Positions 1 through 64,000 of a stretch of 64,000 nucleotides of DNA are shown piece after piece. The notes beneath the pieces are model-generated. The model searched no databases. It saw nothing but the letters and a program-made list of their open reading frames with translations, and was not told where the DNA came from. The stretch covers positions 3,844,001 to 3,908,000 of the forward strand of contig NZ_CP093301.1 of NCBI RefSeq assembly GCF_024362785.1. Reading direction: 5' to 3'. Source of the stretch: Evansella sp. LMS18. GTDB taxonomy: Bacteria > Bacillota > Bacilli > Bacillales > Salisediminibacteriaceae. Each line of letters starts with the position of its first letter. The stretch's first letter is position 1. Made by a program: the position numbers and the translations under genes.

Positions 1-415
1 TAGCATTAATGGCATAAGGAAGTTTTTCCGCCGCTTTGTTAGAACGGAGATTTTCTTTTCTGATTTTCATATAAACGGTTTCGATCCCAAGCTCATAAAA
101 AAGTTCAGCAAAAAATAAATCTTTCGCACGAGTATTAAAACCCATTCCGTGATATGGCTTGCCAATCCATGTGCCGAGGAAACCGGCCTTGTTATCGATA
201 TCGAACAGGCTGATGGTGCCTGCAGGAATGCCCCAATCGTCGAGGATTGTCCTGGATATAATCAATCCTTGCTCTTCAGCCTCAATTGTATGTTTTGAAA
301 TAAATAAAAACTCTTCATAAGAATCGGCTTTCTGGCGCACAAAAGGGAAGACATCGGGATGCACCATTAAGTCATAAAGAACATGACAGTCCTGCAAGTC
401 ACGTTTTTTCAGCAT
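1..415 (-). CDS. GNAT-family N-acetyltransferase, 3' part cut by window edge
   Basis: The first 138 residues of a GNAT acetyltransferase are visible; the gene runs off the left edge. Such enzymes move an acetyl group from acetyl-CoA to an amine, often on ribosomal proteins or small molecules; the substrate cannot be told here. The start is ATG at 415, preceded by a GGAGG ribosome binding site 7 bases away. Typical features are the beta-strand segment AGTISLFDID, the acetyl-CoA loop region reading GMGFNTRAKDLFF, and the RKENLRSNKAAEKLPY segment, which matches the usual N-x-x-S/A-x-x-x-x-E-K-x-G/L pattern of RimJ/RimL-like proteins. The RimL-like assignment is inference from those motifs. Confidence 0.8.
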   Translation of the reverse strand, partial: MLKKRDLQDCHVLYDLMVHPDVFPFVRQKADSYEEFLFISKHTIEAEEQGLIISRTILDDWGIPAGTISLFDIDNKAGFLGTWIGKPYHGMGFNTRAKDLFFAELFYELGIETVYMKIRKENLRSNKAAEKLPYAINA

Positions 416-467
416 AGCTATTCCTCCAGTTAAGGGCAGAAATGCAACGGAAATAAACAGCGGATTT

Positions 468-508
468 CCACCCTCGAAATTTTTTAACGTACAAAAATTT
501 CGGGGTGG
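468..508. repeat. Long AT/GC-mixed hairpin upstream of the GNAT gene
   Basis: The arms CCACCCTCGAAATTTTT and AAAAATTTCGGGGTGG pair over about 16 bp with one bulged T and a loop of about 8 bases. It lies 50 bases upstream of the acetyltransferase start and is flanked by T runs on both strands, so it could terminate transcription in either direction or act as a leader structure. Confidence 0.55.
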
Positions 509-545
509 GAATCGAACCCACTAGAACCAGTAATGCTGGTGGCGC
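496..545 (-). other. tRNA T-arm-like fragment, no complete tRNA
   Basis: On the minus strand the sequence GTGGGTTCGATTCCCAC has exactly the form of a tRNA T-arm (5-bp stem, TTCGATT loop), followed by CCCGAAA where a 3' acceptor strand would be. It is preceded by ACCAG-CATTA-CTGGT, which resembles an anticodon arm but has a 5-base loop. No matching 5' acceptor TTTCGGG or D-arm is present, so this is at most a decayed tRNA or a tRNA-like structure. Confidence 0.25.
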
Positions 546-673
546 ACCATTTGCCTTCCCATAAACAGCGATTCAGCGTTCGTGTGAACCTCTGTTATAT
601 AAGACTAATTAAGTTTTTGGTAAAAAATGTTGATTTAAAAGAATTCTCAAGATTGAAGGTAAAAGCGCGAGAC

Positions 674-720
674 TGTCTCTTCCTCTTCCCGATTAGCTCC
701 GTAGAATATACGTCGAGACA
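674..720 (-). repeat. 47-bp palindromic repeat, copy 1 (inverted)
   Basis: The unit begins TGTCTC and ends GAGACA, with the inner pattern TTGTCTCGAC...AGAGGAAGAGACA when read on the minus strand. The same unit occurs at 807-854, 900-946 and 19916-19962. The homology with the distant copy extends beyond the unit, from about 671 to 763, including CCCGACCGG and AAGAGCAT blocks. Confidence 0.75.
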
Positions 721-806
721 AATCGGAGCATTTGCGGAGAAGCGATGCTCTTGCCGGTCGGGAATAGCATTAGCCACGAGCATAGCATCTTGAATATACT
801 ACGAGT

Positions 807-854
807 TGTCTCGACGGATGCAGCTTCAGAGCGATACTAGTAGAGGAAGAGACA
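807..854 (+). repeat. 48-bp palindromic repeat, copy 2
   Basis: The unit runs from TGTCTCGACGGAT to AGAGGAAGAGACA in direct orientation. Its ends are the same 6-bp inverted repeat TGTCTC/GAGACA as copies 1, 3 and 4. The interior is less conserved than the ends. Confidence 0.75.
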
Positions 855-899
855 GTTATCCCGCAGGGACGAGCGACACTTCATGAATCCGCTGCGAGT

Positions 900-946
900 T
901 GTCTCGACATATCAACTACAAAGCAAAACTAGCAGAGGAAGAGACA
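900..946 (+). repeat. 47-bp palindromic repeat, copy 3
   Basis: The unit starts TGTCTCGACATAT and ends AGAGGAAGAGACA, 93 bases after copy 2 starts and in the same orientation. Both copies are preceded by CGAGT, so a slightly larger unit was probably duplicated locally. Confidence 0.75.
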
Positions 947-959
947 CATCTTTTTTCCC

Positions 960-1000
960 CAGGAAGCTGAGGCAATGCCCGAGGCAAGCGAGCGTCTTTT
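960..1000 (+). repeat. Fragment of GC-rich dispersed repeat
   Basis: The stretch AGGAAGCTGAGGCAATGCCC and the following GAGGCAAGCGAGCG match the end of the GC-rich repeat at 12139-12266 and its inverted copy at 19804-19876 (blocks AGGCTGA and GCCCGAGG). It directly follows the palindromic repeats, the same arrangement as near 19.9 kb. The rest of the 416-1254 gap shows no convincing gene. Confidence 0.55.
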
Positions 1001-1254
1001 AGCGCAAATCAATACTTAAATTTCATCTCACATTACGTATAATACAAAAATTTTATCCAAAAGGGAACTGTTTTTTTCTGTCAGCTTATAAAATATTTTT
1101 CTGTGTTTTGAGAGGTGTGGAAGCATCCTGCCCTGGGAAAAAGTAAACAGAAAGGATATAAAAGCCGTAGATGAGAAAAAAGCGTTTTCTTCTTCAAATT
1201 TTCACGAAAATTCGCTATAGTTGATATGGTACGAAATTAGGAAGGTGGATTGCG

Positions 1255-4200
1255 ATGAGCATAACAGATGCACTTCATCAGCAGGAGGAAACAATCCCTT
1301 TTTCTGTTGAAGAGAAGTTTCGCTTGAAAAAGCTTGAGGATAAACAAAAAGAAAAGATATTCGAGGTGGCATTCTGCGGCCACTTTTCAGCAGGTAAATC
1401 AACTATTTTAAATAAACTTCTGGGAGCAGAGGTGCTGCCCACAAGCCCGATTCCGACCAGCGCTAACATTATCAGGATATCGAATGGTGAGCTGGGGCTC
1501 AAGGTTCAATCCGAGGAAGAAAAGGAAAAATCCTGGGAAGGAGAGATTCCATGGAACCAGGTTCGGGAGTGGGGGATGAACGGGAATGATATCTCCGGGA
1601 TGACGATAACAGCTCCTCTGCCATTCCTTGGGGAGCACAGCGCCATCCTTGATACACCAGGGGTGGACTCCACTGATGAAACTCATGAGGCAGTCACCCT
1701 GGAACAGCTGTATACGACAGACGTGATTGTTTATGCGATGGATTATAATCATGTGCAGTCTGAAACGAATCTATATTTCCTGAAACAGCTGAGCACAGAG
1801 AAAAAGCCTGTGTATATTTTAATTAACCAGGTTGATAAGCATAATGAAAACGAAATTCCGTTTTCAGTATTTAAACAGTCGGTTAAAGACGTATTCAGCC
1901 GCTGGGAAATCGATTACCTAGATTTGTTCTTTACAACGATGAAAGAGCCGGACCACCGTCTGAATGAATTTCCCCGATTTGAAAAAACGATAAAGTCACT
2001 GCTCTATAATAGTGGCGGACTTCTTGAAGGCTCCAGGTCCAGGCTGGAACAAGGTTTTTTCAGTGCTGTGGAAAACCGTCTGCAGGAAGAGGAGCAGGAG
2101 CGGAAAGATACGATAATCTCAGAAATGGAAGAGAGAGGTTTCAGAGCGGAACAGTTATCTGAGAAAGAAGGCCTCATGCAGGAACTTGAAACGGTGAGGA
2201 ATTATGAAGAGCAGCTGGAAGAGGGCTTTGAAGAAGAAATCGGGAGACTCTTCAAAAATGTAACCTTATTCCCGTATTCCACTACTGAGCTGGCAAGGAA
2301 CTGGATCGAGAGTATTCAGCCTGGTTTTAAAGTTGGCTTGTTGTTCTCCGGAAAGAAAACGAAAGAGGAGCAGGAGAGCCGCCTTGGAAAACTGACAGCA
2401 GATCTCCAGGATAAGGTGAAGACTCAGCTATTATTCCACCTACAGTCATATTACCGTACGGTTGACAGGACAAAGCTTTCCAATGTGGAAGAATTCGAAA
2501 AAGCCATTGATGAACTGGATTATGAAGTGACCCCTGAATTACTAACGTCCAATGTTAAGACAGGGCATTCCAGCAGAGATTACGTATTTACTTTTACAGG
2601 CGAGATCACCACGCTTATTATCCGGGATCTCAGAGGTAAAGCACAGAATCTCCTCAATATTCAGCTCAAGGGTATGAAGGATTATTACGCCAGAAGAGAA
2701 CAGGAGCTTACCACAAAACTAAAGGAATTTGAGGAACTGGAAGAATACCAGGTAAAGCTTGATGAACTGTCTGCACACTATAATGAGCAGTTGAAAGTTG
2801 TAAGGGAGAAGCTGGGGGAATACCCTTCCAGCCGCTTTTTCACAGACCAGCTTCGTGATACGGAGAAAAATGGCTTTCCAGATAACTCTTTTAATGGCTT
2901 TGAAAATATAGTACTGCCTGAAGAAAGTGTTATTGAAACAGACTGGTCTGAAGTGTCTGAAGTTAGTTCTGTGGATTTTTCGGAAGAAGAGACTGCCAAG
3001 TGGCTTGGAAATATAAAAGATGTTCTTCAGAAAAACGATGGGAGAAAGCTGCTCAGCCAGGAACGTGGAAATCTGTTGAAACGAATAGACCGATATGAAA
3101 ATCAGCGTTTTATCGTTTCTTTATTCGGTGCGTTCAGTGCTGGAAAGTCCAGCTTTGCGAACGCATTGATTGGCGAAGAGGTGCTGCCGGTTTCGCCAAA
3201 CCCAACGACTGCGACAGTAAACACGGTGGAAAAATCCACTGAGGAAAATAAGCACGGCACAGCTTTAGTTTATATTAAATCAGAAAAAGCGTTAAATGAA
3301 GAGATAGGCAAGGTCAGCGGCCAGCTTGATGCTGATCTGGACATTAATTCTCTTAAGAGCTGGAAGGCAAACATTAAGGATTATTTTTCAAGTATGCAAA
3401 GAACGTACGCTGAGTATTTGATGACAATCAAGGAAAGTCTTTCAGTCTCACCTTGGAAACTGGGAGGAAGCTTTTCAGTACCGGTTTCTGAAATGCAGAA
3501 TCTTGTTGCTGATGAAAGCAAAGCGTGTCTAATTGATAAAGTGAACATTTTTTATGACTGCCCGGTAACCGAACAGGGTATTGTGCTCGTTGACACCCCG
3601 GGAGTTAACTCCATCCATGGGCGGCATACAAATGTAGCATTTCAGCAAATGCGGCAGTCGGATGCGATCTTTTATTTAACGTATTATAATCACGCTTTTT
3701 CTAAGGCAGATGAGTACTTCCTTCAGCAAATGGGAAAAGTGAACGAAAGTTTCGGCAGCGATAAGCTGTATTTCGTAATCAATGCATCAGACCTTGCGGG
3801 AAGCCCAGGGGAGCTGAACGGAGTAAGAAAACATGTGCACGACCAGCTTGTCCGGAACGGGATCGATAAGCCGCGGCTGTATCATCTTTCAAGCAGGGAA
3901 GGTCTGAAGGCTAAAAAGAAAAATAGCGAAGAGAAGACGGATTTTTCTTATTTCGAAAAGTCATTCTATGACCATACAATTATAGAGCTTAAGCAGCTCA
4001 GCCAGAAGATGATCCGGCATGAGCTCCAGCAGCTGTCTGATAAGGCAAATGACAGTTTAGCGTTTATGAGATCAGAGGAGAAAGAACAGAAACAAAAGCA
4101 CGAGGAGCTGAAGGATAAAGTTGCAGCGGAGCGGGAACGTGTCGGAAAAGTTTCGTTCACTGACGCTTCGAGGGATGTTCTGCAGGAATTTGATCAGCTT

Positions 4201-4839
4201 GTTGTATACTTGCGGGATCGGATGAAGTACGTTCTGAATGACTATTATTCAACGGCTGTCAATGTCACTGTGCTGACTGGCGACACGAAGAAAGAACTGC
4301 AGGACCAGCTCAAAGGCGCAATTAACGATTGGAAGGGACAGGGCGAATATTTCCTGAAGCAGGAGCTTGAGGCCACACTCATCCGGATTGAAGAAAAACT
4401 GAAACGCCGTACGGAAGAATGGATTACCTATCAGGCACAGGAAATGAAACAGGAGCTTCCGTACCTTTATTGTGACAATGAGGTGGAGATTGAGCCTGTG
4501 GAATTAAATGAAGTGAATAACAAAATTGCTGTTCGTGCCGGCGAATTTACTGGTTATGTAAAATCCAAAAAAGACTTTTTTGAAAACGGAAAAGTCAAAG
4601 AGCTAAAGGAAGTTCTTGTATCAGCTGGTGCAGAAGCAGCTGCAGAAACGGTCATGGAATCCGCTGAAAAGATAAAGGTGAGAGTACAAGGCAGACTCCA
4701 AGAGGTAGAGAAGGAAGTAAGGATAAGGCTTACCAGTGCGGCAGAAAACGAGCTTGAACGTTTTGAGGTCATGTTCGACAAAGAAGAAGAGGAATCTCTC
4801 GAGCGGGAAGCAGAAGAATTAAAGAAATATGTTGTGTGA
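1255..4839 (+). CDS. dynA: Two-headed dynamin-family GTPase DynA
   Basis: This 1194-aa protein has the length and double architecture of Bacillus subtilis DynA (about 1193 aa), a membrane-tethering and fusing bacterial dynamin involved in membrane repair and phage tolerance. The first GTPase head has the P-loop GHFSAGKST at residues 42-50, the DTPG switch (LDTPGVDS) and the NQVD base-recognition motif. The second head has GAFSAGKSS at about 625-633, VDTPGVNS and a NASD motif. Long charged coiled-coil segments follow each head, as expected for dynamin stalks. The ATG start at 1255 has a GGAAGGTGG ribosome binding site. It appears monocistronic, with hairpins downstream at 4902 and 5078. Assignment is by domain order and length. 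Confidence 0.93.
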   Translation: MSITDALHQQEETIPFSVEEKFRLKKLEDKQKEKIFEVAFCGHFSAGKSTILNKLLGAEVLPTSPIPTSANIIRISNGELGLKVQSEEEKEKSWEGEIPWNQVREWGMNGNDISGMTITAPLPFLGEHSAILDTPGVDSTDETHEAVTLEQLYTTDVIVYAMDYNHVQSETNLYFLKQLSTEKKPVYILINQVDKHNENEIPFSVFKQSVKDVFSRWEIDYLDLFFTTMKEPDHRLNEFPRFEKTIKSLLYNSGGLLEGSRSRLEQGFFSAVENRLQEEEQERKDTIISEMEERGFRAEQLSEKEGLMQELETVRNYEEQLEEGFEEEIGRLFKNVTLFPYSTTELARNWIESIQPGFKVGLLFSGKKTKEEQESRLGKLTADLQDKVKTQLLFHLQSYYRTVDRTKLSNVEEFEKAIDELDYEVTPELLTSNVKTGHSSRDYVFTFTGEITTLIIRDLRGKAQNLLNIQLKGMKDYYARREQELTTKLKEFEELEEYQVKLDELSAHYNEQLKVVREKLGEYPSSRFFTDQLRDTEKNGFPDNSFNGFENIVLPEESVIETDWSEVSEVSSVDFSEEETAKWLGNIKDVLQKNDGRKLLSQERGNLLKRIDRYENQRFIVSLFGAFSAGKSSFANALIGEEVLPVSPNPTTATVNTVEKSTEENKHGTALVYIKSEKALNEEIGKVSGQLDADLDINSLKSWKANIKDYFSSMQRTYAEYLMTIKESLSVSPWKLGGSFSVPVSEMQNLVADESKACLIDKVNIFYDCPVTEQGIVLVDTPGVNSIHGRHTNVAFQQMRQSDAIFYLTYYNHAFSKADEYFLQQMGKVNESFGSDKLYFVINASDLAGSPGELNGVRKHVHDQLVRNGIDKPRLYHLSSREGLKAKKKNSEEKTDFSYFEKSFYDHTIIELKQLSQKMIRHELQQLSDKANDSLAFMRSEEKEQKQKHEELKDKVAAERERVGKVSFTDASRDVLQEFDQLVVYLRDRMKYVLNDYYSTAVNVTVLTGDTKKELQDQLKGAINDWKGQGEYFLKQELEATLIRIEEKLKRRTEEWITYQAQEMKQELPYLYCDNEVEIEPVELNEVNNKIAVRAGEFTGYVKSKKDFFENGKVKELKEVLVSAGAEAAAETVMESAEKIKVRVQGRLQEVEKEVRIRLTSAAENELERFEVMFDKEEEESLEREAEELKKYVV

Positions 4840-4901
4840 ATGAATTAATTGCAGCGTAAGACGGCAACTCGTTCGGGAAAAGCATGAAAAGCTGAAAATC
4901 C

Positions 4902-4930
4902 ATTTTAGACGGCATTCAGCCGTCTAAAAT
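4902..4930. terminator. Perfect 12-bp inverted repeat after dynA
   Basis: ATTTTAGACGGC and GCCGTCTAAAAT pair perfectly around the loop ATTCA. There is no long T run after it, so it may be a weak terminator or an mRNA-stabilising hairpin. Confidence 0.5.
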
Positions 4931-4935
4931 TAGTT

Positions 4936-4970
4936 GAAGCCGTGCCCGCAGAACGCGTCCGTCTGAAGCG
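4936..4970 (+). repeat. Fragment of GC-rich dispersed repeat
   Basis: Blocks GAAGC, TGCCCG and GAACGCGTCCG line up with the right part of the repeat at 12139-12266 (GAAGCGTTGCCCGGGGAACG then CGTCCG). Only this end of the repeat is present. Confidence 0.5.
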
Positions 4971-5077
4971 TAAATCGAACAACAAAGTGAGCTTTTTAGA
5001 TAATCTTCGTATTAAAGTTGTAAATCTTAAATTATGAAATTGATTCTGTGTAAAAACAAATAAACGATTGGATAACG

Positions 5078-5115
5078 AAAAGGAACGGAGGCATGAGGCT
5101 CCGTTCCTTTTATAT
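5078..5115. terminator. Bidirectional intrinsic terminator between dynA and DUF456 gene
   Basis: AAAAGGAACGGAG and CTCCGTTCCTTTT form a 13-bp stem with A and T runs on the two sides. Its place between two convergent genes fits shared termination. Confidence 0.8.
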
Positions 5116-5135
5116 GTAACCCTTAAATTTGTCTT

Positions 5136-5618
5136 TTAGAAAAACCAGACATTAACAAAGAACAGGATAATCATTAACAGTTGAATTAGTCCTTTTGCAA
5201 AAGTACTGCTGAGAAAAGCCAGCAATGTGCCCAAAGCAATTTTCAAACTCCGGGAAAAATCATTACCCTGTGTAAGTTCTGTCAGTAATACGAGAGCAAA
5301 AGGCACGAGGAGGATTCCGAAGGGAGGAAATACAAAAATCCCTGCAATAATCCCCACAGCAGCCGCTCTGCTGCCCCATTTGGAGCCACCGTACTTTTTA
5401 ACAAAATACATGCTCGCTGCATAATCAGCAGCAAATATAAATATAGTTAACACGATTAAAGTACTCCACGTCCACCAGGTTATTTCAGACAGAATAAAGA
5501 AGTGGTATAGCGCTACCCCAATCCAGATCATAAGGACAGCAGGTATAATTGGATAAATCAGACCAACGAAACTGATTATAAAACATGCAATAATAATTAT
5601 CCAAAGAATTGTTTCCAT
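5136..5618 (-). CDS. DUF456-family membrane protein
   Basis: A 160-aa, highly hydrophobic protein with about four to five membrane segments, recognisable as DUF456 by the segments GLIYPIIPAVLMIWIG near the N-terminus, the DYAASMYFVKKYGGSKWGSR motif and the central AGIFVFPPFGILLVPF. Members are small integral membrane proteins of unknown function common in Firmicutes and Actinobacteria. The ATG start has an AGGGGTGAT ribosome binding site. It is convergent to dynA and shares the terminator at 5078. No function can be assigned beyond the family. Confidence 0.85.
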   Translation of the reverse strand: METILWIIIIACFIISFVGLIYPIIPAVLMIWIGVALYHFFILSEITWWTWSTLIVLTIFIFAADYAASMYFVKKYGGSKWGSRAAAVGIIAGIFVFPPFGILLVPFALVLLTELTQGNDFSRSLKIALGTLLAFLSSTFAKGLIQLLMIILFFVNVWFF

Positions 5619-5752
5619 TGTATCACCCCTGTTAAATTCTACAGGACAGGGATTAAAACGACAATTATAAAGCCTGTGAGGGAAGCTGGCAGGTAATCTT
5701 TAGTCTGCAGTACATATTGCCAAAGCAGTTCTTCCAGGCAGTTTTGCAAATA

Positions 5753-5914
5753 TCATTCTTCTGTTCTTTCATCATCGTAACTCAATGTGATTACTTTTGT
5801 GTACTCTCCTCTTTTAATTTCTTCAGGTGTCGCTTCTGCGCTTAATTCTTCATCATCATCGATTCCAGTAGCAATTGTAGGTTCTTCGTTTTGGGACTTC
5901 TTTTTTTCGGACAT
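5753..5914 (-). CDS. Small acidic hypothetical protein (53 aa)
   Basis: An open frame encodes 53 residues beginning MSEKKKSQNEE and ending YDDERTEE. It is strongly acidic in the middle (DDDEELSAEATPEEI) and has no membrane segment. The start is chosen at ATG 5914 because a strong AAGGAGG site lies 10 bases upstream; the frame is open further upstream but without a ribosome binding site. I do not recognise the family with certainty. Its size and acidity recall the small soluble proteins that bacilli often encode next to stress or sporulation genes, but no role can be inferred. Confidence 0.6.
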   Translation of the reverse strand: MSEKKKSQNEEPTIATGIDDDEELSAEATPEEIKRGEYTKVITLSYDDERTEE

Positions 5915-6042
5915 GAACAATAACCTCCTTTTTTGTAATAGCAGAAAAACAAACTGCCTGCTGAACTGCCGGTGCGGGGTGGCTTTTTCCACAGCCGTAG
6001 CAGTTACTGCAGGCAGCTTAAAGAATTCCAAGCAGCTGAACG

Positions 6043-6219
6043 TTAGTGCCTAAGTTCGTCTAAAGCGTTCTGGATTGGTTTCATCATGTTGTTGCCGTTA
6101 TTATTTCTGTTACGCATCATACTGACGGCAGCAGCGCCAAGACCGACACCGACCAACGACATCATTAATCCGTTTTTGTTGTTGTTACGCTTCTTGTTTC
6201 CGAACATGTTCATGTTCAT
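6043..6219 (-). CDS. Small Asn/Met-rich protein (58 aa), DUF3918/YrzQ-like
   Basis: A 58-residue frame starts MNMNMFGNKKRNNNNKNG, has a short hydrophobic glycine/alanine helix (LMMSLVGVGLGAAAVSMM) followed by RNRNNNGNN, and ends QNALDELRH. A short helix between Asn-rich stretches is the pattern of the small YrzQ/DUF3918 proteins of bacilli; that match is from memory and is tentative. The ribosome binding site is GAGGGGG about 8 bases before the ATG at 6219. It lies 128 bases upstream of, and in the same direction as, the small acidic gene, so the two may be cotranscribed. Confidence 0.6.
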   Translation of the reverse strand: MNMNMFGNKKRNNNKNGLMMSLVGVGLGAAAVSMMRNRNNNGNNMMKPIQNALDELRH

Positions 6220-6420
6220 GCTGCAAGCCCCCTCAAAGGATTTTGTTTAAGAACTGAAACCAGCCCCAAACATTAATTATATTTGGCTAAATCCGGTGTT
6301 TTATGTGAGGTGAACTTTACCACAGGCTTATTTAAGAATTCATGCTTAAAACAGTTATCATATATCAGGCAGGGGTCAAAATAGTATAGAAGCAAAGAGG
6401 TGTGAAGGAGGGCAGCCAGT

Positions 6421-7677
6421 ATGAAAAAAAATGTTTTAAAGCTGGTTCAGACAGGCAGAAAATTAATGAGATACCCTTCAAAAATGTGGCTGTATATCCT
6501 CCGTGAGGCAAAAGAACTAAAAAACAGGCAGCATATAAGTGAGGAATGGAAAAAGCTGAGAGTGGATGAAAAGCAGCTTGCTGAAATAAAGAAAAACCTA
6601 AAGGAGACAAAACTCAAGAAAGATACATCTGCTTCCAGTCAGGAGGACAACCTCCTTAATAGCATCATTGAAGAAACAAAAGAAAAAAACAGGAATAATG
6701 TTACAAGAACAGCAGCTTACCTTGATTTTTTCCTGGAAAACAGGGAAGTCCACTGGGCTCTGCTCGCTCATATGGTTTCGAGGAACGGTGGATGGAACAT
6801 GACAGACCTGAAGGGAGGTCTTGTGTCCGGCCTGCTGGGGGAGCAGGATAAAAAAGAATATTTTATGTTTTTGGAGCGTGCGAACGCAGCCATCTTTCGT
6901 GATGCATATCCTCAGCTGCTTTTGTATGAAGCAAGCAAAATGAAATCCCGGGAATTATTTGAGCTTCTTCCATATGCGGGAGTATCCGAATTTATGATCC
7001 CTTTCTGGGAACACTTTTATAAGACAGGGGACTCCAAAATGCTTACTGTTGCTCTCATTATTAATGAGCAATATAATATTGAAGTCCCTGTAGTGCAGGA
7101 TAGCGGATACCAGGAAAAAGTATTACAGTCCTGGCAGTTTGTTATACAGGAAACACTTCATTTTTCGCGAGTGCTGTTCCCATACAGATTGACAGATAAC
7201 AAAGTCAGACTGGCAGGACAGTATGTTGAACAGTTTTCCAATGTTGACAAAAGAATTGAACTGGGAAAACGGCTGTACGGCATATTGTTTGGTATTCCAT
7301 CCATCCATGAAAAAATTATTAAATATGCAGCAGAAGTACCTCATACCGGCTCAAGGACAGACTTCTGGCCACATATGTTCACCGAAAAAAAATACAAAAG
7401 CGATAAAAACAAATGGCATGATTGTGAAGAAGCTGAAGAACCGTTTCTCTACAGTCCCAGACTAACTGACGCCTGGAAAGACGTTAAGCATGAATACCTT
7501 ACTGGAGAGAACTGGTTCAAAAAGGAGCAGGAAAGGGTTTTCAGGCATTTCCGCAGGACAAGAACACCTGCTTCATTTGACCAGACAAATGAATATTGCC
7601 TGGACCTGTATGAGCTCTCATTAATAGGCTCAACAAGGAGGAAGAAAAAGGGGGATAGGGGACACAAAGCTAAGTGA
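6421..7677 (+). CDS. yppC: DUF2515 (YppC-like) protein
   Basis: A 418-aa soluble protein with the signature of DUF2515: residues 111-133 read HWALLAHMVSRNGGWNMTDL and then KGG, followed by a LFLERANAAIFRDAYPQLLLYE-type segment, here starting at FLERANAAIFRDAYPQ. B. subtilis YppC is the reference member; its biochemical role is unknown. The N-terminal 100 residues are basic and likely helical. The protein is longer than YppC, mainly at the N-terminus and in the basic tail ending RRKKKGDRGHKAK. The ATG has a GGAGGG-type site 8 bases upstream. It converges with the exonuclease gene at 7714 with only 36 bases between stops. Confidence 0.8.
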   Translation: MKKNVLKLVQTGRKLMRYPSKMWLYILREAKELKNRQHISEEWKKLRVDEKQLAEIKKNLKETKLKKDTSASSQEDNLLNSIIEETKEKNRNNVTRTAAYLDFFLENREVHWALLAHMVSRNGGWNMTDLKGGLVSGLLGEQDKKEYFMFLERANAAIFRDAYPQLLLYEASKMKSRELFELLPYAGVSEFMIPFWEHFYKTGDSKMLTVALIINEQYNIEVPVVQDSGYQEKVLQSWQFVIQETLHFSRVLFPYRLTDNKVRLAGQYVEQFSNVDKRIELGKRLYGILFGIPSIHEKIIKYAAEVPHTGSRTDFWPHMFTEKKYKSDKNKWHDCEEAEEPFLYSPRLTDAWKDVKHEYLTGENWFKKEQERVFRHFRRTRTPASFDQTNEYCLDLYELSLIGSTRRKKKGDRGHKAK

Positions 7678-7713
7678 GGGATATATACATGTATGTACGA
7701 AGGAAGATGGATC

Positions 7714-8649
7714 TCATCCTCGCTTCAGTAAGAGCTCGTTAATAGGCTCTGTTATTCGGTCTTCAAGTACCATGATTTTAGATGAATGATTAAAATGATG
7801 TTCATAGCAGGACAAAAGATCGTGATAAAAGACAACAAGGAGGTTAATGCTTTCTTTAATCTCCTGTGTGAAAATTCCGGAACGATTAATCAAAACATTT
7901 TCGTATTTCTCCACCAGCCGTCTCGTTCTTTTGACTACTTTTCCCGCATCTTTCATTTTATAAATATCACTTAATTCCTTTTTATAGCTGGCCACATCTT
8001 TCGCAAGCTGTTCTTTAAGTTTCTCATTAATTTCCACGGAACTTTCCGGAAGATCATCCAGAATAAACTGCCTGATCATTACCAGGTCTGATTTCACCGG
8101 GTTCTGTTGAAAACTCATGTAGATACGAAGGGTATTGTAAGCGTCATACATAGGATTATGTTTTTCTCCAAGGAAGCTCAAATCATAAAAGGCAAGAGCA
8201 TTTTCTACTGATGGATTTATCCTTGATACCCGCTTTGTAAAAATACCCTGAAAATCAACATACCTTTTTTCAATTTTATCAATCGTAGTCTTATGAAGCA
8301 TGTGACGTTCTGCATCCAGTTTCAGACGAAGAAGGTCACTCGTTGACCATGAAAAAAAGCGGGATTTTTTCACTCCTCCCACCCAGGTCAGAAAAGCTTG
8401 AAATACCTCTTTAAAATCCTGTGCATCGGCCAGGTCTTCATCGGTGATCCCTGTGAGCTTTTTACAGAATCTGCTTAATGGCTTTTTATGCTGAGGTTTG
8501 ATATACATATCAAAATAGCCCACGCTTTCCGTCTCAAGCTCGTACTTAACAGCCCCCAGCCGGATCGCTTCCATATTGTTAAAGGTCATCCCCCGGTTAG
8601 AACATAGCATTTCAAAATCAAAGAAGATATACTGTTTTACTTCAGCCAC
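7714..8649 (-). CDS. DEDDh-type 3'-5' exonuclease domain protein
   Basis: The N-terminal 180 residues have the DEDDh exonuclease pattern: FFDFEM gives the D-x-E pair at residues 11-13, FSWSTSDLLRLKLD supplies the second block, and HNPMYDAYNTLRI gives the catalytic H with D five residues later. This matches KapD/ERI-1-like exonucleases that trim RNA or DNA 3' ends. The remaining 130 residues are a helical extension not found in KapD, so the exact substrate is unknown. The chosen start is GTG at 8649, 8 bases after AAGGTGGTGA; an in-frame GTG at 8661 overlaps the ribosome binding site and a nearby ATG is out of frame. Confidence 0.8.
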   Translation of the reverse strand: MAEVKQYIFFDFEMLCSNRGMTFNNMEAIRLGAVKYELETESVGYFDMYIKPQHKKPLSRFCKKLTGITDEDLADAQDFKEVFQAFLTWVGGVKKSRFFSWSTSDLLRLKLDAERHMLHKTTIDKIEKRYVDFQGIFTKRVSRINPSVENALAFYDLSFLGEKHNPMYDAYNTLRIYMSFQQNPVKSDLVMIRQFILDDLPESSVEINEKLKEQLAKDVASYKKELSDIYKMKDAGKVVKRTRRLVEKYENVLINRSGIFTQEIKESINLLVVFYHDLLSCYEHHFNHSSKIMVLEDRITEPINELLLKRG

Positions 8650-8800
8650 TTCATTCACCACCTTCCCAACAAGACATTATATAAGATAACCGGCTTGTAT
8701 GGAAGTACAAATTTCTGGAAAATGTTCTGCCAGAGGGGAGGGAATGGCCCCTGCTTTCAAAACAGGGAAACATCCTTTATAATAAAGACAACTTCATATA

Positions 8801-8893
8801 CTGCTAGAGGTGCCGTTAGGCTGAGAGAAAAATCATTTGATTTTTCAACTCTTTGAACCTGATCTGGACAATTCCAGCGTAGGAAAGTAGTAG
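8801..8893 (+). promoter_or_regulatory. TPP (thi-box) riboswitch aptamer
   Basis: The conserved blocks of the thiamine pyrophosphate aptamer are all present in order: AGGTGCCGTTAGGCTGAGAG, then CTTTGAACCTGATCTGGA, CAATTCCAGCGTAGGAAAG. A TATAAT sequence at 8778-8783 just upstream gives a plausible promoter -10, although the -35 is poor. TPP binding is expected to favour the terminator at 8929 and switch off the thiamine salvage operon that follows. Confidence 0.95.
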
Positions 8894-8928
8894 ACTGAGT
8901 AATTCAATCCACTATTTTTATGCGTTTC

Positions 8929-8956
8929 GCCGGGTCTGGTTATGACCCGGCTTTTT
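8929..8956 (+). terminator. Riboswitch-controlled intrinsic terminator
   Basis: GCCGGGTC and GACCCGGC form an 8-bp GC-rich stem with loop TGGTTAT followed by TTTTT. It lies between the TPP aptamer and thiW, the expected place for premature termination. Confidence 0.88.
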
Positions 8957-8980
8957 AGCGGCAGAAAAGAAAGGAGATTT

Positions 8981-9478
8981 ATGAGCAATATAAAGAAACA
9001 AACGTATATCGCTTTATTGGTAGCAATAGCTGTAATAGGCTCTTCATTTCTCTGGTTCCCGGCAGGAGTCGCAAAAGCTTTTCCTGTACAGCATGCTGTA
9101 AATGTAATCGCCGGGGTATTACTCGGTCCGGTGCCAGCGGTAATTATCGCATTTTTAACAGGGCTGATCAGGAACTTCATGGGGACGGGTTCTCTGCTTG
9201 CTTTCCCCGGGGGGATGATAGGCGCTTTTCTTGCTGGTTATTTATACCGGAAGATGAAAAGAACATGGGCGGCATCTGCTGGAGAAATTATTGGTTCAGG
9301 GCTGATTGCCCCGTTGTTTGCAGTTCCGTATGCAGCACTGCTCCTTGGAACTTCAGCTGGAGCATTCTTTTATATACCTGCATTCCTTGTAAGCAGCCTC
9401 TCAGGGGCGCTTCTTGGGTATTTGATTGTTACTCGGATAAAAAAATCCAGAGCATGGAAGTATGATACGGACAGCTAA
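8981..9478 (+). CDS. thiW: ThiW, substrate-binding (S) component of a thiazole ECF transporter
   Basis: A 165-aa membrane protein with about five to six hydrophobic segments. The segments FPAGVAKAFPVQHAVNVIAG and FMGTGSLLAFPGGMIGA are hallmark ThiW sequences. ThiW is the S-component of an energy-coupling-factor transporter that is predicted to import the thiazole moiety (hydroxyethylthiazole); the energising EcfA/EcfT subunits are encoded elsewhere. The ATG at 8981 follows AAAGGAG by 6 bases; the frame opens earlier at 8942 but that start lies inside the terminator. It is the first gene of a TPP-riboswitch operon, with the hydroxyethylthiazole kinase gene next, which fits its role. Confidence 0.93.
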   Translation: MSNIKKQTYIALLVAIAVIGSSFLWFPAGVAKAFPVQHAVNVIAGVLLGPVPAVIIAFLTGLIRNFMGTGSLLAFPGGMIGAFLAGYLYRKMKRTWAASAGEIIGSGLIAPLFAVPYAALLLGTSAGAFFYIPAFLVSSLSGALLGYLIVTRIKKSRAWKYDTDS

Positions 9479-9505
9479 ACAGATACATACAAAGGAGGTT
9501 TCAGG

Positions 9506-10318
9506 ATGTTAGTAAAACCAGGATCCATTTTGCTTGAAATGAGACAAGCTAAACCACTTGTCCATAACATTACAAATGTTGTAGTTACAAATTTTACGGC
9601 TAACGGCCTTTACGCGCTCGGGGCTTCCCCGGTTATGGCATACGCCAGGGAGGAAGTAGCCGATATGGCACGGATTTCACAGGCTCTCGTCCTTAATATC
9701 GGGACTCTTGATGAAACAAAAGTAGAAGCAATGCTGCTGGCGGGTAAAGCGGCAAATGAAGCAGGGGTGCCAGTAATATTTGACCCGGTGGGTGCAGGTG
9801 CGACGAGCTACCGGACGGACAGCGCAATAAAAATAATCCGGGAAGTCAAACTATCAGTTATAAGAGGCAACGCAGCGGAAGTATCAAACCTGATTGGCCG
9901 GAGACAGACAATTAAAGGGGTCGACGCGGAAACGAATGACGAAGAATCAGAAAAGATTCAGCTTGCCCGGGATGCTGCTGCAGAATTAGGCACGGTAGTG
10001 GCGATTACTGGAAAAACAGATGTCATTGCAAATGGCCGGGAAGTATACACCGTCGATAACGGAGACCCAATGCTGACAAAAGTAACAGGAGCAGGATGTC
10101 TGTTAACTGCAGTAATTGGAGCATTTTGTGCAGTTGAAAAAGATTATGCCCGTGCCGCCGCAGCAGCAGTGTCTTCTTACGGAATTGCCGCTGAACTCGC
10201 AGCGGAAGCAACGAAAGAAAAAGGTCCGGGAAGCTTCCAGATTGAATTCTTAGACAAGCTGTCTGCATTGGATGAAAGCACAGTTAACAGCAAAGCTAAA
10301 GTAATAATACATCAATAA
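9506..10318 (+). CDS. thiM: Hydroxyethylthiazole kinase
   Basis: A 270-aa soluble enzyme of normal ThiM length. It phosphorylates 4-methyl-5-(2-hydroxyethyl)thiazole with ATP, the thiazole salvage step of thiamine synthesis. Visible family motifs are [20 protein letters not shown] near the N-terminus, [13 protein letters not shown] at about 92-104, and the C-terminal anion-hole segment [16 protein letters not shown]. The ATG at 9506 follows AAAGGAGG with normal spacing. It lies 27 bases after thiW and 42 before thiD, so the four thi genes look like one transcript. Confidence 0.96.
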
Positions 10319-10360
10319 ACATGACACAGATTTATCAAATAAATTTACAGGGGGAAGACA

Positions 10361-11179
10361 ATGAAGTCATTTAAAGCACTTACGATTGCTGGCTCTGACA
10401 GTGGCGGCGGAGCTGGTATCCAGGCAGATCTAAAAACTTTTCAGGAACTCGACGTCTTCGGGATGTCGGCAATCACAGCTGTCACGGCACAAAACACTCT
10501 TGGTGTACATAGTGTATATCCCCTTACTACAGAAGCAGTAGAAGAGCAGATCGAAGCAATCGGAACGGACATGGGTCTCGATGCCCTTAAAACAGGTATG
10601 CTTTTTAACGCCGATATAATAGAAGCTGTGGCCAAAAAAATAAAAAAGTTCCAATGGGATAAGGTAGTGACAGACCCTGTCATGATTGCGAAGGGCGGTG
10701 CTTCACTGCTGCAGGAAGAGGCTGTTGAGGCTTTGAAAGAACATTTGCTTCCTGTAACACTAATTTTAACTCCGAATATACCTGAAGCTGAAGTTCTCTC
10801 CGGAATGGAAATAAAAACATTTGAAGACCGGAAAGAAGCAGCTGCGAGGCTCCATGAACTGGGGACGAAGTACGTACTCATAAAAGGAGGCCATGGAGAC
10901 GAAGATGGAGTAACAGATTTATTGTTCGACGGAAATGAATATTCTACCTTTAGGAAATCAAGAATCGCTACTAAGAACACACATGGAACAGGATGTACTT
11001 TTTCCGCAGCCCTTGCAGCGGAACTGGCGAAAGGAAACACTGTCAAGGAAGCAGTGGAGGTAGCTGAAGTGTTCATCCATTCAGCAATTGAAGACGATTT
11101 AATGATAGGGAGTGGCCATGGGCCAACAAATCACTGGGCTTTTAAAAGAAAACAGCGGAAAGGTGAGCGTAATGAATAA
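10361..11179 (+). CDS. thiD: Hydroxymethylpyrimidine/phosphomethylpyrimidine kinase
   Basis: A 272-aa kinase of the ribokinase fold that phosphorylates hydroxymethylpyrimidine and its monophosphate to the pyrophosphate used by ThiE. The N-terminal signature [20 protein letters not shown] and the C-terminal [18 protein letters not shown] are diagnostic of Thi[16 protein letters not shown] lies in the expected central position. The ribosome binding site is GGGGGAAGA before ATG. The stop overlaps the start of thiE by 8 bases (ATGAATAA), which suggests translational coupling. Confidence 0.95.
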
Positions 11180-11843
11180 GTCTGCTGCTGATATCGGAAA
11201 GCTGCTGGAAGTATATTTTATAATGGGCAGTACAAACTGCAAATTAACGCCATATGAAACATTGAAGGCAGCGACAGAAGGGGGCATAACGCTTTTTCAA
11301 TTCAGAGAAAAAGGGCCCGGGGCGTTAACGGGGATAGAGAAATACGAACTCGCTGCTGAGCTGCAGCAAATTTGTAATAATGCCGGCGTTCCTTTTATCG
11401 TTAACGACGATGTTGATCTGGCCATTGAACTGAACGCTGACGGCGTTCATATAGGACAGGATGATGAAAATATTGAAACTGTCAGAAAGAGGCTGGGGGA
11501 CAAAATTATCGGTGTTTCTGCTCATACAATGGAGGAAGTAAAAGGAGCTGTTAATGGCGGTGCCGACTATATAGGGATAGGCCCGGTTTACCAGACAGCT
11601 ACTAAGCCAGACGCAGAAGAAGTGCAGGGGACGAAGCTGATTGAAGCTGTCAGAAACTCTGACTTTGACATACCGATTGTGGGAATAGGCGGTATTACTC
11701 AAAGCAATGCGGAAGAAGTAACCAGCAATGGAGCAGACGGTGTTTCTGTTATTACAGCAATCAGTCATTCAGCTGATCCGAAAAAAGCTGCAAGTGAACT
11801 TGCTGAAGCTGTGAGATCAGGAAAGAAAGCATATAAGAATTAA
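11172..11843 (+). CDS. thiE: Thiamine-phosphate synthase
   Basis: A 223-aa TIM-barrel enzyme that joins hydroxymethylpyrimidine pyrophosphate to thiazole phosphate to make thiamine phosphate. Characteristic segments are [58 protein letters not shown] (pyrophosphate loop) and [14 protein letters not shown]. The start at 11172 is set by AAGGTGAG and overlaps the thiD stop; a longer frame from 11112 lies inside thiD. It ends the thi operon. The next sequence is the hairpin end of an IS relic, which may terminate the transcript. Confidence 0.95.
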
Positions 11844-11881
11844 TTTATTGCTAAATTTTATGCTTTCATAAAGTGTAATAA

Positions 11882-12138
11882 AAAGAGGGTGTCCCAAAAG
11901 GTCGCTAAATTGCGACCTTTAAAGGACAGCCTCTTTTTTGTAAGCTGCTTTTGGTTTGTTTTTTGAGTTGTTCCTTGAACAGAGGTGTTTCCCATAAAGC
12001 CTCGGTTACATTTAATTTGTCCACAAACCGGCTCTACGTCATACTTCCACTGCCGATAAAGCTGACTGCCAGTTTCATTCTGAATCCGTTCCCGAACCTG
12101 TCTTCGCTGTGCCTGATCAATTTTATTAAAATATCTTA
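11882..12138 (-). pseudogene. C-terminal remnant of an IS1182-family transposase
   Basis: Read on the minus strand from about 12138, an open frame gives DQAQRRQVRERIQNE, then LYRQWKYDVEPVCGQIKCNR and GFMGNTSVQG. The core YxxRKxDVEPVFGQIKxNRGF is the conserved C-terminal motif of IS1182-type transposases. There is no start codon, the N-terminal catalytic part is absent, and the frame runs without a stop into the element end. The 5' side is broken by the GC-rich repeat that begins at 12139. This is a dead fragment, not an expressed gene. Confidence 0.75.
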
Positions 12139-12347
12139 TAGCTCGAAAGAGTGGCAGGCGGCGACTCCCGCGGGAAAAGCAACGGCTGAAGACCCCGCAG
12201 GGCGTTCTTCCCGAGGAGGCTGAAGCGTTGCCCGGGGAACGCGTCCGCCGAGAGCGATTCGAGCTAACTTAATACATTTACTTCGATTAATTTATTAGTT
12301 ATAAACAAAGAGGATGTCACCAAAAGCTAGGCTTTTGGGACACCCTC
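11885..12347 (-). mobile_element. Decayed IS1182-type element with perfect terminal inverted repeats
   Basis: GAGGGTGTCCCAAAAG at 11885-11900 and its exact reverse complement at 12332-12347 are 16-bp terminal inverted repeats 463 bp apart. Each end also folds on itself: AGAGGGTGTCC pairs with GGACAGCCTCT on the left, and a similar hairpin at 12309-12350 forms the right end. Inside is a minus-strand transposase remnant and an inserted GC-rich repeat. IS1182-family transposases are about 450-500 aa, so nearly all the coding region is gone. Confidence 0.75.
12139..12266 (+). repeat. GC-rich palindromic dispersed repeat (best copy)
   Basis: The element is bounded by TAGCTCGAA and TTCGAGCTA, a perfect 9-bp inverted repeat, with the GC-rich interior GGCGGCGACTCCCGCGGG ... 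GACCCCGCAGG ... CCGAGGAGGCTGA ... GCGTCCGCC. This is a repeat type common in intergenic regions of bacilli. An inverted copy is at 19804-19876, and fragments are at 960-1000 and 4936-4970. Here it interrupts the transposase relic. Confidence 0.75.
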
Positions 12348-12367
12348 TCTATATTGAAGTTATAAGA

Positions 12368-12772
12368 TTATGAAGGCACTGGCTCGGCAGGTGCTGCGGT
12401 GCCGGAATATTTAAGAAATGCTTCCTGGGCTTTTTTCGTTAAGCTGATGGAAGCTCCCACTCGGATTGCTTCAAGAATAAATTCTTTGTCATCATCCCGG
12501 GCTGGAAGGTTTTGAGAATGAAGTCGCCAGTGTACAAGCTCATGAAGGAGTGATTTCAGTACTTCTTCCTTAGCCCTGATACTATTCCGCGGTGCACTCA
12601 TTCTTATGAATCTGTCCTCTGTGTCATGGTCGTATATAAAAACTCCGTTACGGCGCTCCCAGTCCTGCTTAACCAGTTCAATGCGCCCTGTATAATCAAC
12701 ACCCCAATGCTTCTGGCAGAGGATGTTTGCCTGTTCATATAACTCTTCTAATGTAAAGTTCCCGTATTCCAT
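12368..12772 (-). CDS. SprT-like zinc-metallopeptidase-fold protein
   Basis: A 134-aa protein with the SprT-type motif SLLHELVHWRLHSQN, which contains HELVH as the HExxH zinc site at about residues 77-81. An upstream YTGRIELVKQDWERRNGVF and IRMSAPRN agree with the SprT-like fold, in which a beta-sheet precedes the zinc helix. SprT-like proteins include SprTN-type proteases and YpjP-like factors, but bacterial members of this size are uncharacterised. The C-terminal tail (GTAAPAEPVPS) is flexible. The ATG at 12772 has a GGGGGAG site 6-7 bases upstream. It stands alone, with the IS relic end at its 3' side. Confidence 0.7.
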   Translation of the reverse strand: MEYGNFTLEELYEQANILCQKHWGVDYTGRIELVKQDWERRNGVFIYDHDTEDRFIRMSAPRNSIRAKEEVLKSLLHELVHWRLHSQNLPARDDDKEFILEAIRVGASISLTKKAQEAFLKYSGTAAPAEPVPS

Positions 12773-13058
12773 GCTGTCTCCCCCTCGAATTCATTAACGG
12801 ATATAATGTCCAGGTTAAAAAAAACTTAAATACACATAGGTATCAACCTTGTGTTCTGGGACAAATTATATATAAAAAATAAAAATTTATGTTTAATTTT
12901 TTTAGTTCCAGGAAATATTATCATATTATTCCTGTATTGTATATATTTTTCCGGGAAAATAAATCGATAATTTATGCCGGGAAAAAAGTACATCCATATC
13001 ATATTTATAGCGGAGAAACAGCATGACAATGAGAGAAAACGGAAATCTTATGGTTTTT

Positions 13059-13670
13059 TTAAGATACTGCAGTATTTTCATTATAAGAAGCTTGTTCGTT
13101 ATTGTTTTTATCAGCAATCTTCGATTTAAAGTAACTAATAATCAAGGAGATGAAAATTACTGAAATTACAGAGTAAATGCCTCTGATTATCCCTACAGAA
13201 TAAAGGCCAGTGAGAATCACCAGGAAGTCAAAAATGAATAATGTTCTGCCTGGATCCCACCCATACTTCTGCTGCAGGAATAAGGAAAGGATATTCGCAC
13301 CCCCAAGAGATGAACCATTCATAAACAATAATGACAGACCGAGCCCGATGACAGTCCCCCCGATGACTGCTCCAGCGAGTGGATGCACTGTGGCAGCTGG
13401 AAGCAACTGAACAATTTCACTCATTCCTGAGAGTAGAGTAACCGCAAATATAGTAGAAATAGTGAATTTCCATCCCAATTTAAAGAAAGCAAGTACATAA
13501 AATGGTATATTAATAAATAAGAACATGAGAGCAAATGAAGCAGAGGCGGTATAAGCGAGGCTAAGTGCGAGCCCTGCAGTTCCACCGGTGATTATTTCTG
13601 AGCTTTGCAGAATAAAAATCCCCAAACTAACAATTAAGCAGCCAAGAATCATATTTAAAATCTTTTGCAT
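13059..13670 (-). CDS. YitT-family integral membrane protein
   Basis: A 203-aa protein with about five to six membrane segments. The segments GIFILQSSEIITGGTAGLAL, LPAATVHPLAGAVIGGTVIG and FMNGSSLGGANILSLFLQQK fit the YitT/YczE membrane families: a glycine-rich TGGTAGLA motif and a GSSxGG(A/T)D/N motif in the C-terminal half. It lacks the soluble DUF2179 domain that full-length YitT proteins carry after the membrane part, so it is a short form. Function is unknown. The start ATG at 13670 follows CAGGAG by 8 bases; the upstream extension has no binding site. Confidence 0.75.
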   Translation of the reverse strand: MQKILNMILGCLIVSLGIFILQSSEIITGGTAGLALSLAYTASASFALMFLFINIPFYVLAFFKLGWKFTISTIFAVTLLSGMSEIVQLLPAATVHPLAGAVIGGTVIGLGLSLLFMNGSSLGGANILSLFLQQKYGWDPGRTLFIFDFLVILTGLYSVGIIRGIYSVISVIFISLIISYFKSKIADKNNNEQASYNENTAVS

Positions 13671-13926
13671 TAACAACACTCCTGATTTCAGAAAATTATA
13701 AGTTATGTAATTATTTTCCTGAAATAATTTTATCACAATGATTGATTATAAAGAGATTTTGCTGTCTGCGCAAATACCTGCATAACCGCGTTTTCGCGTT
13801 AAAGTGAGTCACTTTTGCAGTATTGTAATTGTACCTTATGAAGGATGGTCTAGCTTGAAGGACAAAAGGTTGACTTTTATGGAGCTGCAAGGCAACTTAT
13901 ATTTTTAACAAAGGAGAGAATAATCG

Positions 13927-14286
13927 ATGAAAAGTATGCGTTTTGATGGTCATCTGCTCGTAACTGATATTACAATCACCTATTATGGAAGAAAGGTGAA
14001 ATTAAATAATGTTGTTGTAAGTACCTCTGAAGCTTCTACATCAATTAATATTCACTCGCTTGAAAGTGAAGGCATCCAGGTTCAGGACAAAGATGCTGCT
14101 GAACACGAGCTAGTAGTTGATTCGATAAGTGCCGGTCCTTTAAAAGTAATCAATTTTCCAGTGGCGGTTGCCAGATTCACAGAGGAAGAAGGTGCTGACG
14201 GGATATTAGGAATGGACTTTCTGAAAAAGGTAGGAGCGAAAATTAATCTTGATTCTATGACCCTTTCCGGGTCCAGGATTCTGTAA
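13927..14286 (+). CDS. Retropepsin-like aspartic-protease fold, catalytic DTG missing
   Basis: A 119-aa protein whose second half, EEEGADGILGMDFLKKVGAK, matches the conserved DGxLGxDFL segment of bacterial retropepsin-like proteins. In active members a DTG/DSG triad lies in the first strand pair; here the corresponding sequence is NNVVVSTSEASTSINIHSL, with S and E in place of D and G. So the fold is supported but protease activity is unlikely, unless the alignment is wrong. Strong AAAGGAGAG ribosome binding site 9 bases before the ATG. It stands alone. Function unknown. Confidence 0.65.
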   Translation: MKSMRFDGHLLVTDITITYYGRKVKLNNVVVSTSEASTSINIHSLESEGIQVQDKDAAEHELVVDSISAGPLKVINFPVAVARFTEEEGADGILGMDFLKKVGAKINLDSMTLSGSRIL

Positions 14287-14454
14287 GTGTCATAAACTAG
14301 TTTAGAAAAGTATGAGGGGGGACCGTGAGAGATATCGACGGGTGCCCTTTTTTTATTCTATAGAGTGTGGAAACACTTTCCTAAAATGCGTCGATGTTTA
14401 AGCCAGCTCCCTCGCAGGAAAATAAGTTATATCTTTTGGAACGGAGGGATGCTG

Positions 14455-15111
14455 GTGGGTTTCAGGTTTACTGTCAATAAAAAAGAAAGAAAGTATATAT
14501 ATTCAGCTGCAGCAATGCTTGCTCTGTTTACTGTTATATTCTTTATTTTTGTGGAAGGGTATGCTGACCAGGAGTTCCATGCATTCGATTTTGCTGTAAT
14601 AGAGTTGATTCAGGCCCCGATTACAGACAGGATGACTGAGCTGATGATTGCAATTACACATGTGGGTTCAGTGCCAGGGTTAGCGATCTTTGCAATCGCA
14701 GTTGCATTATTAGTAACAGCCGGCAAAAATTATAAAGAAGCCATCCTGTATCTTGCAGCTTGTGGTGCCGGAGGGATGTTTAACTGGCTGTTAAAGTTAA
14801 TGTTCCAGAGGGAGCGGCCGCAAATTAACCCTCTTCTTGAAGTGACAGGACACAGTTTTCCAAGCGGACATTCTATGGGGACCATGGTGGTCTATGGACT
14901 GGCAGTCTATCTTCTGCTTATACTCGTACGACGCAGGTGGGTGAAGATTACCGGTACAATCTTATTAATTGCCGGTATTTTGTTAATCGGCCTTAGTCGT
15001 ATCTATTTAGGTGTCCATTATCCAAGTGATGTAATAGGCGGGTTCGCTGCAGGGGCGGCATGGGTGCTTTTTTGTACAGCAATACTGGAAACAGCCAGAA
15101 AAAACCATTAA
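14455..15111 (+). CDS. PAP2-family phosphatase
   Basis: A membrane-bound type 2 phosphatidic-acid phosphatase, 218 aa, with about six membrane segments. The three catalytic signatures are all present: KLMFQRERPQ (K-x6-R-P), FPSGHSMG (PSGH) and GLSRIYLGVHYPSDVIGG (S-R-x5-H-x3-D). Members dephosphorylate undecaprenyl pyrophosphate, phosphatidic acid or phosphatidylglycerophosphate. GTG at 14455 is the preferred start because GGAGGG ends 6 bases before it; an ATG at 14449 touches the ribosome binding site, and the frame is open back to 14365. The substrate is not determined by the sequence. Confidence 0.88.
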   Translation: MGFRFTVNKKERKYIYSAAAMLALFTVIFFIFVEGYADQEFHAFDFAVIELIQAPITDRMTELMIAITHVGSVPGLAIFAIAVALLVTAGKNYKEAILYLAACGAGGMFNWLLKLMFQRERPQINPLLEVTGHSFPSGHSMGTMVVYGLAVYLLLILVRRRWVKITGTILLIAGILLIGLSRIYLGVHYPSDVIGGFAAGAAWVLFCTAILETARKNH

Positions 15112-15213
15112 ATATGACGTTTCTTGAATAAAAGGTGCCGATAGTGTTCCAGCTCACATCCTTCATAAAAGAAGAGAGGTATTATTAAGGCAAATGAAAG
15201 GATGTGACTCATA

Positions 15214-15453
15214 ATGAAGGAATTACAATTTGCGGTAAAGATTAATGCACCGGATATTGAGCCAAGGGTAAGGCATCCGAGGATATTTGAGGCATTTGAT
15301 GGCTTAGCATCGGGAGAGATACTCGAACTGACAAATGACCATGATCCTCGTCCACTTCAATATCAATTAATGATGGAGCGTAAAGATAAATACGACTGGG
15401 AGTACCTTGAAAAAGGACCGGAACAATGGAGAGTGGCGATTAAAAAAGTATAA
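15214..15453 (+). CDS. DUF2249 protein (79 aa)
   Basis: The whole protein matches the DUF2249 fold: an N-terminal strand, HPRIFEAFDGLASGEILEL, then NDHDPRPLQYQLMMER and a C-terminal GPEQWRVAIKK. DUF2249 domains are small ferredoxin-like folds often found with nitrate/nitrite respiration, hemerythrin or NorB-associated genes. The residues (HDPRPLQYQ) are the family core. The ATG follows AAAGGATGTGAC. A terminator at 15511 separates it from the FNR-boxed radical SAM gene, so the two are probably independent transcripts, although both functions point toward low-oxygen metabolism (inference). Confidence 0.85.
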   Translation: MKELQFAVKINAPDIEPRVRHPRIFEAFDGLASGEILELTNDHDPRPLQYQLMMERKDKYDWEYLEKGPEQWRVAIKKV

Positions 15454-15510
15454 GGAACTATTTATTAAGGTATCAATCAGGAAATTAAAATTACAGACAG
15501 CATAGAAAGG

Positions 15511-15537
15511 TGGACTGCAGAAATGCAGTCCATTTTT
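15511..15537 (+). terminator. Intrinsic terminator after the DUF2249 gene
   Basis: TGGACTGCA and TGCAGTCCA form a perfect 9-bp stem with the stable GAAA tetraloop, followed by TTTTT. Confidence 0.88.
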
Positions 15538-15639
15538 CTTTCAGGGTGAAGAAGAAAAGGAAAACCGTGACTTCTGGATTCTAACAAGGAGTTTAGATTT
15601 TCAAACAAATTGTGACACTTTTGGTTTCTACCGTGTGTA

Positions 15640-15655
15640 TGTGACTTTGCTCACA
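15640..15655 (+). promoter_or_regulatory. FNR/CRP-type operator
   Basis: TGTGACTTTGCTCACA is a perfect match to TGTGA-N6-TCACA, the site of Fnr in Bacillus. It lies 169 bases before the radical SAM gene, in a gap with no other gene. A possible -10 (TTTAAT/TAATAG) lies at about 15682-15690. Activation under oxygen limitation is inferred. Confidence 0.7.
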
Positions 15656-15823
15656 GCTTCACTCGTTCTCCGGGGGTAAGCTTTTAATAGGGGATAGCTT
15701 AACACAGGGGGCCGAAACATAACTCCTGGATTATATAGTTATCCAACTTTATAAAGCAGCAAAGTCCAGCATTCCAGATTTTATATAAAAAAAGGTCTAA
15801 GTATTTCGAGCGGAGGTGGGAAT

Positions 15824-16957
15824 ATGTTTCCACAAAATTATGACGAAAATCCATTTATTGTTATTTGGGAATTAACGAGAGCATGTGAATTGAAATGTCT
15901 CCATTGCAGAGCCGAAGCACAATACCGCAGGCATCCGGGAGAACTTACTTTTGAAGAAGGAAAAAAACTTATTGATGATATAAAATCAATGAATAATCCT
16001 ATGCTTGTTTTTACAGGCGGAGACCCGTTAATGCGTAAAGATGTATTTGATATAGCAAAATATGCAATTGATAAAGGAGTCAGGGTTTCCATGACACCTT
16101 CAGCGACACCTAACGTTACGAAGGAAGCAATGGAAACAGCGAAAGAAGTGGGGTTATCTCGATGGGCATTCAGCCTGGACGGACCTACTGCAGAAATTCA
16201 TGATCATTTCAGGGGAACTTCCGGATCATTTGATCTGACGATGAACGCGATCAAGTACCTTCACGAGCTTGAAATGCCCCTTCAGATTAATACGGTTATT
16301 TCCAACTATAATATCGACCATCTTGATGAAATGGCGAAACTTGTAGAGGACTTAAACTGTGTGTTGTGGAGTGTATTCTTTCTCGTCCCAACAGGAAGAG
16401 GGCAGGAAAGTGATATGATTTCTCCGGTTCAGCATGAAAAGGTGTTTCAGTGGTTATATGATTTATCAAAGCGGGTGCCTTTCGATATAAAAACTACAGC
16501 TGGCCAGCACTACAGAAGGGTAGTCATTCAAAATAAAATGAGGGAAAAAGAAGCGGAGAGCAGCGGAAACTCCATTAAGTATGCTGATGCACTGAAAAAG
16601 GGAGCAACAGGGCAGATTGATGGTCTGGGCAGAGCTCCTAAAGGTGTGAACGACGGAAACGGCTTTGTTTTTATTTCACATATTGGGGATGTGTACCCAA
16701 GCGGTCTTCTCCCTGTAAAAGCAGGTAATGTCAGAGAGACCCCTCTTCCTGAAATATACAGGGAATCTGAGGTCTTTAAATCTCTTAGAAATCCTGATTT
16801 GTACAAAGGCAAGTGTGGTGTCTGTGAATTCCGCCATGTTTGCGGCGGTTCCCGTTCCAGAGCATATGCAGTCACAGGAGATTATTTAGAGAGTGAACCG
16901 TTCTGTGTTTACATTCCTAAATCAATGAGAAAGAAGAAGGCCGCAACCGAAGTTTAA
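15824..16957 (+). CDS. Radical SAM/SPASM-domain protein (TIGR04053-like)
   Basis: A 377-aa radical SAM enzyme with CELKCLHC at residues 21-28, the Cx3Cx2C motif that holds the 4Fe-4S cluster that cleaves S-adenosylmethionine. VFTGGDPLMRKDVF is the GGE-like motif. The C-terminus has a SPASM-type cysteine set, GKCGVCEFRHVCGGSRSR followed by a Cys in EPFCVY, for auxiliary clusters. The overall form resembles the TIGR04053 group and heme-pathway NirJ/AhbC/AhbD-like enzymes. No precursor peptide is nearby, so heme or cofactor chemistry is more likely than peptide modification, but this is inference. GGAGGTGGG precedes the ATG. The upstream FNR box suggests anaerobic induction. Confidence 0.88.
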   Translation: MFPQNYDENPFIVIWELTRACELKCLHCRAEAQYRRHPGELTFEEGKKLIDDIKSMNNPMLVFTGGDPLMRKDVFDIAKYAIDKGVRVSMTPSATPNVTKEAMETAKEVGLSRWAFSLDGPTAEIHDHFRGTSGSFDLTMNAIKYLHELEMPLQINTVISNYNIDHLDEMAKLVEDLNCVLWSVFFLVPTGRGQESDMISPVQHEKVFQWLYDLSKRVPFDIKTTAGQHYRRVVIQNKMREKEAESSGNSIKYADALKKGATGQIDGLGRAPKGVNDGNGFVFISHIGDVYPSGLLPVKAGNVRETPLPEIYRESEVFKSLRNPDLYKGKCGVCEFRHVCGGSRSRAYAVTGDYLESEPFCVYIPKSMRKKKAATEV

Positions 16958-16969
16958 AAACACTAAGAT

Positions 16970-17001
16970 AAGCCCAGGCAAAGTTACTATGCCCGGGCTT
17001 G
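16970..17001. terminator. Bidirectional terminator between radical SAM gene and histidine kinase
   Basis: AAGCCCAGGCA and TGCCCGGGCTT pair over 11 bp with one mismatch, followed by GTTTATTTAT. It sits between convergent genes. Confidence 0.75.
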
Positions 17002-17002
17002 T

Positions 17003-18136
17003 TTATTTATTAGCCATAGGCAGCACTATTTTAAAATAAGTGAGGTCTTCTCCTGATTCACAGGTAATTTCGCCGCCATACTTTTCCACGATTGATTTAG
17101 AGACAAATAAACCAATCCCGGTTCCAAGTTCCTTAGTCGTATAAAAAGGTTCAAAAATGGTTTCTTTAATTCCTTTTGGAATTGGCGGCCCATTATTTGA
17201 TATTGTAATTTCTGCCCGGTCCTCAATTTTATGGCAGCCAATATGAATTTTACGTGGTTTCTCTCTCAGTTTTAATGCATCAATAGAGTTAAACAATATA
17301 TTCAGAAATACCTGTTTCAGTTCACTGGCATTTCCTTTTATATATATATTATCCATGTCTTCAGAGGTAACAATCACGTCTTCGCTAAGAAGGCTGGGAT
17401 AAATAAATTTAATAATATCATTACATAGTTCTTCTAAATTAAATGTTTCCGTCCGTTTTTCACTGGTATCGAGCCTGGATGTATGAAGGAACTGAGTAAT
17501 TCTGTAATTTAGCTGATCAAGCTCCATTTCGATTATTTCCAGATATTTGTTGCCGGGAAAATCTTTCCTCAGTAGTTTAGTGAAACCCATTATGGAAGTA
17601 AGGGGATTCCTGAATTCATGAACAAAGCTGGAGGACATCTGGCCTAAAATAGCAAGCTTATCTTTATGTGTATCAGCAATGTATTTTTGCTTTTCTTCCA
17701 GTTTCTTATTTATTAATTCCGTATATCTAGTAACGGCAAAATAACAAAACTGGTCAAATTGAGAATTGATTTTATCAATAGATTCCGTGAGTTCTGCTAT
17801 GGAAACCCCAGATTTGTTAACCTGCTTAATAATAATCGATCTTCCTACATTTACATTATAGACGAATTCGCCTATATTACTGCCCGCCTCCATACGCTGG
17901 TATGCCACTGCCTCTGCGAGTGAACGAAGTTCCTTTTCATCAATACTGCCGAGCATAGTCTGTTTGACTAGTTCATACATTTGCAGTCCGTTAATCCGGA
18001 CATTGTCCTTATATTTATCGTTCTCTTCAATCTTAATCCTTTCCTCCCAAACCTCGAGAAAATCAGGCAGATTCTTTTCTAGATATTCAACAATAATTTC
18101 CGATGCCGGCCTGCTATTATGAGAAAAGGAAGCCAA
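17003..18136 (-). CDS. Soluble sensor histidine kinase
   Basis: A 377-aa kinase without membrane segments. Residues 1-140 are helical and look like the HisK_N/RsbR-N-type globin-like sensor region; the H-box is SSSFVHEFRNPLTSI with the phosphorylated His at about 173. The N-box (QVFLNILFNSIDAL) and G-boxes (ISNNGPPIPKG, GTGIGLFVSK) of the HATPase domain follow. The layout resembles Bacillus sporulation-type kinases. No response-regulator gene is adjacent, so it is an orphan kinase, which would suit the Spo0F phosphorelay (inference). The start is TTG at 18136, 8 bases after AAGGTGG; GTG codons at 18148 and 18145 overlap the binding site. Confidence 0.85.
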   Translation of the reverse strand: MASFSHNSRPASEIIVEYLEKNLPDFLEVWEERIKIEENDKYKDNVRINGLQMYELVKQTMLGSIDEKELRSLAEAVAYQRMEAGSNIGEFVYNVNVGRSIIIKQVNKSGVSIAELTESIDKINSQFDQFCYFAVTRYTELINKKLEEKQKYIADTHKDKLAILGQMSSSFVHEFRNPLTSIMGFTKLLRKDFPGNKYLEIIEMELDQLNYRITQFLHTSRLDTSEKRTETFNLEELCNDIIKFIYPSLLSEDVIVTSEDMDNIYIKGNASELKQVFLNILFNSIDALKLREKPRKIHIGCHKIEDRAEITISNNGPPIPKGIKETIFEPFYTTKELGTGIGLFVSKSIVEKYGGEITCESGEDLTYFKIVLPMANK

Positions 18137-18218
18137 CAGGATCACCACCTTAAAGAATCTCTGTATAATAACTGCGCCATCTGACAGAAGGAGCAGTAAA
18201 TAGGTCTATGTATGCACA

Positions 18219-18249
18219 CGAAAATAGTTGGAACACCCAACTATTTTCG
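18219..18249. repeat. Perfect 13-bp inverted repeat
   Basis: CGAAAATAGTTGG and CCAACTATTTTCG pair around AACAC. It lies between the kinase gene start and the ATP-grasp gene stop. It may end the minus-strand transcript of the ATP-grasp gene, but no clear T run follows. Confidence 0.5.
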
Positions 18250-18401
18250 CTTAATTATAAAATTTCGCTATATATTTCCAGGTTCCTCTATTTTTCTAAG
18301 AAATAATTGTAAAAACAAGGATATTACTAGTTGTATTAAATATACCCGTTACTAAAGACCCTGAAAAGTGTTTTTTGAAATATTTACAGAATTTTTAGTA
18401 T

Positions 18402-19637
18402 TTAAGGCGTAATACCTTCGTTTTGAAGCCGGGTAATTTTAGCTGATACCTCATCTCTTGATGTGCCAATAATCAAGCCGGTGACTCTGTAATCCCTGTT
18501 TTTATAATCACTGTGTTCAGAGTTGAAAATACTTAAAGGGGTGAATAATTGCTCTTTTACACTGTATTCAAGAAGGCTTATCAGTTCATCGAACTTTTTT
18601 TCGAAACTGAAGGAATGCAGTCTGACTTCCGGATTATTTATGCCGTATTGCCGGGTGATGCTTTCAAACAACAGGAGGCCTCCGGTTGAGGCATTTAACC
18701 GGAAATTTAAATCAATGAAGTAAAATTTCTCGTTATCAAAAATCACGTCAAAGCCAGCGACACCAACATATCCTTTTTCCTGTGCAACTCTCATTATTTT
18801 TTCGCCTGCAGAAACAGCAGCCGGCAGTTTTTCATGATTTACATTCAGCCAGCTTCCTTTATGATTGCCGTCTTCTGTCACTATTTGTTCGGAATTCCCA
18901 AGGTATTTGATTTCTCCATCAGCAGAAGAGGCAAACTGAATGCAAATATTACTGTTGTAATTAACATACTGCTCAGCAATCACTTCCTCAACGTCGGAAA
19001 AGAATGTCAATGCTTCCTGCATGTCCTGGGGAGTTTTGCATATTTTAACGCCAAAGCCGCCTGCAGTAGGCTCTCCGTCGCCTGTTTTTAGTACAACAGG
19101 AGCGGTAAGGGAATTATTTGTGATTTGCTCAGCCAGTTTTTCATAAGAGAGGGGTTTTCTCGATAAACAATACTCTTCAGGAACTAGTTTATCAATGCTC
19201 TTCTTATCGTTGAGAAACCTGGGTATTGCAGGGTCTATCCAGTAAAGGGAAGCAGGTACCTGGTTGTCCGGGTGGGGATGCTGGATAATCAGTTTCTGGT
19301 TTTGTTTTGTAAAATGTTTCAGCAGTTTCAAATATTCCTCTTCAGATCTGTACGTATACCGAACGGGAGGGATAAGGAGCCCTGCTTTTTCCAGACAATC
19401 GACAGCAGGTGCTGTTGCCACGGCTTCGCAACAGATAATCGGCGTGTTTCCCATTATACTAATTTCCCTTCCGGTGATTATTTCGTTAATCACTGGATTC
19501 TCAGCGAAATGGCCGTGTTCGTCAAGAGAAGGCCTTGGATTATAAATGAGATTGTCACCGTATATTTCGGCAATGGAGATGCTTGGTTTCAGTTCGGATA
19601 AAGAATTGTCTGCTTTCATGTTGCTTTCTTTATTCAT
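18402..19637 (-). CDS. ATP-grasp ligase paralog A
   Basis: A 411-aa ATP-grasp protein. The nucleotide-binding half holds APVVLKTGDGEPTAGGFGVK, the ATP-grasp lysine and glycine loop, then VIAEQYVNYNSNICIQF, and the metal-binding end GFDVIFDNEKFYFIDLNFRLNAS with D, E/D and N as ligands. The N-terminal third (LIYNPRPSLDEHGHFAENP) forms a pre-ATP-grasp domain. These enzymes form amide or peptide bonds through an acyl-phosphate. About half its residues match the neighbour at 20054, so the pair is a tandem duplication. It is not the YheC/YheD type. PGM1-like peptide ligases are a possible relative; substrate unknown. AGGAGGAG precedes the ATG. Confidence 0.82.
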   Translation of the reverse strand: MNKESNMKADNSLSELKPSISIAEIYGDNLIYNPRPSLDEHGHFAENPVINEIITGREISIMGNTPIICCEAVATAPAVDCLEKAGLLIPPVRYTYRSEEEYLKLLKHFTKQNQKLIIQHPHPDNQVPASLYWIDPAIPRFLNDKKSIDKLVPEEYCLSRKPLSYEKLAEQITNNSLTAPVVLKTGDGEPTAGGFGVKICKTPQDMQEALTFFSDVEEVIAEQYVNYNSNICIQFASSADGEIKYLGNSEQIVTEDGNHKGSWLNVNHEKLPAAVSAGEKIMRVAQEKGYVGVAGFDVIFDNEKFYFIDLNFRLNASTGGLLLFESITRQYGINNPEVRLHSFSFEKKFDELISLLEYSVKEQLFTPLSIFNSEHSDYKNRDYRVTGLIIGTSRDEVSAKITRLQNEGITP

Positions 19638-19675
19638 TTGTTGTTCTCCTCCTGGTATGTCTTTATTTAATGTAA

Positions 19676-19735
19676 GAAAAAGAGGCTGTAAATAAAGCCA
19701 CCTTATTACGTGATCTTCAAAAACAGCCTCTTTAT
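19676..19735. terminator. Hairpin between the two ATP-grasp paralogs
   Basis: AGAGGCTGT and ACAGCCTCT form a 9-bp stem around about 33 bases, flanked by AAAAAG and TTTATC. It resembles the hairpin ends of the IS1182 relic at 11885, so it may be a solitary IS end now serving as terminator for the minus-strand gene at 20054. Confidence 0.45.
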
Positions 19736-19803
19736 CAATAATTTATTATTAGTATATTATCCATTATCTTTAATTAAGTTGTGTTGATGATCTCTCCACA
19801 AAC

Positions 19804-19876
19804 TCGCTTTCCTCGGGCAACGCCTCAGCCTCCTCGGAAATCCCGCCTGCGGGGTCTTCGGCCGTTGCTTTTCCCG
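19804..19876 (-). repeat. GC-rich dispersed repeat, inverted copy
   Basis: Blocks CCTCGGGCAACGCCTCAGCC, TCCTCGG, GCGGGGTCTTCGGCCGTTGC and TTTTCCCG are the reverse complement of the element at 12139-12266. Its far end is replaced by the palindromic repeat at 19916. No gene is seen in the 19638-20053 gap. Confidence 0.75.
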
Positions 19877-19915
19877 ACCGGAAAGAGCATCACTCCTCAC
19901 GAAAATGCGTCGATT

Positions 19916-19962
19916 TGTCTCGACGGATATTCTTCGGAGCTAATCTGGAAGAGGAAGAGACA
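19916..19962 (+). repeat. 47-bp palindromic repeat, copy 4
   Basis: TGTCTCGACGGATATTC to AGAGGAAGAGACA, in direct orientation. The homology with copy 1 extends left to CCCGACCGG at about 19873, roughly 90 bp in total and, by eye, close to 80 percent identical. Confidence 0.78.
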
Positions 19963-20053
19963 GTCTCCTTTGCTCCAATCTCATCAACATCTCTGTTATA
20001 CATGAATTTACAATCATTCTGAGCTAATGACATATCCATTTTATTTATCTATT

Positions 20054-21274
20054 TTAAGAGGTCTCCAGTCCATCCTGGGCCATTTCTTCAAGCATACTTT
20101 CTATTTCATCTTTTGAATCAGCGATAATGAGCCCGGTAACCCTTGCTCCATCTGTTTCAAAAGGGACATATCTCGGGTCGAAAATACTTAATGGGATGAT
20201 CCATTCCTTATCGATATATTTTTCAAGAAGCTCCAGCATAGAATCGAATTCCACTTTGCTTGTCCAGGAATTCAGGCGAATTTCCTCTTTCCCGAAAGTA
20301 TCGTAGATGCTTTCAGAGAGTAGTAAGGCTCCAGTCGAAGCGTTCATCCGGAAATTAAGGTCAATAAAGTAAAAATGGGTATCTGTGAAAACCACGTCAA
20401 AGCCTGCTATACCGACGTAACCCTTCTCATAGGCTTTTTTCATGATTTTCTTTCCTGCTTCAGATGCTTCGTCCATCATCTCAGTACTTACATTCACCCA
20501 GCTTCCTTTATGGTTTCCCCCTTCGCTGACAATTTGCTCCGTGTTTCCCAGATAAGTGATTTCTCCCTTTGTGTTACATGCATATTGAACGCAAATATTG
20601 CTGTGATAATCGATATGCTGTTCAACAATTATTTCTGGCGTTTCTTTGAAAAAATCAAGCGCATCAACCATGTCCTCGTCTGTGGTGCATATTTTAACAC
20701 CGAATCCACCGGCTGTCGGTTCTCCGTCACCAGTTTTTAGAACGACCGGTGCTTTCAGCTCCTTATTTTCTATCTCTTCTTTCATCTGCTTGAAACTGAT
20801 CGTCTTTCTTTCAGGGACATAATCGTTGGGAACAAGTTCATTTATTTTATTTTTATCATTCATATATTCAATGACATCTGGTTTTACCCAGTATAAATCT
20901 TCTGGCACTTCATTTTTGGGGTGAGGGTACTGCATTACTACCCTCTGGTCTTTCTCTCTGAAAAGCTCAAGCAGTCGTAAATATTCTTCCGTGTTTCTGT
21001 AGGTATATCTAATCGGGGGGATTTTTAATCCTGTTTTTTCGAGAATATTAAGTGCGGGAGTAGTGCAGACAGCGTCACGGCAGACAACAGGCATTTCTCC
21101 CAGTATCGGCAGCTCCCGGCCGGTAAGTGTTTCATTTACGACAGGATCCTCCGCGAAATGGCCATGGTCTTCTACGGAAGGCCTGGGATTGTAAATTAAT
21201 TCTGTCCCATATATTTGATCTAACGTAAATTTCGGTTTGATTTCCTTTAAAGAAGCTGTGCGCTCATGTTTCAT
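20054..21274 (-). CDS. ATP-grasp ligase paralog B
   Basis: A 406-aa ATP-grasp protein closely related to the one at 18402. Shared blocks include LIYNPRPSVEDHGHFAEDP, KIPPIRYTYRNTEEYLRLLE, APVVLKTGDGEPTAGGFGVK, GNHKGSWVNVSTE, and the metal-binding FYFIDLNFRMNASTGALLL. All ATP-grasp ligands appear intact in both copies. Differences cluster in the C-terminal 80 residues (EWIIPLSIFDPRYVPFETDG here), perhaps reflecting different substrates. The start is ATG 21274, after TAAGGAGGAATCG; an upstream extension has no binding site. The paralogs are separated by 416 bases filled with repeats. Neither chemistry nor substrate can be read from sequence. Confidence 0.82.
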   Translation of the reverse strand: MKHERTASLKEIKPKFTLDQIYGTELIYNPRPSVEDHGHFAEDPVVNETLTGRELPILGEMPVVCRDAVCTTPALNILEKTGLKIPPIRYTYRNTEEYLRLLELFREKDQRVVMQYPHPKNEVPEDLYWVKPDVIEYMNDKNKINELVPNDYVPERKTISFKQMKEEIENKELKAPVVLKTGDGEPTAGGFGVKICTTDEDMVDALDFFKETPEIIVEQHIDYHSNICVQYACNTKGEITYLGNTEQIVSEGGNHKGSWVNVSTEMMDEASEAGKKIMKKAYEKGYVGIAGFDVVFTDTHFYFIDLNFRMNASTGALLLSESIYDTFGKEEIRLNSWTSKVEFDSMLELLEKYIDKEWIIPLSIFDPRYVPFETDGARVTGLIIADSKDEIESMLEEMAQDGLETS

Positions 21275-21606
21275 GTTGCGATTCCTCCTTAGCCTGTAAT
21301 ATGAAATTTTATTTCGTAATGCGGTAATTGTATAGCTCTGCAACGCCTGCCGAACAGGCCCGAATTATACTGGAAAAGTACCCATGAAAATTAAGAATGA
21401 AACCAAAATAGCCTTAAATATACATTTATACCTATAAAATTTATCTAGGCAGAGGGAAGTGCAGATGAAAGCAGGCAGGATTTTAATGGATATTCATTAC
21501 GGAATTAAGGATTAGGCAGTGTGAAATTTTTCAACTTGTGGAACAATAAGTTATAATGGAGAACGGATTAATAAACTGGAAATCGATTTGGAAAGCAGGA
21601 GGTTAT
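21275..21606 (+). promoter_or_regulatory. Divergent intergenic region with cvfB promoter
   Basis: The gap separates divergent genes. A sigma-A-like promoter for cvfB is TTCAAC at 21530-21535 and TATAAT at 21552-21557, spaced 16 bases, with the start about 45 bases before the cvfB ATG. I see no gene or clear operator in the remainder. Confidence 0.5.
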
Positions 21607-22470
21607 ATGAAAGCATTAAAAGCAGGTACTATTCAGGAATTAAAAGTAGCACGGGTTATAGAAACAGGCTATGTACTGACGAACGGAAAAGCGGAAGTGC
21701 TTATGCACTTAAATGAAACAGAAGGCAAACTTTCCGAAGGGGAAGAAACAGAAGTGTTCTTGTATTTTGACAAAAAAGGGCAGCTTACAGCAACGATGGC
21801 ACTCCCCGCGATTACGCTTGACTCGTACGGCTGGGCAGAAGTGGAAGAGGTTGTTAAAGGTCTCGGTGTCTTTGTTAATATCGGTGTACAAAAAGGGATG
21901 CTTGTTTCAAAAGATGACCTTCCTTTAAAGGAAAGTGTCTGGCCTGAGGAAGGAGACGAACTGTTCGTAACCCTCAGAACCGATAAAAAAGGAAGACTCC
22001 TGGCAAAGCCGGTTACTGAAGGTATTGTGGAAGAAGAATATGAAAAGGCACCTGAAACATTGAAAAATGAAGAGATTGGCGGGCGTGTGTACCGTTCGGC
22101 GAAAATAGGGTCATTTTTGATCACAGAAGAAGGATACAGAGGATTCATTCATCATACAGAGCGAAAGAAAGAGCCTCGTCTCGGTTCCTGGGTAACGGGC
22201 AGAGTTATTGAAGTAAAACAGGATGGCACTATTAACGTCTCCCTCCGCCCCCTGAAACAGGAAGGCATGTCTGAGGATGCCGAGGATGTGCTCGCTTACC
22301 TGAGAAATCATGGCGGTGTAATGCCATATACTGATAAAAGCAGTCCTGAGGAAGTCAGAGAGGTTTTTAACATCAGCAAAGCCTCCTTTAAACGAGCCCT
22401 CGGGAAGCTAATGAAGGAGAAAAAGATCGAACAGAAAGATGGTAAAACAATACTCACAGAAGAAGAATAA
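21607..22470 (+). CDS. cvfB: CvfB/YitL-like S1-domain RNA-binding protein
   Basis: A 287-aa protein in line with the usual CvfB length. The N-terminal half contains S1-like beta-barrel repeats (LKVARVIETGYVLTNGKAEV; VKGLGVFVNIGVQKGMLVSK with DLPL; AKIGSFLITEEGYRGFIHHT), and the C-terminus is a winged helix (YTDKSSPEEVREVFNISKAS then FKRALGKLMKE). CvfB of Staphylococcus binds RNA and affects virulence-gene expression and translation; YitL is the Bacillus homolog. The start is ATG 21607 after GCAGGAGG; a longer frame from 21556 lacks a site. The terminator at 22475 closes the gene, so it is monocistronic. Confidence 0.92.
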   Translation: MKALKAGTIQELKVARVIETGYVLTNGKAEVLMHLNETEGKLSEGEETEVFLYFDKKGQLTATMALPAITLDSYGWAEVEEVVKGLGVFVNIGVQKGMLVSKDDLPLKESVWPEEGDELFVTLRTDKKGRLLAKPVTEGIVEEEYEKAPETLKNEEIGGRVYRSAKIGSFLITEEGYRGFIHHTERKKEPRLGSWVTGRVIEVKQDGTINVSLRPLKQEGMSEDAEDVLAYLRNHGGVMPYTDKSSPEEVREVFNISKASFKRALGKLMKEKKIEQKDGKTILTEEE

Positions 22471-22474
22471 ACAA

Positions 22475-22506
22475 GGCTGCCGTGGGATTTATACGGCAGC
22501 TTTTCT
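22475..22506 (+). terminator. Intrinsic terminator of cvfB
   Basis: GCTGCCGT and ACGGCAGC pair, followed by TTTTCTCTT. Confidence 0.85.
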
Positions 22507-22540
22507 CTTGCAATGGATGGTAGTTTAGAGCTTGTATTTT

Positions 22541-23911
22541 TTACTCGGTGACATCTTTGCTAAATGCAGCAGAATGGTCACTGAAATCCAGGCTCACTTC
22601 TTTAGCAAAATGCAGACAGTTTAACACTGCCTTTTCGTAGATGTTAGGATAACCTGCATATTTCGCAAGTCTGTGTCTTGGATTAACATTATTTATTTCC
22701 AGCAGCCAGATGTTCTTATCCCGATCAATGGCCATATCTATCCCTAAATATGCATAATTCCCTTTCGCCGGGCACGTTTCTTCAATAGCCTGGGCAAATT
22801 TAACACTCAACCGTGCCATTTCATCACTAAGTTCGACAGCTTCTTTTCTGTTGAAATACTGCGAGTCCCTGAGAAGCAGTCTCCCTGGCTTTAAGAAGCT
22901 GTTAGTGTTTGTAACAATACTGTTTATGCTTCCCCGTTTACCTATACACCCCTCATTTATCCAGTTTCCTTTTTCATCTTTTACTAATATATGTCTGAAG
23001 TCCATAGTTCTGTTATTAATGAGCTGTAGGTTTATGCATTGTTGAATAAGATATTCTTCTGTTTGTGAATTTTCTTCCAGGAAAGTGTACAAATCGTTAT
23101 CGTTCAAATAAATATCCATTTGAGATTTTTTCTTCAGGTAATTCAGCTGGTATCCGTCCGGTTTCCTGGTGACTTTATAAATATTTCTTCCAAAGCTGCT
23201 GAATGATTTTTTTATATAGCATTTATTGGTTTGTTTAAGAAAATTAATGACATCATCCGGTCCGGTATATAGTTTCGTATCTGGGAGATATTTATTTAAT
23301 TCAGGATGGCCTTTTAGCCATTGGTACATCTCCCATTTATCAAAATTATAGAGGTTTAAAATAGATTTACCAAAAACAGCTGCCAGATGCTCCTCCCAAT
23401 TGTTGTTCACTTTTATTCTCTTTATAACGGCAGCAGGGTAAGGGAGTACCACCTTTTTCCAGTTATTTTTATCAGCATGTAAAATATAACCTTTAATGAC
23501 ACTGTCAGACAAGGATATCCCTTCAAGTGAAAAAACAGCGAGGGAAATTCCGGCAGTTTCATAAAGTTTGGAGTCTTCGGCTAGTACTGCCAGCATTTTT
23601 CTTAATGCACGTTTTTTTCCCGCTGCAAGTATTCCAATGAGAGGACCTATTACAATATTATTTCCTGACATCATGAGATTGGCCTTAATGGAATCAGGCA
23701 CTTTTAGGAAACCATATGTTTTTTTATCGATATATACATGATCCGGAGGTATGTGCTCTGAAGTTATGACAGTTACTAAGGCGTCTTTTTTACCGAAGTG
23801 GAGTTTGTACAGTTGGTATTCCTGAACGCTCAGCGAGTCTGCGAGCTCTTTATGAATTAGCAGAGAAGAATATTCTGTGTTCATTTTACTGATATTAATA
23901 TTTTTCCCCAT
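22541..23911 (-). CDS. YheC/YheD-family ATP-grasp protein (1)
   Basis: A 456-aa protein with the two-part structure of YheC/YheD, spore-coat-associated ATP-grasp proteins. The N-terminal half has a beta-rich domain and the family segment GPLIGILAAG. The ATP-grasp core includes NKCYIKKSFSSFGRNIYKVT (ATP lysines and glycine loop), LIQQCINLQLINNRTMDFRH, RGSINSIVTNTNSFLKPGR, then the metal end YLGIDMAIDRDKNIWLLEIN with NNVNPRHR. YheC/YheD proteins are made during sporulation; their substrates are unknown. The start is ATG 23911, 8 bases after GGGGG. It is divergent from the small Cys protein at 24106, sharing a 194-base intergenic region. Confidence 0.85.
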   Translation of the reverse strand: MGKNINISKMNTEYSSLLIHKELADSLSVQEYQLYKLHFGKKDALVTVITSEHIPPDHVYIDKKTYGFLKVPDSIKANLMMSGNNIVIGPLIGILAAGKKRALRKMLAVLAEDSKLYETAGISLAVFSLEGISLSDSVIKGYILHADKNNWKKVVLPYPAAVIKRIKVNNNWEEHLAAVFGKSILNLYNFDKWEMYQWLKGHPELNKYLPDTKLYTGPDDVINFLKQTNKCYIKKSFSSFGRNIYKVTRKPDGYQLNYLKKKSQMDIYLNDNDLYTFLEENSQTEEYLIQQCINLQLINNRTMDFRHILVKDEKGNWINEGCIGKRGSINSIVTNTNSFLKPGRLLLRDSQYFNRKEAVELSDEMARLSVKFAQAIEETCPAKGNYAYLGIDMAIDRDKNIWLLEINNVNPRHRLAKYAGYPNIYEKAVLNCLHFAKEVSLDFSDHSAAFSKDVTE

Positions 23912-24105
23912 TTTCTGCACCCCCTTTACTGTGTGACTATTCTATCTTTATTCAGCAGCACTGGAATAGAGTGGACTTCTGCAAAAATCAGTTAAATGTC
24001 TATTAATGGTTATTAATGCAATTTGAGAATAATAGATGAATAAACAAGCAGTTTGAAAATACAGCCATATTTATGTAGTAGTCCTGAAAGAAAGGGGGGA
24101 AATTG

Positions 24106-24339
24106 ATGGGTGTTAATAATGAATGTCCTCCATCCTGCTGTACAGGGGATGAAATTCTATGCGTAGGCATACCATGCCCAATTGACATCGTTCTGCTCGG
24201 ACTCGAACTTACAGTTGAATTACCATGTATAAGAGTAAGTTCTAATGGAGAGCTCACAGATGACCAGATTCAGCAGCTGATTGGTGTGCTGGAAGGAGTT
24301 CTTGGGAATTTAAACGGGTTGTTCGGTACAGAGGAGTAA
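24106..24339 (+). CDS. Small cysteine-containing protein between two YheC/YheD genes
   Basis: A 77-aa protein beginning MGVNNECPPSCCTGDEILC and containing six cysteines (residues 7, 11, 12, 19, 24 and 41), a hydrophobic stretch (IDIVLLGLELTVELPC) and an amphipathic C-terminal helix LTDDQIQQLIGVLEGVLGNL. It has an AAGGGGGGAA binding site before ATG 24106 and its own strong terminator at 24351, so it is a real gene. I do not recognise the family. Its place between two divergent or tandem YheC/YheD ATP-grasp genes and its Cys-rich start suggest a spore-coat component or a peptide substrate for one of these ligases. This is inference from context only. Confidence 0.7.
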   Translation: MGVNNECPPSCCTGDEILCVGIPCPIDIVLLGLELTVELPCIRVSSNGELTDDQIQQLIGVLEGVLGNLNGLFGTEE

Positions 24340-24350
24340 TAAGGAAGTGA

Positions 24351-24386
24351 CCAGGCCGGAATATTTTTCGGCCTGGTTGTTTTTTT
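24351..24386 (+). terminator. Intrinsic terminator of the Cys-containing small gene
   Basis: CCAGGCCG and CGGCCTGG pair over 8 bp, followed by TTGTTTTTTTT. Confidence 0.88.
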
Positions 24387-24496
24387 TCAAATATATATGA
24401 TGCATTTCTCTAAAATAGGGACTGGTGACCAAGCTGTCAGTAAAGAGACTGCATAGTATTACAAAGAAGCAGTCATAAAAGAGAGGAAGAGGTCTC

Positions 24497-25822
24497 ATGA
24501 AAATAAACTGGCATCATCAAGATAAAGATACTATTTATTTATCTCAGGAGGCAGTTTCAAAATTTGAATTAAAAGACAACGAGGAGATAAATTTTCAATT
24601 TGGAGCATGGAAAAAGATTATGTTAGTGCAGGTAGACGATGATCTGAATCGGGAGGTGATAAGGCTCCCTGCTGGTCTGTTTAATAAGATTGACATCCCT
24701 GACGAACTTCCATACGACCTGATTAAACAGGAAGATAGACTAATGTTAGGACCTGTAATTGCTCTGATTCCATTCTCAAATAAGAGTAAACTTACGCCGG
24801 AACAACTTTCAAAATATAATAAAAGACTTACGGAGTACAGAAAAATAAAAGGATTGATTTTTATTTGTAAAACTAAGTCTGTAAACACAGAAAATAAAAC
24901 TATTGAAGGATTCTATTTCAGACCAGAGGGTAGTGAAGGCGGAGGAGAGTGGGTCAAGGGGACTTTTCCATACCCAAATGCTGTATATAACAGGAGAAAG
25001 TCCAGGAAGGAAGTATTTAAGGATTTAGCGGAGGTAATCGGCAGGCATGCTATTTTTAATGATACATTCAATAAGTGGGAATTCTGGAATATTGTTTCTT
25101 CACACAAAGATGCCAGAAGATACATTCCGCAAACGAAAAAAATGAAAACAGTCGAAGATATGTTGAGTTTTCTGAGAGAATATAAGACTGTTTATATTAA
25201 ACCTGAGAGTGGTTCCATGGGCAAAGGGATAATTATGATAGAAGATAAAACACCTGGCTTCATTGTTCATGACGGTAAAAATGCACCAGCATTTTTTATC
25301 GACTGGAAGGAGCTGGATTCATTTTTGTCACACTATTACAGAAAAAAAGTTATTATTCAGCAGGGAGTTGCTGTTAAAATTGACAACCAAAACATCGATT
25401 TCCGTGTTTATATGCAGAAGGATGGTACAAAAAATTGGATACCGCAGGGAATAGTAGGGAGAATTGCTAAGAAAGGCAGTATTATCACGAATTTGAGGCA
25501 TACAGTAGATGCAGTGGCAGGAAAAGACGCATTAACTGGCATGTATGGATACAGTGAAGAGGAAGCCGAAACTGTTATTTCAAATATTTACAATACTTGT
25601 ATTTTAATATGCCGTACCTTTGAAGAGGGCGGGAAACATATCGGAGATGTTGCAATAGATTTAATCGTGGACAGAAATGGGTATGTGTGGGTGCTTGAGA
25701 TAAATAAGGGCTACCAGTATAAGGTACTCGATACAGAAGATTTGCAGTATATACTGGAAAAAATTATGCCGACCCCTCTTGAATACGCAAAAGTAATTGG
25801 GGGATTTGAAGAAAGCCAGTAA
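24497..25822 (+). CDS. YheC/YheD-family ATP-grasp protein (2)
   Basis: A 441-aa protein of the YheC/YheD family. The N-terminal region has LMLGPVIALIPFSN, matching GPxIGI in its relatives, and the linker GTFPYPNAVYNRRKSRKEV (family P-x-P-x-A-V/I-Y-N/D-R motif). The ATP-grasp core includes TVYIKPESGSMGKGIIMIED, VIIQQGVAVKIDNQNIDFRV and GDVAIDLIVDRNGYVWVLEI with NKGYQYK. All expected nucleotide and metal ligands appear. It is only distantly similar to the protein at 22541, so they are not a recent duplication. It follows the small Cys gene but has a separate terminator between. AGAGGAAGAGG precedes the ATG. Role in spore-coat formation is inferred from the family. Confidence 0.87.
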   Translation: MKINWHHQDKDTIYLSQEAVSKFELKDNEEINFQFGAWKKIMLVQVDDDLNREVIRLPAGLFNKIDIPDELPYDLIKQEDRLMLGPVIALIPFSNKSKLTPEQLSKYNKRLTEYRKIKGLIFICKTKSVNTENKTIEGFYFRPEGSEGGGEWVKGTFPYPNAVYNRRKSRKEVFKDLAEVIGRHAIFNDTFNKWEFWNIVSSHKDARRYIPQTKKMKTVEDMLSFLREYKTVYIKPESGSMGKGIIMIEDKTPGFIVHDGKNAPAFFIDWKELDSFLSHYYRKKVIIQQGVAVKIDNQNIDFRVYMQKDGTKNWIPQGIVGRIAKKGSIITNLRHTVDAVAGKDALTGMYGYSEEEAETVISNIYNTCILICRTFEEGGKHIGDVAIDLIVDRNGYVWVLEINKGYQYKVLDTEDLQYILEKIMPTPLEYAKVIGGFEESQ

Positions 25823-26019
25823 TAGTTTATGGATGTTTTTACCGGAATGTTAGTGATCAGGGTCAGATGAAAGAAGGGTCAAAATAAAAAAAGGGATTTT
25901 GCCGCCGAGGAGGGAATATGGTTCTGAGTACAGTGCTGCTGAAGCTCGATGCATAAGTGAGGATAATAGTAATGCAGGATGTGTACATTACAGGAAAATA
26001 TTAAAAAGAGGTGGGGACG

Positions 26020-26412
26020 ATGGACCATAATGAAGGTAACGGAAAAAACTTAAAGAAAAACGTGTACAAAAATCCGGTAAGTGAGATTGCTGGAAAACTA
26101 AGTGAGCACTGTAAGTCAGAAACTGTCTTTGGCGAACCAGTGGAACTGGCTGATGGTAAGAAGGTGATCCCAGTCAGTAAAGTAACTTATTCTTTTGGCG
26201 GTGGAGGAGGAGCGGATATTAAACCAGAGAATAGCGCCCGTGAAGCACATGGAGGAGGCGGCGGCGGTTTTGCTTCGGTGAAGCCAGTAGGGATGTATGA
26301 AGTCTCTGAGCGTAAGACCAGGTTCATTCCAGTAGTAGATATTACCGCTCTCCTCCTCAGTTTTACTATATTTCCTCTTATACTGGCATTGTTACTGAAG
26401 CTAAAAAAGTAG
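26020..26412 (+). CDS. YtfJ/GerW-like sporulation protein with C-terminal membrane helix
   Basis: A 130-aa protein. The segment ETVFGEPVELADGKKVIPVS and KVTYSFGGGGG is the core of the Spore_YtfJ (GerW) family, followed by the glycine-rich AHGGGGGGFASVKPVGMYEV. In the reference YtfJ the C-terminal part is soluble; here it ends in a hydrophobic helix (ITALLLSFTIFPLILALLL) and KLKK, so it is probably membrane anchored. GerW is needed for germination with some nutrients in B. subtilis. The start ATG 26020 has AAGAGGTGG upstream. Its position after the YheC/YheD gene extends the sporulation theme. The rest of the gap on each side holds nothing clear. Confidence 0.78.
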   Translation: MDHNEGNGKNLKKNVYKNPVSEIAGKLSEHCKSETVFGEPVELADGKKVIPVSKVTYSFGGGGGADIKPENSAREAHGGGGGGFASVKPVGMYEVSERKTRFIPVVDITALLLSFTIFPLILALLLKLKK

Positions 26413-26590
26413 ATTTGTTATTTTGTGGTTTTTTGAAGGAGTATGTCGAAGTATTAAGGAGTATTTGGTAGCATATTTAATGAAAACAGATATATTTACA
26501 AATAATTAAAAAATATATGGATATTTCCCCTTACACAGATTATAATCAATCTATCTTGTTACATATTAAACTACTGTGGGGGAATTACTA

Positions 26591-27652
26591 GTGAAAAAAG
26601 TGCTGTCAGTATTTCTATGTTTAGCTTTATTGTTTTCTTTATCTGCTCCATCGGTGTTTGCTGCAATTTCACAGAAAGAGCTTGATACCTACCTGGAAGA
26701 AGTTGAGCTTGATCAGGAAGAATTAGAGGAAAGGCTTATGGGACAAGGGTTTACATTGGAAGAACTTGATAGTGCAGAAGATTTTGAGTGGATTTTAGGC
26801 AGGCCTTTAACAGATGAAATAGTGGAAGAGTATCTGGAAATTTATGAAGTTACCTATTTTGAAATGGAAGAAATTCTGGCATCCTATGGTGTAGAACTGG
26901 AAGATTTTTATTTTGAATATGAGCTCGATTTTTATTTGTGGGATTATTTATATGATGAGGAATGGGACTGGACTGAGGAAGAGTGGGAGGAATTTCACAG
27001 GGAGTTTTTAGAAGAAATCTATTATGAGTTATCAGAGTTGTTTGACGAAATAGGCCTTACTTTGGAAGAGTTTAAGAGGCTGGTTGATCATTTTGAATAT
27101 GTGATAGATACTACAGACGATTTACTTGACCGGCTTCTCGCTCTTGATGAACGTATTTATGCTCTCCCTGATTTTGAAAGCGCTGATGAATTGACAGCTG
27201 AGCAAATAGCTGAAGTCCTGTCCATTTTTAAAGAGATGGCGAGCATCTTCCAGCTGGATTTTAAATTTTATTTAGTCAAAGGCGATGAAAAATTAGCTGT
27301 CACATTCACAGAGCTGATGAAAATAACAGACCTTGACGGTTATGCATTACTTATTGAATTGTATAACTATGAAGGTGAATTCCTTGCTGATATTATTATT
27401 ACCGCAGATTTATTCGGTTCTGATTTAATTAAAGAAACAGGCTCTGAAATGAAAAACGTAACAAAAGAAGTGAAGACGGTCCAGGAAAAAGCTCCTGAAA
27501 AAACTGCTGAAGATAAGGCCGCTCCTGTAGCGAAAACCGAAAAAGGCGGCAAATTGCCAAAAACTGCGTCGGAGTATCCGTTGTATATGCTTCTGGGACT
27601 GCTCATCGCTGGTGCTGGTGTAGTTGTCTTCCGTAGAGTAAAGGCTGCATAA
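26591..27652 (+). CDS. Processed acidic surface protein with LPKTA sorting signal
   Basis: A 353-aa exported protein with a signal peptide (KKVLSVFLCLALLFSLSAP then SVFAA) and a cell-wall sorting signal LPKTA, a hydrophobic helix (YMLLGLLIAGAGVVVF) and the basic end RRVKAA. The mature part is extremely rich in Glu, Asp, Trp and Tyr (for example LYDEEWDWTEEEWEEF). This matches the 'processed acidic surface protein' family (TIGR04383), in which an LPXTA-type protein is paired with its own sortase. The start is GTG 26591, 8 bases after GGGGG. The class D sortase gene begins 2 bases after its stop. The role is unknown; an ion- or metal-binding wall protein is one possibility. Confidence 0.88.
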   Translation: MKKVLSVFLCLALLFSLSAPSVFAAISQKELDTYLEEVELDQEELEERLMGQGFTLEELDSAEDFEWILGRPLTDEIVEEYLEIYEVTYFEMEEILASYGVELEDFYFEYELDFYLWDYLYDEEWDWTEEEWEEFHREFLEEIYYELSELFDEIGLTLEEFKRLVDHFEYVIDTTDDLLDRLLALDERIYALPDFESADELTAEQIAEVLSIFKEMASIFQLDFKFYLVKGDEKLAVTFTELMKITDLDGYALLIELYNYEGEFLADIIITADLFGSDLIKETGSEMKNVTKEVKTVQEKAPEKTAEDKAAPVAKTEKGGKLPKTASEYPLYMLLGLLIAGAGVVVFRRVKAA

Positions 27653-27654
27653 CT

Positions 27655-28359
27655 GTGGAAAGCAGAGTAAGGAAAAGAAGGACTTCAGAGCCGTGGAAAA
27701 GGGTTTTACTGTTTATTTCTGCATTAATGGTCGTTTTCGGTCTCTGGTTTTCTACTACTAATGCTTATACATTTTTAAAAGGGTATTTGCTGTTTAAGTA
27801 CACTGAACCGGTCTATTCGGTAGAAGCTGAAGGAAATATCAACGGCGCTATCCAGCCAAAGCAAAAGTCGGTTGCTGCAGAAAAAGAGAATGTGGAGGAG
27901 CAAACAAAAGAGATTCAGGCAACTGAGAAAAACGAACCACTTTATTTTAAAAAACCAGAAGTGGGGGAAGAAATCGGAGTACTCCATATTCCTAAATTAA
28001 ATGCCGACCTGCCAATCTATCACGGCACTGACGAAGATGAACTGGAAAAAGGCGTTGGCCACTATGCCGGCAGCGTCCTGCCAGGGGAAAAAGATAATTC
28101 GGTCCTTTCAGGCCACAGGGATACTGTGTTCCGGGAACTAGGCCAGGTCGGAGAGGATGACCTGCTGATTGTAGCGACTTCCGCTGGTAAATTCACTTAT
28201 AAAGTAAAACGTGTGAGAATTGTTGATGAGGACGACAGGACGGTAATTGTTCCAAGACCAAGGGCTACATTAACGGTAACCACCTGTTATCCATTTAACT
28301 TCATCGGAAGCGCGCCTGAGCGCTATGTCCTGGAAGCTGTCCTGATTAAAACTGAATAG
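27655..28359 (+). CDS. Class D sortase
   Basis: A 234-aa transpeptidase with one N-terminal membrane anchor (LLFISALMVVFGLWFSTTN) and a sortase barrel. The catalytic His is in VLSGHRDTVFRELGQV, the Cys in TLTVTTCYPFNFIG, and the Arg in APERYVLEA, all in the expected order. Class D assignment follows from the TLTVTTCYPF form and from the LPXTA-type partner. The GTG start 2 bases after the partner stop indicates translational coupling. It most likely anchors the acidic protein next door to the peptidoglycan. Residues 60-100 are a charged linker between membrane and barrel. Confidence 0.93.
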   Translation: MESRVRKRRTSEPWKRVLLFISALMVVFGLWFSTTNAYTFLKGYLLFKYTEPVYSVEAEGNINGAIQPKQKSVAAEKENVEEQTKEIQATEKNEPLYFKKPEVGEEIGVLHIPKLNADLPIYHGTDEDELEKGVGHYAGSVLPGEKDNSVLSGHRDTVFRELGQVGEDDLLIVATSAGKFTYKVKRVRIVDEDDRTVIVPRPRATLTVTTCYPFNFIGSAPERYVLEAVLIKTE

Positions 28360-28367
28360 TATTGAAG

Positions 28368-28399
28368 GCACTGTTCAAAAAAGAGCAGTGCTTTTTTTT
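28368..28399 (+). terminator. Intrinsic terminator after the sortase gene
   Basis: GCACTGTTC and GAGCAGTGC pair with one G-T pair, followed by TTTTTTTT. Confidence 0.88.
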
Positions 28400-28450
28400 C
28401 TGATGTGCTAGAATTTAAATAGTAGTTTTTATTTGAAAGGGGGAGGAAGA

Positions 28451-28891
28451 ATGACAGGAGAATTAAAATCAATATGGGTTAAGAGAATGAAGGGTGGCCC
28501 GATGGATCCGGCAGAAAAGGCAGAGCTGGTGGAGAACAGAGGGATCGTGAATAATGCAGACCAGGGAAGGAAAAGGCAGGTTACCATCATCGAAGAAGAA
28601 GTTTGGAATGAACTGATGGAAAAACTCGGCGGTTCTCTTGATCCGTCGGCAAGGCGAGCGAACCTGCTTGTATCAGGTGTGGCCCTGAAGAACAGCCGGG
28701 GCAAGACCTTAAAAGTCGGTGAATGTGAAATTGAGATTTATGGAGAAACAAAGCCGTGTGAGCAAATGGATGAAGCTCTGCCAGGTTTGAAGGATGCCAT
28801 GTTTCCTGACTGGAAGGGCGGCGCATTCGGTATCGTAAAAAATGATGGAGCCATTCAAGTTGGCGACTCCGTTGTGCTCATTGAAAAATAG
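28451..28891 (+). CDS. MOSC-domain protein
   Basis: A 146-aa stand-alone MOSC domain, the sulfur-carrier fold of molybdenum-cofactor sulfurases. Support comes from the typical N-terminal GELKSIWVKRMKGGPMDPAE, DQGRKRQVTIIEEEVWNEL, NLLVSGVALKNSRGKTLKVG and the segment ETKPCEQMDEALPGL with the conserved Cys. Short MOSC proteins are thought to transfer sulfur or detoxify N-hydroxylated compounds with molybdopterin; no Mo-enzyme gene is nearby, so the role here is open. AAAGGGGGAGG precedes the ATG at 28451. It is flanked by terminators, so it is monocistronic. Confidence 0.87.
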   Translation: MTGELKSIWVKRMKGGPMDPAEKAELVENRGIVNNADQGRKRQVTIIEEEVWNELMEKLGGSLDPSARRANLLVSGVALKNSRGKTLKVGECEIEIYGETKPCEQMDEALPGLKDAMFPDWKGGAFGIVKNDGAIQVGDSVVLIEK

Positions 28892-28903
28892 TTGTACATA
28901 TTG

Positions 28904-28944
28904 AACATGCATGCCGGTAGAGGCTCCGGAATGCATGTTTTTTT
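28904..28944 (+). terminator. Intrinsic terminator of the MOSC gene
   Basis: AACATGCATGCCGG and CCGGAATGCATGTT pair with one mismatch around 8 bases, followed by TTTTTTT. Confidence 0.83.
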
Positions 28945-29075
28945 ATGTCTAACCCGGGCAGCTTCAATCCAAATTAAAAGTAATGCGCTTGAAATGAAGT
29001 TTGAAAAAAGGGAACTTTTTCCTTCTTGCTTCGTAAATAGTCATCAAGGAGATCACTAAAAAGGAGGCGGTGCAA

Positions 29076-29549
29076 ATGAACAGGCTTGAAGAAATAAGAA
29101 AGTATGAGGTTTATTCGGCAAACTTTGTAACGGCAGCCTTATTTGCCGCTGCCGCGTGGTATGTTCTTCAGCCTGCCGCTTCATTTCATGTAATGGCGCT
29201 GCTTATCTTTGCCTTCACATTGGCTGGAGCAATATATGATTTATTGTCTGTTAAGTTTAATTTGAAGGTGTTTGGCTGGTCCCGGGAACTTGAAGACCTT
29301 GAGAAAAGATATATCAGTGACTTGAGGAAAAAGCGCACTAAAAGCGGCTTTGGTAAGCTGGTAGGAGCGCTTCTTGCCTGGATTTCAGCAGTAAGTTTCC
29401 CGACTGAAAATCCGCTGGGGGAAAATATTATCTATCTTTTGTTACTCGCATACGCCATTACTATGCTTACTTACAATATTGAACTAAAAAACCGGATTGG
29501 TAAACTAAAAGAAAAGATCGATGCTTCCGCCACCCATGGGATGAAATAA
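29076..29549 (+). CDS. Small membrane protein of unknown family (157 aa)
   Basis: The protein has two N-terminal hydrophobic helices (FVTAALFAAAAWYVLQPA; VMALLIFAFTLAGAIYDLL), a basic loop (LEDLEKRYISDLRKKRTK) and two more hydrophobic segments near residues 90-140. The overall form is four membrane helices with charged cytoplasmic ends. The start is ATG 29076 after AAAAAGGAGGCGG. I do not recognise the family. It has its own terminator and lies between the MOSC gene and the convergent alanine symporter. Confidence 0.65.
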   Translation: MNRLEEIRKYEVYSANFVTAALFAAAAWYVLQPAASFHVMALLIFAFTLAGAIYDLLSVKFNLKVFGWSRELEDLEKRYISDLRKKRTKSGFGKLVGALLAWISAVSFPTENPLGENIIYLLLLAYAITMLTYNIELKNRIGKLKEKIDASATHGMK

Positions 29550-29550
29550 G

Positions 29551-29582
29551 AAAACGGACAAAGGAGTCACTTTGTCCGTTTT
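29551..29582. terminator. Bidirectional intrinsic terminator
   Basis: AAAACGGACAAAG and CTTTGTCCGTTTT pair perfectly over 13 bp around GAGTCA, with A and T runs on the two sides. It serves both the small membrane protein gene and the convergent symporter gene. Confidence 0.88.
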
Positions 29583-29602
29583 AAACAATATTGACGTTAC
29601 TG

Positions 29603-31018
29603 TTATCCTGCTGCTTTTTCTGCACCTTTAGCAGCTTTATAATGATTTTCAAAGTAATCATTCGTTTCTCTTACAACAACTTTGCTTAATAAAATTAATG
29701 CAATTAAGTTAGGAATCATCATAAGCGCGTTTGCCATGTCTGCGAAAGCCCATACCGTTGTTAAGTTTGCCACAGCACCGACACCGCACGCAAAAATATA
29801 AACTGCTCTGTAACCGAAAATTCCTTTTGTGCCAACGAGGTATTCAAAGCATTTCTCACCGTATACATACCAGCCTACAATCGTTGAGAAACCAAAGAAT
29901 ATAATAGAGAAGGCAACAATGTATTCCCCCACCATTCCAAGAACAGAGGCAAAGGCAGCACCGGTTAATGCTCCCCCTTCTAAGTGAGCAGGGTGCTCAA
30001 CTCCGGAAATTAATCCGCCGGTAGGATCCCAGAAACCGGATATAATTAATACAAGTCCTGTCATTGTACATACAACGATGGTAACGATAAATGTTCCTGT
30101 CATTGCAACCAATGCCTGTTTTACAGGATGGTCTGTTTTTGCATTACCTGCAATGAGAGCAGCAGTACCGAGACCAGCTTCGTTGGAGAAAATTCCCCTT
30201 GCCACACCGTTTCTGATGGCTTCAGCAACAAGGACTCCGACAAATCCTCCTGTCGCAGCAACTGGATTAAAAGCATAATAGAAGATCATTTGGAAAGCAG
30301 GAATGATCTGATCGTAATTAATTCCAAGAATAAGCAGGGAGCCTCCGATGTACAGGATAGCCATTACAGGCACAAACACGCCTGCTACTGTACTAATTCT
30401 TTTCAGCCCGCCAAAGATAATCAAACCTGCTAACAGAGATAAAATAATTGCAGTAGTAATATTATTAATTCCAAAAGAAGTTTCCATGACGCCGGCAATT
30501 GTATTAGACTGGACGCTGTTACCGATGCCTAAAGCAGCAAAAGCACCAAAAAGGGCGAAAGCTACTGCGAGCCATTTGAATTTTCGGCCCAGGCCACGTT
30601 CCACATAATACATAGGACCGCTGGAATATTCTCCGTTTGCATTTTTAACACGGTATTTCATCGCGAGCAGTGCCTCTGAATATTTTGTCGCCATTCCTAA
30701 AAGTCCGACAATCCACATCCAGAACATTGCACCTGGCCCGCCGATTGCAATGGCGGTTGCTACTCCGGCAATATTACCGTTTCCAATCGTTCCGGCAAGA
30801 GCTGTCATAAGTGCTTTAAAATTACTTACATCCCCTTCATCGCCAGCCTTAGCATTCCCTTCTTTAGTAAAACCAAGTTTAAAGGCATATAACAGCTTGC
30901 TGAACTGAAGTCCCTTAAGCATTACAGTAAGCAGCAAACCTGTTCCAAAAAGCAGAACTAAGCTTGGTGTGCCCCATAGGTAACTGTTAATAGTATCAAG
31001 AATTGGCAGAATGTCCAT
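29603..31018 (-). CDS. Alanine/glycine:cation symporter (AgcS/DAACS-type)
   Basis: A 471-aa transporter with about 11 membrane helices. Diagnostic segments are ALAGTIGNGNIAGVATAIAI, GGPGAMFWMWIVGLLGMATK, YSSGPMYYVERGLG, and RGIFSNEAGLGTAALIAG, all characteristic of the sodium:alanine symporter family (AlsT/AgcS). It imports alanine or glycine with sodium or protons. AAGGAGGAAACAC precedes the ATG. It is divergent from an AdeR-like regulator and alanine dehydrogenase, which supports an alanine-utilisation role. A perfect cre site lies 21-35 bases upstream of its start, inside the probable leader, so repression by CcpA in the presence of glucose is expected. Confidence 0.93.
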   Translation of the reverse strand: MDILPILDTINSYLWGTPSLVLLFGTGLLLTVMLKGLQFSKLLYAFKLGFTKEGNAKAGDEGDVSNFKALMTALAGTIGNGNIAGVATAIAIGGPGAMFWMWIVGLLGMATKYSEALLAMKYRVKNANGEYSSGPMYYVERGLGRKFKWLAVAFALFGAFAALGIGNSVQSNTIAGVMETSFGINNITTAIILSLLAGLIIFGGLKRISTVAGVFVPVMAILYIGGSLLILGINYDQIIPAFQMIFYYAFNPVAATGGFVGVLVAEAIRNGVARGIFSNEAGLGTAALIAGNAKTDHPVKQALVAMTGTFIVTIVVCTMTGLVLIISGFWDPTGGLISGVEHPAHLEGGALTGAAFASVLGMVGEYIVAFSIIFFGFSTIVGWYVYGEKCFEYLVGTKGIFGYRAVYIFACGVGAVANLTTVWAFADMANALMMIPNLIALILLSKVVVRETNDYFENHYKAAKGAEKAAG

Positions 31019-31038
31019 GTGTTTCCTCCTTGTTGTGT

Positions 31039-31053
31039 TGATAGCGCTTTCAT
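31039..31053 (-). promoter_or_regulatory. cre (CcpA) site upstream of the alanine symporter
   Basis: Read toward the symporter, ATGAAAGCGCTATCA matches WTGNNARCGNWWWCA at every position. Its place just upstream of the ribosome binding site fits a roadblock or promoter-blocking operator. Confidence 0.75.
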
Positions 31054-31444
31054 ATGGGCTGTAAAAAATTCTACCATTATTTTTGGTGTTTTATTATTGT
31101 TAAATAATTAAAACGTTATTGGTTTTGTTTGTGGATATCGACAAATTGAGGTATTGTTGTAAGAGGAGTTCAGTTTGTTAACCGGGTATTATTTTAATAT
31201 AAAATATATTATATCCTTGGTTTTTAATAAATGTTGCAAGAAAATACACCTATAAACTATATTTACTTTTTCGGTTATACTGAGTAGTAACAGCAGATAA
31301 TATTTAAATTTCTTCCCAGCCATTCTTGTGGCATATATTACATAACTTGTTTGGTTATTAAATTTGCGGTGAACTTTGCTGTAAAAGTTCGACGCTCAGA
31401 TTACAAAGAGAATTCAGCTACAGAGATAAAAGGAGTTAATTAAT
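31054..31444. other. Divergent intergenic region of the alanine module
   Basis: The region is AT-rich and carries the promoters of the symporter and regulator genes. I see no riboswitch or gene. No convincing -35/-10 pair could be singled out, nor a glycine-riboswitch core. Confidence 0.4.
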
Positions 31445-32686
31445 ATGGAAGAAAATCCATTTTGGGGCAGCGGGAACCTTGAAAACCTTGCGGATAACTT
31501 GAGAGATATGCTGCATTGCCCTGTGACAATTGAGGATGTGAATCACCGGTTGCTCTCCTACAGTTCTCATGACAGCCACACTGATACCGCCCGGATTAAT
31601 ACGATTATTCAGCGGCGAGTACCTGAAAAAGTGATTAATAGGCTGTGGCAGGAAGGGATTATCCTGAAATTGATGCAGAGTGGAGAACCTTTAAGAATAA
31701 ACGGTATAGAGGACATTGGGCTCGGAAACCGGGTTGCGGTATCAATCAGGAAAAATAATGAAGTAATCGGCTATATATGGGTAGTGGATGAAGAGGCTAA
31801 ACTTTCTGATGAGCAGCTGAATTTGCTGAAAATGGCTGCAGATTCCGCCAGATCTGAATTAATGCAGATACATGCACGGAAAAAAAAGAAACAGGAAGGC
31901 TATCAGGATTTCCTATGGCAGCTTTTAAGCGGGCATTTTACCACCCATGAAGCTGTGGAAGAAAAGTTCCGTCAGCTGAACCTGGAGATACCGGCAAGTT
32001 ATGCAGCGGTGGTTTTTAAATTTAAAGAAGATATCAGCAATAAAATTGAACAGAGGATAGGGTACATTTTTAAAATGAATCAACATGTTAAAGTCAGCTT
32101 TTTTGTGGTTGTGCAAAGAGAAATCATATTAATTGTTTCTCCTTATATGAACAATCAGGCGCTTTCTGAGAAAGAGGTGTCGGGTTTTATCCGTTTTTTC
32201 AAAGAGGAAATGATGGAGAAGTTCAATGCGCAAGACATACTGGGGGCTTCGGGGTCTGTTTATGAAGAGTTAAATAAGGCGGTGAAAAGTTACCAGGAAA
32301 CGCAGGAAGTCATTCGGCTGAGTGAAAGGTTTCCATCAGAATTAAAAGGTGTAAGTTCCTATCCGGAACTGGGAATCCTTCGCTATCTTGATGTAATTTT
32401 TGAGAAAAAAATCAAAGAAGGATATGAGCATCCCGCAATTGAAAAACTTGTTAAATACGACAAACAAAATAAAACAAATTTACTTGAGACACTGGAAGTT
32501 TTTATTAACAATGACAGTAACGTAAATGACGCTGCTAAAGTTCTTCATGTACATATGAACACGTTAAATTACAGAATCAAAAGAATCGCGGCTATAGCAG
32601 ACATTAACCTTAAAAATACCAATGAAAAAATGTCCTTATATTTAGATATGAAGCTTAGACGGCTCGAAGAAAGCACCCGTTTGTAG
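31445..32686 (+). CDS. adeR: PucR/CdaR-family transcriptional regulator, AdeR-like
   Basis: A 413-aa regulator with a GAF-like N-terminal domain (LRDMLHCPVTIEDVNHRLLS), a central GGDEF-like region and a C-terminal helix-turn-helix of the PucR type (VNDAAKVLHVHMNTLNYRIK). B. subtilis AdeR is a PucR-family activator of alanine dehydrogenase and is encoded next to ald; the same neighbour is found here, 176 bases downstream. It probably senses alanine or a related metabolite and activates ald. AAAAGGAG precedes the ATG. A terminator overlapping its stop codon separates it from ald, so the two genes are independently transcribed. The effector is not shown by sequence. Confidence 0.85.
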   Translation: MEENPFWGSGNLENLADNLRDMLHCPVTIEDVNHRLLSYSSHDSHTDTARINTIIQRRVPEKVINRLWQEGIILKLMQSGEPLRINGIEDIGLGNRVAVSIRKNNEVIGYIWVVDEEAKLSDEQLNLLKMAADSARSELMQIHARKKKKQEGYQDFLWQLLSGHFTTHEAVEEKFRQLNLEIPASYAAVVFKFKEDISNKIEQRIGYIFKMNQHVKVSFFVVVQREIILIVSPYMNNQALSEKEVSGFIRFFKEEMMEKFNAQDILGASGSVYEELNKAVKSYQETQEVIRLSERFPSELKGVSSYPELGILRYLDVIFEKKIKEGYEHPAIEKLVKYDKQNKTNLLETLEVFINNDSNVNDAAKVLHVHMNTLNYRIKRIAAIADINLKNTNEKMSLYLDMKLRRLEESTRL

Positions 32687-32709
32687 AATTTAACAAACAG
32701 GTGCTTTTA
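32671..32709 (+). terminator. Intrinsic terminator overlapping the adeR stop
   Basis: AAAGCACCCGTTTGT pairs with ACAAACAGGTGCTTT around AGAATTTA, with one mismatch, followed by a T-rich stretch. The left arm includes the adeR stop codon. Confidence 0.82.
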
Positions 32710-32799
32710 AATTTTTTCTTCTTCACAATGAAAAATGAATGCAGGAGAAATATACTTGAGCTATGTAAAAGTTTATTAGAGGAATACGCACTGAGAAAA

Positions 32800-32815
32800 G
32801 TGTAAGCGTTTAACG
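32800..32815 (+). promoter_or_regulatory. Possible weak cre site upstream of ald
   Basis: GTGTAAGCGTTTAACG agrees with the left half and centre of the cre consensus but not its right end (two mismatches). It lies about 50 bases before the ald start. Confidence 0.3.
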
Positions 32816-32862
32816 TAATGCAGTCAGCCTCTAAGCAGATACTTTATGGAAGGATGATATAA

Positions 32863-33993
32863 ATGTTAATTGGAGTACCTAAAGAAATTAAAAATAATGA
32901 AAACCGAGTTGCCATCACACCGGCAGGAGTAGTTGCTTTTGTAAAAGCCGGTCATGAAGTAATCGTAGAAACAACTGCAGGAATCGGCAGTGGATTTACA
33001 GATGAAGACTATCAGGAGGCTGGAGCAAAAATAGGTGCAAGTGCTGCGGAAGCCTGGGCGGCGGAAATGGTTATGAAGGTAAAGGAACCTCTTGCTTCAG
33101 AGTACGATTATTTCCGTGAAGGACTTATTTTGTTTACGTATCTGCACCTGGCGGCAGAGCCAGAGCTTGCTGAAGCTTTAACTAAAAAAGGTGTTACTGC
33201 TCTTGCTTATGAGACTGTAGAAGTAAACCGCACATTACCGCTTCTTACACCTATGAGTGAAGTTGCGGGAAGAATGTCTGCTCAGATTGGAGCCCAATTC
33301 CTTGAAAAGCCAAAAGGCGGAATGGGAATCCTTCTCTCCGGTGTTCCAGGAGTAAAACGTGGCAAAGTTACGGTAATCGGAGGCGGGGTTGTAGGAACTA
33401 ATGCAGCAAAAATCGCTATGGGTCTTGGTGCAGACGTAACGATTGTCGACCTTAGTCCAGAAAGACTTCGTCAGCTTGATGATATATTCGGAAACGAAAT
33501 TAACACATTAATGAGTAACCCTCTTAACATCGCTGAAGCTGTAAAAGAATCCGACCTTGTTATCGGAGCAGTTCTTATCCCTGGTGCTAAAGCGCCTAAG
33601 CTGGTAACAGAAGAAATGGTGAAGGAAATGAAGCCAGGGTCTGTCGTTGTTGATGTGGCAATCGACCAGGGCGGAATTTTTGAGACAGTTGACCGAATTA
33701 CAACTCATGATGCACCAACATATGAAAAACATGGGGTTGTTCATTATGCTGTTGCTAATATGCCTGGCGCTGTGCCGAGAACGTCCACAATCGCACTGAC
33801 TAACGTAACGATCCAATATGCCCTGCAGATCGCTGGAAAAGGTGTAAGGCAGGCAATTGAAGATAACCCGGCGTTAAAGCTTGGCGTTAATACGGTAAAT
33901 GGCGAAATCACATATAAAACAGTTGCAAGAGATCTTGGATATGAATATGTAACTGTGGAAGAAGCTTTTAATAAAGAAACAGCTTCCGTTTAA
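32863..33993 (+). CDS. ald: Alanine dehydrogenase
   Basis: A 376-aa NAD-dependent enzyme that converts alanine to pyruvate and ammonia, feeding sporulation or growth on alanine. Diagnostic segments are [28 protein letters not shown] (substrate Lys), [13 protein letters not shown] (His), [20 protein letters not shown] (Rossmann loop) and the C-terminal [20 protein letters not shown]. Length is typical of bacillar Ald. AAGGATGATATAA precedes the ATG. Together with the AdeR-like activator and the symporter it forms a complete alanine uptake and use module. The terminator at 33999 ends the transcript. Confidence 0.97.
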
Positions 33994-33998
33994 AAAGA

Positions 33999-34032
33999 AA
34001 TCCTCCTGCTGAATGAGCAGGAGGATTTTTAT
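33999..34032 (+). terminator. Intrinsic terminator of ald
   Basis: AATCCTCCTGCT and AGCAGGAGGATT form a perfect 12-bp stem with loop GAATG, followed by TTTTATT. Confidence 0.9.
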
Positions 34033-34096
34033 TAACTAGTTTAACTAGGTCTTATATATTAAAAAAAGTAAATTAGAGAACATTTGTTCGTGTTTG

Positions 34097-34105
34097 TGTT
34101 ATAAT
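34097..34105 (+). promoter_or_regulatory. Extended -10 promoter of the holin-like peptide gene
   Basis: TGTTATAAT fits TGnTATAAT exactly. The -35 region is poor, as usual for extended -10 promoters. It gives a leader of about 65 bases before the TTG start. Confidence 0.65.
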
Positions 34106-34176
34106 AAAACAAGCAATAGGGCAGATGTCTCGAGGGTGGCGGCGCACTCCCGCATGAAAGAAAGGGGGTGAGGCCT

Positions 34177-34260
34177 TTGGCAGTGTTCGAAGCATTGGCG
34201 CTAATGATTATGTTCGCAACACTCATAGTCACTTTACTTGAATTTAAGCATAAAAAATAA
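34177..34260 (+). CDS. Holin-like toxin peptide (Hol_Tox, 27 aa), type I toxin candidate
   Basis: The frame encodes AVFEALALMIMFATLIVTLL then EFKHKK after a TTG start: a short acidic/polar start, one membrane helix and a basic tail. This is the pattern of the 'putative holin-like toxin' family (Hol_Tox), relatives of BsrG/TxpA-type peptides, usually repressed by an overlapping antisense RNA. The TTG lies 8 bases after AAAGGGGGTGA. A long structured leader, a hairpin just after the stop (AATCCACCC...AGGTGGATT) and a strong terminator at 34338 complete the unit. A minus-strand TATAAT at 34289-34294 could start an antisense RNA, but no -35 is visible. Confidence 0.82.
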   Translation: MAVFEALALMIMFATLIVTLLEFKHKK

Positions 34261-34337
34261 TCCACCCTTGAGCTAACCGCCCAGGTGGATTATATGTGTT
34301 CACAGCTGTCCCCCTGCTTGAAGGCAGCCTATTGCAG

Positions 34338-34370
34338 AACCGCTGGTGTGTCCGGCACCAGCGGTTTTTT
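34338..34370 (+). terminator. Intrinsic terminator of the holin-like peptide mRNA
   Basis: AACCGCTGGTG and CACCAGCGGTT pair perfectly over 11 bp, followed by TTTTCTC. Confidence 0.92.
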
Positions 34371-34450
34371 CTCTGATTCTATATCATTAGTATACTTAAT
34401 GGACAGTTTCATTTCAATACAGAGTTAATCAGCTGCTGTTTCGCAAAGCT

Positions 34451-35605
34451 TCACCTTACAGAGGATTCCCCATTTTGTGGGCCATAAATAATTCTTCTTC
34501 TGCCGTACCCTCCGTTTGATCTGCTCCCTGTGTTTACCTTGTTTTTCAGTTGTTTTACAACTCTGTGCCCTTTCGGTGCCGGCAAAGTCTTACCGATCAG
34601 GTACGGGGTATACTTCCAATCCGATAGAAGTCTTGAAATAAAGATTGGTGCAGCCACCCCGATACAGAAAGTAAAGGCAAAATATATAATAGGATGCATG
34701 AATTTAATGAAGGGCAGATTATACAGAAAGATATTATGCAGAAGGTAAATATTAAACGAATATTTGTTTATTGTCATAATAAAACCAGGTACTGTCTTCC
34801 GGTAAGATGCCAGGATAAATATAACTCCAATCATTCCGGTGGTATAAAGCAGTATATCAATTCGCTTTGAGGAAACCACTGTCAGAATATCTGTTCTTAC
34901 CAATGCAATCAGAAGCAGCATTGATACTGCGGGAAGTGCGAAAAATAGTTTCTTTTTACGATGAAGCAAAGCGAGAAACTCCTCATAATTCCGGCCGGCA
35001 TAATAACCGAGAGTAAAATAAAAAATCCACCCGGTAAACGGCAGCCAGTGGGCACTACGCCAAATTTGATCTGCGAAAATGATATTTGCTGGTTCAGAAA
35101 AGTTGAAAAAAGCAAGGTAGGCTCCATTAATCAGAAGTGCAGCTGGCAGGACTATTTTGGCTGGCCAGGTTCGCAATTTTTTATGCAGCAGCACATGGAG
35201 CAGATAAAATTGGAATATTATGAGGACAAAATATCCGGTAAAACCAGCAAGAAACCAATTGTTAAGCATCCGTTCTGCCGTTTCGCTCCAAGTGTTACCA
35301 AGCATGACAGCATAGACGACGGCCATAAACAGAAAAGGAACGAGCAGGAACTGGACCCGTTTCTTAAAAAACCCCTTTGGAACTCCAGCGGGGTATGACC
35401 GGGAAAGAAGCAGTTCCGAAATAAATACAAAGGCAGGTGTACCGAAAAACGCGAGGAACCTTAGCAGAATCAGTATATATTCGCTAAAAGTACCGATTCT
35501 TTGTTCATAGTGGCCGAGAGTCGTATAAACAGCATGCACGGTGACTACTGCTAAGCATGCCAATGCTCTGAGCCAGAAAATCTCTTTTATAATTTTTTTG
35601 TTCAA
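34451..35605 (-). CDS. Acyltransferase 3-family membrane protein
   Basis: A 384-aa integral membrane acyltransferase with about ten helices. The N-terminal WLRALACLAVVTVHAVYTTL holds the R and the H of the family (R-x10-H), and AFFGTPAFVFISELLLSRSY and FFKKRVQFLLVPFLFMAVVY follow as in OatA/acyltransferase 3 proteins. Such proteins O-acetylate cell-surface polysaccharides or peptidoglycan. The basic C-terminal tail (RVVKQLKNKVNTGSRSNGGY) is cytoplasmic. The start is TTG 35605, 8 bases after AAGGAG; an in-frame GTG at 35614 overlaps the site. No sugar or wall genes adjoin it, so the acceptor is unknown. Confidence 0.85.
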   Translation of the reverse strand: MNKKIIKEIFWLRALACLAVVTVHAVYTTLGHYEQRIGTFSEYILILLRFLAFFGTPAFVFISELLLSRSYPAGVPKGFFKKRVQFLLVPFLFMAVVYAVMLGNTWSETAERMLNNWFLAGFTGYFVLIIFQFYLLHVLLHKKLRTWPAKIVLPAALLINGAYLAFFNFSEPANIIFADQIWRSAHWLPFTGWIFYFTLGYYAGRNYEEFLALLHRKKKLFFALPAVSMLLLIALVRTDILTVVSSKRIDILLYTTGMIGVIFILASYRKTVPGFIMTINKYSFNIYLLHNIFLYNLPFIKFMHPIIYFAFTFCIGVAAPIFISRLLSDWKYTPYLIGKTLPAPKGHRVVKQLKNKVNTGSRSNGGYGRRRIIYGPQNGESSVR

Positions 35606-35938
35606 CTGGAACACTCCTTGATACGTATAAAACTGTATGTATGTAAGGGGGGCTTACGTAAAAAACGTTCGCCAATTTTCACTCTTTTACTTCTGTTTAT
35701 TTTCAATTAGGTAAAAAATACCCGGCGTTTTTACAGAACAGACATTGTTAAAGCGCAGCATTTTTCCGCTTACCTTTTCCCGGGACGAGACAGGTTTAAA
35801 ACTCGTTTCGTTGCATGCAAAAAAAGATAGTGATAAGTAATGGAAAACAAAGGAGAATAAAAGGTATTATCAGGACTTATGTCCAGTTGCCAACAAAAAG
35901 TTCAAAAAGAGTAGTTTTTACTTTTATTAGGTCTCAAT
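35606..35938. other. Gap without recognised genes
   Basis: The stretch separates the acyltransferase start from the stop of the next minus-strand gene. It contains AT-rich sequence and an incidental open frame without a ribosome binding site. I see no repeat or RNA element. Confidence 0.4.
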
Positions 35939-36205
35939 CTAGTGGAGTATTTGACCGTCGTCCTCCTGATCGTCGTTATTTCGAGTTGTACCTATACCTT
36001 CTTCGGCTGCTTTCAGCCTGAATTTTTCATATAAATACAGCCCAACCATTTCATGTTTTTCCTTTTCACTTAAACCAGAAATAAAACCAACAAGGTCTTT
36101 CTGGCTGAAATCCTGCATCACCCCTTCGATAATGATGATGGCATCTTCTTCATCGCCTGTTAAATGATTTTTGTAAAGATCGTAAAGGTCCTCTATAAAT
36201 TTCAT
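35939..36205 (-). CDS. Small conserved Bacillaceae protein (88 aa)
   Basis: A soluble, acidic protein beginning MKFIEDLYDLYKNHLTGDEE, followed by GVMQDFSQKDLVGFISGLSE and MVGLYLYEKFRLKAAEEGIG. The pattern resembles the uncharacterised DUF6154 proteins, though I am unsure of the number. It is probably helical throughout. A GGGGATGAGG-type site precedes the ATG. It is divergent from the penicillin-binding protein gene, 212 bases away. No function can be assigned. Confidence 0.65.
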   Translation of the reverse strand: MKFIEDLYDLYKNHLTGDEEDAIIIIEGVMQDFSQKDLVGFISGLSEKEKHEMVGLYLYEKFRLKAAEEGIGTTRNNDDQEDDGQILH

Positions 36206-36417
36206 TGCCTCATCCCCTCTTGAGAAGTTACCAATAGAATGGTTTTATTAATATTTTTTATACGAGTAAAGAATAATTCAAAGGTTCCTAACGTTTTCTT
36301 TTTTGTTCTGCAGGGAATCAATCCATTAGAGCGGCTGCTTAGATACTGGAGTATAAAAGCCAGCTTGTGATTGAATTACATACCTGTGTGAGATATATAA
36401 AGGAAGGTGCAAAACAT

Positions 36418-39177
36418 ATGGAAGACAGAACGAAAATTAAAAAGAGGAAAAGAAGAAAAGGGACCGTCATACGAGTGACAGGGGTCTTTTTCTTATTAGG
36501 GGCGATTGGTGTATGGATGGCAGTCAGCCATTATATGAGTGAGTCTGAGGCTCTTGATTTAAGCGAACTCGAAGATCCTCTCCCGGAGCCAACGGAAATT
36601 TATGATGCGAATGGTGAGGTGATTACAGAGCTGCAGGCACATAACTTCACTTCGGTACAATTATCCGAAATACCCGAGATAATGATCGAAGCTGTAATAG
36701 CTGTGGAGGATGAACGTTTTTATGAACATTCAGGTTTTGATTACCGGGCGATTGGACGATCCGCCTGGAGGAACATCAAGGCAGGGGGCATATCTGAAGG
36801 GGGCAGTACGATAACCCAGCAGCTTGCTAAGAACCTGTACTTTTCCGCAGAACGTACTTTTGACCGGAAAATTCGTGAAGTGTTTGCTGCAAACAGAATT
36901 GAGAACGAGTTCGATAAAGATGTCATTATGGAATTATATTTAAATCAAATTTATTTTGGCGAAGGAACTTGGGGAGTGCAAGATGCTGCTCAAAAGTATT
37001 TTGGTAAGGATATCCAGGATATTGAATTGGAAGAAGCTGCCCTTCTCGCAGGCCTTCCACGTTCTCCTACTTTCTATTCCCCCTTCCAAAATGAAGAACA
37101 GTCAAAAGAAAGGCGTAATCTTGTTTTATCAATGATGTATGATCAAGGTTATATTGATGAAAACGAGTTTGAGGAAGCAGTAGAAGAACCAATTGTGTTA
37201 ACGGAAGAAACAGAGGAAGGCCCAGGGAACAATTATCCGGCTTACATAGAGTTTGTTCTTGATGAAGCTGTTCGTGTTCATGGGCTGACAGAGGCAGAAA
37301 TATATGAAGAAGGAATGCAGATTCATACCCAAATGGATCCACAGGTGCAGCAGGCTATTGAGGATGCACTCGAAAATGAAGAGCTTTTTCCGGAAAATGA
37401 AGGAGAGGATATCGTTCAAAGCGCTTCTGTAGTTGTTGATCCGGAAACTGGAGGAATTAAAGGTTTAAAAGGATACAGAGGGGAATATGTAGCCAGAGGT
37501 TTTAATCGCGCGTCACAGCTGCGCCGCAGTCCTGGCTCTACAATTAAACCTTTATCTGTTTTTGCTCCGGCAATGGAAGAAGGCTTCAGTCCTGAAGACG
37601 AACTCGAAGATGAAGAGATGGAATTTGGAGATAACGAATATACACCCACAAATAATGATAACGAGTTCGTTGGTGAATTGACTGTCAGGGAAGCTCTCGT
37701 GACTTCAAGGAATGTACCGGCTGTGGCGCTCCTTGATGAAATTGGGGTTGAAAAAGGCTATGAGTTTTTAAAACAGGCAAAACTGCCCGTTGAAGATGAC
37801 GAAAAGCACAATTTAAGTATAGCACTGGGTGGCCTTACTAACGGAGCCTCTCCACTGGAAATGGCCCAGGCGTATACGACTTTTCCAAATGAGGGTAATA
37901 TGACTGAAGCATTTGCAATAACAAAAATCACTGACCGTAACGGTGATGTAATAGTTGAGAGAGAAACAAATGAAGTGGAAATGATGGAACCAGTTAACGC
38001 CTATGCTGTTACAGATATGCTTATAGACGCAGTGGAGGATGGCACTGGTTTCAGAGCGAAGATCGATGGTTGGGAAGTTGCCGGAAAAACGGGAACAGCT
38101 CAACTCCCGGACACCGAAGCATTTGAAGATGTGGATGGGGTTCACGATGCATGGTTTGTAGGATACACACCAGAGTTAGTCGCATCTGTCTGGATTGGCT
38201 ACGACAATCCAGGAGGGGATAATGTGCTTGATACATTCGGCGGCAACCACCCTGCAATGGTTTTCCAATCCATTATGGAAGATTCGCTTGAAGGAATTTC
38301 CGAATCAGCGTTTGATATACCAGATGGGTATGAGGAAAGAATTGAAGTAGAAGATGATGAAGATGACGATGATAACGGTGAGGATGGTAACGGAGAAGAC
38401 GGAGCTCATGAAGATAATGATGATAATAACGATGCCGATGAGGCTTCGCCTGACAATGAAGAAAACGGCGGCGACAGCAACGAAAGCAACGATAACGATG
38501 ACAACAATGATAACAGCGCCAACTCTCAGGACGATGCAGCTAACAATAACAATAATAACGATGATTCCTCCTCTGAAGAAAATACACAGGATGAGAACTC
38601 ATCTTCTGAAAACAATGGTTCTACAGATGATAATGAGGGCAATTCCTCAAATGAAAACAGTAATGAGGAAGACAACAGCCATAATGGAAGCTCGAATAAC
38701 GGAAACAATTCAGGGAATAACAGTAATAACAATTCAGACCAAAACAACAATTCGGAAAACAATAATGATACTAATAATTCAGGTGGAGACAATAATTCAG
38801 CAAATAACGAAAATAATTCATCTGATGAAAACAACAACTCCGGAAATAACAATAATGGCAGTTCTTCAGATAACAATGGGAATGAATCGAGCTCCAATAC
38901 AGATAATAATGGAAATGGGAACAACGAGGAGACTACTGAAGGCAATAACTCCGGGAACGAGGGTAATGCTTCCGGAGAAGTGAACGGAGAAACAGATAAT
39001 AATGCCGCAAATAATAACAACGGCAGTGGAAATTCGGGCTCAGAGGAAACAGATACCTCAGCCGATGAAAATGACAACTCCGGCGAAGAAAATAACGGCA
39101 ATAACAGCAATAACAATTATGAAGCCAATAATAATAACAACGGAGGCAATTCTGAGAGTAACAATAATAATAACTAA
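36418..39177 (+). CDS. Class A penicillin-binding protein with long Asn-rich tail
   Basis: A 919-aa bifunctional peptidoglycan synthase. After a basic N-terminus and one membrane helix (FFLLGAIGVWMAVSHY), the GT51 glycosyltransferase has VEDERFYEHSGFDYRAIGRS and GGSTITQQLAKNLYF. The transpeptidase has SPGSTIKPLS (SxxK serine), TSRNVPA (SxN) and GKTGTAQL (KTG). From about residue 645 to the end the protein is almost only Asn, Asp, Glu, Ser and Gly, about 270 residues. PonA of bacilli also ends in an Asn-rich tail, but the catalytic sequence here is less clearly PonA, so no symbol is given. GGAAGGTG precedes ATG 36418. Other reading frames in the tail are artefacts of its composition. Confidence 0.92.
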   Translation: MEDRTKIKKRKRRKGTVIRVTGVFFLLGAIGVWMAVSHYMSESEALDLSELEDPLPEPTEIYDANGEVITELQAHNFTSVQLSEIPEIMIEAVIAVEDERFYEHSGFDYRAIGRSAWRNIKAGGISEGGSTITQQLAKNLYFSAERTFDRKIREVFAANRIENEFDKDVIMELYLNQIYFGEGTWGVQDAAQKYFGKDIQDIELEEAALLAGLPRSPTFYSPFQNEEQSKERRNLVLSMMYDQGYIDENEFEEAVEEPIVLTEETEEGPGNNYPAYIEFVLDEAVRVHGLTEAEIYEEGMQIHTQMDPQVQQAIEDALENEELFPENEGEDIVQSASVVVDPETGGIKGLKGYRGEYVARGFNRASQLRRSPGSTIKPLSVFAPAMEEGFSPEDELEDEEMEFGDNEYTPTNNDNEFVGELTVREALVTSRNVPAVALLDEIGVEKGYEFLKQAKLPVEDDEKHNLSIALGGLTNGASPLEMAQAYTTFPNEGNMTEAFAITKITDRNGDVIVERETNEVEMMEPVNAYAVTDMLIDAVEDGTGFRAKIDGWEVAGKTGTAQLPDTEAFEDVDGVHDAWFVGYTPELVASVWIGYDNPGGDNVLDTFGGNHPAMVFQSIMEDSLEGISESAFDIPDGYEERIEVEDDEDDDDNGEDGNGEDGAHEDNDDNNDADEASPDNEENGGDSNESNDNDDNNDNSANSQDDAANNNNNNDDSSSEENTQDENSSSENNGSTDDNEGNSSNENSNEEDNSHNGSSNNGNNSGNNSNNNSDQNNNSENNNDTNNSGGDNNSANNENNSSDENNNSGNNNNGSSSDNNGNESSSNTDNNGNGNNEETTEGNNSGNEGNASGEVNGETDNNAANNNNGSGNSGSEETDTSADENDNSGEENNGNNSNNNYEANNNNNGGNSESNNNNN

Positions 39178-39340
39178 TCTAATCTTCTTAATCGCATTAT
39201 ATCTTTAAATAGGAAGGCCCTATTTTCCAGACTCCTTCGAAGAGTTTACAGATGAGATGAAGGAAGCTGCCAAATTATTTTTCAAAAATAATAAATTTGA
39301 AGGAAAAACTACTTCGTCTGGCGAAATATAATATAATAAC

Positions 39341-39370
39341 AAGGGAGGAGTGCCTTTGGGCTCCTTCCTT
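39341..39370. terminator. Possible terminator downstream of the penicillin-binding protein
   Basis: AAGGGAGGAG and CTCCTTCCTT pair with one wobble around TGCCTTTGGG, followed by AAATTTTG. It is 160 bases after the stop and weak on the T-run criterion. Confidence 0.4.
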
Positions 39371-39456
39371 AAATTTTGTCTTCTGCATAGATGCTGCCTG
39401 CAGATAGGTCGATTGTGGAATACATAAACCTAAAAAAACATAAAGGTGAGATGAAA

Positions 39457-40512
39457 ATGAGAGATGTGTTAAAAGATTTAACTGAATTATCAGGCCCTTG
39501 TGGCTTTGAACATGATGTTGCACGCTATATTTATAACAGGGCTGAAGAGCTTGCTGATGAAACGATGGTAGATGGGGCAGGGAATGTGACTGCAATTTTA
39601 AAAGGAGCGCATGAGGGACCGTATGTTATTGTTTCAGCCCATATGGACGAAATTGGTTTTATTGTAAAAAAGATTGAAGACAATGGACTGATTCGTTTTG
39701 AGAAACTCGGAGGGCATGACGATAGAATTCTCCTTGCACAAAAAGTGCAGATCCGTACAGAAGAAGGCATCTGCTACGGAGTAATTGGGACCATTTCTGC
39801 TCATATGACGAAATTTGACGACCCCCAAAAAGTCAGAAAACATGCTGAACTTTACATAGATGCTGGAGTGGACTCCCGTCAGGAAGCAGAGGAATTGGGA
39901 ATTCAGGTTGGAGATCCTGTTACATACGCCGCCGGTGAATTAACATTTGGAAAAAACAGAATAATGGGTAAAAGCTTCGATGACAGGGCTGGATGCGCTG
40001 TGTTGCTTCAAACTCTTGAAGAGCTGGATAGGTCGGAGTTCCATGGTACACTGTATGCGGTATTTTCCGTCCAGGAAGAAGTTGGCCTTCGGGGGGCGAA
40101 GGTTGCTGGACAGCATCTCCCAGCGGATCTTGCTATTGCCGTAGATACTACAGCGGTGAGTGACACTCCGGAAGCGATGATGGATAATACACTGGGACTC
40201 GGCAAAGGACCAGGAATAAAGGTGATGGATTTCAGCCTGATTGCCAGTGTTCCGGTACGTAAAAAGCTGGTTAAGACAGCTGAAAAACATCATCTTCCTT
40301 ATCAGCTTGAAGTCTTCCCTGGGATCGGTACAGACGGGGGCGCACTGCACCAGTCACAAAGCGGTGTTCCAACAGGGGTTATTTCTATTCCTACCAGGTA
40401 CGCTCATTCTCCGGTGGAAGTAATGGATCTGAGTGATCTGGAAAACTCAAAAGAACTTTTAAAGCTTTTCCTGCTGGAGCTTCGTGAACGATCTGAATTT
40501 AAGTTTATTTAA
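39457..40512 (+). CDS. M42-family aminopeptidase
   Basis: A 351-aa di-zinc aminopeptidase of the M42 family (glutamyl/deblocking aminopeptidase; also annotated as endoglucanase-like FrvX). Metal and catalytic motifs are VSAHMDEIGFIV (His, Asp), SFDDRAGCAVLL (bridging Asp), VQEEVGLRGAKVA (catalytic and metal Glu), DTTAVSDTPEA (Asp) and SIPTRYAHSPVEVMD (His). It removes N-terminal residues from peptides and forms large hollow oligomers. The start ATG 39457 is 7 bases after AAGGTGAG; an ATG at 39451 touches it. A proline iminopeptidase gene follows immediately, so the two probably form a peptide-use operon. Confidence 0.93.
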   Translation: MRDVLKDLTELSGPCGFEHDVARYIYNRAEELADETMVDGAGNVTAILKGAHEGPYVIVSAHMDEIGFIVKKIEDNGLIRFEKLGGHDDRILLAQKVQIRTEEGICYGVIGTISAHMTKFDDPQKVRKHAELYIDAGVDSRQEAEELGIQVGDPVTYAAGELTFGKNRIMGKSFDDRAGCAVLLQTLEELDRSEFHGTLYAVFSVQEEVGLRGAKVAGQHLPADLAIAVDTTAVSDTPEAMMDNTLGLGKGPGIKVMDFSLIASVPVRKKLVKTAEKHHLPYQLEVFPGIGTDGGALHQSQSGVPTGVISIPTRYAHSPVEVMDLSDLENSKELLKLFLLELRERSEFKFI

Positions 40513-40552
40513 AGTCTTTAATTGTAATGGAAGAACAGAGGAGGAATGGATG

Positions 40553-41422
40553 ATGGCGGTAAAGGAAGGTTTTGTGGAGGTAACCGGAGGGAAAGTATGG
40601 TACAGGATGCATGAGGGAAAGCAGGAAAATACCCCGGTTATTGTTCTGCACGGAGGACCGGGCTCTTCCCATTATTCTATGCAGGGACTTCGTGTTCTTT
40701 CTGAACAACGCACGGTAATATTTTATGATCAGCTCGGCTGTGGTAATTCCGACCGGCCGGATGACGATGCTTTATGGAGGCTTGATCGATTTACAGATGA
40801 ACTGGCAATAGTAAGAGAGGCTCTGAACCTGGAGAAAGTTCATATACTTGGCCATTCGTGGGGAACTACTCTGGCAGCTGCCTATTTGCTTTCAGGCGCC
40901 TCAGGAGTGGAGAGTGTGATTTTTTCCAGCCCGTGTCTCAGTGCGCCTAAATGGGCGGAGGACCAGGAGCGTAACCGAAAACTTCTGCCAGAGGATGTAC
41001 AGAAAATTTTAAGGGAATGTGAAATATCAGGACGAACAGATTCAGAAGAATATAAGGAAGCAACAAAGGAATTTAACAGGCATTTCGTATGCAGGCTTGA
41101 CCCTCTGCCGGACATTCTCATTGAGGGAGCTTCATACAGGGGTGCGAATGTTTATCAGACAATGTGGGGACCATCTGAGTTCTATGTAACTGGTAATCTT
41201 AAAGAGTTTGACTGCACCCGGGATCTCCGTAATATAACAGTTCCTTCCTTATATACATGCGGAAGATATGATGAAGCGACACCTGAAACAACTAGATATT
41301 ACAGCAATTTGACTCCAGGTTCTTCCCTGCATGTTTTTGAAAACAGCGCCCATATGCCATTTCTTGAGGAAACGGAAGAATATCTTAAAGTGATCAGCGG
41401 CTTTCTTCAGGAAAACGACTGA
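40553..41422 (+). CDS. Proline iminopeptidase-type alpha/beta hydrolase
   Basis: A 289-aa serine hydrolase of the S33 family. The oxyanion segment VLHGGPGSSHYSMQGL, YDQLGCGNSDRPD, the nucleophile elbow ILGHSWGTTLAAA, and the Asp and His positions TCGRYDEATPE and FENSAHMPFLEE follow proline iminopeptidases. The enzyme releases N-terminal proline from short peptides or acts on related amides. AGAGGAGG precedes ATG 40553 by 8 bases; a second ATG at 40550 is possible. It follows the M42 peptidase gene by 40 bases, consistent with one transcript. Confidence 0.88.
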   Translation: MAVKEGFVEVTGGKVWYRMHEGKQENTPVIVLHGGPGSSHYSMQGLRVLSEQRTVIFYDQLGCGNSDRPDDDALWRLDRFTDELAIVREALNLEKVHILGHSWGTTLAAAYLLSGASGVESVIFSSPCLSAPKWAEDQERNRKLLPEDVQKILRECEISGRTDSEEYKEATKEFNRHFVCRLDPLPDILIEGASYRGANVYQTMWGPSEFYVTGNLKEFDCTRDLRNITVPSLYTCGRYDEATPETTRYYSNLTPGSSLHVFENSAHMPFLEETEEYLKVISGFLQEND

Positions 41423-41615
41423 CAATGGATAGTAATAAGGGGCAGGAATCCGGAAAATCGTTAATAACTGGCCGTATCCACCTGTCCTTTTCTACTATTA
41501 TAGAAGTTAATTGACACAATAGTTTATTTAGTTTAATATTTTTTTCGGGAATAAGTTTGAAAACGATCTCTTTTTTTGCGCAACTCTATTACATCTTTGT
41601 AAAGGAGCAAATATT

Positions 41616-43079
41616 ATGACTGACAAACGAGCGATTACTGTAGCTGAAGGTGATGGAATAGGGCCGGAAATTATGCAGGCTACCCTAAAAGTACTGGAGC
41701 ACGCAGGAGCGAGCATTGAACCGGAATTTATTGATATCGGAGAAAAAGTATACCTTGCAGGTAATTCGACTGGTATCAGCGATGAGGCATGGGAGTCTTT
41801 AAGAAGAACTAAAGTATTCCTTAAGGCCCCGATTACTACTCCTCAGGGAGGCGGGTATAAAAGCCTTAACGTAACAATCCGAAAAACATTAGGCCTGTAT
41901 GCTAACGTAAGGCCAAACATTTCCTATGATCCTTTTGTAAAAACAAAGCATCCGGACATGGACATGGTGATTATCAGGGAGAATGAGGAAGACTTATATG
42001 CCGGTATAGAACATCAACAGACACCTGAGGTTGTTCAGTGCCTGAAACTCATTACCCGTCCAGGGTCTGAAAAAATCATCCGCTATGCGTTTGAATACGC
42101 GCGGAAAAACAACCGCAAAAAAGTTACATGCTTCTCGAAAGACAATATAATGAAGCTCACTGACGGGCTTTTCCATAAAGTCTTTAAAGAAATTGCTGAG
42201 GAGTATCCTGACATTGAGACAGAACACTGGATTATTGATATCGGGATCGCTAAGATTGCCGATACCCCTCAGGATTTCGATGTTGTCGTAATGCCGAACC
42301 TTTATGGAGATATTGCTTCTGACGTTGCTGCTCAAATTACAGGCAGTGTCGGACTGGCAGGCTCCGCGAATATTGGGGACAATGTAGCTATGTTTGAAGC
42401 AATCCACGGGAGTGCTCCTGATATATCCGGGAAGGGCATAGCGAATCCATCCGGGCTCCTCCACGGTGCGATTATGATGCTTGTCCATATTGGACAGCCA
42501 GAGGTTGCGGAAAAAATTCATAATGCCTGGCTGAAAACTCTGGAAGACGGAGTACACACAGGAGATATTGCGAAAGGCGGTTCTTCCGTAGGTACGAAGG
42601 AGTTTGCAGAAGCAGTAATCGAAAGGCTGGGTCAGCGTCCTGAAACAGTGGATCCGATCACTTATGCTAAAGAGGAAGCTGATGAAGAAGCACAGCCTGC
42701 AATGAAACCGCAAGTAAAGGACCGTCCTAAGTATGATGTTGTAAGAGAACTGGACGGAGTGGATGTGTTCCTGTTTAACAATGAATTAACTTCTGATGAA
42801 CTAGGCAAAAAGCTGGAAGGTATCGCTGGTCCTGAATTTGAACTCGCTGTCGTCACGAATCGTGGGGTGAAAGTTTATCCGGGAGGGTTCCCTGAAACAT
42901 TCACTACTGATCACTGGCGCTGCAGATTTAATTTAAGCGAAGAGAATACTTCTCCTTCTAATAAAGATATCCGGAAACTATTAGACAGAGCGGAAGATGC
43001 AGGCCTTGACTGGATCAAAATTGAGAACCTCTACAGATTCAACAATGAGCTTGGCTATTCACTTGGCCAAGGGCAATAA
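41616..43079 (+). CDS. icd: NADP-type isocitrate dehydrogenase, long (Thermus/Rickettsia-like) form
   Basis: A 487-aa member of the isocitrate/isopropylmalate dehydrogenase family. Key segments are ITVAEGDGIGPEIMQATLKV, SLNVTIRKTLGLYANVRP (substrate Ser/Asn/Arg), RENEEDLYAGIEHQQTPEV, CFSKDNIMKLTDGLFHKVF, and MPNLYGDIASDVAAQITGSV (metal Asp), then FEAIHGSAPDISGKGIANPS. A C-terminal extension of about 140 residues (from KPQVKDRPKYDVVREL) marks the group with Thermus and Rickettsia IDH, different from B. subtilis Icd. It oxidises isocitrate to 2-oxoglutarate in the TCA cycle. AAAGGAG precedes the ATG. It lies just upstream of the rRNA operon and has its own terminator. Confidence 0.9.
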   Translation: MTDKRAITVAEGDGIGPEIMQATLKVLEHAGASIEPEFIDIGEKVYLAGNSTGISDEAWESLRRTKVFLKAPITTPQGGGYKSLNVTIRKTLGLYANVRPNISYDPFVKTKHPDMDMVIIRENEEDLYAGIEHQQTPEVVQCLKLITRPGSEKIIRYAFEYARKNNRKKVTCFSKDNIMKLTDGLFHKVFKEIAEEYPDIETEHWIIDIGIAKIADTPQDFDVVVMPNLYGDIASDVAAQITGSVGLAGSANIGDNVAMFEAIHGSAPDISGKGIANPSGLLHGAIMMLVHIGQPEVAEKIHNAWLKTLEDGVHTGDIAKGGSSVGTKEFAEAVIERLGQRPETVDPITYAKEEADEEAQPAMKPQVKDRPKYDVVRELDGVDVFLFNNELTSDELGKKLEGIAGPEFELAVVTNRGVKVYPGGFPETFTTDHWRCRFNLSEENTSPSNKDIRKLLDRAEDAGLDWIKIENLYRFNNELGYSLGQGQ

Positions 43080-43086
43080 TCTGAGA

Positions 43087-43110
43087 AGCAGCGTCCTGGA
43101 CGCTGCTTTT
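43087..43110 (+). terminator. Intrinsic terminator of isocitrate dehydrogenase gene
   Basis: AGCAGCGT and ACGCTGCT pair around CCTGG, followed by TTTTCT. Confidence 0.8.
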
Positions 43111-43190
43111 CTATTTGGCATGCTTCCTTTCATAGTTTTTCAGTATAAGAAGGGTCCTTAAGTTAATGTGATTTTTTTTATGAAAAACTA

Positions 43191-43219
43191 TTGACTATCT
43201 GTTGTGGAATTGGTATATT
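43191..43219 (+). promoter_or_regulatory. rRNA operon promoter P1
   Basis: TTGACT at 43191-43196 and TATATT at 43214-43219 are spaced 17 bases. This is the upstream one of two tandem promoters. Confidence 0.85.
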
Positions 43220-43354
43220 AATAGTCCAAGCTGTTGAGAGCAGCTTTTGTAATTAATATTGATTTTTTCATTGACTTTTCTATCTGGAAGAGTTAAAATG
43301 GAATTTGTCTCTGAAAAACAACAATATTCGACAAAAACTTTTTGAAAAAAGTTG

Positions 43355-43383
43355 TTGACTATCATTTGGATAGGTGATATGAT
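43355..43383 (+). promoter_or_regulatory. rRNA operon promoter P2
   Basis: TTGACT at 43355-43360 and TATGAT at 43378-43383 are spaced 17 bases. P1 and P2 have the same sequence start, ATTGACTATC or GTTGACTATC, so they may derive from a duplication. Confidence 0.88.
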
Positions 43384-43530
43384 AGTTAGGTCGCCAAAAA
43401 ACGACAAAACATTTTGTTCCTTGAAAACTGAACAACAAGCCAAGCGAAGTGGGATATTTCAAATATCCCGTCAATCGAAAGAGTAATCTTTCAAATGAAA
43501 TGATGTCAGAGACATCAAACTCGTTTCAAT

Positions 43531-45099
<1,569 letters not shown>

Positions 45100-45331
45100 A
45101 AGGAGCTTAAAAGGCTCATACCTTTTTAAAGCTTCGCTTGAGCTATTGTTCAGTTTTGAAGGAATAAATCCTTCAATTAAGAGACATACTTGTCTCATTA
45201 TTGCCCTTTGAAAACTGGATAACGATTAACTGATTGATGATCACCGGTTGTTTTAATTAAAAGTGTAAACTTTTAACGAGTACAACCGAGTGTCTTAGAT
45301 AAGGCTAAATGTAGACGCCATTTTTTAACAT

Positions 45332-48264
<2,933 letters not shown>

Positions 48265-48335
48265 AATTTGTCTTACTAAGCAAGATCACCAATCAGAAAA
48301 AGTTATCCAGTTTTGAGAGGGCAACACGAAAAGTT

Positions 48336-48452
48336 GTAAGCGCCTCGTACACGAGCGACATGCACTGGAGGGCCGGCAAGAAGAAGCAAGCATTTAAGCT
48401 TCGATTGACGGACCGAAGTGACCTCGAGCGAGTAGGCGCTGAAGCTAGACAC
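48336..48452 (-). repeat. Dispersed GCGCC/CGAG palindromic repeat inside the 23S-5S spacer
   Basis: Read on the minus strand, CTAGCTTCAGCGCCTACTCG, CGAGGTCACTTCGGTCCGTC, then later CTCCAGTGCATGTCGCTCG and GAGGCGCTTAC form an imperfect inverted repeat of about 115 bp (GCGCC at one end, GGCGC at the other). Many bacilli carry this type of repeat between genes. Here it fills most of the spacer. Confidence 0.65.
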
Positions 48453-48466
48453 CTTTCAATTACATA

Positions 48467-48584
48467 GTCCAGTGACGATAGCGAAGAGGCCACACCCGTT
48501 CCCATGCCGAACACGGTAGTTAAGCTCTTCAGCGCCGATGGTAGTTGGGGGCTCTCCCCCTGTGAGAGTAGGACGCCGCTGGGC
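48467..48584 (+). rRNA. rrf: 5S ribosomal RNA
   Basis: Conserved blocks are GATAGCGAAGAGGCCACACC, CGTTCCCATGCCGAACACGG and GAGAGTAGGACGCCGC. The ends pair (GTCCAG with CTGGGC). Length 118 bases. It closes the rRNA operon; no tRNA cluster follows. Confidence 0.96.
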
Positions 48585-48588
48585 AAAT

Positions 48589-48620
48589 GAAAGACATTCT
48601 CTTTTGAGGGTGTCTTTTTT
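48589..48620 (+). terminator. rRNA operon terminator
   Basis: AAAGACATTCTC and GAGGGTGTCTTT pair across TTTT with one or two wobble positions, followed by TTTT. Confidence 0.85.
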
Positions 48621-48660
48621 TGTGATTCTGCACCGAAAAAGAAACAGATTTCTGAATTTG

Positions 48661-48765
48661 GCGTGATAAGGATTGAGTTTGGCGCGTTTACTTGGTATTT
48701 CGGCGCGATAAATTATAAGTTTCGCGTGATAACTCCTCTGTTGGGCGCGATAAAAGTAACTTTTA
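48661..48765. repeat. Helically phased array, five cores at exact 21-bp spacing
   Basis: Cores GCGTGATAA, GCGCGTTTA, GCGCGATAA, GCGTGATAA and GCGCGATAA start at 48661, 48682, 48703, 48724 and 48745. The 12 bases between cores are not conserved apart from ending TTTG, TTCG, TTTC or TTGG. An exact 21-bp period puts each core on the same DNA face. It lies just after the rRNA operon terminator. Confidence 0.8.
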
Positions 48766-48851
48766 CATAAAGGAAATGCAAAGATATTTAAATCGGCGTG
48801 CTGGATTAATTAAGCGAGGAGGATAATGGATTGATAACCGGCAATTAATTC

Positions 48852-48990
48852 AACGTGGCACATATGACCCCGGTCCAAGTGAACCCATCCGCCGGTGCCA
48901 GGTTGCGGGAAGGAGTATAAGTGAGGAAACGAGAGAATAGCCATCTCATCAAGGTGGCACCATTGAACCCGGCCACCCAGTACTAGGTTG
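48852..48990 (+). repeat. Imperfect direct repeat between rRNA operon and yqhV
   Basis: The first copy (48852-48905) has CGTGGCAC, TGAACCC, CCGG and CAGGTTG; the second (48951-48990) has AGGTGGCACC, TGAACCCGG and TAGGTTG in the same order. The intervening 45 bases are unrelated. No gene with a ribosome binding site covers the region. It may be a remnant of a dispersed repeat. Confidence 0.45.
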
Positions 48991-49088
48991 ACAGAAGAAT
49001 TGAGAAAGCAGAAGAAATCGAGACAATTCAAATTGAGTGCAGTAAACCAAAAACATGGCGATTATATGTATATAGAAGAAAATATATC

Positions 49089-49370
49089 TTATAGTTTTAG
49101 CCCGAGTAAAATCAGTCCTACACCGAGCCCTATAACTATCAGCTTCCCTGCCGGCATTGTTGATGCTATGCCAAGGAGACCTAAAGTCATAGTTAATATG
49201 AGGGTCAGGGGGCCGACAATAGCTAATATAGCATTAATAGCCAATGCTTTTTCGATACTGTTAAACTTGAGCATTAATAATGCGGCAGTAATTTCAAAGG
49301 TACCGGATAGTAACCGAAGAATCACCATTCCGAGCAATGCTGCCTGAAATGCAGAGAGCCAGTCCTTCAT
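49089..49370 (-). CDS. yqhV: YqhV-like DUF2619 membrane protein
   Basis: A 93-aa protein with three membrane helices. The order LGMVILRLLSGTFEITAALL, FNSIEKALAINAILAIVGP and VIGLGVGLILLGLKL matches YqhV of B. subtilis (LRxLSGxxEIxAALLMxKxN). In B. subtilis yqhV lies near spoIIIA genes; that neighbourhood is not seen here. The start is ATG 49370 after AGAGGTGAT; an upstream extension has no binding site. Function unknown. Confidence 0.85.
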   Translation of the reverse strand: MKDWLSAFQAALLGMVILRLLSGTFEITAALLMLKFNSIEKALAINAILAIVGPLTLILTMTLGLLGIASTMPAGKLIVIGLGVGLILLGLKL

Positions 49371-49570
49371 AAAATCACCTCTTGTCCAGGTTCTGTTTTT
49401 ATACTTATGAGAAGGGTTCAGCTTGTATTCCTTTAGTTTTTTATGCATCTTTTCCAAGATTGTATTCTTGAGATACGAAGTAATAGTGTTATAATTTCAG
49501 GAGAGAATCCAAAAGTTATAATTTTAAAAATAATCCGTGATTTTATTAACAGGAAATTGGAGGGGTTTTT

Positions 49571-50389
49571 ATGAAAGTTTTTATCTCAGCTGATATGGAA
49601 GGTGTGGCTGGAGTAGTACATAACGAACAAACCGGCAGAGACGGGAAAGAACACGACCGAGCCAGGATGCTAATGACAGAAGAAGTAAACGCTGCTGTGG
49701 AAGGGGCACTGGAGGCAGGGGCAAAGGAAATATTAGTGAATGATTCACATGGTACGATGAGAAATTTACTCCCTGAACTGCTGCATGAGGAAGCAGAGTA
49801 TATTATTGGCACAACAAAAACTCTTGCGATGATGGAAGGGATTGATGAGAGTTTTGATGCTGCTATTCTATTAGGCTACCATGCAAGAATGGGCCAGGAT
49901 GGTATTTTGAACCATTCGTATAATGGCAGGATTGTGAATAATATCAGAATAAATGGGGTTGATTACGGGGAAATCGGAATTAATGCGGCTATTGCAGGTA
50001 CGTATCAGGTTCCTGTAGTACTTGTAACAGGATGCCAGTATGCAGGGGCAGAAGCGAAGGGCCTGATTCCTGGCATAGAAGCTGCAGAAGTAAAGCAGAC
50101 TTTAACTCGTTATACGGCGAAAAACCTTACTCCCGGTAAATCCAGGAAACTTATTAAGCAATCTGTTATCCAAGCCTTGGAAAAACGTAAGGAAATTAAG
50201 CCCTATGTTATTGACGGACCTTATAACGTTGAACTGACCTATGTTCATTCAGGTTATGCTGACGCAGCGGAAATTCTGCCGATAGTAGAGAAAATCGACA
50301 GTGTGACTCATCGTTTTGAAGCGGATGATTTTATCCAAGCCTTCCGGTATACTATTTCTTTAGTCGATATAGCTAATGCCGGGGTGTAA
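49571..50389 (+). CDS. M55-family D-aminopeptidase (DppA-like)
   Basis: A 272-aa zinc peptidase. The family signature is VFISADMEGVAGVV (metal Asp and Glu), ILVNDSHGTMRNLL (His, Asn) and LLGYHARMGQDGILNHSYNG (His), and the segment INGVDYGEIGINAAIAGTYQ is typical of DppA. DppA of B. subtilis is a self-compartmentalising decameric enzyme that cleaves D-Ala-containing peptides; it is in the dipeptide-permease operon and made early in sporulation. No dpp transporter is next to it here. AATTGGAGGGG precedes the ATG. Confidence 0.92.
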   Translation: MKVFISADMEGVAGVVHNEQTGRDGKEHDRARMLMTEEVNAAVEGALEAGAKEILVNDSHGTMRNLLPELLHEEAEYIIGTTKTLAMMEGIDESFDAAILLGYHARMGQDGILNHSYNGRIVNNIRINGVDYGEIGINAAIAGTYQVPVVLVTGCQYAGAEAKGLIPGIEAAEVKQTLTRYTAKNLTPGKSRKLIKQSVIQALEKRKEIKPYVIDGPYNVELTYVHSGYADAAEILPIVEKIDSVTHRFEADDFIQAFRYTISLVDIANAGV

Positions 50390-50464
50390 ATAAAAAAACA
50401 GTTCGGGATGAACTACAATCCAGACAGGAAACCCAGGAAAACAATACTCTTATATAACTAACAG

Positions 50465-50495
50465 AGCCTGGATGTTTTATATCCAGGCTTGTGAT
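50465..50495. terminator. Terminator between convergent M55 gene and next gene
   Basis: AGCCTGGAT and ATCCAGGCT form a perfect 9-bp stem around GTTTTAT. A short T-containing tail follows on each side. Confidence 0.65.
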
Positions 50496-50809
50496 TATTC
50501 GCTTTTTCTTTTTTTCACCATGTCCATTTCTTCGGTAACAACAAAAGCCAGGTCGTCGTTTCCAAATAAAGATAAAACCCCGAGGAGCGTTTCAGATGAA
50601 ATATGCTCCGATTCTTCTTTTGGCACAGTAAGGCTTACCGCATGCCGGAGTGCCTCGTTTTCTCCTTTTTCGCCAGGATAAGCTTTTTTATAAACTTCGG
50701 ATGGGTCAAGATCGTTATTTACACACCACTGTGCGAAAACAAGGACCATCATAGTTTCGTCACGTTTATAGTTATTAATAATTTGTTCTTCAAGTTCTTT
50801 TTTATCCAT
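50495..50809 (-). CDS. Conserved Bacillaceae protein of unknown function (104 aa)
   Basis: A soluble protein beginning MDKKELEEQIINNYKRDETM, then VLVFAQWCVNNDLDPSEVY and ending SLFGNDDLAFVVTEEMD. I recognise the pattern as a conserved Bacillus protein but cannot name it firmly (possibly YxiS-like). There is no signal peptide or membrane helix. AAGGAG lies 8 bases before ATG 50809; the frame is open further but without a site. The gene starts 80 bases before the divergent DUF429 gene. Confidence 0.7.
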   Translation of the reverse strand: MDKKELEEQIINNYKRDETMMVLVFAQWCVNNDLDPSEVYKKAYPGEKGENEALRHAVSLTVPKEESEHISSETLLGVLSLFGNDDLAFVVTEEMDMVKKRKSE

Positions 50810-50892
50810 GAACAGTACTCCTTTAAAAATAGTCAGTACTATCATACCAGACAATATGTAATCAGTCATAGTAAATCGAAAGGGGAGAAAGT

Positions 50893-51663
50893 ATGAATTA
50901 TGCAAGAGTCATTGGGATTGGCTGGGATGTAGGGGGATGGATGGGGACAAACCACGGTATAGCAGTTTGTTCCTGGGAGGCAGGCAGTAATGAGGTTACC
51001 TGGCATGGAGCTCCTTTCGAAACAGGATTGCCTGATTCCGGGATGCTTTCCCTTGATGAGTTACTTTCAGGTTCGGGAATAGATGAAAACCTTCTCGCAG
51101 ACAACGATACGTTAACTGTAATAGGTATTGATGCGCCTCTTGGCTTTCCTGCAGAGTTTGTGAATTTACTGAACGGCCAGCCGGCTGAAGTCATGAAGCC
51201 TGAAAAAGAGATATTTAATCCACTGGCATACAGAGTCACAGATCAGGAAATATACGAAAGGTTCAGGAAAAAACCATTATCAGCAGCTTTTGACCGGATT
51301 GGCAATAACGCGACTCTGGCTATGGCCCATGCCCGGCGATGGGAGAGAGAGAATAATTTTGCTGTTTATCCAGCAAAGGCTGAAGCGGCAGAAACGAACA
51401 GGATTATTGTTGAAGTATACCCTGCATTAGTAAAAAGCAGGAGGGACGGAGATGCGGCGGAATGGTTGATTAAGCATATGCCGGGCAATACAGTTCCTGG
51501 AACGGACGCGTACGATGCTTGTATTTGTGCGTTATATGCTATTGCACTCGGGAGCGAAGGGCAGCTGCTTCCAAAATTAAAAACCCCGCCGGAACATCTG
51601 AAAAATCTTGTTATGCAGGAAGGCTGGATTTATTATTTTGACTTGGAGAACGAGGGGAAATAA
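50893..51663 (+). CDS. DUF429 family protein (predicted nuclease)
   Basis: A 256-aa protein with an RNase H-like/actin-like fold. The N-terminal VIGIGWDVGGWMGTNHGIAV and central VIGIDAPLGFPAEFV are the DUF429 signature (a D in each strand), followed by YRVTDQEIYERF and VEVYPALVKSR; the last acidic set is GTDAYDACICALYAIAL. DUF429 members are predicted nucleases with a carboxylate cluster but lack firm assays. AAAGGGGAG precedes the ATG. It is monocistronic as far as can be seen. Confidence 0.85.
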   Translation: MNYARVIGIGWDVGGWMGTNHGIAVCSWEAGSNEVTWHGAPFETGLPDSGMLSLDELLSGSGIDENLLADNDTLTVIGIDAPLGFPAEFVNLLNGQPAEVMKPEKEIFNPLAYRVTDQEIYERFRKKPLSAAFDRIGNNATLAMAHARRWERENNFAVYPAKAEAAETNRIIVEVYPALVKSRRDGDAAEWLIKHMPGNTVPGTDAYDACICALYAIALGSEGQLLPKLKTPPEHLKNLVMQEGWIYYFDLENEGK

Positions 51664-51735
51664 GTTTACATAATAAAATTACAGTAAAAAGATATATCCG
51701 CAGGGAAACAGCCGCCCGAGTATACCGGCCGGCTG

Positions 51736-52272
51736 TTATTTAGTATATCGGTTTGCATATGCGCTTGCCACAAAGGCTTCCGGTTTGATTTTTGGTTCAA
51801 TCCCCATAGATTCAATACGGGACATCATTTCTCTGACATAGAGTCTCGTCTTATTTCTTTCACGTGCGCCGATATCCAGATGCCCTTCAATGGTAAGAGA
51901 TCCACCTTTATAAATATGAGGCAGAACAATATTATAAAGTCTTTCTTTTCTTTCTTCTGTGACCATCGAAAAGACCACTTCAGTAAGGGAAGTTTCATAG
52001 GAAATTTTTTCATGGAGGCTTGTTATCTGCCGAGGGTAAGTTATTTTTCTTATGCATGCCCATGCTCCTTTTCCTTCCCTCTGAATAACGATACCTGTTA
52101 CAAACCTGGTGGATTTGGGGTGAGCCTGGGAATCAGTGCCACACATAAGCCGGTAGCCATTGTCCGGATGCTGTTTCATAAAACGGACAATCCGCTCAAA
52201 CACTTGTTCAAAAGTCATGTTCTTTTCCTGCAGATTTTCAAATGAGTAGTTAAGCAGCTGGAGATTATTCAT
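51736..52272 (-). CDS. ykuK: YkuK-like DUF458 RNase H-like protein
   Basis: A 178-aa soluble protein. RLMCGTDSQAHPKSTRFVTG and VIQREGKGAW are the core of DUF458, with the metal Asp in GTDSQ; the helix ERLYNIVLPHIYKGGSLTIE and GHLDIGARERNKTR give another acidic position. The fold is predicted to be RNase H-like, so it may act on nucleic acids; in B. subtilis YkuK is uncharacterised but stress-related. AAGGTGTAACTGA precedes the ATG. It converges with the DUF429 gene with 70 bases between stops, including the inverted sequence GCCGGCCGG. Confidence 0.85.
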   Translation of the reverse strand: MNNLQLLNYSFENLQEKNMTFEQVFERIVRFMKQHPDNGYRLMCGTDSQAHPKSTRFVTGIVIQREGKGAWACIRKITYPRQITSLHEKISYETSLTEVVFSMVTEERKERLYNIVLPHIYKGGSLTIEGHLDIGARERNKTRLYVREMMSRIESMGIEPKIKPEAFVASAYANRYTK

Positions 52273-52625
52273 TCAGTTACACCTTCAACTTTCCTCTCTG
52301 GGATTTTTAAGGCTTGAATTAATCTTAATTATGTTTATTCGTTATAACGCCAAATGTTGTCCTTTAATTAGCGAGTAAGTGGTATTTTTATCATATCTCT
52401 TTTAGGTTTCTTCTATGTTTAAACTTCTGCTTGTAAAGTATGGAAGAAAAGGACTGACTGAATAGTTGTTGGGAAAAAGTGCGCAGTCAGCCGCCTGATG
52501 TACTGGTGTAAAATATCCCCTCTTGCCAGAAGGCATGCAGAATTTAAAGGAATATCTTCTTGTCATAAAGAAGTAATTAATATATACAAATTTTTCAAAA
52601 AGAATGGATGGAGAGGAGTCAGAAG
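52273..52625. other. Divergent gap without recognised genes
   Basis: The region carries the promoters for the ykuK-like gene and the cysteine-desulfurase-like gene. I see no repeat, operator or RNA motif that I can support. Confidence 0.4.
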
Positions 52626-53867
52626 ATGAAACAGGAGTTAATAACATTTCCAGTAACAGAAGTGAGAGAGCAGTTCCCTGCATTGAATAGGACTTACAAA
52701 GGAAAACCAGTTACATATCTTGACGGGCCAGGGGGGACACAGGTGGTTTCCAGTTCTATTCAGGCAATCAGAGAATACATGGAAAAAGGAGGAGCGAACC
52801 TTCATGGGTCATTTCCAACAAGCTATGAGACAGAAGAAGTTATTGCAGAAGCGAGAAATATAATTGCTGATTTATTCCATGTTAAAGCACGCGAGGTGGC
52901 TTTTGGAGCAAACATGACAACCCTTGCCTTATCCGTGGGCAGAGCACTCGGAAAAACAATAGGTGAAGGTGATGAAATTGTTGTAACAGAGATTGACCAC
53001 AGAGCAAATGTGGATCCCTGGATTTCAATGGCGGAGGACCGGGGAGCAACAGTACGCTGGCTAAAAGTCGAACCCGACACGCTTACACTGGATCTTAATG
53101 ATATAAATGAAGTTATTAATGAAAGAACGAAACTCGTTGCGGTGGGGTTAGCCTCTAATGCGGTTGGCACGATTAATGACGTGAAGAGGATAGCTGAAAG
53201 AGCAAGGGAAGCGGGGGCACTGACAGCTGTAGATGCTGTCCATGCTGCACCGCATATTGCAATTGACCGGGATAAACTGGGAGCGGATATTCTTCTTTGT
53301 TCTGCGTACAAATTTTTCGGTCCTCATGTCGGTATAGCCGTTATTAAGGAAAGTGTCTTTGAACAGCTGGAGCCATTCAAATTGCAGCCTGCCCCTGAAT
53401 ACCTTCCTGACAAACTTGAAACAGGTACCCAAAACCATGAAGGAATTGCTGGAATTAAACCTGCCGTTGAGTTCGTTGAAAAATTAGGCGAGGGTGCAGA
53501 CAGGAGAGCAAGAATTCTTTCTGGAGTGGCACTTATTGAGCAATATGAAAACAGTCTTGCTGATAAAATGAGGGAAGGACTTCGTGCACTGAGCAAGGTA
53601 AAGCTATATGAAGCCGCTCCTGATGTGCCAAAAACTCCTACGATAGCTTTTACCGTGGAAGGTATGAACTCGAGGGAAGTATGTAAAAGGATCGCAGAAG
53701 AACATGGTATTTTTACAGCGGATGGGCATTTCTATGCTACAACACTCGCTGATAAGCTGGATATTAATGACAAGGGCGGCTGGGTCCGTGCAGGGCTTGC
53801 ACCTTATAATACAGCGGAAGAAGTTGACACATTCCTTCAGGCAGTGGAGAGTGTAATCAAGGGATGA
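52626..53867 (+). CDS. Cysteine-desulfurase-like PLP enzyme (VC1184 subgroup)
   Basis: A 413-aa class V aminotransferase-fold enzyme. YLDGPGGTQVVSSSIQAIRE, the DHRANVDPW block, TAVDAVHAAPH (PLP Asp/His) and CSAYKFFGPHVGI (PLP Lys) fit the cysteine-desulfurase-like group TIGR01976. Unlike NifS/IscS it does not show the flexible-loop Cys in a clear context, so sulfur transfer is uncertain; other selenocysteine-lyase or kynureninase-like reactions are possible. GGAGAGGAG precedes ATG 52626. The GNAT gene begins about 120 bases downstream, so they may be cotranscribed. Confidence 0.85.
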   Translation: MKQELITFPVTEVREQFPALNRTYKGKPVTYLDGPGGTQVVSSSIQAIREYMEKGGANLHGSFPTSYETEEVIAEARNIIADLFHVKAREVAFGANMTTLALSVGRALGKTIGEGDEIVVTEIDHRANVDPWISMAEDRGATVRWLKVEPDTLTLDLNDINEVINERTKLVAVGLASNAVGTINDVKRIAERAREAGALTAVDAVHAAPHIAIDRDKLGADILLCSAYKFFGPHVGIAVIKESVFEQLEPFKLQPAPEYLPDKLETGTQNHEGIAGIKPAVEFVEKLGEGADRRARILSGVALIEQYENSLADKMREGLRALSKVKLYEAAPDVPKTPTIAFTVEGMNSREVCKRIAEEHGIFTADGHFYATTLADKLDINDKGGWVRAGLAPYNTAEEVDTFLQAVESVIKG

Positions 53868-53989
53868 ATTACCTGCAATCCAGCGAAGCCGCCGGGCTAA
53901 GGCGGCTTTATTTCACTTTTAATAATGTTAGCGGGAGGCCTGATCAGCCCTGCCCTGTAAGTTTACTTGATCTTAAAGGGAGAGTCAGT

Positions 53990-54763
53990 ATGGACAAAGA
54001 AAAATTGCTTGAACTATATACGAAAGAATTAAGGATGGAATCAGAGAAGCCAGGATATGTACGGGAAGCGGGAGAATATGTGATCAGGCATATATCCAGA
54101 CATGGTGAAAAAGGATATATCATTTATTCCTCGCTGCCTGAGAGACAGGCTCAGCAAATCATTCAGGAAGAAAAGCGGTATTTCGCTGATCGGGGCATGG
54201 AGTTTGAGTGGAAAGTCCACAGTTATGATCAGCCTTCCAATCTGAAAGAAATTCTCCAGAGAGAAGGTTTTTCCATTGATGAAAAGGAAGCTTTGATGAT
54301 TATAGATTCAAAAGAAAAGGAGCTTTATTTTACCGAAGAACCTCAGATTAACGTCAGAGAGCTGACAGATGAAAAAGGTATCCGGGATCTCGTCAGGCTG
54401 GAGGAAGATATATGGAAAGAAAATTATACCGACCTTGCCGACAGGCTATGGAAAGATAAATTAACGAGTCCGGAGTCTCTTTTTCTATACGGAATTTATA
54501 ATGGAGACCGACTCGTGAGCGGTGCGTGGATGTATATAGAGACGGGCAGTTCCTTTGCAAGTTTTTGGGGCGGTTCTACCTTGCCAGAATACAGGGGCAA
54601 GGGATATTATACAGCGCTTCTGGCGGTCAGGAGGAAAAAGGCAGCTGAAAAAGGCTGCTATCTTTTCACGGTAGACGCATCCGAAATGAGCAGACCTATA
54701 CTTGAAAAACATGGTTTTGAGTGTCTTGCATACACGTACGGCTGCCAGTCTCCTCCTTTATAA
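53990..54763 (+). CDS. GNAT-family acetyltransferase with N-terminal extension
   Basis: A 257-aa protein. Residues 125-255 form the GNAT domain: INVRELTDEKGIRDLVRLEE, SGAWMYIETGSSFASFWGG, LPEYRGKGYYTALLAVRRK (the R-x-x-G-x-G/A acetyl-CoA loop), and LFTVDASEMSRPILEKHGFE. The N-terminal 110 residues are probably a degenerate second GNAT half. The substrate is unknown. AAAGGGAGAG precedes ATG 53990; the frame is open from 53864 but lacks a good site. It lies in a run of same-direction genes from 52626 to 56514. Confidence 0.8.
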   Translation: MDKEKLLELYTKELRMESEKPGYVREAGEYVIRHISRHGEKGYIIYSSLPERQAQQIIQEEKRYFADRGMEFEWKVHSYDQPSNLKEILQREGFSIDEKEALMIIDSKEKELYFTEEPQINVRELTDEKGIRDLVRLEEDIWKENYTDLADRLWKDKLTSPESLFLYGIYNGDRLVSGAWMYIETGSSFASFWGGSTLPEYRGKGYYTALLAVRRKKAAEKGCYLFTVDASEMSRPILEKHGFECLAYTYGCQSPPL

Positions 54764-54783
54764 GAGAAATGAGGGACAGTGTC

Positions 54784-55728
54784 ATGAAATTTCAGGAGCA
54801 TTTCGTTAAAACAGTGAAGCACTATTTTGGGCGGGAGGGCGAGGAGTGGCTGCTGAGATTGCCAAGACTCATAAATCATTGTGAAGAAAGGTGGCAGCTC
54901 CGGATGCTTGCCCCTTATTCCCTCTCCATTAATTACGTTGCACCGGCTGTAAAGCTTACTGGGGAGAAACTTGTAGTAAAGTGCTGCATACCTGGAAAAG
55001 AATTTTTAAATGAACTGGAAGCTCTCCGGCTGTTGAAGGGGGAGAGGATGGGGGCTGTTATCGACTGGGATGATCAGAATGGAATTATCCTGCTTGAAAA
55101 ACTGGAGCCAGGTTTATGCCTTGCTGAACTGGAGGATGATGAAGAAGCCTGCAGAATTTCAGCCAGTGTATTTAAAAACATAACCAGGCGTTTATCCCCG
55201 GGAGAAGCCCGCGGTCTCCCTTCTACGCATGACAGAGAAAAAAGCCTGCGAGAAATTATCAGGAATCATCCTGAAGGTACCGGGCCGATAACTGGGCAAA
55301 TGCTCAAACAAGCATTGAAGCTCTATACATACTTAAATGGGTCTACTCGTGAGAGATGGATTCTTCATGGTGATTTCCACCCTTACAATATACTTCTTAC
55401 AGGCCAGGACGACTGGAAAGCCATTGACCCGAAAGGACTGACAGGGGAAAGGGAAGCGGACCTGATTCAGTTTATACTGAACAAGCTTCCGGAAGATAAG
55501 GAAAAAGCATATGGAGTAATCAGGACCAGATCCGGGATATTCGCGGAAGAACTGAATCTGGATAAGCAGCGGCTGCTGCTCTGGGGCTATGCCCATGCTG
55601 TACTGTCCACTTCCTGGACCGTGGATGGCAGGAATTATGATAAAAAGTTTTTCAATGGAATAGATATATTCCGGAAGCTTTATGAGGAAATCACTGGTAA
55701 TTATTTAGAAAATCTCAGTTTAGACTAA
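54784..55728 (+). CDS. Aminoglycoside/hydroxyurea-type phosphotransferase family protein
   Basis: A 314-aa kinase-fold protein. The Brenner-type catalytic loop is WILHGDFHPYNILLTG (His-Gly-Asp ... Asn) and the metal loop is WKAIDPKGLTGE (Asp-Pro-Lys-Gly), which is the form of the APH(6)/hydroxyurea phosphotransferase group. KLVVKCCIPGKEFLNELEAL has the ATP Lys and the Glu. Members include streptomycin 6-kinases, but chromosomal copies often act on unknown small molecules, so resistance cannot be claimed. The start ATG 54784 is 8 bases after GAGGG; the upstream GNAT gene ends 20 bases before. Confidence 0.83.
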   Translation: MKFQEHFVKTVKHYFGREGEEWLLRLPRLINHCEERWQLRMLAPYSLSINYVAPAVKLTGEKLVVKCCIPGKEFLNELEALRLLKGERMGAVIDWDDQNGIILLEKLEPGLCLAELEDDEEACRISASVFKNITRRLSPGEARGLPSTHDREKSLREIIRNHPEGTGPITGQMLKQALKLYTYLNGSTRERWILHGDFHPYNILLTGQDDWKAIDPKGLTGEREADLIQFILNKLPEDKEKAYGVIRTRSGIFAEELNLDKQRLLLWGYAHAVLSTSWTVDGRNYDKKFFNGIDIFRKLYEEITGNYLENLSLD

Positions 55729-55743
55729 TGGAGGGGATGCAAG

Positions 55744-56514
55744 TTGGCGGAAAAGGATGTTATTTCCCAGTTCGGGAAAAGTGCTAAGGCGTATGTAGAC
55801 AGTAATATCCACAGGAAAGGCTCAGATTTACAAAAACTTAAGGACATCACAGGTGTGACAGGAGAGGAACAGGTGCTTGATGTGGCAACCGGAGGCGGCC
55901 ACACAGCAAATGCCCTTGCCCCAGTTGTCAAGCATGTGACAGCTCTTGATGTGACACCGGAAATGCTTAAAGAAGCAGAACAGTTCATCACTGGCCAGGG
56001 GCACCAAAATGTAAGCTTTACACTTGGCAAAGCGGAACAGCTCCCTTTCCCGGATGGATCTTTTGATATAGTGACATGCCGGATCGCAGCACATCATTTT
56101 TCAGATACAAAGAAGTTTGTAATGGAAGTAAACCGGGTGCTGAAAAAAGGCGGCCAGTTTCTTCTCGATGATAATGTTGCTCCCGAGGAAGAGAAATTAG
56201 ATGAATTTTATAATAAAGTAGAAAAACTAAGAGATTACAGCCATCAGCGTGCATATAAAAAATCTGAATGGCTCAAGCAGATTGAACTTACGGGCTTCAA
56301 AATAAGTGAATGGTACAGGTTTGAAAAGACATTCCAGTTTGACAGCTGGTGCGACCGGTTGCAGCTGCCAGCTGAGGATAAAGAAGAGCTGAACAGTATT
56401 TTTACAAAGGCGCCGGAAAAGACAAAAAACTATTTTAACGTAAAAACAGATGATTCGGGCCGGACTGTTTCTTTTCAGGGGGAAGCGATTCTTCTCAGAG
56501 CGGTGAAACGATAG
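55744..56514 (+). CDS. Class I SAM-dependent methyltransferase
   Basis: A 256-aa methyltransferase of the UbiE/type 11 group. Motif I is QVLDVATGGGHTANALAPVV, then VTALDVTPEMLKEAEQFI, AEQLPFPDGSFDIVTCRIA (motif II) and HHFSDTKKFVMEVNRVLKKG with GQFLLDD. The methylated substrate is unknown. TTG at 55744 is the start, 6-7 bases after GGAGGGGATG. It lies 15 bases after the phosphotransferase gene, so the two are likely in one operon. Confidence 0.9.
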   Translation: MAEKDVISQFGKSAKAYVDSNIHRKGSDLQKLKDITGVTGEEQVLDVATGGGHTANALAPVVKHVTALDVTPEMLKEAEQFITGQGHQNVSFTLGKAEQLPFPDGSFDIVTCRIAAHHFSDTKKFVMEVNRVLKKGGQFLLDDNVAPEEEKLDEFYNKVEKLRDYSHQRAYKKSEWLKQIELTGFKISEWYRFEKTFQFDSWCDRLQLPAEDKEELNSIFTKAPEKTKNYFNVKTDDSGRTVSFQGEAILLRAVKR

Positions 56515-56648
56515 GAAAGCCAGGATGGCATCGATAAAAAAGGAAGCTTAAACTCGTTTTATTCGATTTTCCTTTCAGCCTTTAGTAAAATGGGAAGTAA
56601 TTCCCGAAAACTGGAAACACCAAACTACAGAGAAAATGAGGTTTTTTA

Positions 56649-57389
56649 ATGGCGAAAGTAATTTTATTCGATCTTGACGGTACTTTGCTCCCAATGGATA
56701 CAGAAGCTTTTGTAAGAAATTATATTAAAGAACTGGCTCCGAGGGTAGCTCATATCGTGGAGCCTGAAATATTCGTTAAAGCACTCTGGGCTGGCACGGA
56801 AGCGATGATGAAAAGCACTGATGAGGAAAAAACAAATGAGCAGGTGTTTGAAGCGACATTCCTGTCACTTGTGGATGTGGAAAAAGAAGAAATATGGCCT
56901 GCACTTGATGAGTTTTATGAAAAGGTATTCCCATCTTTTTCCCATTTGTGTGAGCCGACACCTATTGCAAGGCAGGTTGTGGAGGAAGCAGTAAAGCAGG
57001 GGTATAAAGTGGCAGTAGCCACGAATCCTGTTTTTCCGAAAGCTGCGATCTATCACCGGCTGAACTGGGCAGGCATTGATGACCTTCCCTTTGAACTTGT
57101 AACAGTATATGAAGAAAGTATTTTTACAAAACCTCATGGTCAGTATTATAAATATATTACTGATAAAATGGGAGTCGCTCCTGAAGACTGCATTATGGTG
57201 GGGAACGATAAACAAGAGGACATGGTTGCCGGAAAGCTTGGAATGAAAACATTCCTTGTTGAAGGTTATGTAATTGACCGTGGTGAACCTCAATATCCGG
57301 TTGATGATCAGGGGACACTTGAGGAACTGTATGAAAAGCTGAAAAATAAAGAAGGCTTATTTAAAGAGGCAGTTAATACTCACCAGTAA
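56649..57389 (+). CDS. HAD-superfamily hydrolase
   Basis: A 246-aa phosphatase-type HAD protein. Motif I is ILFDLDGTLLPMD (nucleophile Asp 8 and acid Asp 10), motif II is KVAVATNPVFPKAA, motif III Lys is in ESIFTKPHGQYYKYI and motif IV is CIMVGNDKQEDMVAG. The C1 cap inserted after motif I is about 80 residues, fitting subfamily IA. The substrate is unknown. A GAGGTT sequence precedes the ATG. It has its own terminator. Confidence 0.9.
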   Translation: MAKVILFDLDGTLLPMDTEAFVRNYIKELAPRVAHIVEPEIFVKALWAGTEAMMKSTDEEKTNEQVFEATFLSLVDVEKEEIWPALDEFYEKVFPSFSHLCEPTPIARQVVEEAVKQGYKVAVATNPVFPKAAIYHRLNWAGIDDLPFELVTVYEESIFTKPHGQYYKYITDKMGVAPEDCIMVGNDKQEDMVAGKLGMKTFLVEGYVIDRGEPQYPVDDQGTLEELYEKLKNKEGLFKEAVNTHQ

Positions 57390-57399
57390 GCATGAAAGC

Positions 57400-57435
57400 A
57401 GATCGTCTTCCATTGAGAGGAAGACGATCTTTTCT
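57400..57435 (+). terminator. Intrinsic terminator of the HAD gene
   Basis: AGATCGTCTTCC and GGAAGACGATCT pair perfectly over 12 bp around ATTGAGA, followed by TTTCTTT. Confidence 0.92.
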
Positions 57436-57500
57436 TTATGGGAAAAAAGGTATCCTAAGCTGGCCTGCCGAATAATTTTAACAGGAGAGGAGATACTGTT

Positions 57501-58178
57501 ATGATAGAAAACTACCGGATGCTTACTGCTGGGGGAGTATGTTTATTCCTTTCTATGCTGTTTGGTTTGTCTTTTCCACATTCCAGTCCTTTCGGGGAGC
57601 TGCTATTACGGGCAGTGGGGATTCCGACGTACTCAAATATGGACACAGAAACAGGAATTCATTTTGCCGGGTTAACTAGTTTTTTCCTGCTGCTTGCCGG
57701 GCTGTTTTTTGTGAATCATTCTTTAAACAAGTATAACGGAAGGGCTGTTCTGACAGCACTTGCAGCTGTATTTCTTCTTCCCTCAGCTCTTGTCTCTGCA
57801 TACCAGGCCACTTTCGCAACCGGGATATACGGGGTTTCCTATGAGAAAGATTGGAGTGAATGCCTGTATGAGTATGTGGAAGAAGAACAGGCAGCAAGTA
57901 TCGAATGTATTATTCCCTTAAAGAACAACGGCTGGGGAGAAACTGAATTTGAAATTACTTTCGTGGAACCGTCATTTAGAGATCAGGAAATGCCTACTTA
58001 TTCATTGTTAAACGAAACCGGTCCGCATATTATTGAATTATACCCAGGCGAAAACCGGCTGATCCGCATCAAGGATACTGTAAATATTTCTGCTGCGGAG
58101 GACTTTTATCAGTGGAGCCAGTCAAATTATATTGATGTGAATATAAAAGATGACAGAGGAAGGGAACGAAGACTTTAA
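57501..58178 (+). CDS. Membrane protein of unknown family (225 aa)
   Basis: Three hydrophobic segments lie in the first 110 residues (MLTAGGVCLFLSMLFGLSF; FAGLTSFFLLLAGLFFVNH; LTALAAVFLLPSALVSAYQ), followed by a soluble, probably extracellular C-terminal half with two cysteines (SECLYEYVEEEQAASIECII). I do not recognise it. The C-terminal half looks beta-rich and contains PHIIELYPGENRLIRIKDTV. ACAGGAGAGGAG precedes the ATG. It is flanked by terminators. Confidence 0.65.
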   Translation: MIENYRMLTAGGVCLFLSMLFGLSFPHSSPFGELLLRAVGIPTYSNMDTETGIHFAGLTSFFLLLAGLFFVNHSLNKYNGRAVLTALAAVFLLPSALVSAYQATFATGIYGVSYEKDWSECLYEYVEEEQAASIECIIPLKNNGWGETEFEITFVEPSFRDQEMPTYSLLNETGPHIIELYPGENRLIRIKDTVNISAAEDFYQWSQSNYIDVNIKDDRGRERRL

Positions 58179-58223
58179 ATAAACTGATTTTAATTGTGTC
58201 CGGAAACACGCTTATAGGGGGGG

Positions 58224-58250
58224 AGGAACAGCGGAATGCTGTTCCTTTTT
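58224..58250 (+). terminator. Intrinsic terminator
   Basis: AGGAACAGC and GCTGTTCCT pair perfectly around GGAAT, followed by TTTTC. Confidence 0.87.
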
Positions 58251-58346
58251 CTATTTTATAGGGTGTATTATGCGCATTTCTTTAATTATGATGGACATGC
58301 TAATAAAAACAAGCTGGAAATCAGGCAAGAGAAAGGAGTTAAGTAA

Positions 58347-58667
58347 ATGAAGGAAAAACATGCATTGTTACTGTTTGCTGCAGTTCTCCTTACTGCCGGA
58401 TTTTTTGCAGCTCTGCAATCGGACGGGTACGCTTTTTCGGGGGGAATAGAGGGAACTGCAGCTGAATATGCTTTCGAAGTAGAACCTTTGACAGAACATG
58501 AGGAACAATATGAGGATGTAATCAGAAACAAAGTTGCACAGAACGAACTGGCCAGAGAGGATGGCAGAAATATTGGTGCGATCGCCACCCTTGTAGTTTT
58601 TTTCTCGACACTGGCACTTGTTTTCTTTGTATATCTGTCAAACAAAAGAAACAAAACGGAAAGTTAA
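58347..58667 (+). CDS. Small protein with N- and C-terminal hydrophobic helices (106 aa)
   Basis: The N-terminus LLLFAAVLLTAGFFAALQSD is a signal-anchor-like helix, residues 30-75 are acidic and probably outside (EVEPLTEHEEQYEDV), and residues 80-98 (IATLVVFFSTLALVFFVYL) form a second helix with a basic end. No family is recognised. GAAAGGAG precedes the ATG. Its stop codon lies in the left arm of a terminator. Confidence 0.6.
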   Translation: MKEKHALLLFAAVLLTAGFFAALQSDGYAFSGGIEGTAAEYAFEVEPLTEHEEQYEDVIRNKVAQNELAREDGRNIGAIATLVVFFSTLALVFFVYLSNKRNKTES

Positions 58668-58700
58668 CGGCTCGTTGTAAAAGCTGTTAACTTTTTATTT
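58660..58700 (+). terminator. Intrinsic terminator
   Basis: AAAGTTAAC and GTTAACTTT pair around about 17 bases that include AGCT, followed by TTATTTTTT. Confidence 0.75.
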
Positions 58701-58779
58701 TTTCATAATGTTTATTGGGGCGGAAGTTGAGGAATTGAAGTAAACAAAGCTATATTCAAGTTTGAAGGAGGAGTTAAAA

Positions 58780-58986
58780 ATGCCATACGATTCCCTGAAC
58801 GATCTGCCTGATAACGTACAGAATTCCCTGCCAAAACACGGACAGGAAATTTTTAAGGAAGCATTCAATTCCGCAGAGGAGCAGTATGATGATGAAGAAA
58901 CGCCGTTTCAGGTAGCCTGGAGTGCAGTGAAAGAAAAGTATGAAAAGAAAGAGCAAGGCCACTGGGTGAGAAAAGAAGATGATTAA
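58780..58986 (+). CDS. ChaB-family protein (68 aa)
   Basis: Residues 1-55 read MPYDSLNDLPDNVQNSLPKH and GQEIFKEAFNSAEEQY, then AWSAVKEKYEKKEQGHWVRK, which is the ChaB fold (Y-x-x-x-x-DLP-x-x-V-x-x-x-LP-x-x-A/G-Q-x-I). ChaB is annotated as a cation-transport regulator after E. coli, although that role is poorly supported. AAGGAGGAG precedes ATG 58780. Small stand-alone ChaB proteins are common in bacilli. Confidence 0.88.
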   Translation: MPYDSLNDLPDNVQNSLPKHGQEIFKEAFNSAEEQYDDEETPFQVAWSAVKEKYEKKEQGHWVRKEDD

Positions 58987-59088
58987 ATAAAGAAGGTACA
59001 GTCCGCCTGAGCGGGCTGTATTTTAATGTTTTATGATTAGATTGCAGTGCTGGTCAGGCTGTTTACCCCGAAGTAACCTTTCGTAAAA

Positions 59089-59134
59089 CTCCCGCCTCAA
59101 AACAGGAGTGGAAGCGAAGAAGTTCAGGCGGGAG
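59089..59134. repeat. Inverted repeat CTCCCGCCT/AGGCGGGAG
   Basis: A perfect 9-bp inverted repeat with a 28-base spacer in the gap before the sigma-54 activator gene. It resembles the GC-rich dispersed repeats elsewhere in the window only in composition. Confidence 0.45.
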
Positions 59135-59169
59135 ATAACGGAAGCTAACATCCCGATTGGTTCAACTAA

Positions 59170-59202
59170 CAATCAGTGGGGATGGATCACCCCCACTGAT
59201 TG
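59170..59202. terminator. Perfect 12-bp hairpin
   Basis: CAATCAGTGGGG and CCCCACTGATTG pair around ATGGATCAC. No T run follows on the plus strand, so its terminator role is uncertain. Confidence 0.5.
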
Positions 59203-59225
59203 AAGGTTCACTTTATTGGCGTGTC

Positions 59226-59315
59226 GCCGATAAAATCAGGATTTCGCCAATAAACTTGGTGATTTCGCCGATAAAAAATAAATTTCGCCGATAAAACGAT
59301 TTTTTCGCCGATATA
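59226..59315. repeat. Helically phased array, five cores at 20-21-bp spacing
   Basis: Cores GCCGATAAA, GCCAATAAA, GCCGATAAA, GCCGATAAA and GCCGATATA start at 59226, 59246, 59267, 59287 and 59307, each preceded by TTTC or GTC. The spacers differ. It resembles the array at 48661 in design but has a different core. It lies 130-220 bases upstream of the sigma-54 activator gene. Confidence 0.8.
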
Positions 59316-59444
59316 TCAACCCTCCACCCAAAATAACCACTGCAAAATATGCTGAATTCCCCAATCATCCGCAGATTTAACCCCTTTCCATATAGTATAA
59401 TAATTATCAGACTTACTTTTCTGAAATTTAGGGGTGTTAACAAG

Positions 59445-60800
59445 ATGAAATTAAAGGAATATAAGGCAGAAATCTTCGATGCAGTAATGGAAAATATGTA
59501 TTACTGTTTTGTGGCAGTGGATAAGGACGGTTTTATTACTTTTCTCAATGAAAATTATTGCCGGTTCATTAACACCACTAAGGAAGAAGCTGTCGGAAAG
59601 CATGTAACTGAAGTTATCGAGAATACAAGAATGCATATAGTCGCAAAAACCGGAAAGGAAGAAATCGCGGAGCTTCAGTACATACGGGGCAACTATATGG
59701 TTGCTAACAGAATACCTGTTTTTTCAGACGGAAAGCTGATTGGCGCGGCTGGAATGGTTGTTTTTCGGGATACAGAAGAATGGCAGAAGATGAACAGCCA
59801 TATTAAAAGCCTTCTCAGTGAATTGGAATTTTACAGAAACCAGGCACAACAGCAGCATGGGGCAAAATACACATTAAATGATATAGTCGGCAGCTCCGTT
59901 GAAATTACAGAATTAAAAAGGAATATAAAGAAGGTAGCGGGAAGCGATGTATCTGTCCTTATAAAAGGAGAAAGCGGAACAGGAAAAGAACTCGTTGCAC
60001 ACAGCCTTCATCATTTGAGTGAACGGAACAGTAAACCTTTTGTGAAAGTTAACTGTGCGGCAATCCCTGAGCACCTGATTGAATCAGAGCTGTTCGGGTA
60101 CGAAGAGGGAGCATTCACCGGTGCCAGGAGAGGAGGAAAAAAGGGGAAATTCCAGCTTGCTGATGGAGGCACAATCTTCCTTGATGAAATCGGGGATATG
60201 CCTTTAGGAGCCCAGGTAAAGATATTACGAGCTATTCAGGAAAGAGAAGTAGAGGCCGTAGGGGCAGTAAAACCGTATGATATAGATGTAAGAATAATAG
60301 CCGCAACAAACCAGCCGCTTGAAAAACTGGTGGAAGAAAATAAGTTCAGGGAAGATTTATTCTACCGTATTAATGTAGTGCTGTTGGAAATCCCTCCACT
60401 AAAAGAACGAAAGGAAGACATACGTCTTCTGGCTAAATATATTTTACATAAAGTGACACTCCGTCTTGGAAAAAGGGTAGTAGATTTTGAAACAGAGGTG
60501 ACAGACAGACTGTTGAAATATAACTGGCCAGGGAATATTAGAGAACTTGAAAATGTTATTGAGTCTGCTGTCCATTTAACAAATACAGAGAAAATAAGGC
60601 TTGAAGATCTTCCCCAGCACCTGCAGAACGGAGAAGATCATTACGAAGGAAGCAGTCTAAAAGAAATAATTGAGCGTACGGAGAAGAAGGCTATAAAAGA
60701 TGCCTTAAGAAAATCAAATGGAAATAAGCTTGAAGCTGCAAAAATACTCGGCCTCGGAAAGACCAGCTTCTACGATAAACTGAAGAAATATGGCTATTAA
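59445..60800 (+). CDS. Sigma-54-dependent transcriptional activator (PAS-AAA-Fis)
   Basis: A 451-aa enhancer-binding protein. Residues 10-115 are a PAS sensor (VMENMYYCFVAVDKDGFITF), residues 140-375 the AAA+ domain with GESGTGKELVA (Walker A), YEEGAFTGARRGG (the GAFTGA loop that contacts sigma-54), GGTIFLDEIGDMPLG (Walker B) and WPGNIRELENV, and the C-terminus a Fis-type helix-turn-helix (NKLEAAKILGLGKTSFYDKL). It probably controls the ketone-body operon just downstream, which has a sigma-54 promoter and three operator repeats. The effector is unknown, perhaps 3-hydroxybutyrate or acetoacetate. The ATG at 59445 follows AGGGGTGTT. Confidence 0.93.
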   Translation: MKLKEYKAEIFDAVMENMYYCFVAVDKDGFITFLNENYCRFINTTKEEAVGKHVTEVIENTRMHIVAKTGKEEIAELQYIRGNYMVANRIPVFSDGKLIGAAGMVVFRDTEEWQKMNSHIKSLLSELEFYRNQAQQQHGAKYTLNDIVGSSVEITELKRNIKKVAGSDVSVLIKGESGTGKELVAHSLHHLSERNSKPFVKVNCAAIPEHLIESELFGYEEGAFTGARRGGKKGKFQLADGGTIFLDEIGDMPLGAQVKILRAIQEREVEAVGAVKPYDIDVRIIAATNQPLEKLVEENKFREDLFYRINVVLLEIPPLKERKEDIRLLAKYILHKVTLRLGKRVVDFETEVTDRLLKYNWPGNIRELENVIESAVHLTNTEKIRLEDLPQHLQNGEDHYEGSSLKEIIERTEKKAIKDALRKSNGNKLEAAKILGLGKTSFYDKLKKYGY

Positions 60801-60806
60801 AATGCA

Positions 60807-60922
60807 TTCCGCACATACGGAAATCATTCCGGAAAAGCGGAATGTTTTTTTGTTTATTGAAATGTAAGGGTTTACATTGGAGCGGGGATAAATAGCTCGA
60901 TAAATTTTCCGTATATTCGGAA
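60807..60922. promoter_or_regulatory. Three upstream activator sites TTCCG-N6-CGGAA
   Basis: TTCCGCACATACGGAA (60807-60822), TTCCGGAAAAGCGGAA (60827-60842) and TTCCGTATATTCGGAA (60907-60922) share the same dyad with different 6-base centres. Centre distances are 20 and 80 bp, so all face the same side of the helix. They lie roughly 100-200 bases upstream of the sigma-54 start, where enhancer sites are expected. Confidence 0.85.
60826..60849 (+). terminator. Terminator of the activator gene, overlapping the second operator
   Basis: CATTCCG and CGGAATG form a 7-bp stem with loop GAAAAG, followed by TTTTTTT. The same dyad is one of the activator sites, so one sequence appears to serve both roles. 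Confidence 0.75.
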
Positions 60923-60988
60923 AAAACGAACTGCCTATTATGCTGCAATTTTCAGCAAGGTTCTGCATTATCAGCATTTTTCACTATT

Positions 60989-61002
60989 GGCATGATACTT
61001 GC
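60989..61002 (+). promoter_or_regulatory. Sigma-54 (-24/-12) promoter of the ketone-body operon
   Basis: TTGGCATGATACTTGCATT has GG at 60989-60990 and GC at 61001-61002 with the required 10 bases between, inside TTGGCA and TTGCAT. The predicted transcription start is about 61013, 20 bases before the first gene. Confidence 0.9.
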
Positions 61003-61032
61003 ATTATTAACCTCGTGAAGGAGGGAGAATGA

Positions 61033-61719
61033 ATGAAAACGATTTACTCATCTTTTGAACAGGCGGTTAAGGAAATCCATGACGGCGCCACGATCATGGT
61101 AGGAGGGTTCGGGTTAGTAGGCATACCTGAAAATCTCATAAAGGCGCTGGTGGAATCAAAAGTAAAAGACTTAACAGTTATATCTAATAACTGCGGAGTG
61201 GATGACTGGGGGCTTGGCCTTCTGTTGAAAGACAGGCAGATTAAGAAAATGGTAGGCTCCTATGTTGGAGAAAACAAAGAGTTTGAAAGACAGGTGCTGT
61301 CCGGAGAACTGGAGGTGGAACTAATTCCCCAGGGTACTCTAGCCGAAAGAATCCGTGCAGGAGGAGCAGGCATTCCCGCGTTTTATACTCCAGCAGGGAC
61401 AGGAACCCCGCTGGCAGAAGGTGTGGAAGTGAGGGAGTTTGATGGAAAAGAGTATTTGCTTCAAAAAGCGCTAAAGGCAGATTTCAGTCTTGTCCGTGCT
61501 GCGAGAGCAGATAATTACGGAAACTTGATATACAGAAAAACTGCGCAAAACTTCAATCCTATGATCGCTGCTGCTGGAAAAGTAACAATAGCAGAGGTGG
61601 AGAACCTGGAAGACGAAGCGCTGCATCCGGAACAAATCCACACACCAGGAATTTACGTTCAGTCACTGATTCAGGGAGAACAGGAAAAACGAGTAGAGCG
61701 TAAAACAGTAAGAAACTGA
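61033..61719 (+). CDS. scoA: 3-oxoacid CoA-transferase subunit A
   Basis: A 228-aa alpha subunit that transfers CoA from succinyl-CoA to acetoacetate (or butyrate-type acids), activating ketone bodies for beta-oxidation. Signatures are [55 protein letters not shown] and [19 protein letters not shown]. ScoA of B. subtilis has the same length. GAAGGAGGGAG precedes the ATG. It is the first gene after the sigma-54 promoter; scoB follows 26 bases later. Confidence 0.95.
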
Positions 61720-61745
61720 TTTTCTCAAAAAAGGAGGAGGTAAAC

Positions 61746-62420
61746 ATGGCAAATACAACAGATAAAGCAGCAGTGAGAGAAAAAATCGCAAGACGGGCTG
61801 AACAGGAAATTGAAAGCGGTTTCTATGTCAACTTAGGTATTGGGATGCCAACAATGGTTGCGAATTTTATCCAGGATAACAAGGAGGTTGTCCTTCAGTC
61901 TGAGAATGGTCTCCTTGGGATTGGCAAGTATCCATCAGAGGAAGAGCTTGATCCTGATCTGATTAATGCAGGAAAAGAAACAGTGACTGCTGCCCCGGGA
62001 GCATCTTATTTCAGCAGTGCGGAATCATTTGCCATGATCCGGGGAGGCCATATAAACCTGGCTATTCTGGGAGGAATGGAAGTTTCCGGGAAGGGTGACC
62101 TGGCAAACTGGATGATTCCCGGAAAGATGATTAAAGGAATGGGAGGGGCAATGGACATTGTCCATGGTGCACAGAAGATCGTCATCATTATGGATCATGT
62201 CAATAAGCACGGAGAACCGAAAATTTTAAAGGAATGCAGTCTTCCCCTCACTGGAAAAGGTGTAGTTGACCGAATCATTACAGACCGTGCTGTCATCGAT
62301 GTGGAGGAAGAGGGACTCGTACTCGTAGAGACAGCGAAAGGTTTTACAAAAGAAGAAATAATTGAATCTACAGAAGCAGAACTGAAAATCAGCCCTGATT
62401 TAAAAACCGAGGCATTTTAG
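61746..62420 (+). CDS. scoB: 3-oxoacid CoA-transferase subunit B
   Basis: A 224-aa beta subunit carrying the catalytic glutamate in VVLQSENGLLGIGKYP. Other signatures are INLGIGMPTMV-like VNLGIGMPTMVANFI, GGHINLAILGGMEVSGKGDL, and MGGAMDIVHGAQKIVIIMDH. With ScoA it forms the heteromeric succinyl-CoA:3-oxoacid CoA-transferase. AAAGGAGGAGG precedes the ATG. The dehydrogenase gene starts 78 bases downstream. Confidence 0.95.
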   Translation: MANTTDKAAVREKIARRAEQEIESGFYVNLGIGMPTMVANFIQDNKEVVLQSENGLLGIGKYPSEEELDPDLINAGKETVTAAPGASYFSSAESFAMIRGGHINLAILGGMEVSGKGDLANWMIPGKMIKGMGGAMDIVHGAQKIVIIMDHVNKHGEPKILKECSLPLTGKGVVDRIITDRAVIDVEEEGLVLVETAKGFTKEEIIESTEAELKISPDLKTEAF

Positions 62421-62498
62421 TTGTAGAAATGCTTTACGAGCAACGGAAGCAAGAATCACGGATGATTCTATTTGATATTAACCAGGAGGGGATACGAA

Positions 62499-63275
62499 AT
62501 GGTAAAAGATAAGGTTGTTCTTATCACTGGAGCGGCGAGTGGTATTGGTTATGAAATTGGCCTGGAGTTTGTAAAAAACGGTGCAAAAACAGTTTTTACA
62601 GATGTGAACGAAGAAAAAGTTCACGAAGTAACAGAAAAGCTGGCAGATGAAGGCTATGCATGCTTAGGGATCAAATGCGATGTTACAAACGAAGAGGACA
62701 TCAAGCAGGCAGTTAATCAGACAGTGGAAAAGTACGGCCGGATTGATGTCTTGATTAATAATGCCGGTCTGCAGCATGTGGCAAATATCGAAGATTTCCC
62801 TACCGAGAGGTTTGAGTTTTTAATAAAAGTTATGCTCGTTGCTCCTTTTGTGGCAACAAAACATGTTTTTCCGATAATGAAAAAACAAGGTGGAGGACGA
62901 ATACTTAATATGGCTTCCATAAATGGTCTTATCGGATTTGCAGGCAAATCTGCATATAACAGTGCTAAGCACGGCGTAATCGGGTTTACGAAGGTTGCAG
63001 CGCTGGAAGGGGCAGAGCATGGAGTTACAGTCAATGCTATTTGCCCAGGGTATGTGGATACACCGCTTGTCAGGAACCAGCTGAAAGATCTCGCGGCAAC
63101 GAGAAATGTATCTCTGGATAAAGTTCTTGAGGACGTCATTTATCCCCTCGTACCGCAAAAACGTCTCCTGGATGTCCAGGAAATTGCGGAATATGCTATG
63201 TTTCTTGCCAGTGACAAAGCAAGGGGTGTTACTGGACAGGCGGCTGTGCTTGACGGCGGCTATACAGCGCAATAA
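62499..63275 (+). CDS. 3-hydroxybutyrate dehydrogenase
   Basis: A 258-aa short-chain dehydrogenase. VVLITGAASGIGYEIGLEF is the NAD loop, INNAGLQHVANIEDFPTERF is the NNAG segment with the hydroxybutyrate-dehydrogenase pattern AGLQHVxxIExFP, and MASINGLIGFAGKSAYNSAK has the Ser-Tyr-Lys triad, followed by ICPGYVDTPLV. It interconverts (R)-3-hydroxybutyrate and acetoacetate, the substrate of ScoAB. ATG 62499 follows CAGGAGGGG. Place and motifs agree. Confidence 0.93.
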   Translation: MVKDKVVLITGAASGIGYEIGLEFVKNGAKTVFTDVNEEKVHEVTEKLADEGYACLGIKCDVTNEEDIKQAVNQTVEKYGRIDVLINNAGLQHVANIEDFPTERFEFLIKVMLVAPFVATKHVFPIMKKQGGGRILNMASINGLIGFAGKSAYNSAKHGVIGFTKVAALEGAEHGVTVNAICPGYVDTPLVRNQLKDLAATRNVSLDKVLEDVIYPLVPQKRLLDVQEIAEYAMFLASDKARGVTGQAAVLDGGYTAQ

Positions 63276-63378
63276 GGAATTTACTGTTAGCCGCCTGCCG
63301 GCTGCAGCGAGAGAATAAAAAACTCATGCAGATATTCTAACAGAGAATACACTATTTTCGTGAAAAAGGAGGCCACAA

Positions 63379-64000
63379 ATGTTTGGTATATTACTAGGAC
63401 TTATTGTATTGATGGCATTAGCTTATTTAGGCTGGTCAATTATCTGGGTCGCACCGATTGCGGCAGGAGTTGTGGCCCTTACAGGAGGACTCGACCTCCT
63501 TGATGCTTATACAGATACGTATATGGGTGGATTTGTTGGTTTCGCCCGTGACTGGTTTCCAGTGTTCATGCTGGGGGCAATCTTCGGTAAACTGATGGAA
63601 GATACGGGGATGGCAAAATCTGTTGCCGTCGCGCTGACAAAATTAATAGGTACAAAACGGGCAATTCTTGGTGTAATTGTTGCCTGTGCGGTTTTAACAT
63701 ACGGTGGGGTGAGTCTGTTTGTCGTTGTTTTCGCAGTATATCCCCTGGCACTTTCATTGTTCAGGGAAGCGAACATCTCAAGGCGGCTTATGCCTGCGGC
63801 GGTGGCGCTGGGAGCCTTTACGTTTACGATGACTGCCATACCTGGCACACCGCAAATTCAGAACCTTATCCCGATTCCTTACTTTCAAACTTCCGCAACT
63901 GCTGCCCCTGTAATGGGGATTGTTGCAGCACTGGTGATGGGGGTGGGAGGTTACTATTATCTTCGCTGGCGTGAAAAGCAGCTTACTGAAAAAGGAGAAT
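63379..64000 (+). CDS. GntP-family permease, 3' part cut by window edge
   Basis: The first 207 residues are visible, beginning MFGILLGLIVLMALAYLGWS, with repeated membrane helices and the segment FMLGAIFGKLMEDTGMAKSV, which is the GntP/DctM-like family core. GGVSLFVVVFAVYPLALSLF and MTAIPGTPQIQNLIPIPYF agree with GntP transporters of hydroxyacids and gluconate. In B. subtilis a GntP protein (YxjC) accompanies scoAB and the dehydrogenase, so uptake of 3-hydroxybutyrate or acetoacetate is inferred. AAAAAGGAGG precedes the ATG. Confidence 0.9.
   Translation, partial: MFGILLGLIVLMALAYLGWSIIWVAPIAAGVVALTGGLDLLDAYTDTYMGGFVGFARDWFPVFMLGAIFGKLMEDTGMAKSVAVALTKLIGTKRAILGVIVACAVLTYGGVSLFVVVFAVYPLALSLFREANISRRLMPAAVALGAFTFTMTAIPGTPQIQNLIPIPYFQTSATAAPVMGIVAALVMGVGGYYYLRWREKQLTEKGE

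What the first reader, a model, noticed from the sequence alone, without database searches (positions are those of the whole stretch)
60807..61013. Sigma-54 ketone-body operon with three in-phase TTCCG-N6-CGGAA operators
Seen: three 16-bp dyads with identical half-sites and centre distances of 20 and 80 bp, followed by a -24/-12 promoter (GG-N10-GC) and scoA-scoB-hydroxybutyrate dehydrogenase-GntP. The activator with PAS, AAA+ and Fis domains is encoded just upstream. Known: such activators bind 80-200 bp upstream of sigma-54 promoters. Inference: the activator binds these dyads and senses a ketone body through PAS. One of the dyads is also the terminator of the activator gene.
Basis: partly seen in the sequence, partly recalled or inferred. 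Interest (0 to 1): 0.75.

Follow-up and report, generated by a model that had tools for sequence, protein, structure and literature searches.

The report
Activator operators double as terminator
Next to a bacterium's ketone-body genes sit three copies of a short mirror-image DNA word that a neighbouring activator very probably grips to switch the genes on, and in most relatives two of the copies together also appear to act, once copied into RNA, as the stop signal of the activator's own gene.

Summary
Confirmed and extended. The three TTCCG-N6-CGGAA dyads (60807, 60827, 60907) and a near-consensus sigma-54 promoter (60988-61003) are where stated; the nine other exact copies in the 4.9-Mb genome lie inside ORFs. 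The dyad-promoter distance is quantised at about 11 bp (91 matches, 397 genomes), with at least 18 class changes on an activator tree: helical phasing with the in-vivo repeat rather than 10.5. New point: sites 1 and 2, mostly 20-21 bp apart behind the stop codon, together form the activator gene's likely intrinsic terminator. Their spacers covary with each other, not with site 3 and hardly within a dyad, and a T-tract follows site 2 but rarely site 3. In 11 loci where the operators stand away from the activator's 3' end, spacing is 17-19 bp and pairing and T content are on average at background. Pseudomonas HbcR-like loci share the 20-bp geometry with another half-site and no T-tract. Binding, ligand sensing and termination remain inferred. 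A new variant of a known kind.

The parts
59445..60800 (+). Sigma-54 enhancer-binding activator: PAS (residues ~22-110), AAA+ (147-314, with GAFTGA), lid, HTH_8 (409-449)
   Evidence: GAFTGA read in the translation; start codon chosen by fit to relatives
60807..60822 (.). Operator site 1, TTCCGCACATACGGAA; also the 5' arm of the long terminator hairpin
60827..60842 (.). Operator site 2, TTCCGGAAAAGCGGAA; also a hairpin of its own and the 3' arm of the long hairpin
60804..60851 (+). Predicted intrinsic terminator of the activator gene: hairpin (60804-60845 long form, 60825-60844 short form) plus T tract 60845-60851
60863..60876 (.). Box TGTAAGGGTTTACA, one base from a cre (CcpA) consensus; at the same place relative to site 2 in many relatives
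   Evidence: cre consensus recalled
60907..60922 (.). Operator site 3, TTCCGTATATTCGGAA, start 81 bp upstream of the promoter start
60988..61003 (+). Sigma-54 promoter TGGCATGATACTTGCA (-24 GG 60989-60990, -12 GC 61001-61002)
61033..61719 (+). scoA, 3-oxoacid CoA-transferase subunit A
   Evidence: TIGR02429 over cut-off
61746..62420 (+). scoB, 3-oxoacid CoA-transferase subunit B
   Evidence: TIGR02428 over cut-off
62499..63275 (+). 3-hydroxybutyrate dehydrogenase
   Evidence: TIGR01963 and NF009093 over cut-off
63379..64000 (+). GntP-family permease, runs past the window end (427 aa in L011)

Best explanation
An HbcR-like sigma-54 activator is made from its own gene, whose transcript is ended by an intrinsic terminator. 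As dimers it binds three 16-bp dyads (three dimers = one hexamer) in the DNA between its gene and the ketone-body operon, two side by side 20 bp apart and one about seven helical turns further on; with its PAS domain in the inducing state (probably (R)-3-hydroxybutyrate or acetoacetate) it loops to the sigma-54 polymerase at 60988-61003 and fires scoA-scoB-bdh-gntP. Sites 1 and 2 are dual-coded: as DNA they are operators (half-sites fixed), as RNA they fold with each other, or site 2 with its flanks, into the activator gene's terminator, which keeps read-through out of the operon. Shown by computation: conservation, phasing, covariation, T-tract, background values in loci where the operators stand elsewhere. 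Inferred: binding by this protein, hexamer stoichiometry, ligand, actual termination.
For: Dyad pair behind the activator stop in 72 of 87 distinct loci; the same rule gives at most 1 of 87 in 200 shuffles and 0 of 87 for the motif read backwards. Of the 72, 60 have a third site, 70 a strong sigma-54 promoter and 68 a ketone-body gene downstream, in four of them only 2.8-3.5 kb away. Dyad-plus-promoter pattern in 42 and 49 of 397 genomes against 0 and 1 for the reversed pattern. Dyad-promoter distance periodic at 11.25 bp (n=91, R 0.624, largest of 2000 uniform nulls 0.370) and at 11.10 bp collapsed by genus (n=47, R 0.610, null maximum 0.482); at least 18 class changes on a tree over 59 labelled rows. 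Site 1 x site 2 on 52 loci: 84.9% of cells paired against 74.6% shuffled, 96 double-change cells against 41.9, 0 of 500 shuffles each; within dyads 73.9% against 73.3%. Spacer pairing 1x2 4.24 of 6 against 3.29 shuffled; 1x3 and 2x3 within the shuffle range. First base of site 1 and last base of site 2: T/A 54, G/C 10, A/T 6, others 2 of 72; T-rich after site 2 in 63 of 72, after site 3 in 9 of 60. Eleven loci with the pair elsewhere: spacing 17-19, spacer pairing 2.73 of 6, 2.73 T in 8.
Against: No binding, expression or termination data. In the window itself only 2 of 6 spacer positions pair between sites 1 and 2, so the covariation is a family property. 15 of 87 loci fail my rule: L137 and L138 do have the pair, starting before the stop codon, L048 has it about 400 bp on, L192 has one site near the stop, eleven have none there. 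Nine of the 72 fit neither hairpin form. In one search the number of pairs with a double change (9) does not exceed shuffles (8.9); the self-dyad covariation score is slightly high (0.154 against 0.134, 23 of 500). A same-genus genome (G008) has a ~48%-identical activator beside gntP and bdh but no operon dyad with one mismatch or fewer. The 11 comparison loci belong to another activator subclade and six have a co-directional frame ending 43-334 bp upstream, so ancestry may explain their spacing; single members reach 5 of 6 pairs (L232) or 5 T (L233), and the left-out L226 shows 6 of 6 and 5 T at 31-bp spacing. Pseudomonas keeps 20 bp without a T-tract.
Confidence: 0.85

Rival explanations
1. 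Sites 1 and 2 are merely a terminator and site 3 is a chance look-alike; the activator binds elsewhere.
For: A terminator-like hairpin with T7 is at 60825-60851; palindromes easily make hairpins.
Against: A terminator needs no fixed letters, yet the TTCCR...YGGAA pair is found in 72 of 87 loci against at most 1 in shuffles (the near-invariant columns are partly circular because rows were chosen by the motif). Site 3 is rarely followed by Ts (9 of 60) yet has the same half-sites and is locked to the promoter phase. In L221 the triplet precedes the operon although the activator gene lies about 23 kb away.
Confidence: 0.04
2. The hairpin is an empty by-product of palindromic operators; no terminator is selected for.
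For: Any two TTCCR-N6-YGGAA copies pair at most of their 10 half-site positions; the window's spacers hardly pair (2 of 6).
Against: Spacers of sites 1 and 2 pair 4.24 of 6 against 3.29 (sd 0.11) shuffled, while 1x3 and 2x3 do not leave the shuffle range; compensatory changes at the outer base; T-rich stretch after site 2, rarely after site 3; background values on average where the pair stands elsewhere.
Confidence: 0.07
3. A different protein, not the adjacent activator, reads the dyads.
For: No binding experiment; the genome has 18 near-full-length sigma-54 activator domains.
Against: The sites accompany this activator family and its operon across many genera; half-site changes (GTCTC in Pseudomonas, TGTAA-type in Fusibacter, the latter by eye) go with changes in the recognition helix.
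Confidence: 0.06
4. The clusters of spacing near 57, 68 and 80 bp reflect shared ancestry, not helical phase.
For: Many rows come from the same genera; genus collapse leaves n=47; turn classes were drawn by me after seeing the clusters, and 27 of 69 inner branches of the quick tree are weak.
Against: At least 18 changes between classes on the tree, some between closely related activators (L134 81 vs L136 70; L142 81 vs L149 69); periodicity survives collapse; Pseudomonas loci have 77-79.
Confidence: 0.07

Closest known systems
HbcR (PA2005) and the (R)-3-hydroxybutyrate genes of Pseudomonas
   Same: PAS-type sigma-54 activator next to a gntP-type permease gene and (three of four held loci) a 3-hydroxybutyrate dehydrogenase gene; the four Pseudomonas loci have two dyads 20 bp apart at the activator stop codon, a third dyad, and 77-79 bp from it to the promoter. 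HbcR is reported to be activated by (R)-3-HB (PMC10482368, passages).
   Different: 36-37% identity; half-site GTCTC, not TTCCG; no T-tract and little pairing between sites 1 and 2; no scoA/scoB match in the Pseudomonas stretches held. That these loci are HbcR is inferred from gene order; the Lundgren 2015 paper was not held.
AtoC-atoDAEB of Escherichia coli (recalled)
   Same: Sigma-54 control of acetoacetate CoA-transferase genes.
   Different: AtoC is a response regulator (recalled); here PAS and no receiver domain; the AtoC model scores far below its cut-off (340 of 714 bits).
GabR/gabT of Bacillus thuringiensis (PMC4279683, abstract and other passages)
   Same: PAS-AAA+-HTH activator, sigma-54 promoter, repeat operator, metabolite-induced neighbouring operon.
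   Different: Other genes, GABA and succinic semialdehyde as inducers, 21-bp repeats; nothing on a terminator in the passages seen.
Vibrio qrr enhancers driven by LuxO (PMC4740811, abstract and passages)
   Same: Natural sigma-54 enhancers with loop lengths clustered ~11 bp apart in 61 loci.
   Different: Another activator; no operator-terminator overlap in the passages seen.
DNA uptake sequences co-opted as terminators in Neisseria and Pasteurellaceae (PMC1852404, abstract and passages)
   Same: Two inverted copies of a recognised DNA word form intrinsic terminators.
   Different: Uptake words used genome-wide, not operators of a transcription activator.

Membership tests
Sigma-54 bacterial enhancer-binding proteins | AAA+ sigma-54 interaction domain with GAFTGA, plus HTH | tested here: met
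   PF00158 1.5e-70, HTH_8 4.7e-11; GAFTGA in the translation
Sigma-54 bacterial enhancer-binding proteins | Activates a -24/-12 promoter from remote sites | tested here: inconclusive
   Promoter and phased sites conserved; activation not measured
HbcR-type 3-hydroxybutyrate regulators | PAS-AAA+-HTH activator next to gntP-type permease and bdh genes | tested here: met
HbcR-type 3-hydroxybutyrate regulators | Activated by (R)-3-hydroxybutyrate, with sigma-54 | not testable with these tools
   Needs an induction assay; reported for HbcR in PMC10482368 (passages)
HbcR-type 3-hydroxybutyrate regulators | Orthology to PA2005 | not tested
   36-37% identity over residues 14-450 to Pseudomonas loci; no reciprocal search or rooted tree
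AtoC | Receiver domain and AtoC equivalog score | tested here: not met
   No receiver domain in the Pfam scan; 340.2 bits against cut-off 714
PrdR (best NCBIfam hit) | Equivalog score | tested here: not met
   439.5 bits against cut-off 795
Intrinsic terminator | Stable hairpin directly followed by a T-tract behind an ORF | tested here: met
   in relatives
Intrinsic terminator | Transcription ends there | not testable with these tools
   No RNA data

The most novel reading that the evidence does not exclude
The overlap is regulatory, not only economical: activator bound to sites 1 and 2 alters elongation or termination of its own transcript, and RNA polymerase crossing the pair clears the enhancer, so activator dose, its mRNA 3' end and enhancer occupancy are coupled in one feedback loop.
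Probability: 0.12. Interest if true: 0.75.

Novelty: new variant of a known kind. Interest (0 to 1): 0.52.

Why it matters
It offers a natural case in which one DNA stretch seems to be under two separable selections, as operator (fixed half-sites, helical phase) and as RNA terminator (covarying spacers, T-tract), with a comparison group where the second duty seems to be missing. It also predicts, for many relatives of this genome, sigma-54 control of ketone-body genes with a ready operator motif, and adds an evolutionary estimate of about 11 bp for the loop repeat, in line with the in-vivo fits of 10.95-11.60 bp for lac repressor loops in PMC1762422 (passages).

Tried and rejected
Site 2 to promoter distance gave a best period of 12.6 bp with many scattered values and was not used. 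Self-pairing of each dyad as the conserved RNA element was tested: cells paired and double changes did not exceed shuffles, the covariation score slightly (23 of 500). That exact dyads mark a wider regulon in this genome was rejected: the nine other copies are in ORFs, and the dyad-promoter patterns found only this place in G000. The TGTAAGGGTTTACA box was first taken for a cre; it differs at the central CG, and only 14 of 72 loci hold an exact cre in the stretch scanned, downstream hits included, so CcpA control is only a lead. Literature: in the listings (titles, starts of abstracts) of the eight searches I saw no paper on this operon's operators or on an operator pair forming the activator's terminator; the library is open-access only and I did not read the listed papers whole, so this is no proof of absence. 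PMC12316311 (passages) already reports predicted sigma-54 control of the CoA-transferase COGs 1788 and 2057 among lipid genes enriched in Clostridia and Bacilli. PMC6615313 held none of six search words. PMC4428206 (passages) names eight activators of B. thuringiensis; acetoacetate occurs there once, about another organism's regulon.

Rows left out before counts: 10 duplicate fetches (97 to 87 loci); 15 of 87 loci without a pair by my rule (two of them, L137 and L138, do have one). From the comparison group: L226 (spacings in reversed order; it shows 6 of 6 spacer pairs and 5 T), L221 and L239 (sites follow a co-directional gene) and L228 (only two dyads, 53 bp apart). All 91 pattern matches were kept, although two places (L235, L236) show no ketone-body genes, some genomes give two sites, and in some the dyad is not site 3. 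Loci with spacing other than 20 (20 of 72) were not in alignment A1 (52 of 72). The Mann-Whitney values (spacing, T, spacer pairing) take no account of ancestry.

Full report
Observation. The three exact TTCCG-N6-CGGAA dyads are at 60807, 60827 and 60907, 20 and 80 bp apart, between the stop codon of the activator gene (60798-60800) and scoA (61033). A sigma-54 promoter, TGGCATGATACTTGCA, lies at 60988-61003. The genome has 12 exact dyad places; the nine outside this locus lie in ORFs with no sigma-54-like sequence within 300 bp. The genes are a PAS / sigma-54 AAA+ / HTH_8 activator, both 3-oxoacid CoA-transferase subunits, a 3-hydroxybutyrate dehydrogenase and a GntP-family permease. The genome carries one sigma-54 gene and 18 near-full-length sigma-54 activator domains.

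Conservation. The activator was found at E<=1e-120 in 214 of 397 genomes of the order (only the best candidates of each genome were scored) and in named Virgibacillus and Neobacillus records. I examined 97 fetched loci, 87 after removing duplicates. In 72 of 87 a pair of TTCCR-N6-YGGAA-like dyads (at most three mismatches over both, at most 80 nt behind the stop) stands behind the activator, spaced 20 (52), 21 (14), 22 (3) or 19 (3). The same rule gives a mean of 0.04 and at most 1 of 87 in 200 shuffles, and 0 for the motif read backwards. Of the 15 misses, L137 and L138 have the pair starting before the stop codon, L048 has it about 400 bp on, L192 one site, and eleven none there, nine of these with activators of 41-58% identity, the others L157 (62%) and L197 (56%) also without. 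Of the 72, 60 have a third site, 70 a strong sigma-54 promoter, and 68 a ketone-body gene downstream: scoA first in 33, bdh first in 15, gntP first in 20; in four (L174, L175, L189, L200) it is 2.8-3.5 kb away, and four have none in the stretch held. The pattern dyad plus promoter, without reference to the activator, hits 42 and 49 of 397 genomes in two distance ranges, its reversed control 0 and 1.

Phase. Distances from dyad (in most cases site 3) to promoter cluster near 57, 68, 80, 90 and 100 bp. The best period is 11.25 bp for all 91 matches (R 0.624; largest of 2000 uniform nulls 0.370; bootstrap 10.95-11.85) and 11.10 bp for 47 genus-collapsed values (R 0.610; null maximum 0.482; bootstrap 10.7-11.7). 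On a quick tree of 72 activators, 27 of 69 inner branches weak, at least 18 changes between turn classes are needed over 59 labelled rows; close relatives differ by 11 or 12 bp (L134/L136, L142/L149). So 'in-phase' is right if the repeat is about 11 bp, as in-vivo lac loops give (10.95-11.60, PMC1762422, passages); at 10.5 bp it would fail. Clustering by ~11 bp has been described for LuxO-qrr enhancers (PMC4740811, passages), so the phenomenon is known; this is an independent case.

Operator as terminator. Site 2 of the window with its flanks forms a hairpin followed by T7; sites 1 and 2 together fold at -20.3 kcal/mol (z -4.9). Across relatives the spacers of site 1 and site 2 pair at 4.24 of 6 positions, against 3.29 (sd 0.11; maximum of 2000 shuffles 3.69); site 1 with site 3 (3.45 vs 3.24, maximum 3.63) and site 2 with site 3 (3.22 vs 3.17, maximum 3.62) stay within the shuffle range. 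On the 52 loci with spacing 20 the site 1 x site 2 structure has 84.9% of cells paired against 74.6% in shuffles and 96 double-change cells against 41.9, with 0 of 500 shuffles reaching either; the number of pairs with any double change (9) does not exceed shuffles. Pairing within each dyad: 73.9% against 73.3%, 41 against 37.6 double changes, covariation score slightly high (23 of 500). The first base of site 1 and the last base of site 2 change together: T/A in 54, G/C in 10, A/T in 6 of 72, two exceptions. At least 5 T in 8 follow site 2 in 63 of 72, site 3 in 9 of 60. I sorted loci into a long site 1 x site 2 hairpin (30), a site-2 hairpin extended by flanks such as CCA...TGG (33, the window among them) and neither (9); this sorting used the pairing itself and is descriptive only. 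In the window only 2 of 6 spacer positions pair between sites 1 and 2.

Comparison group. In 11 loci of an activator subclade whose gene lies downstream of, divergent from, or outside the stretch with the operon, the three dyads stand before the operon with spacing 17-19 and then 30-35 bp; spacer pairing is 2.73 of 6 and 2.73 T in 8 follow site 2, against 4.24 and 5.19 in the 72. Single members deviate (L232 5 of 6 pairs, L233 5 T), six have a co-directional frame ending 43-334 bp upstream, L226 (left out) shows 6 pairs and 5 T at 31-bp spacing, and ancestry confounds the contrast. In G314 the operon with its triplet (L221) is about 23 kb from the activator gene (positions) and directly follows another co-directional ORF: the operators stay with the operon.

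Deeper relatives. Four Pseudomonas loci with the order activator-gntP (bdh beyond it in three of the four) have dyads of another half-site (GTCTC) spaced exactly 20 bp, site 1 spanning the stop codon, a third dyad, and 77-79 bp to the promoter, with 1-2 T in 8 after site 2 and 1-3 of 6 spacer pairs. The recognition helix differs accordingly (window GKTSFYDK, most relatives GK[ST]S[LF]Y[DE]K-like, Pseudomonas GRSTLYKK). I infer that the operator geometry is old and the terminator duty was added in the window's branch; this order was not tested on a rooted tree.

Mechanism. Most likely three activator dimers bind the three dyads and assemble the hexamer that loops to the promoter (three dimers per promoter is described as typical in PMC4894688, passages), switched by a ketone body at the PAS domain (HbcR responds to (R)-3-HB, PMC10482368, passages). 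The terminator keeps activator-gene transcription out of the operon. Binding, ligand and termination are inferred. Whether activator binding to its own terminator has a regulatory effect is open and is my bolder reading.

Noticed in passing
window 59224-59315: Short array of TTCGCCGATAAA units about 20 bp apart upstream of the activator gene; the pattern TTCGCCGATAAA-N5-30-TTCGCC gives 32 matches at 14 dispersed places of this genome (27 on one strand, 5 on the other), 0 for the reversed control. Neobacillus L048 shows similar CGCGAAAT/GGCGAAAT repeats by eye. Function unknown.
   Followed up: partly
window 60863-60876: TGTAAGGGTTTACA box; pattern TGWAARSSYTTWCA exact in 23 of 72 loci, 21 of them 33-37 bp after the start of site 2; in L164, L166 and L168 the same place holds a CG-centred, cre-like sequence, suggesting catabolite control.
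   Followed up: partly
L223-L225, L227, L229-L234, L240: Second architecture: dyads before the operon spaced 17-19 and then 30-35 bp, activator gene behind, divergent or not in the stretch held; L226 has the two spacings in reversed order.
   Followed up: partly
L209 (G008, same genus): gntP and bdh beside a 48%-identical activator but no dyad with one mismatch or fewer near them: another operator or loss.
   Followed up: no
L171, L194, L198, L201, L207, L208: Six of 72 loci in which operator site 1 begins at the last base of the activator's stop codon: stop codon, operator and terminator overlap.
   Followed up: partly
one search matches of G072 and G106: AGTGAACTTTCACT palindrome between site 3 and promoter, resembling a Rex redox operator (recalled); not tested.
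   Followed up: no
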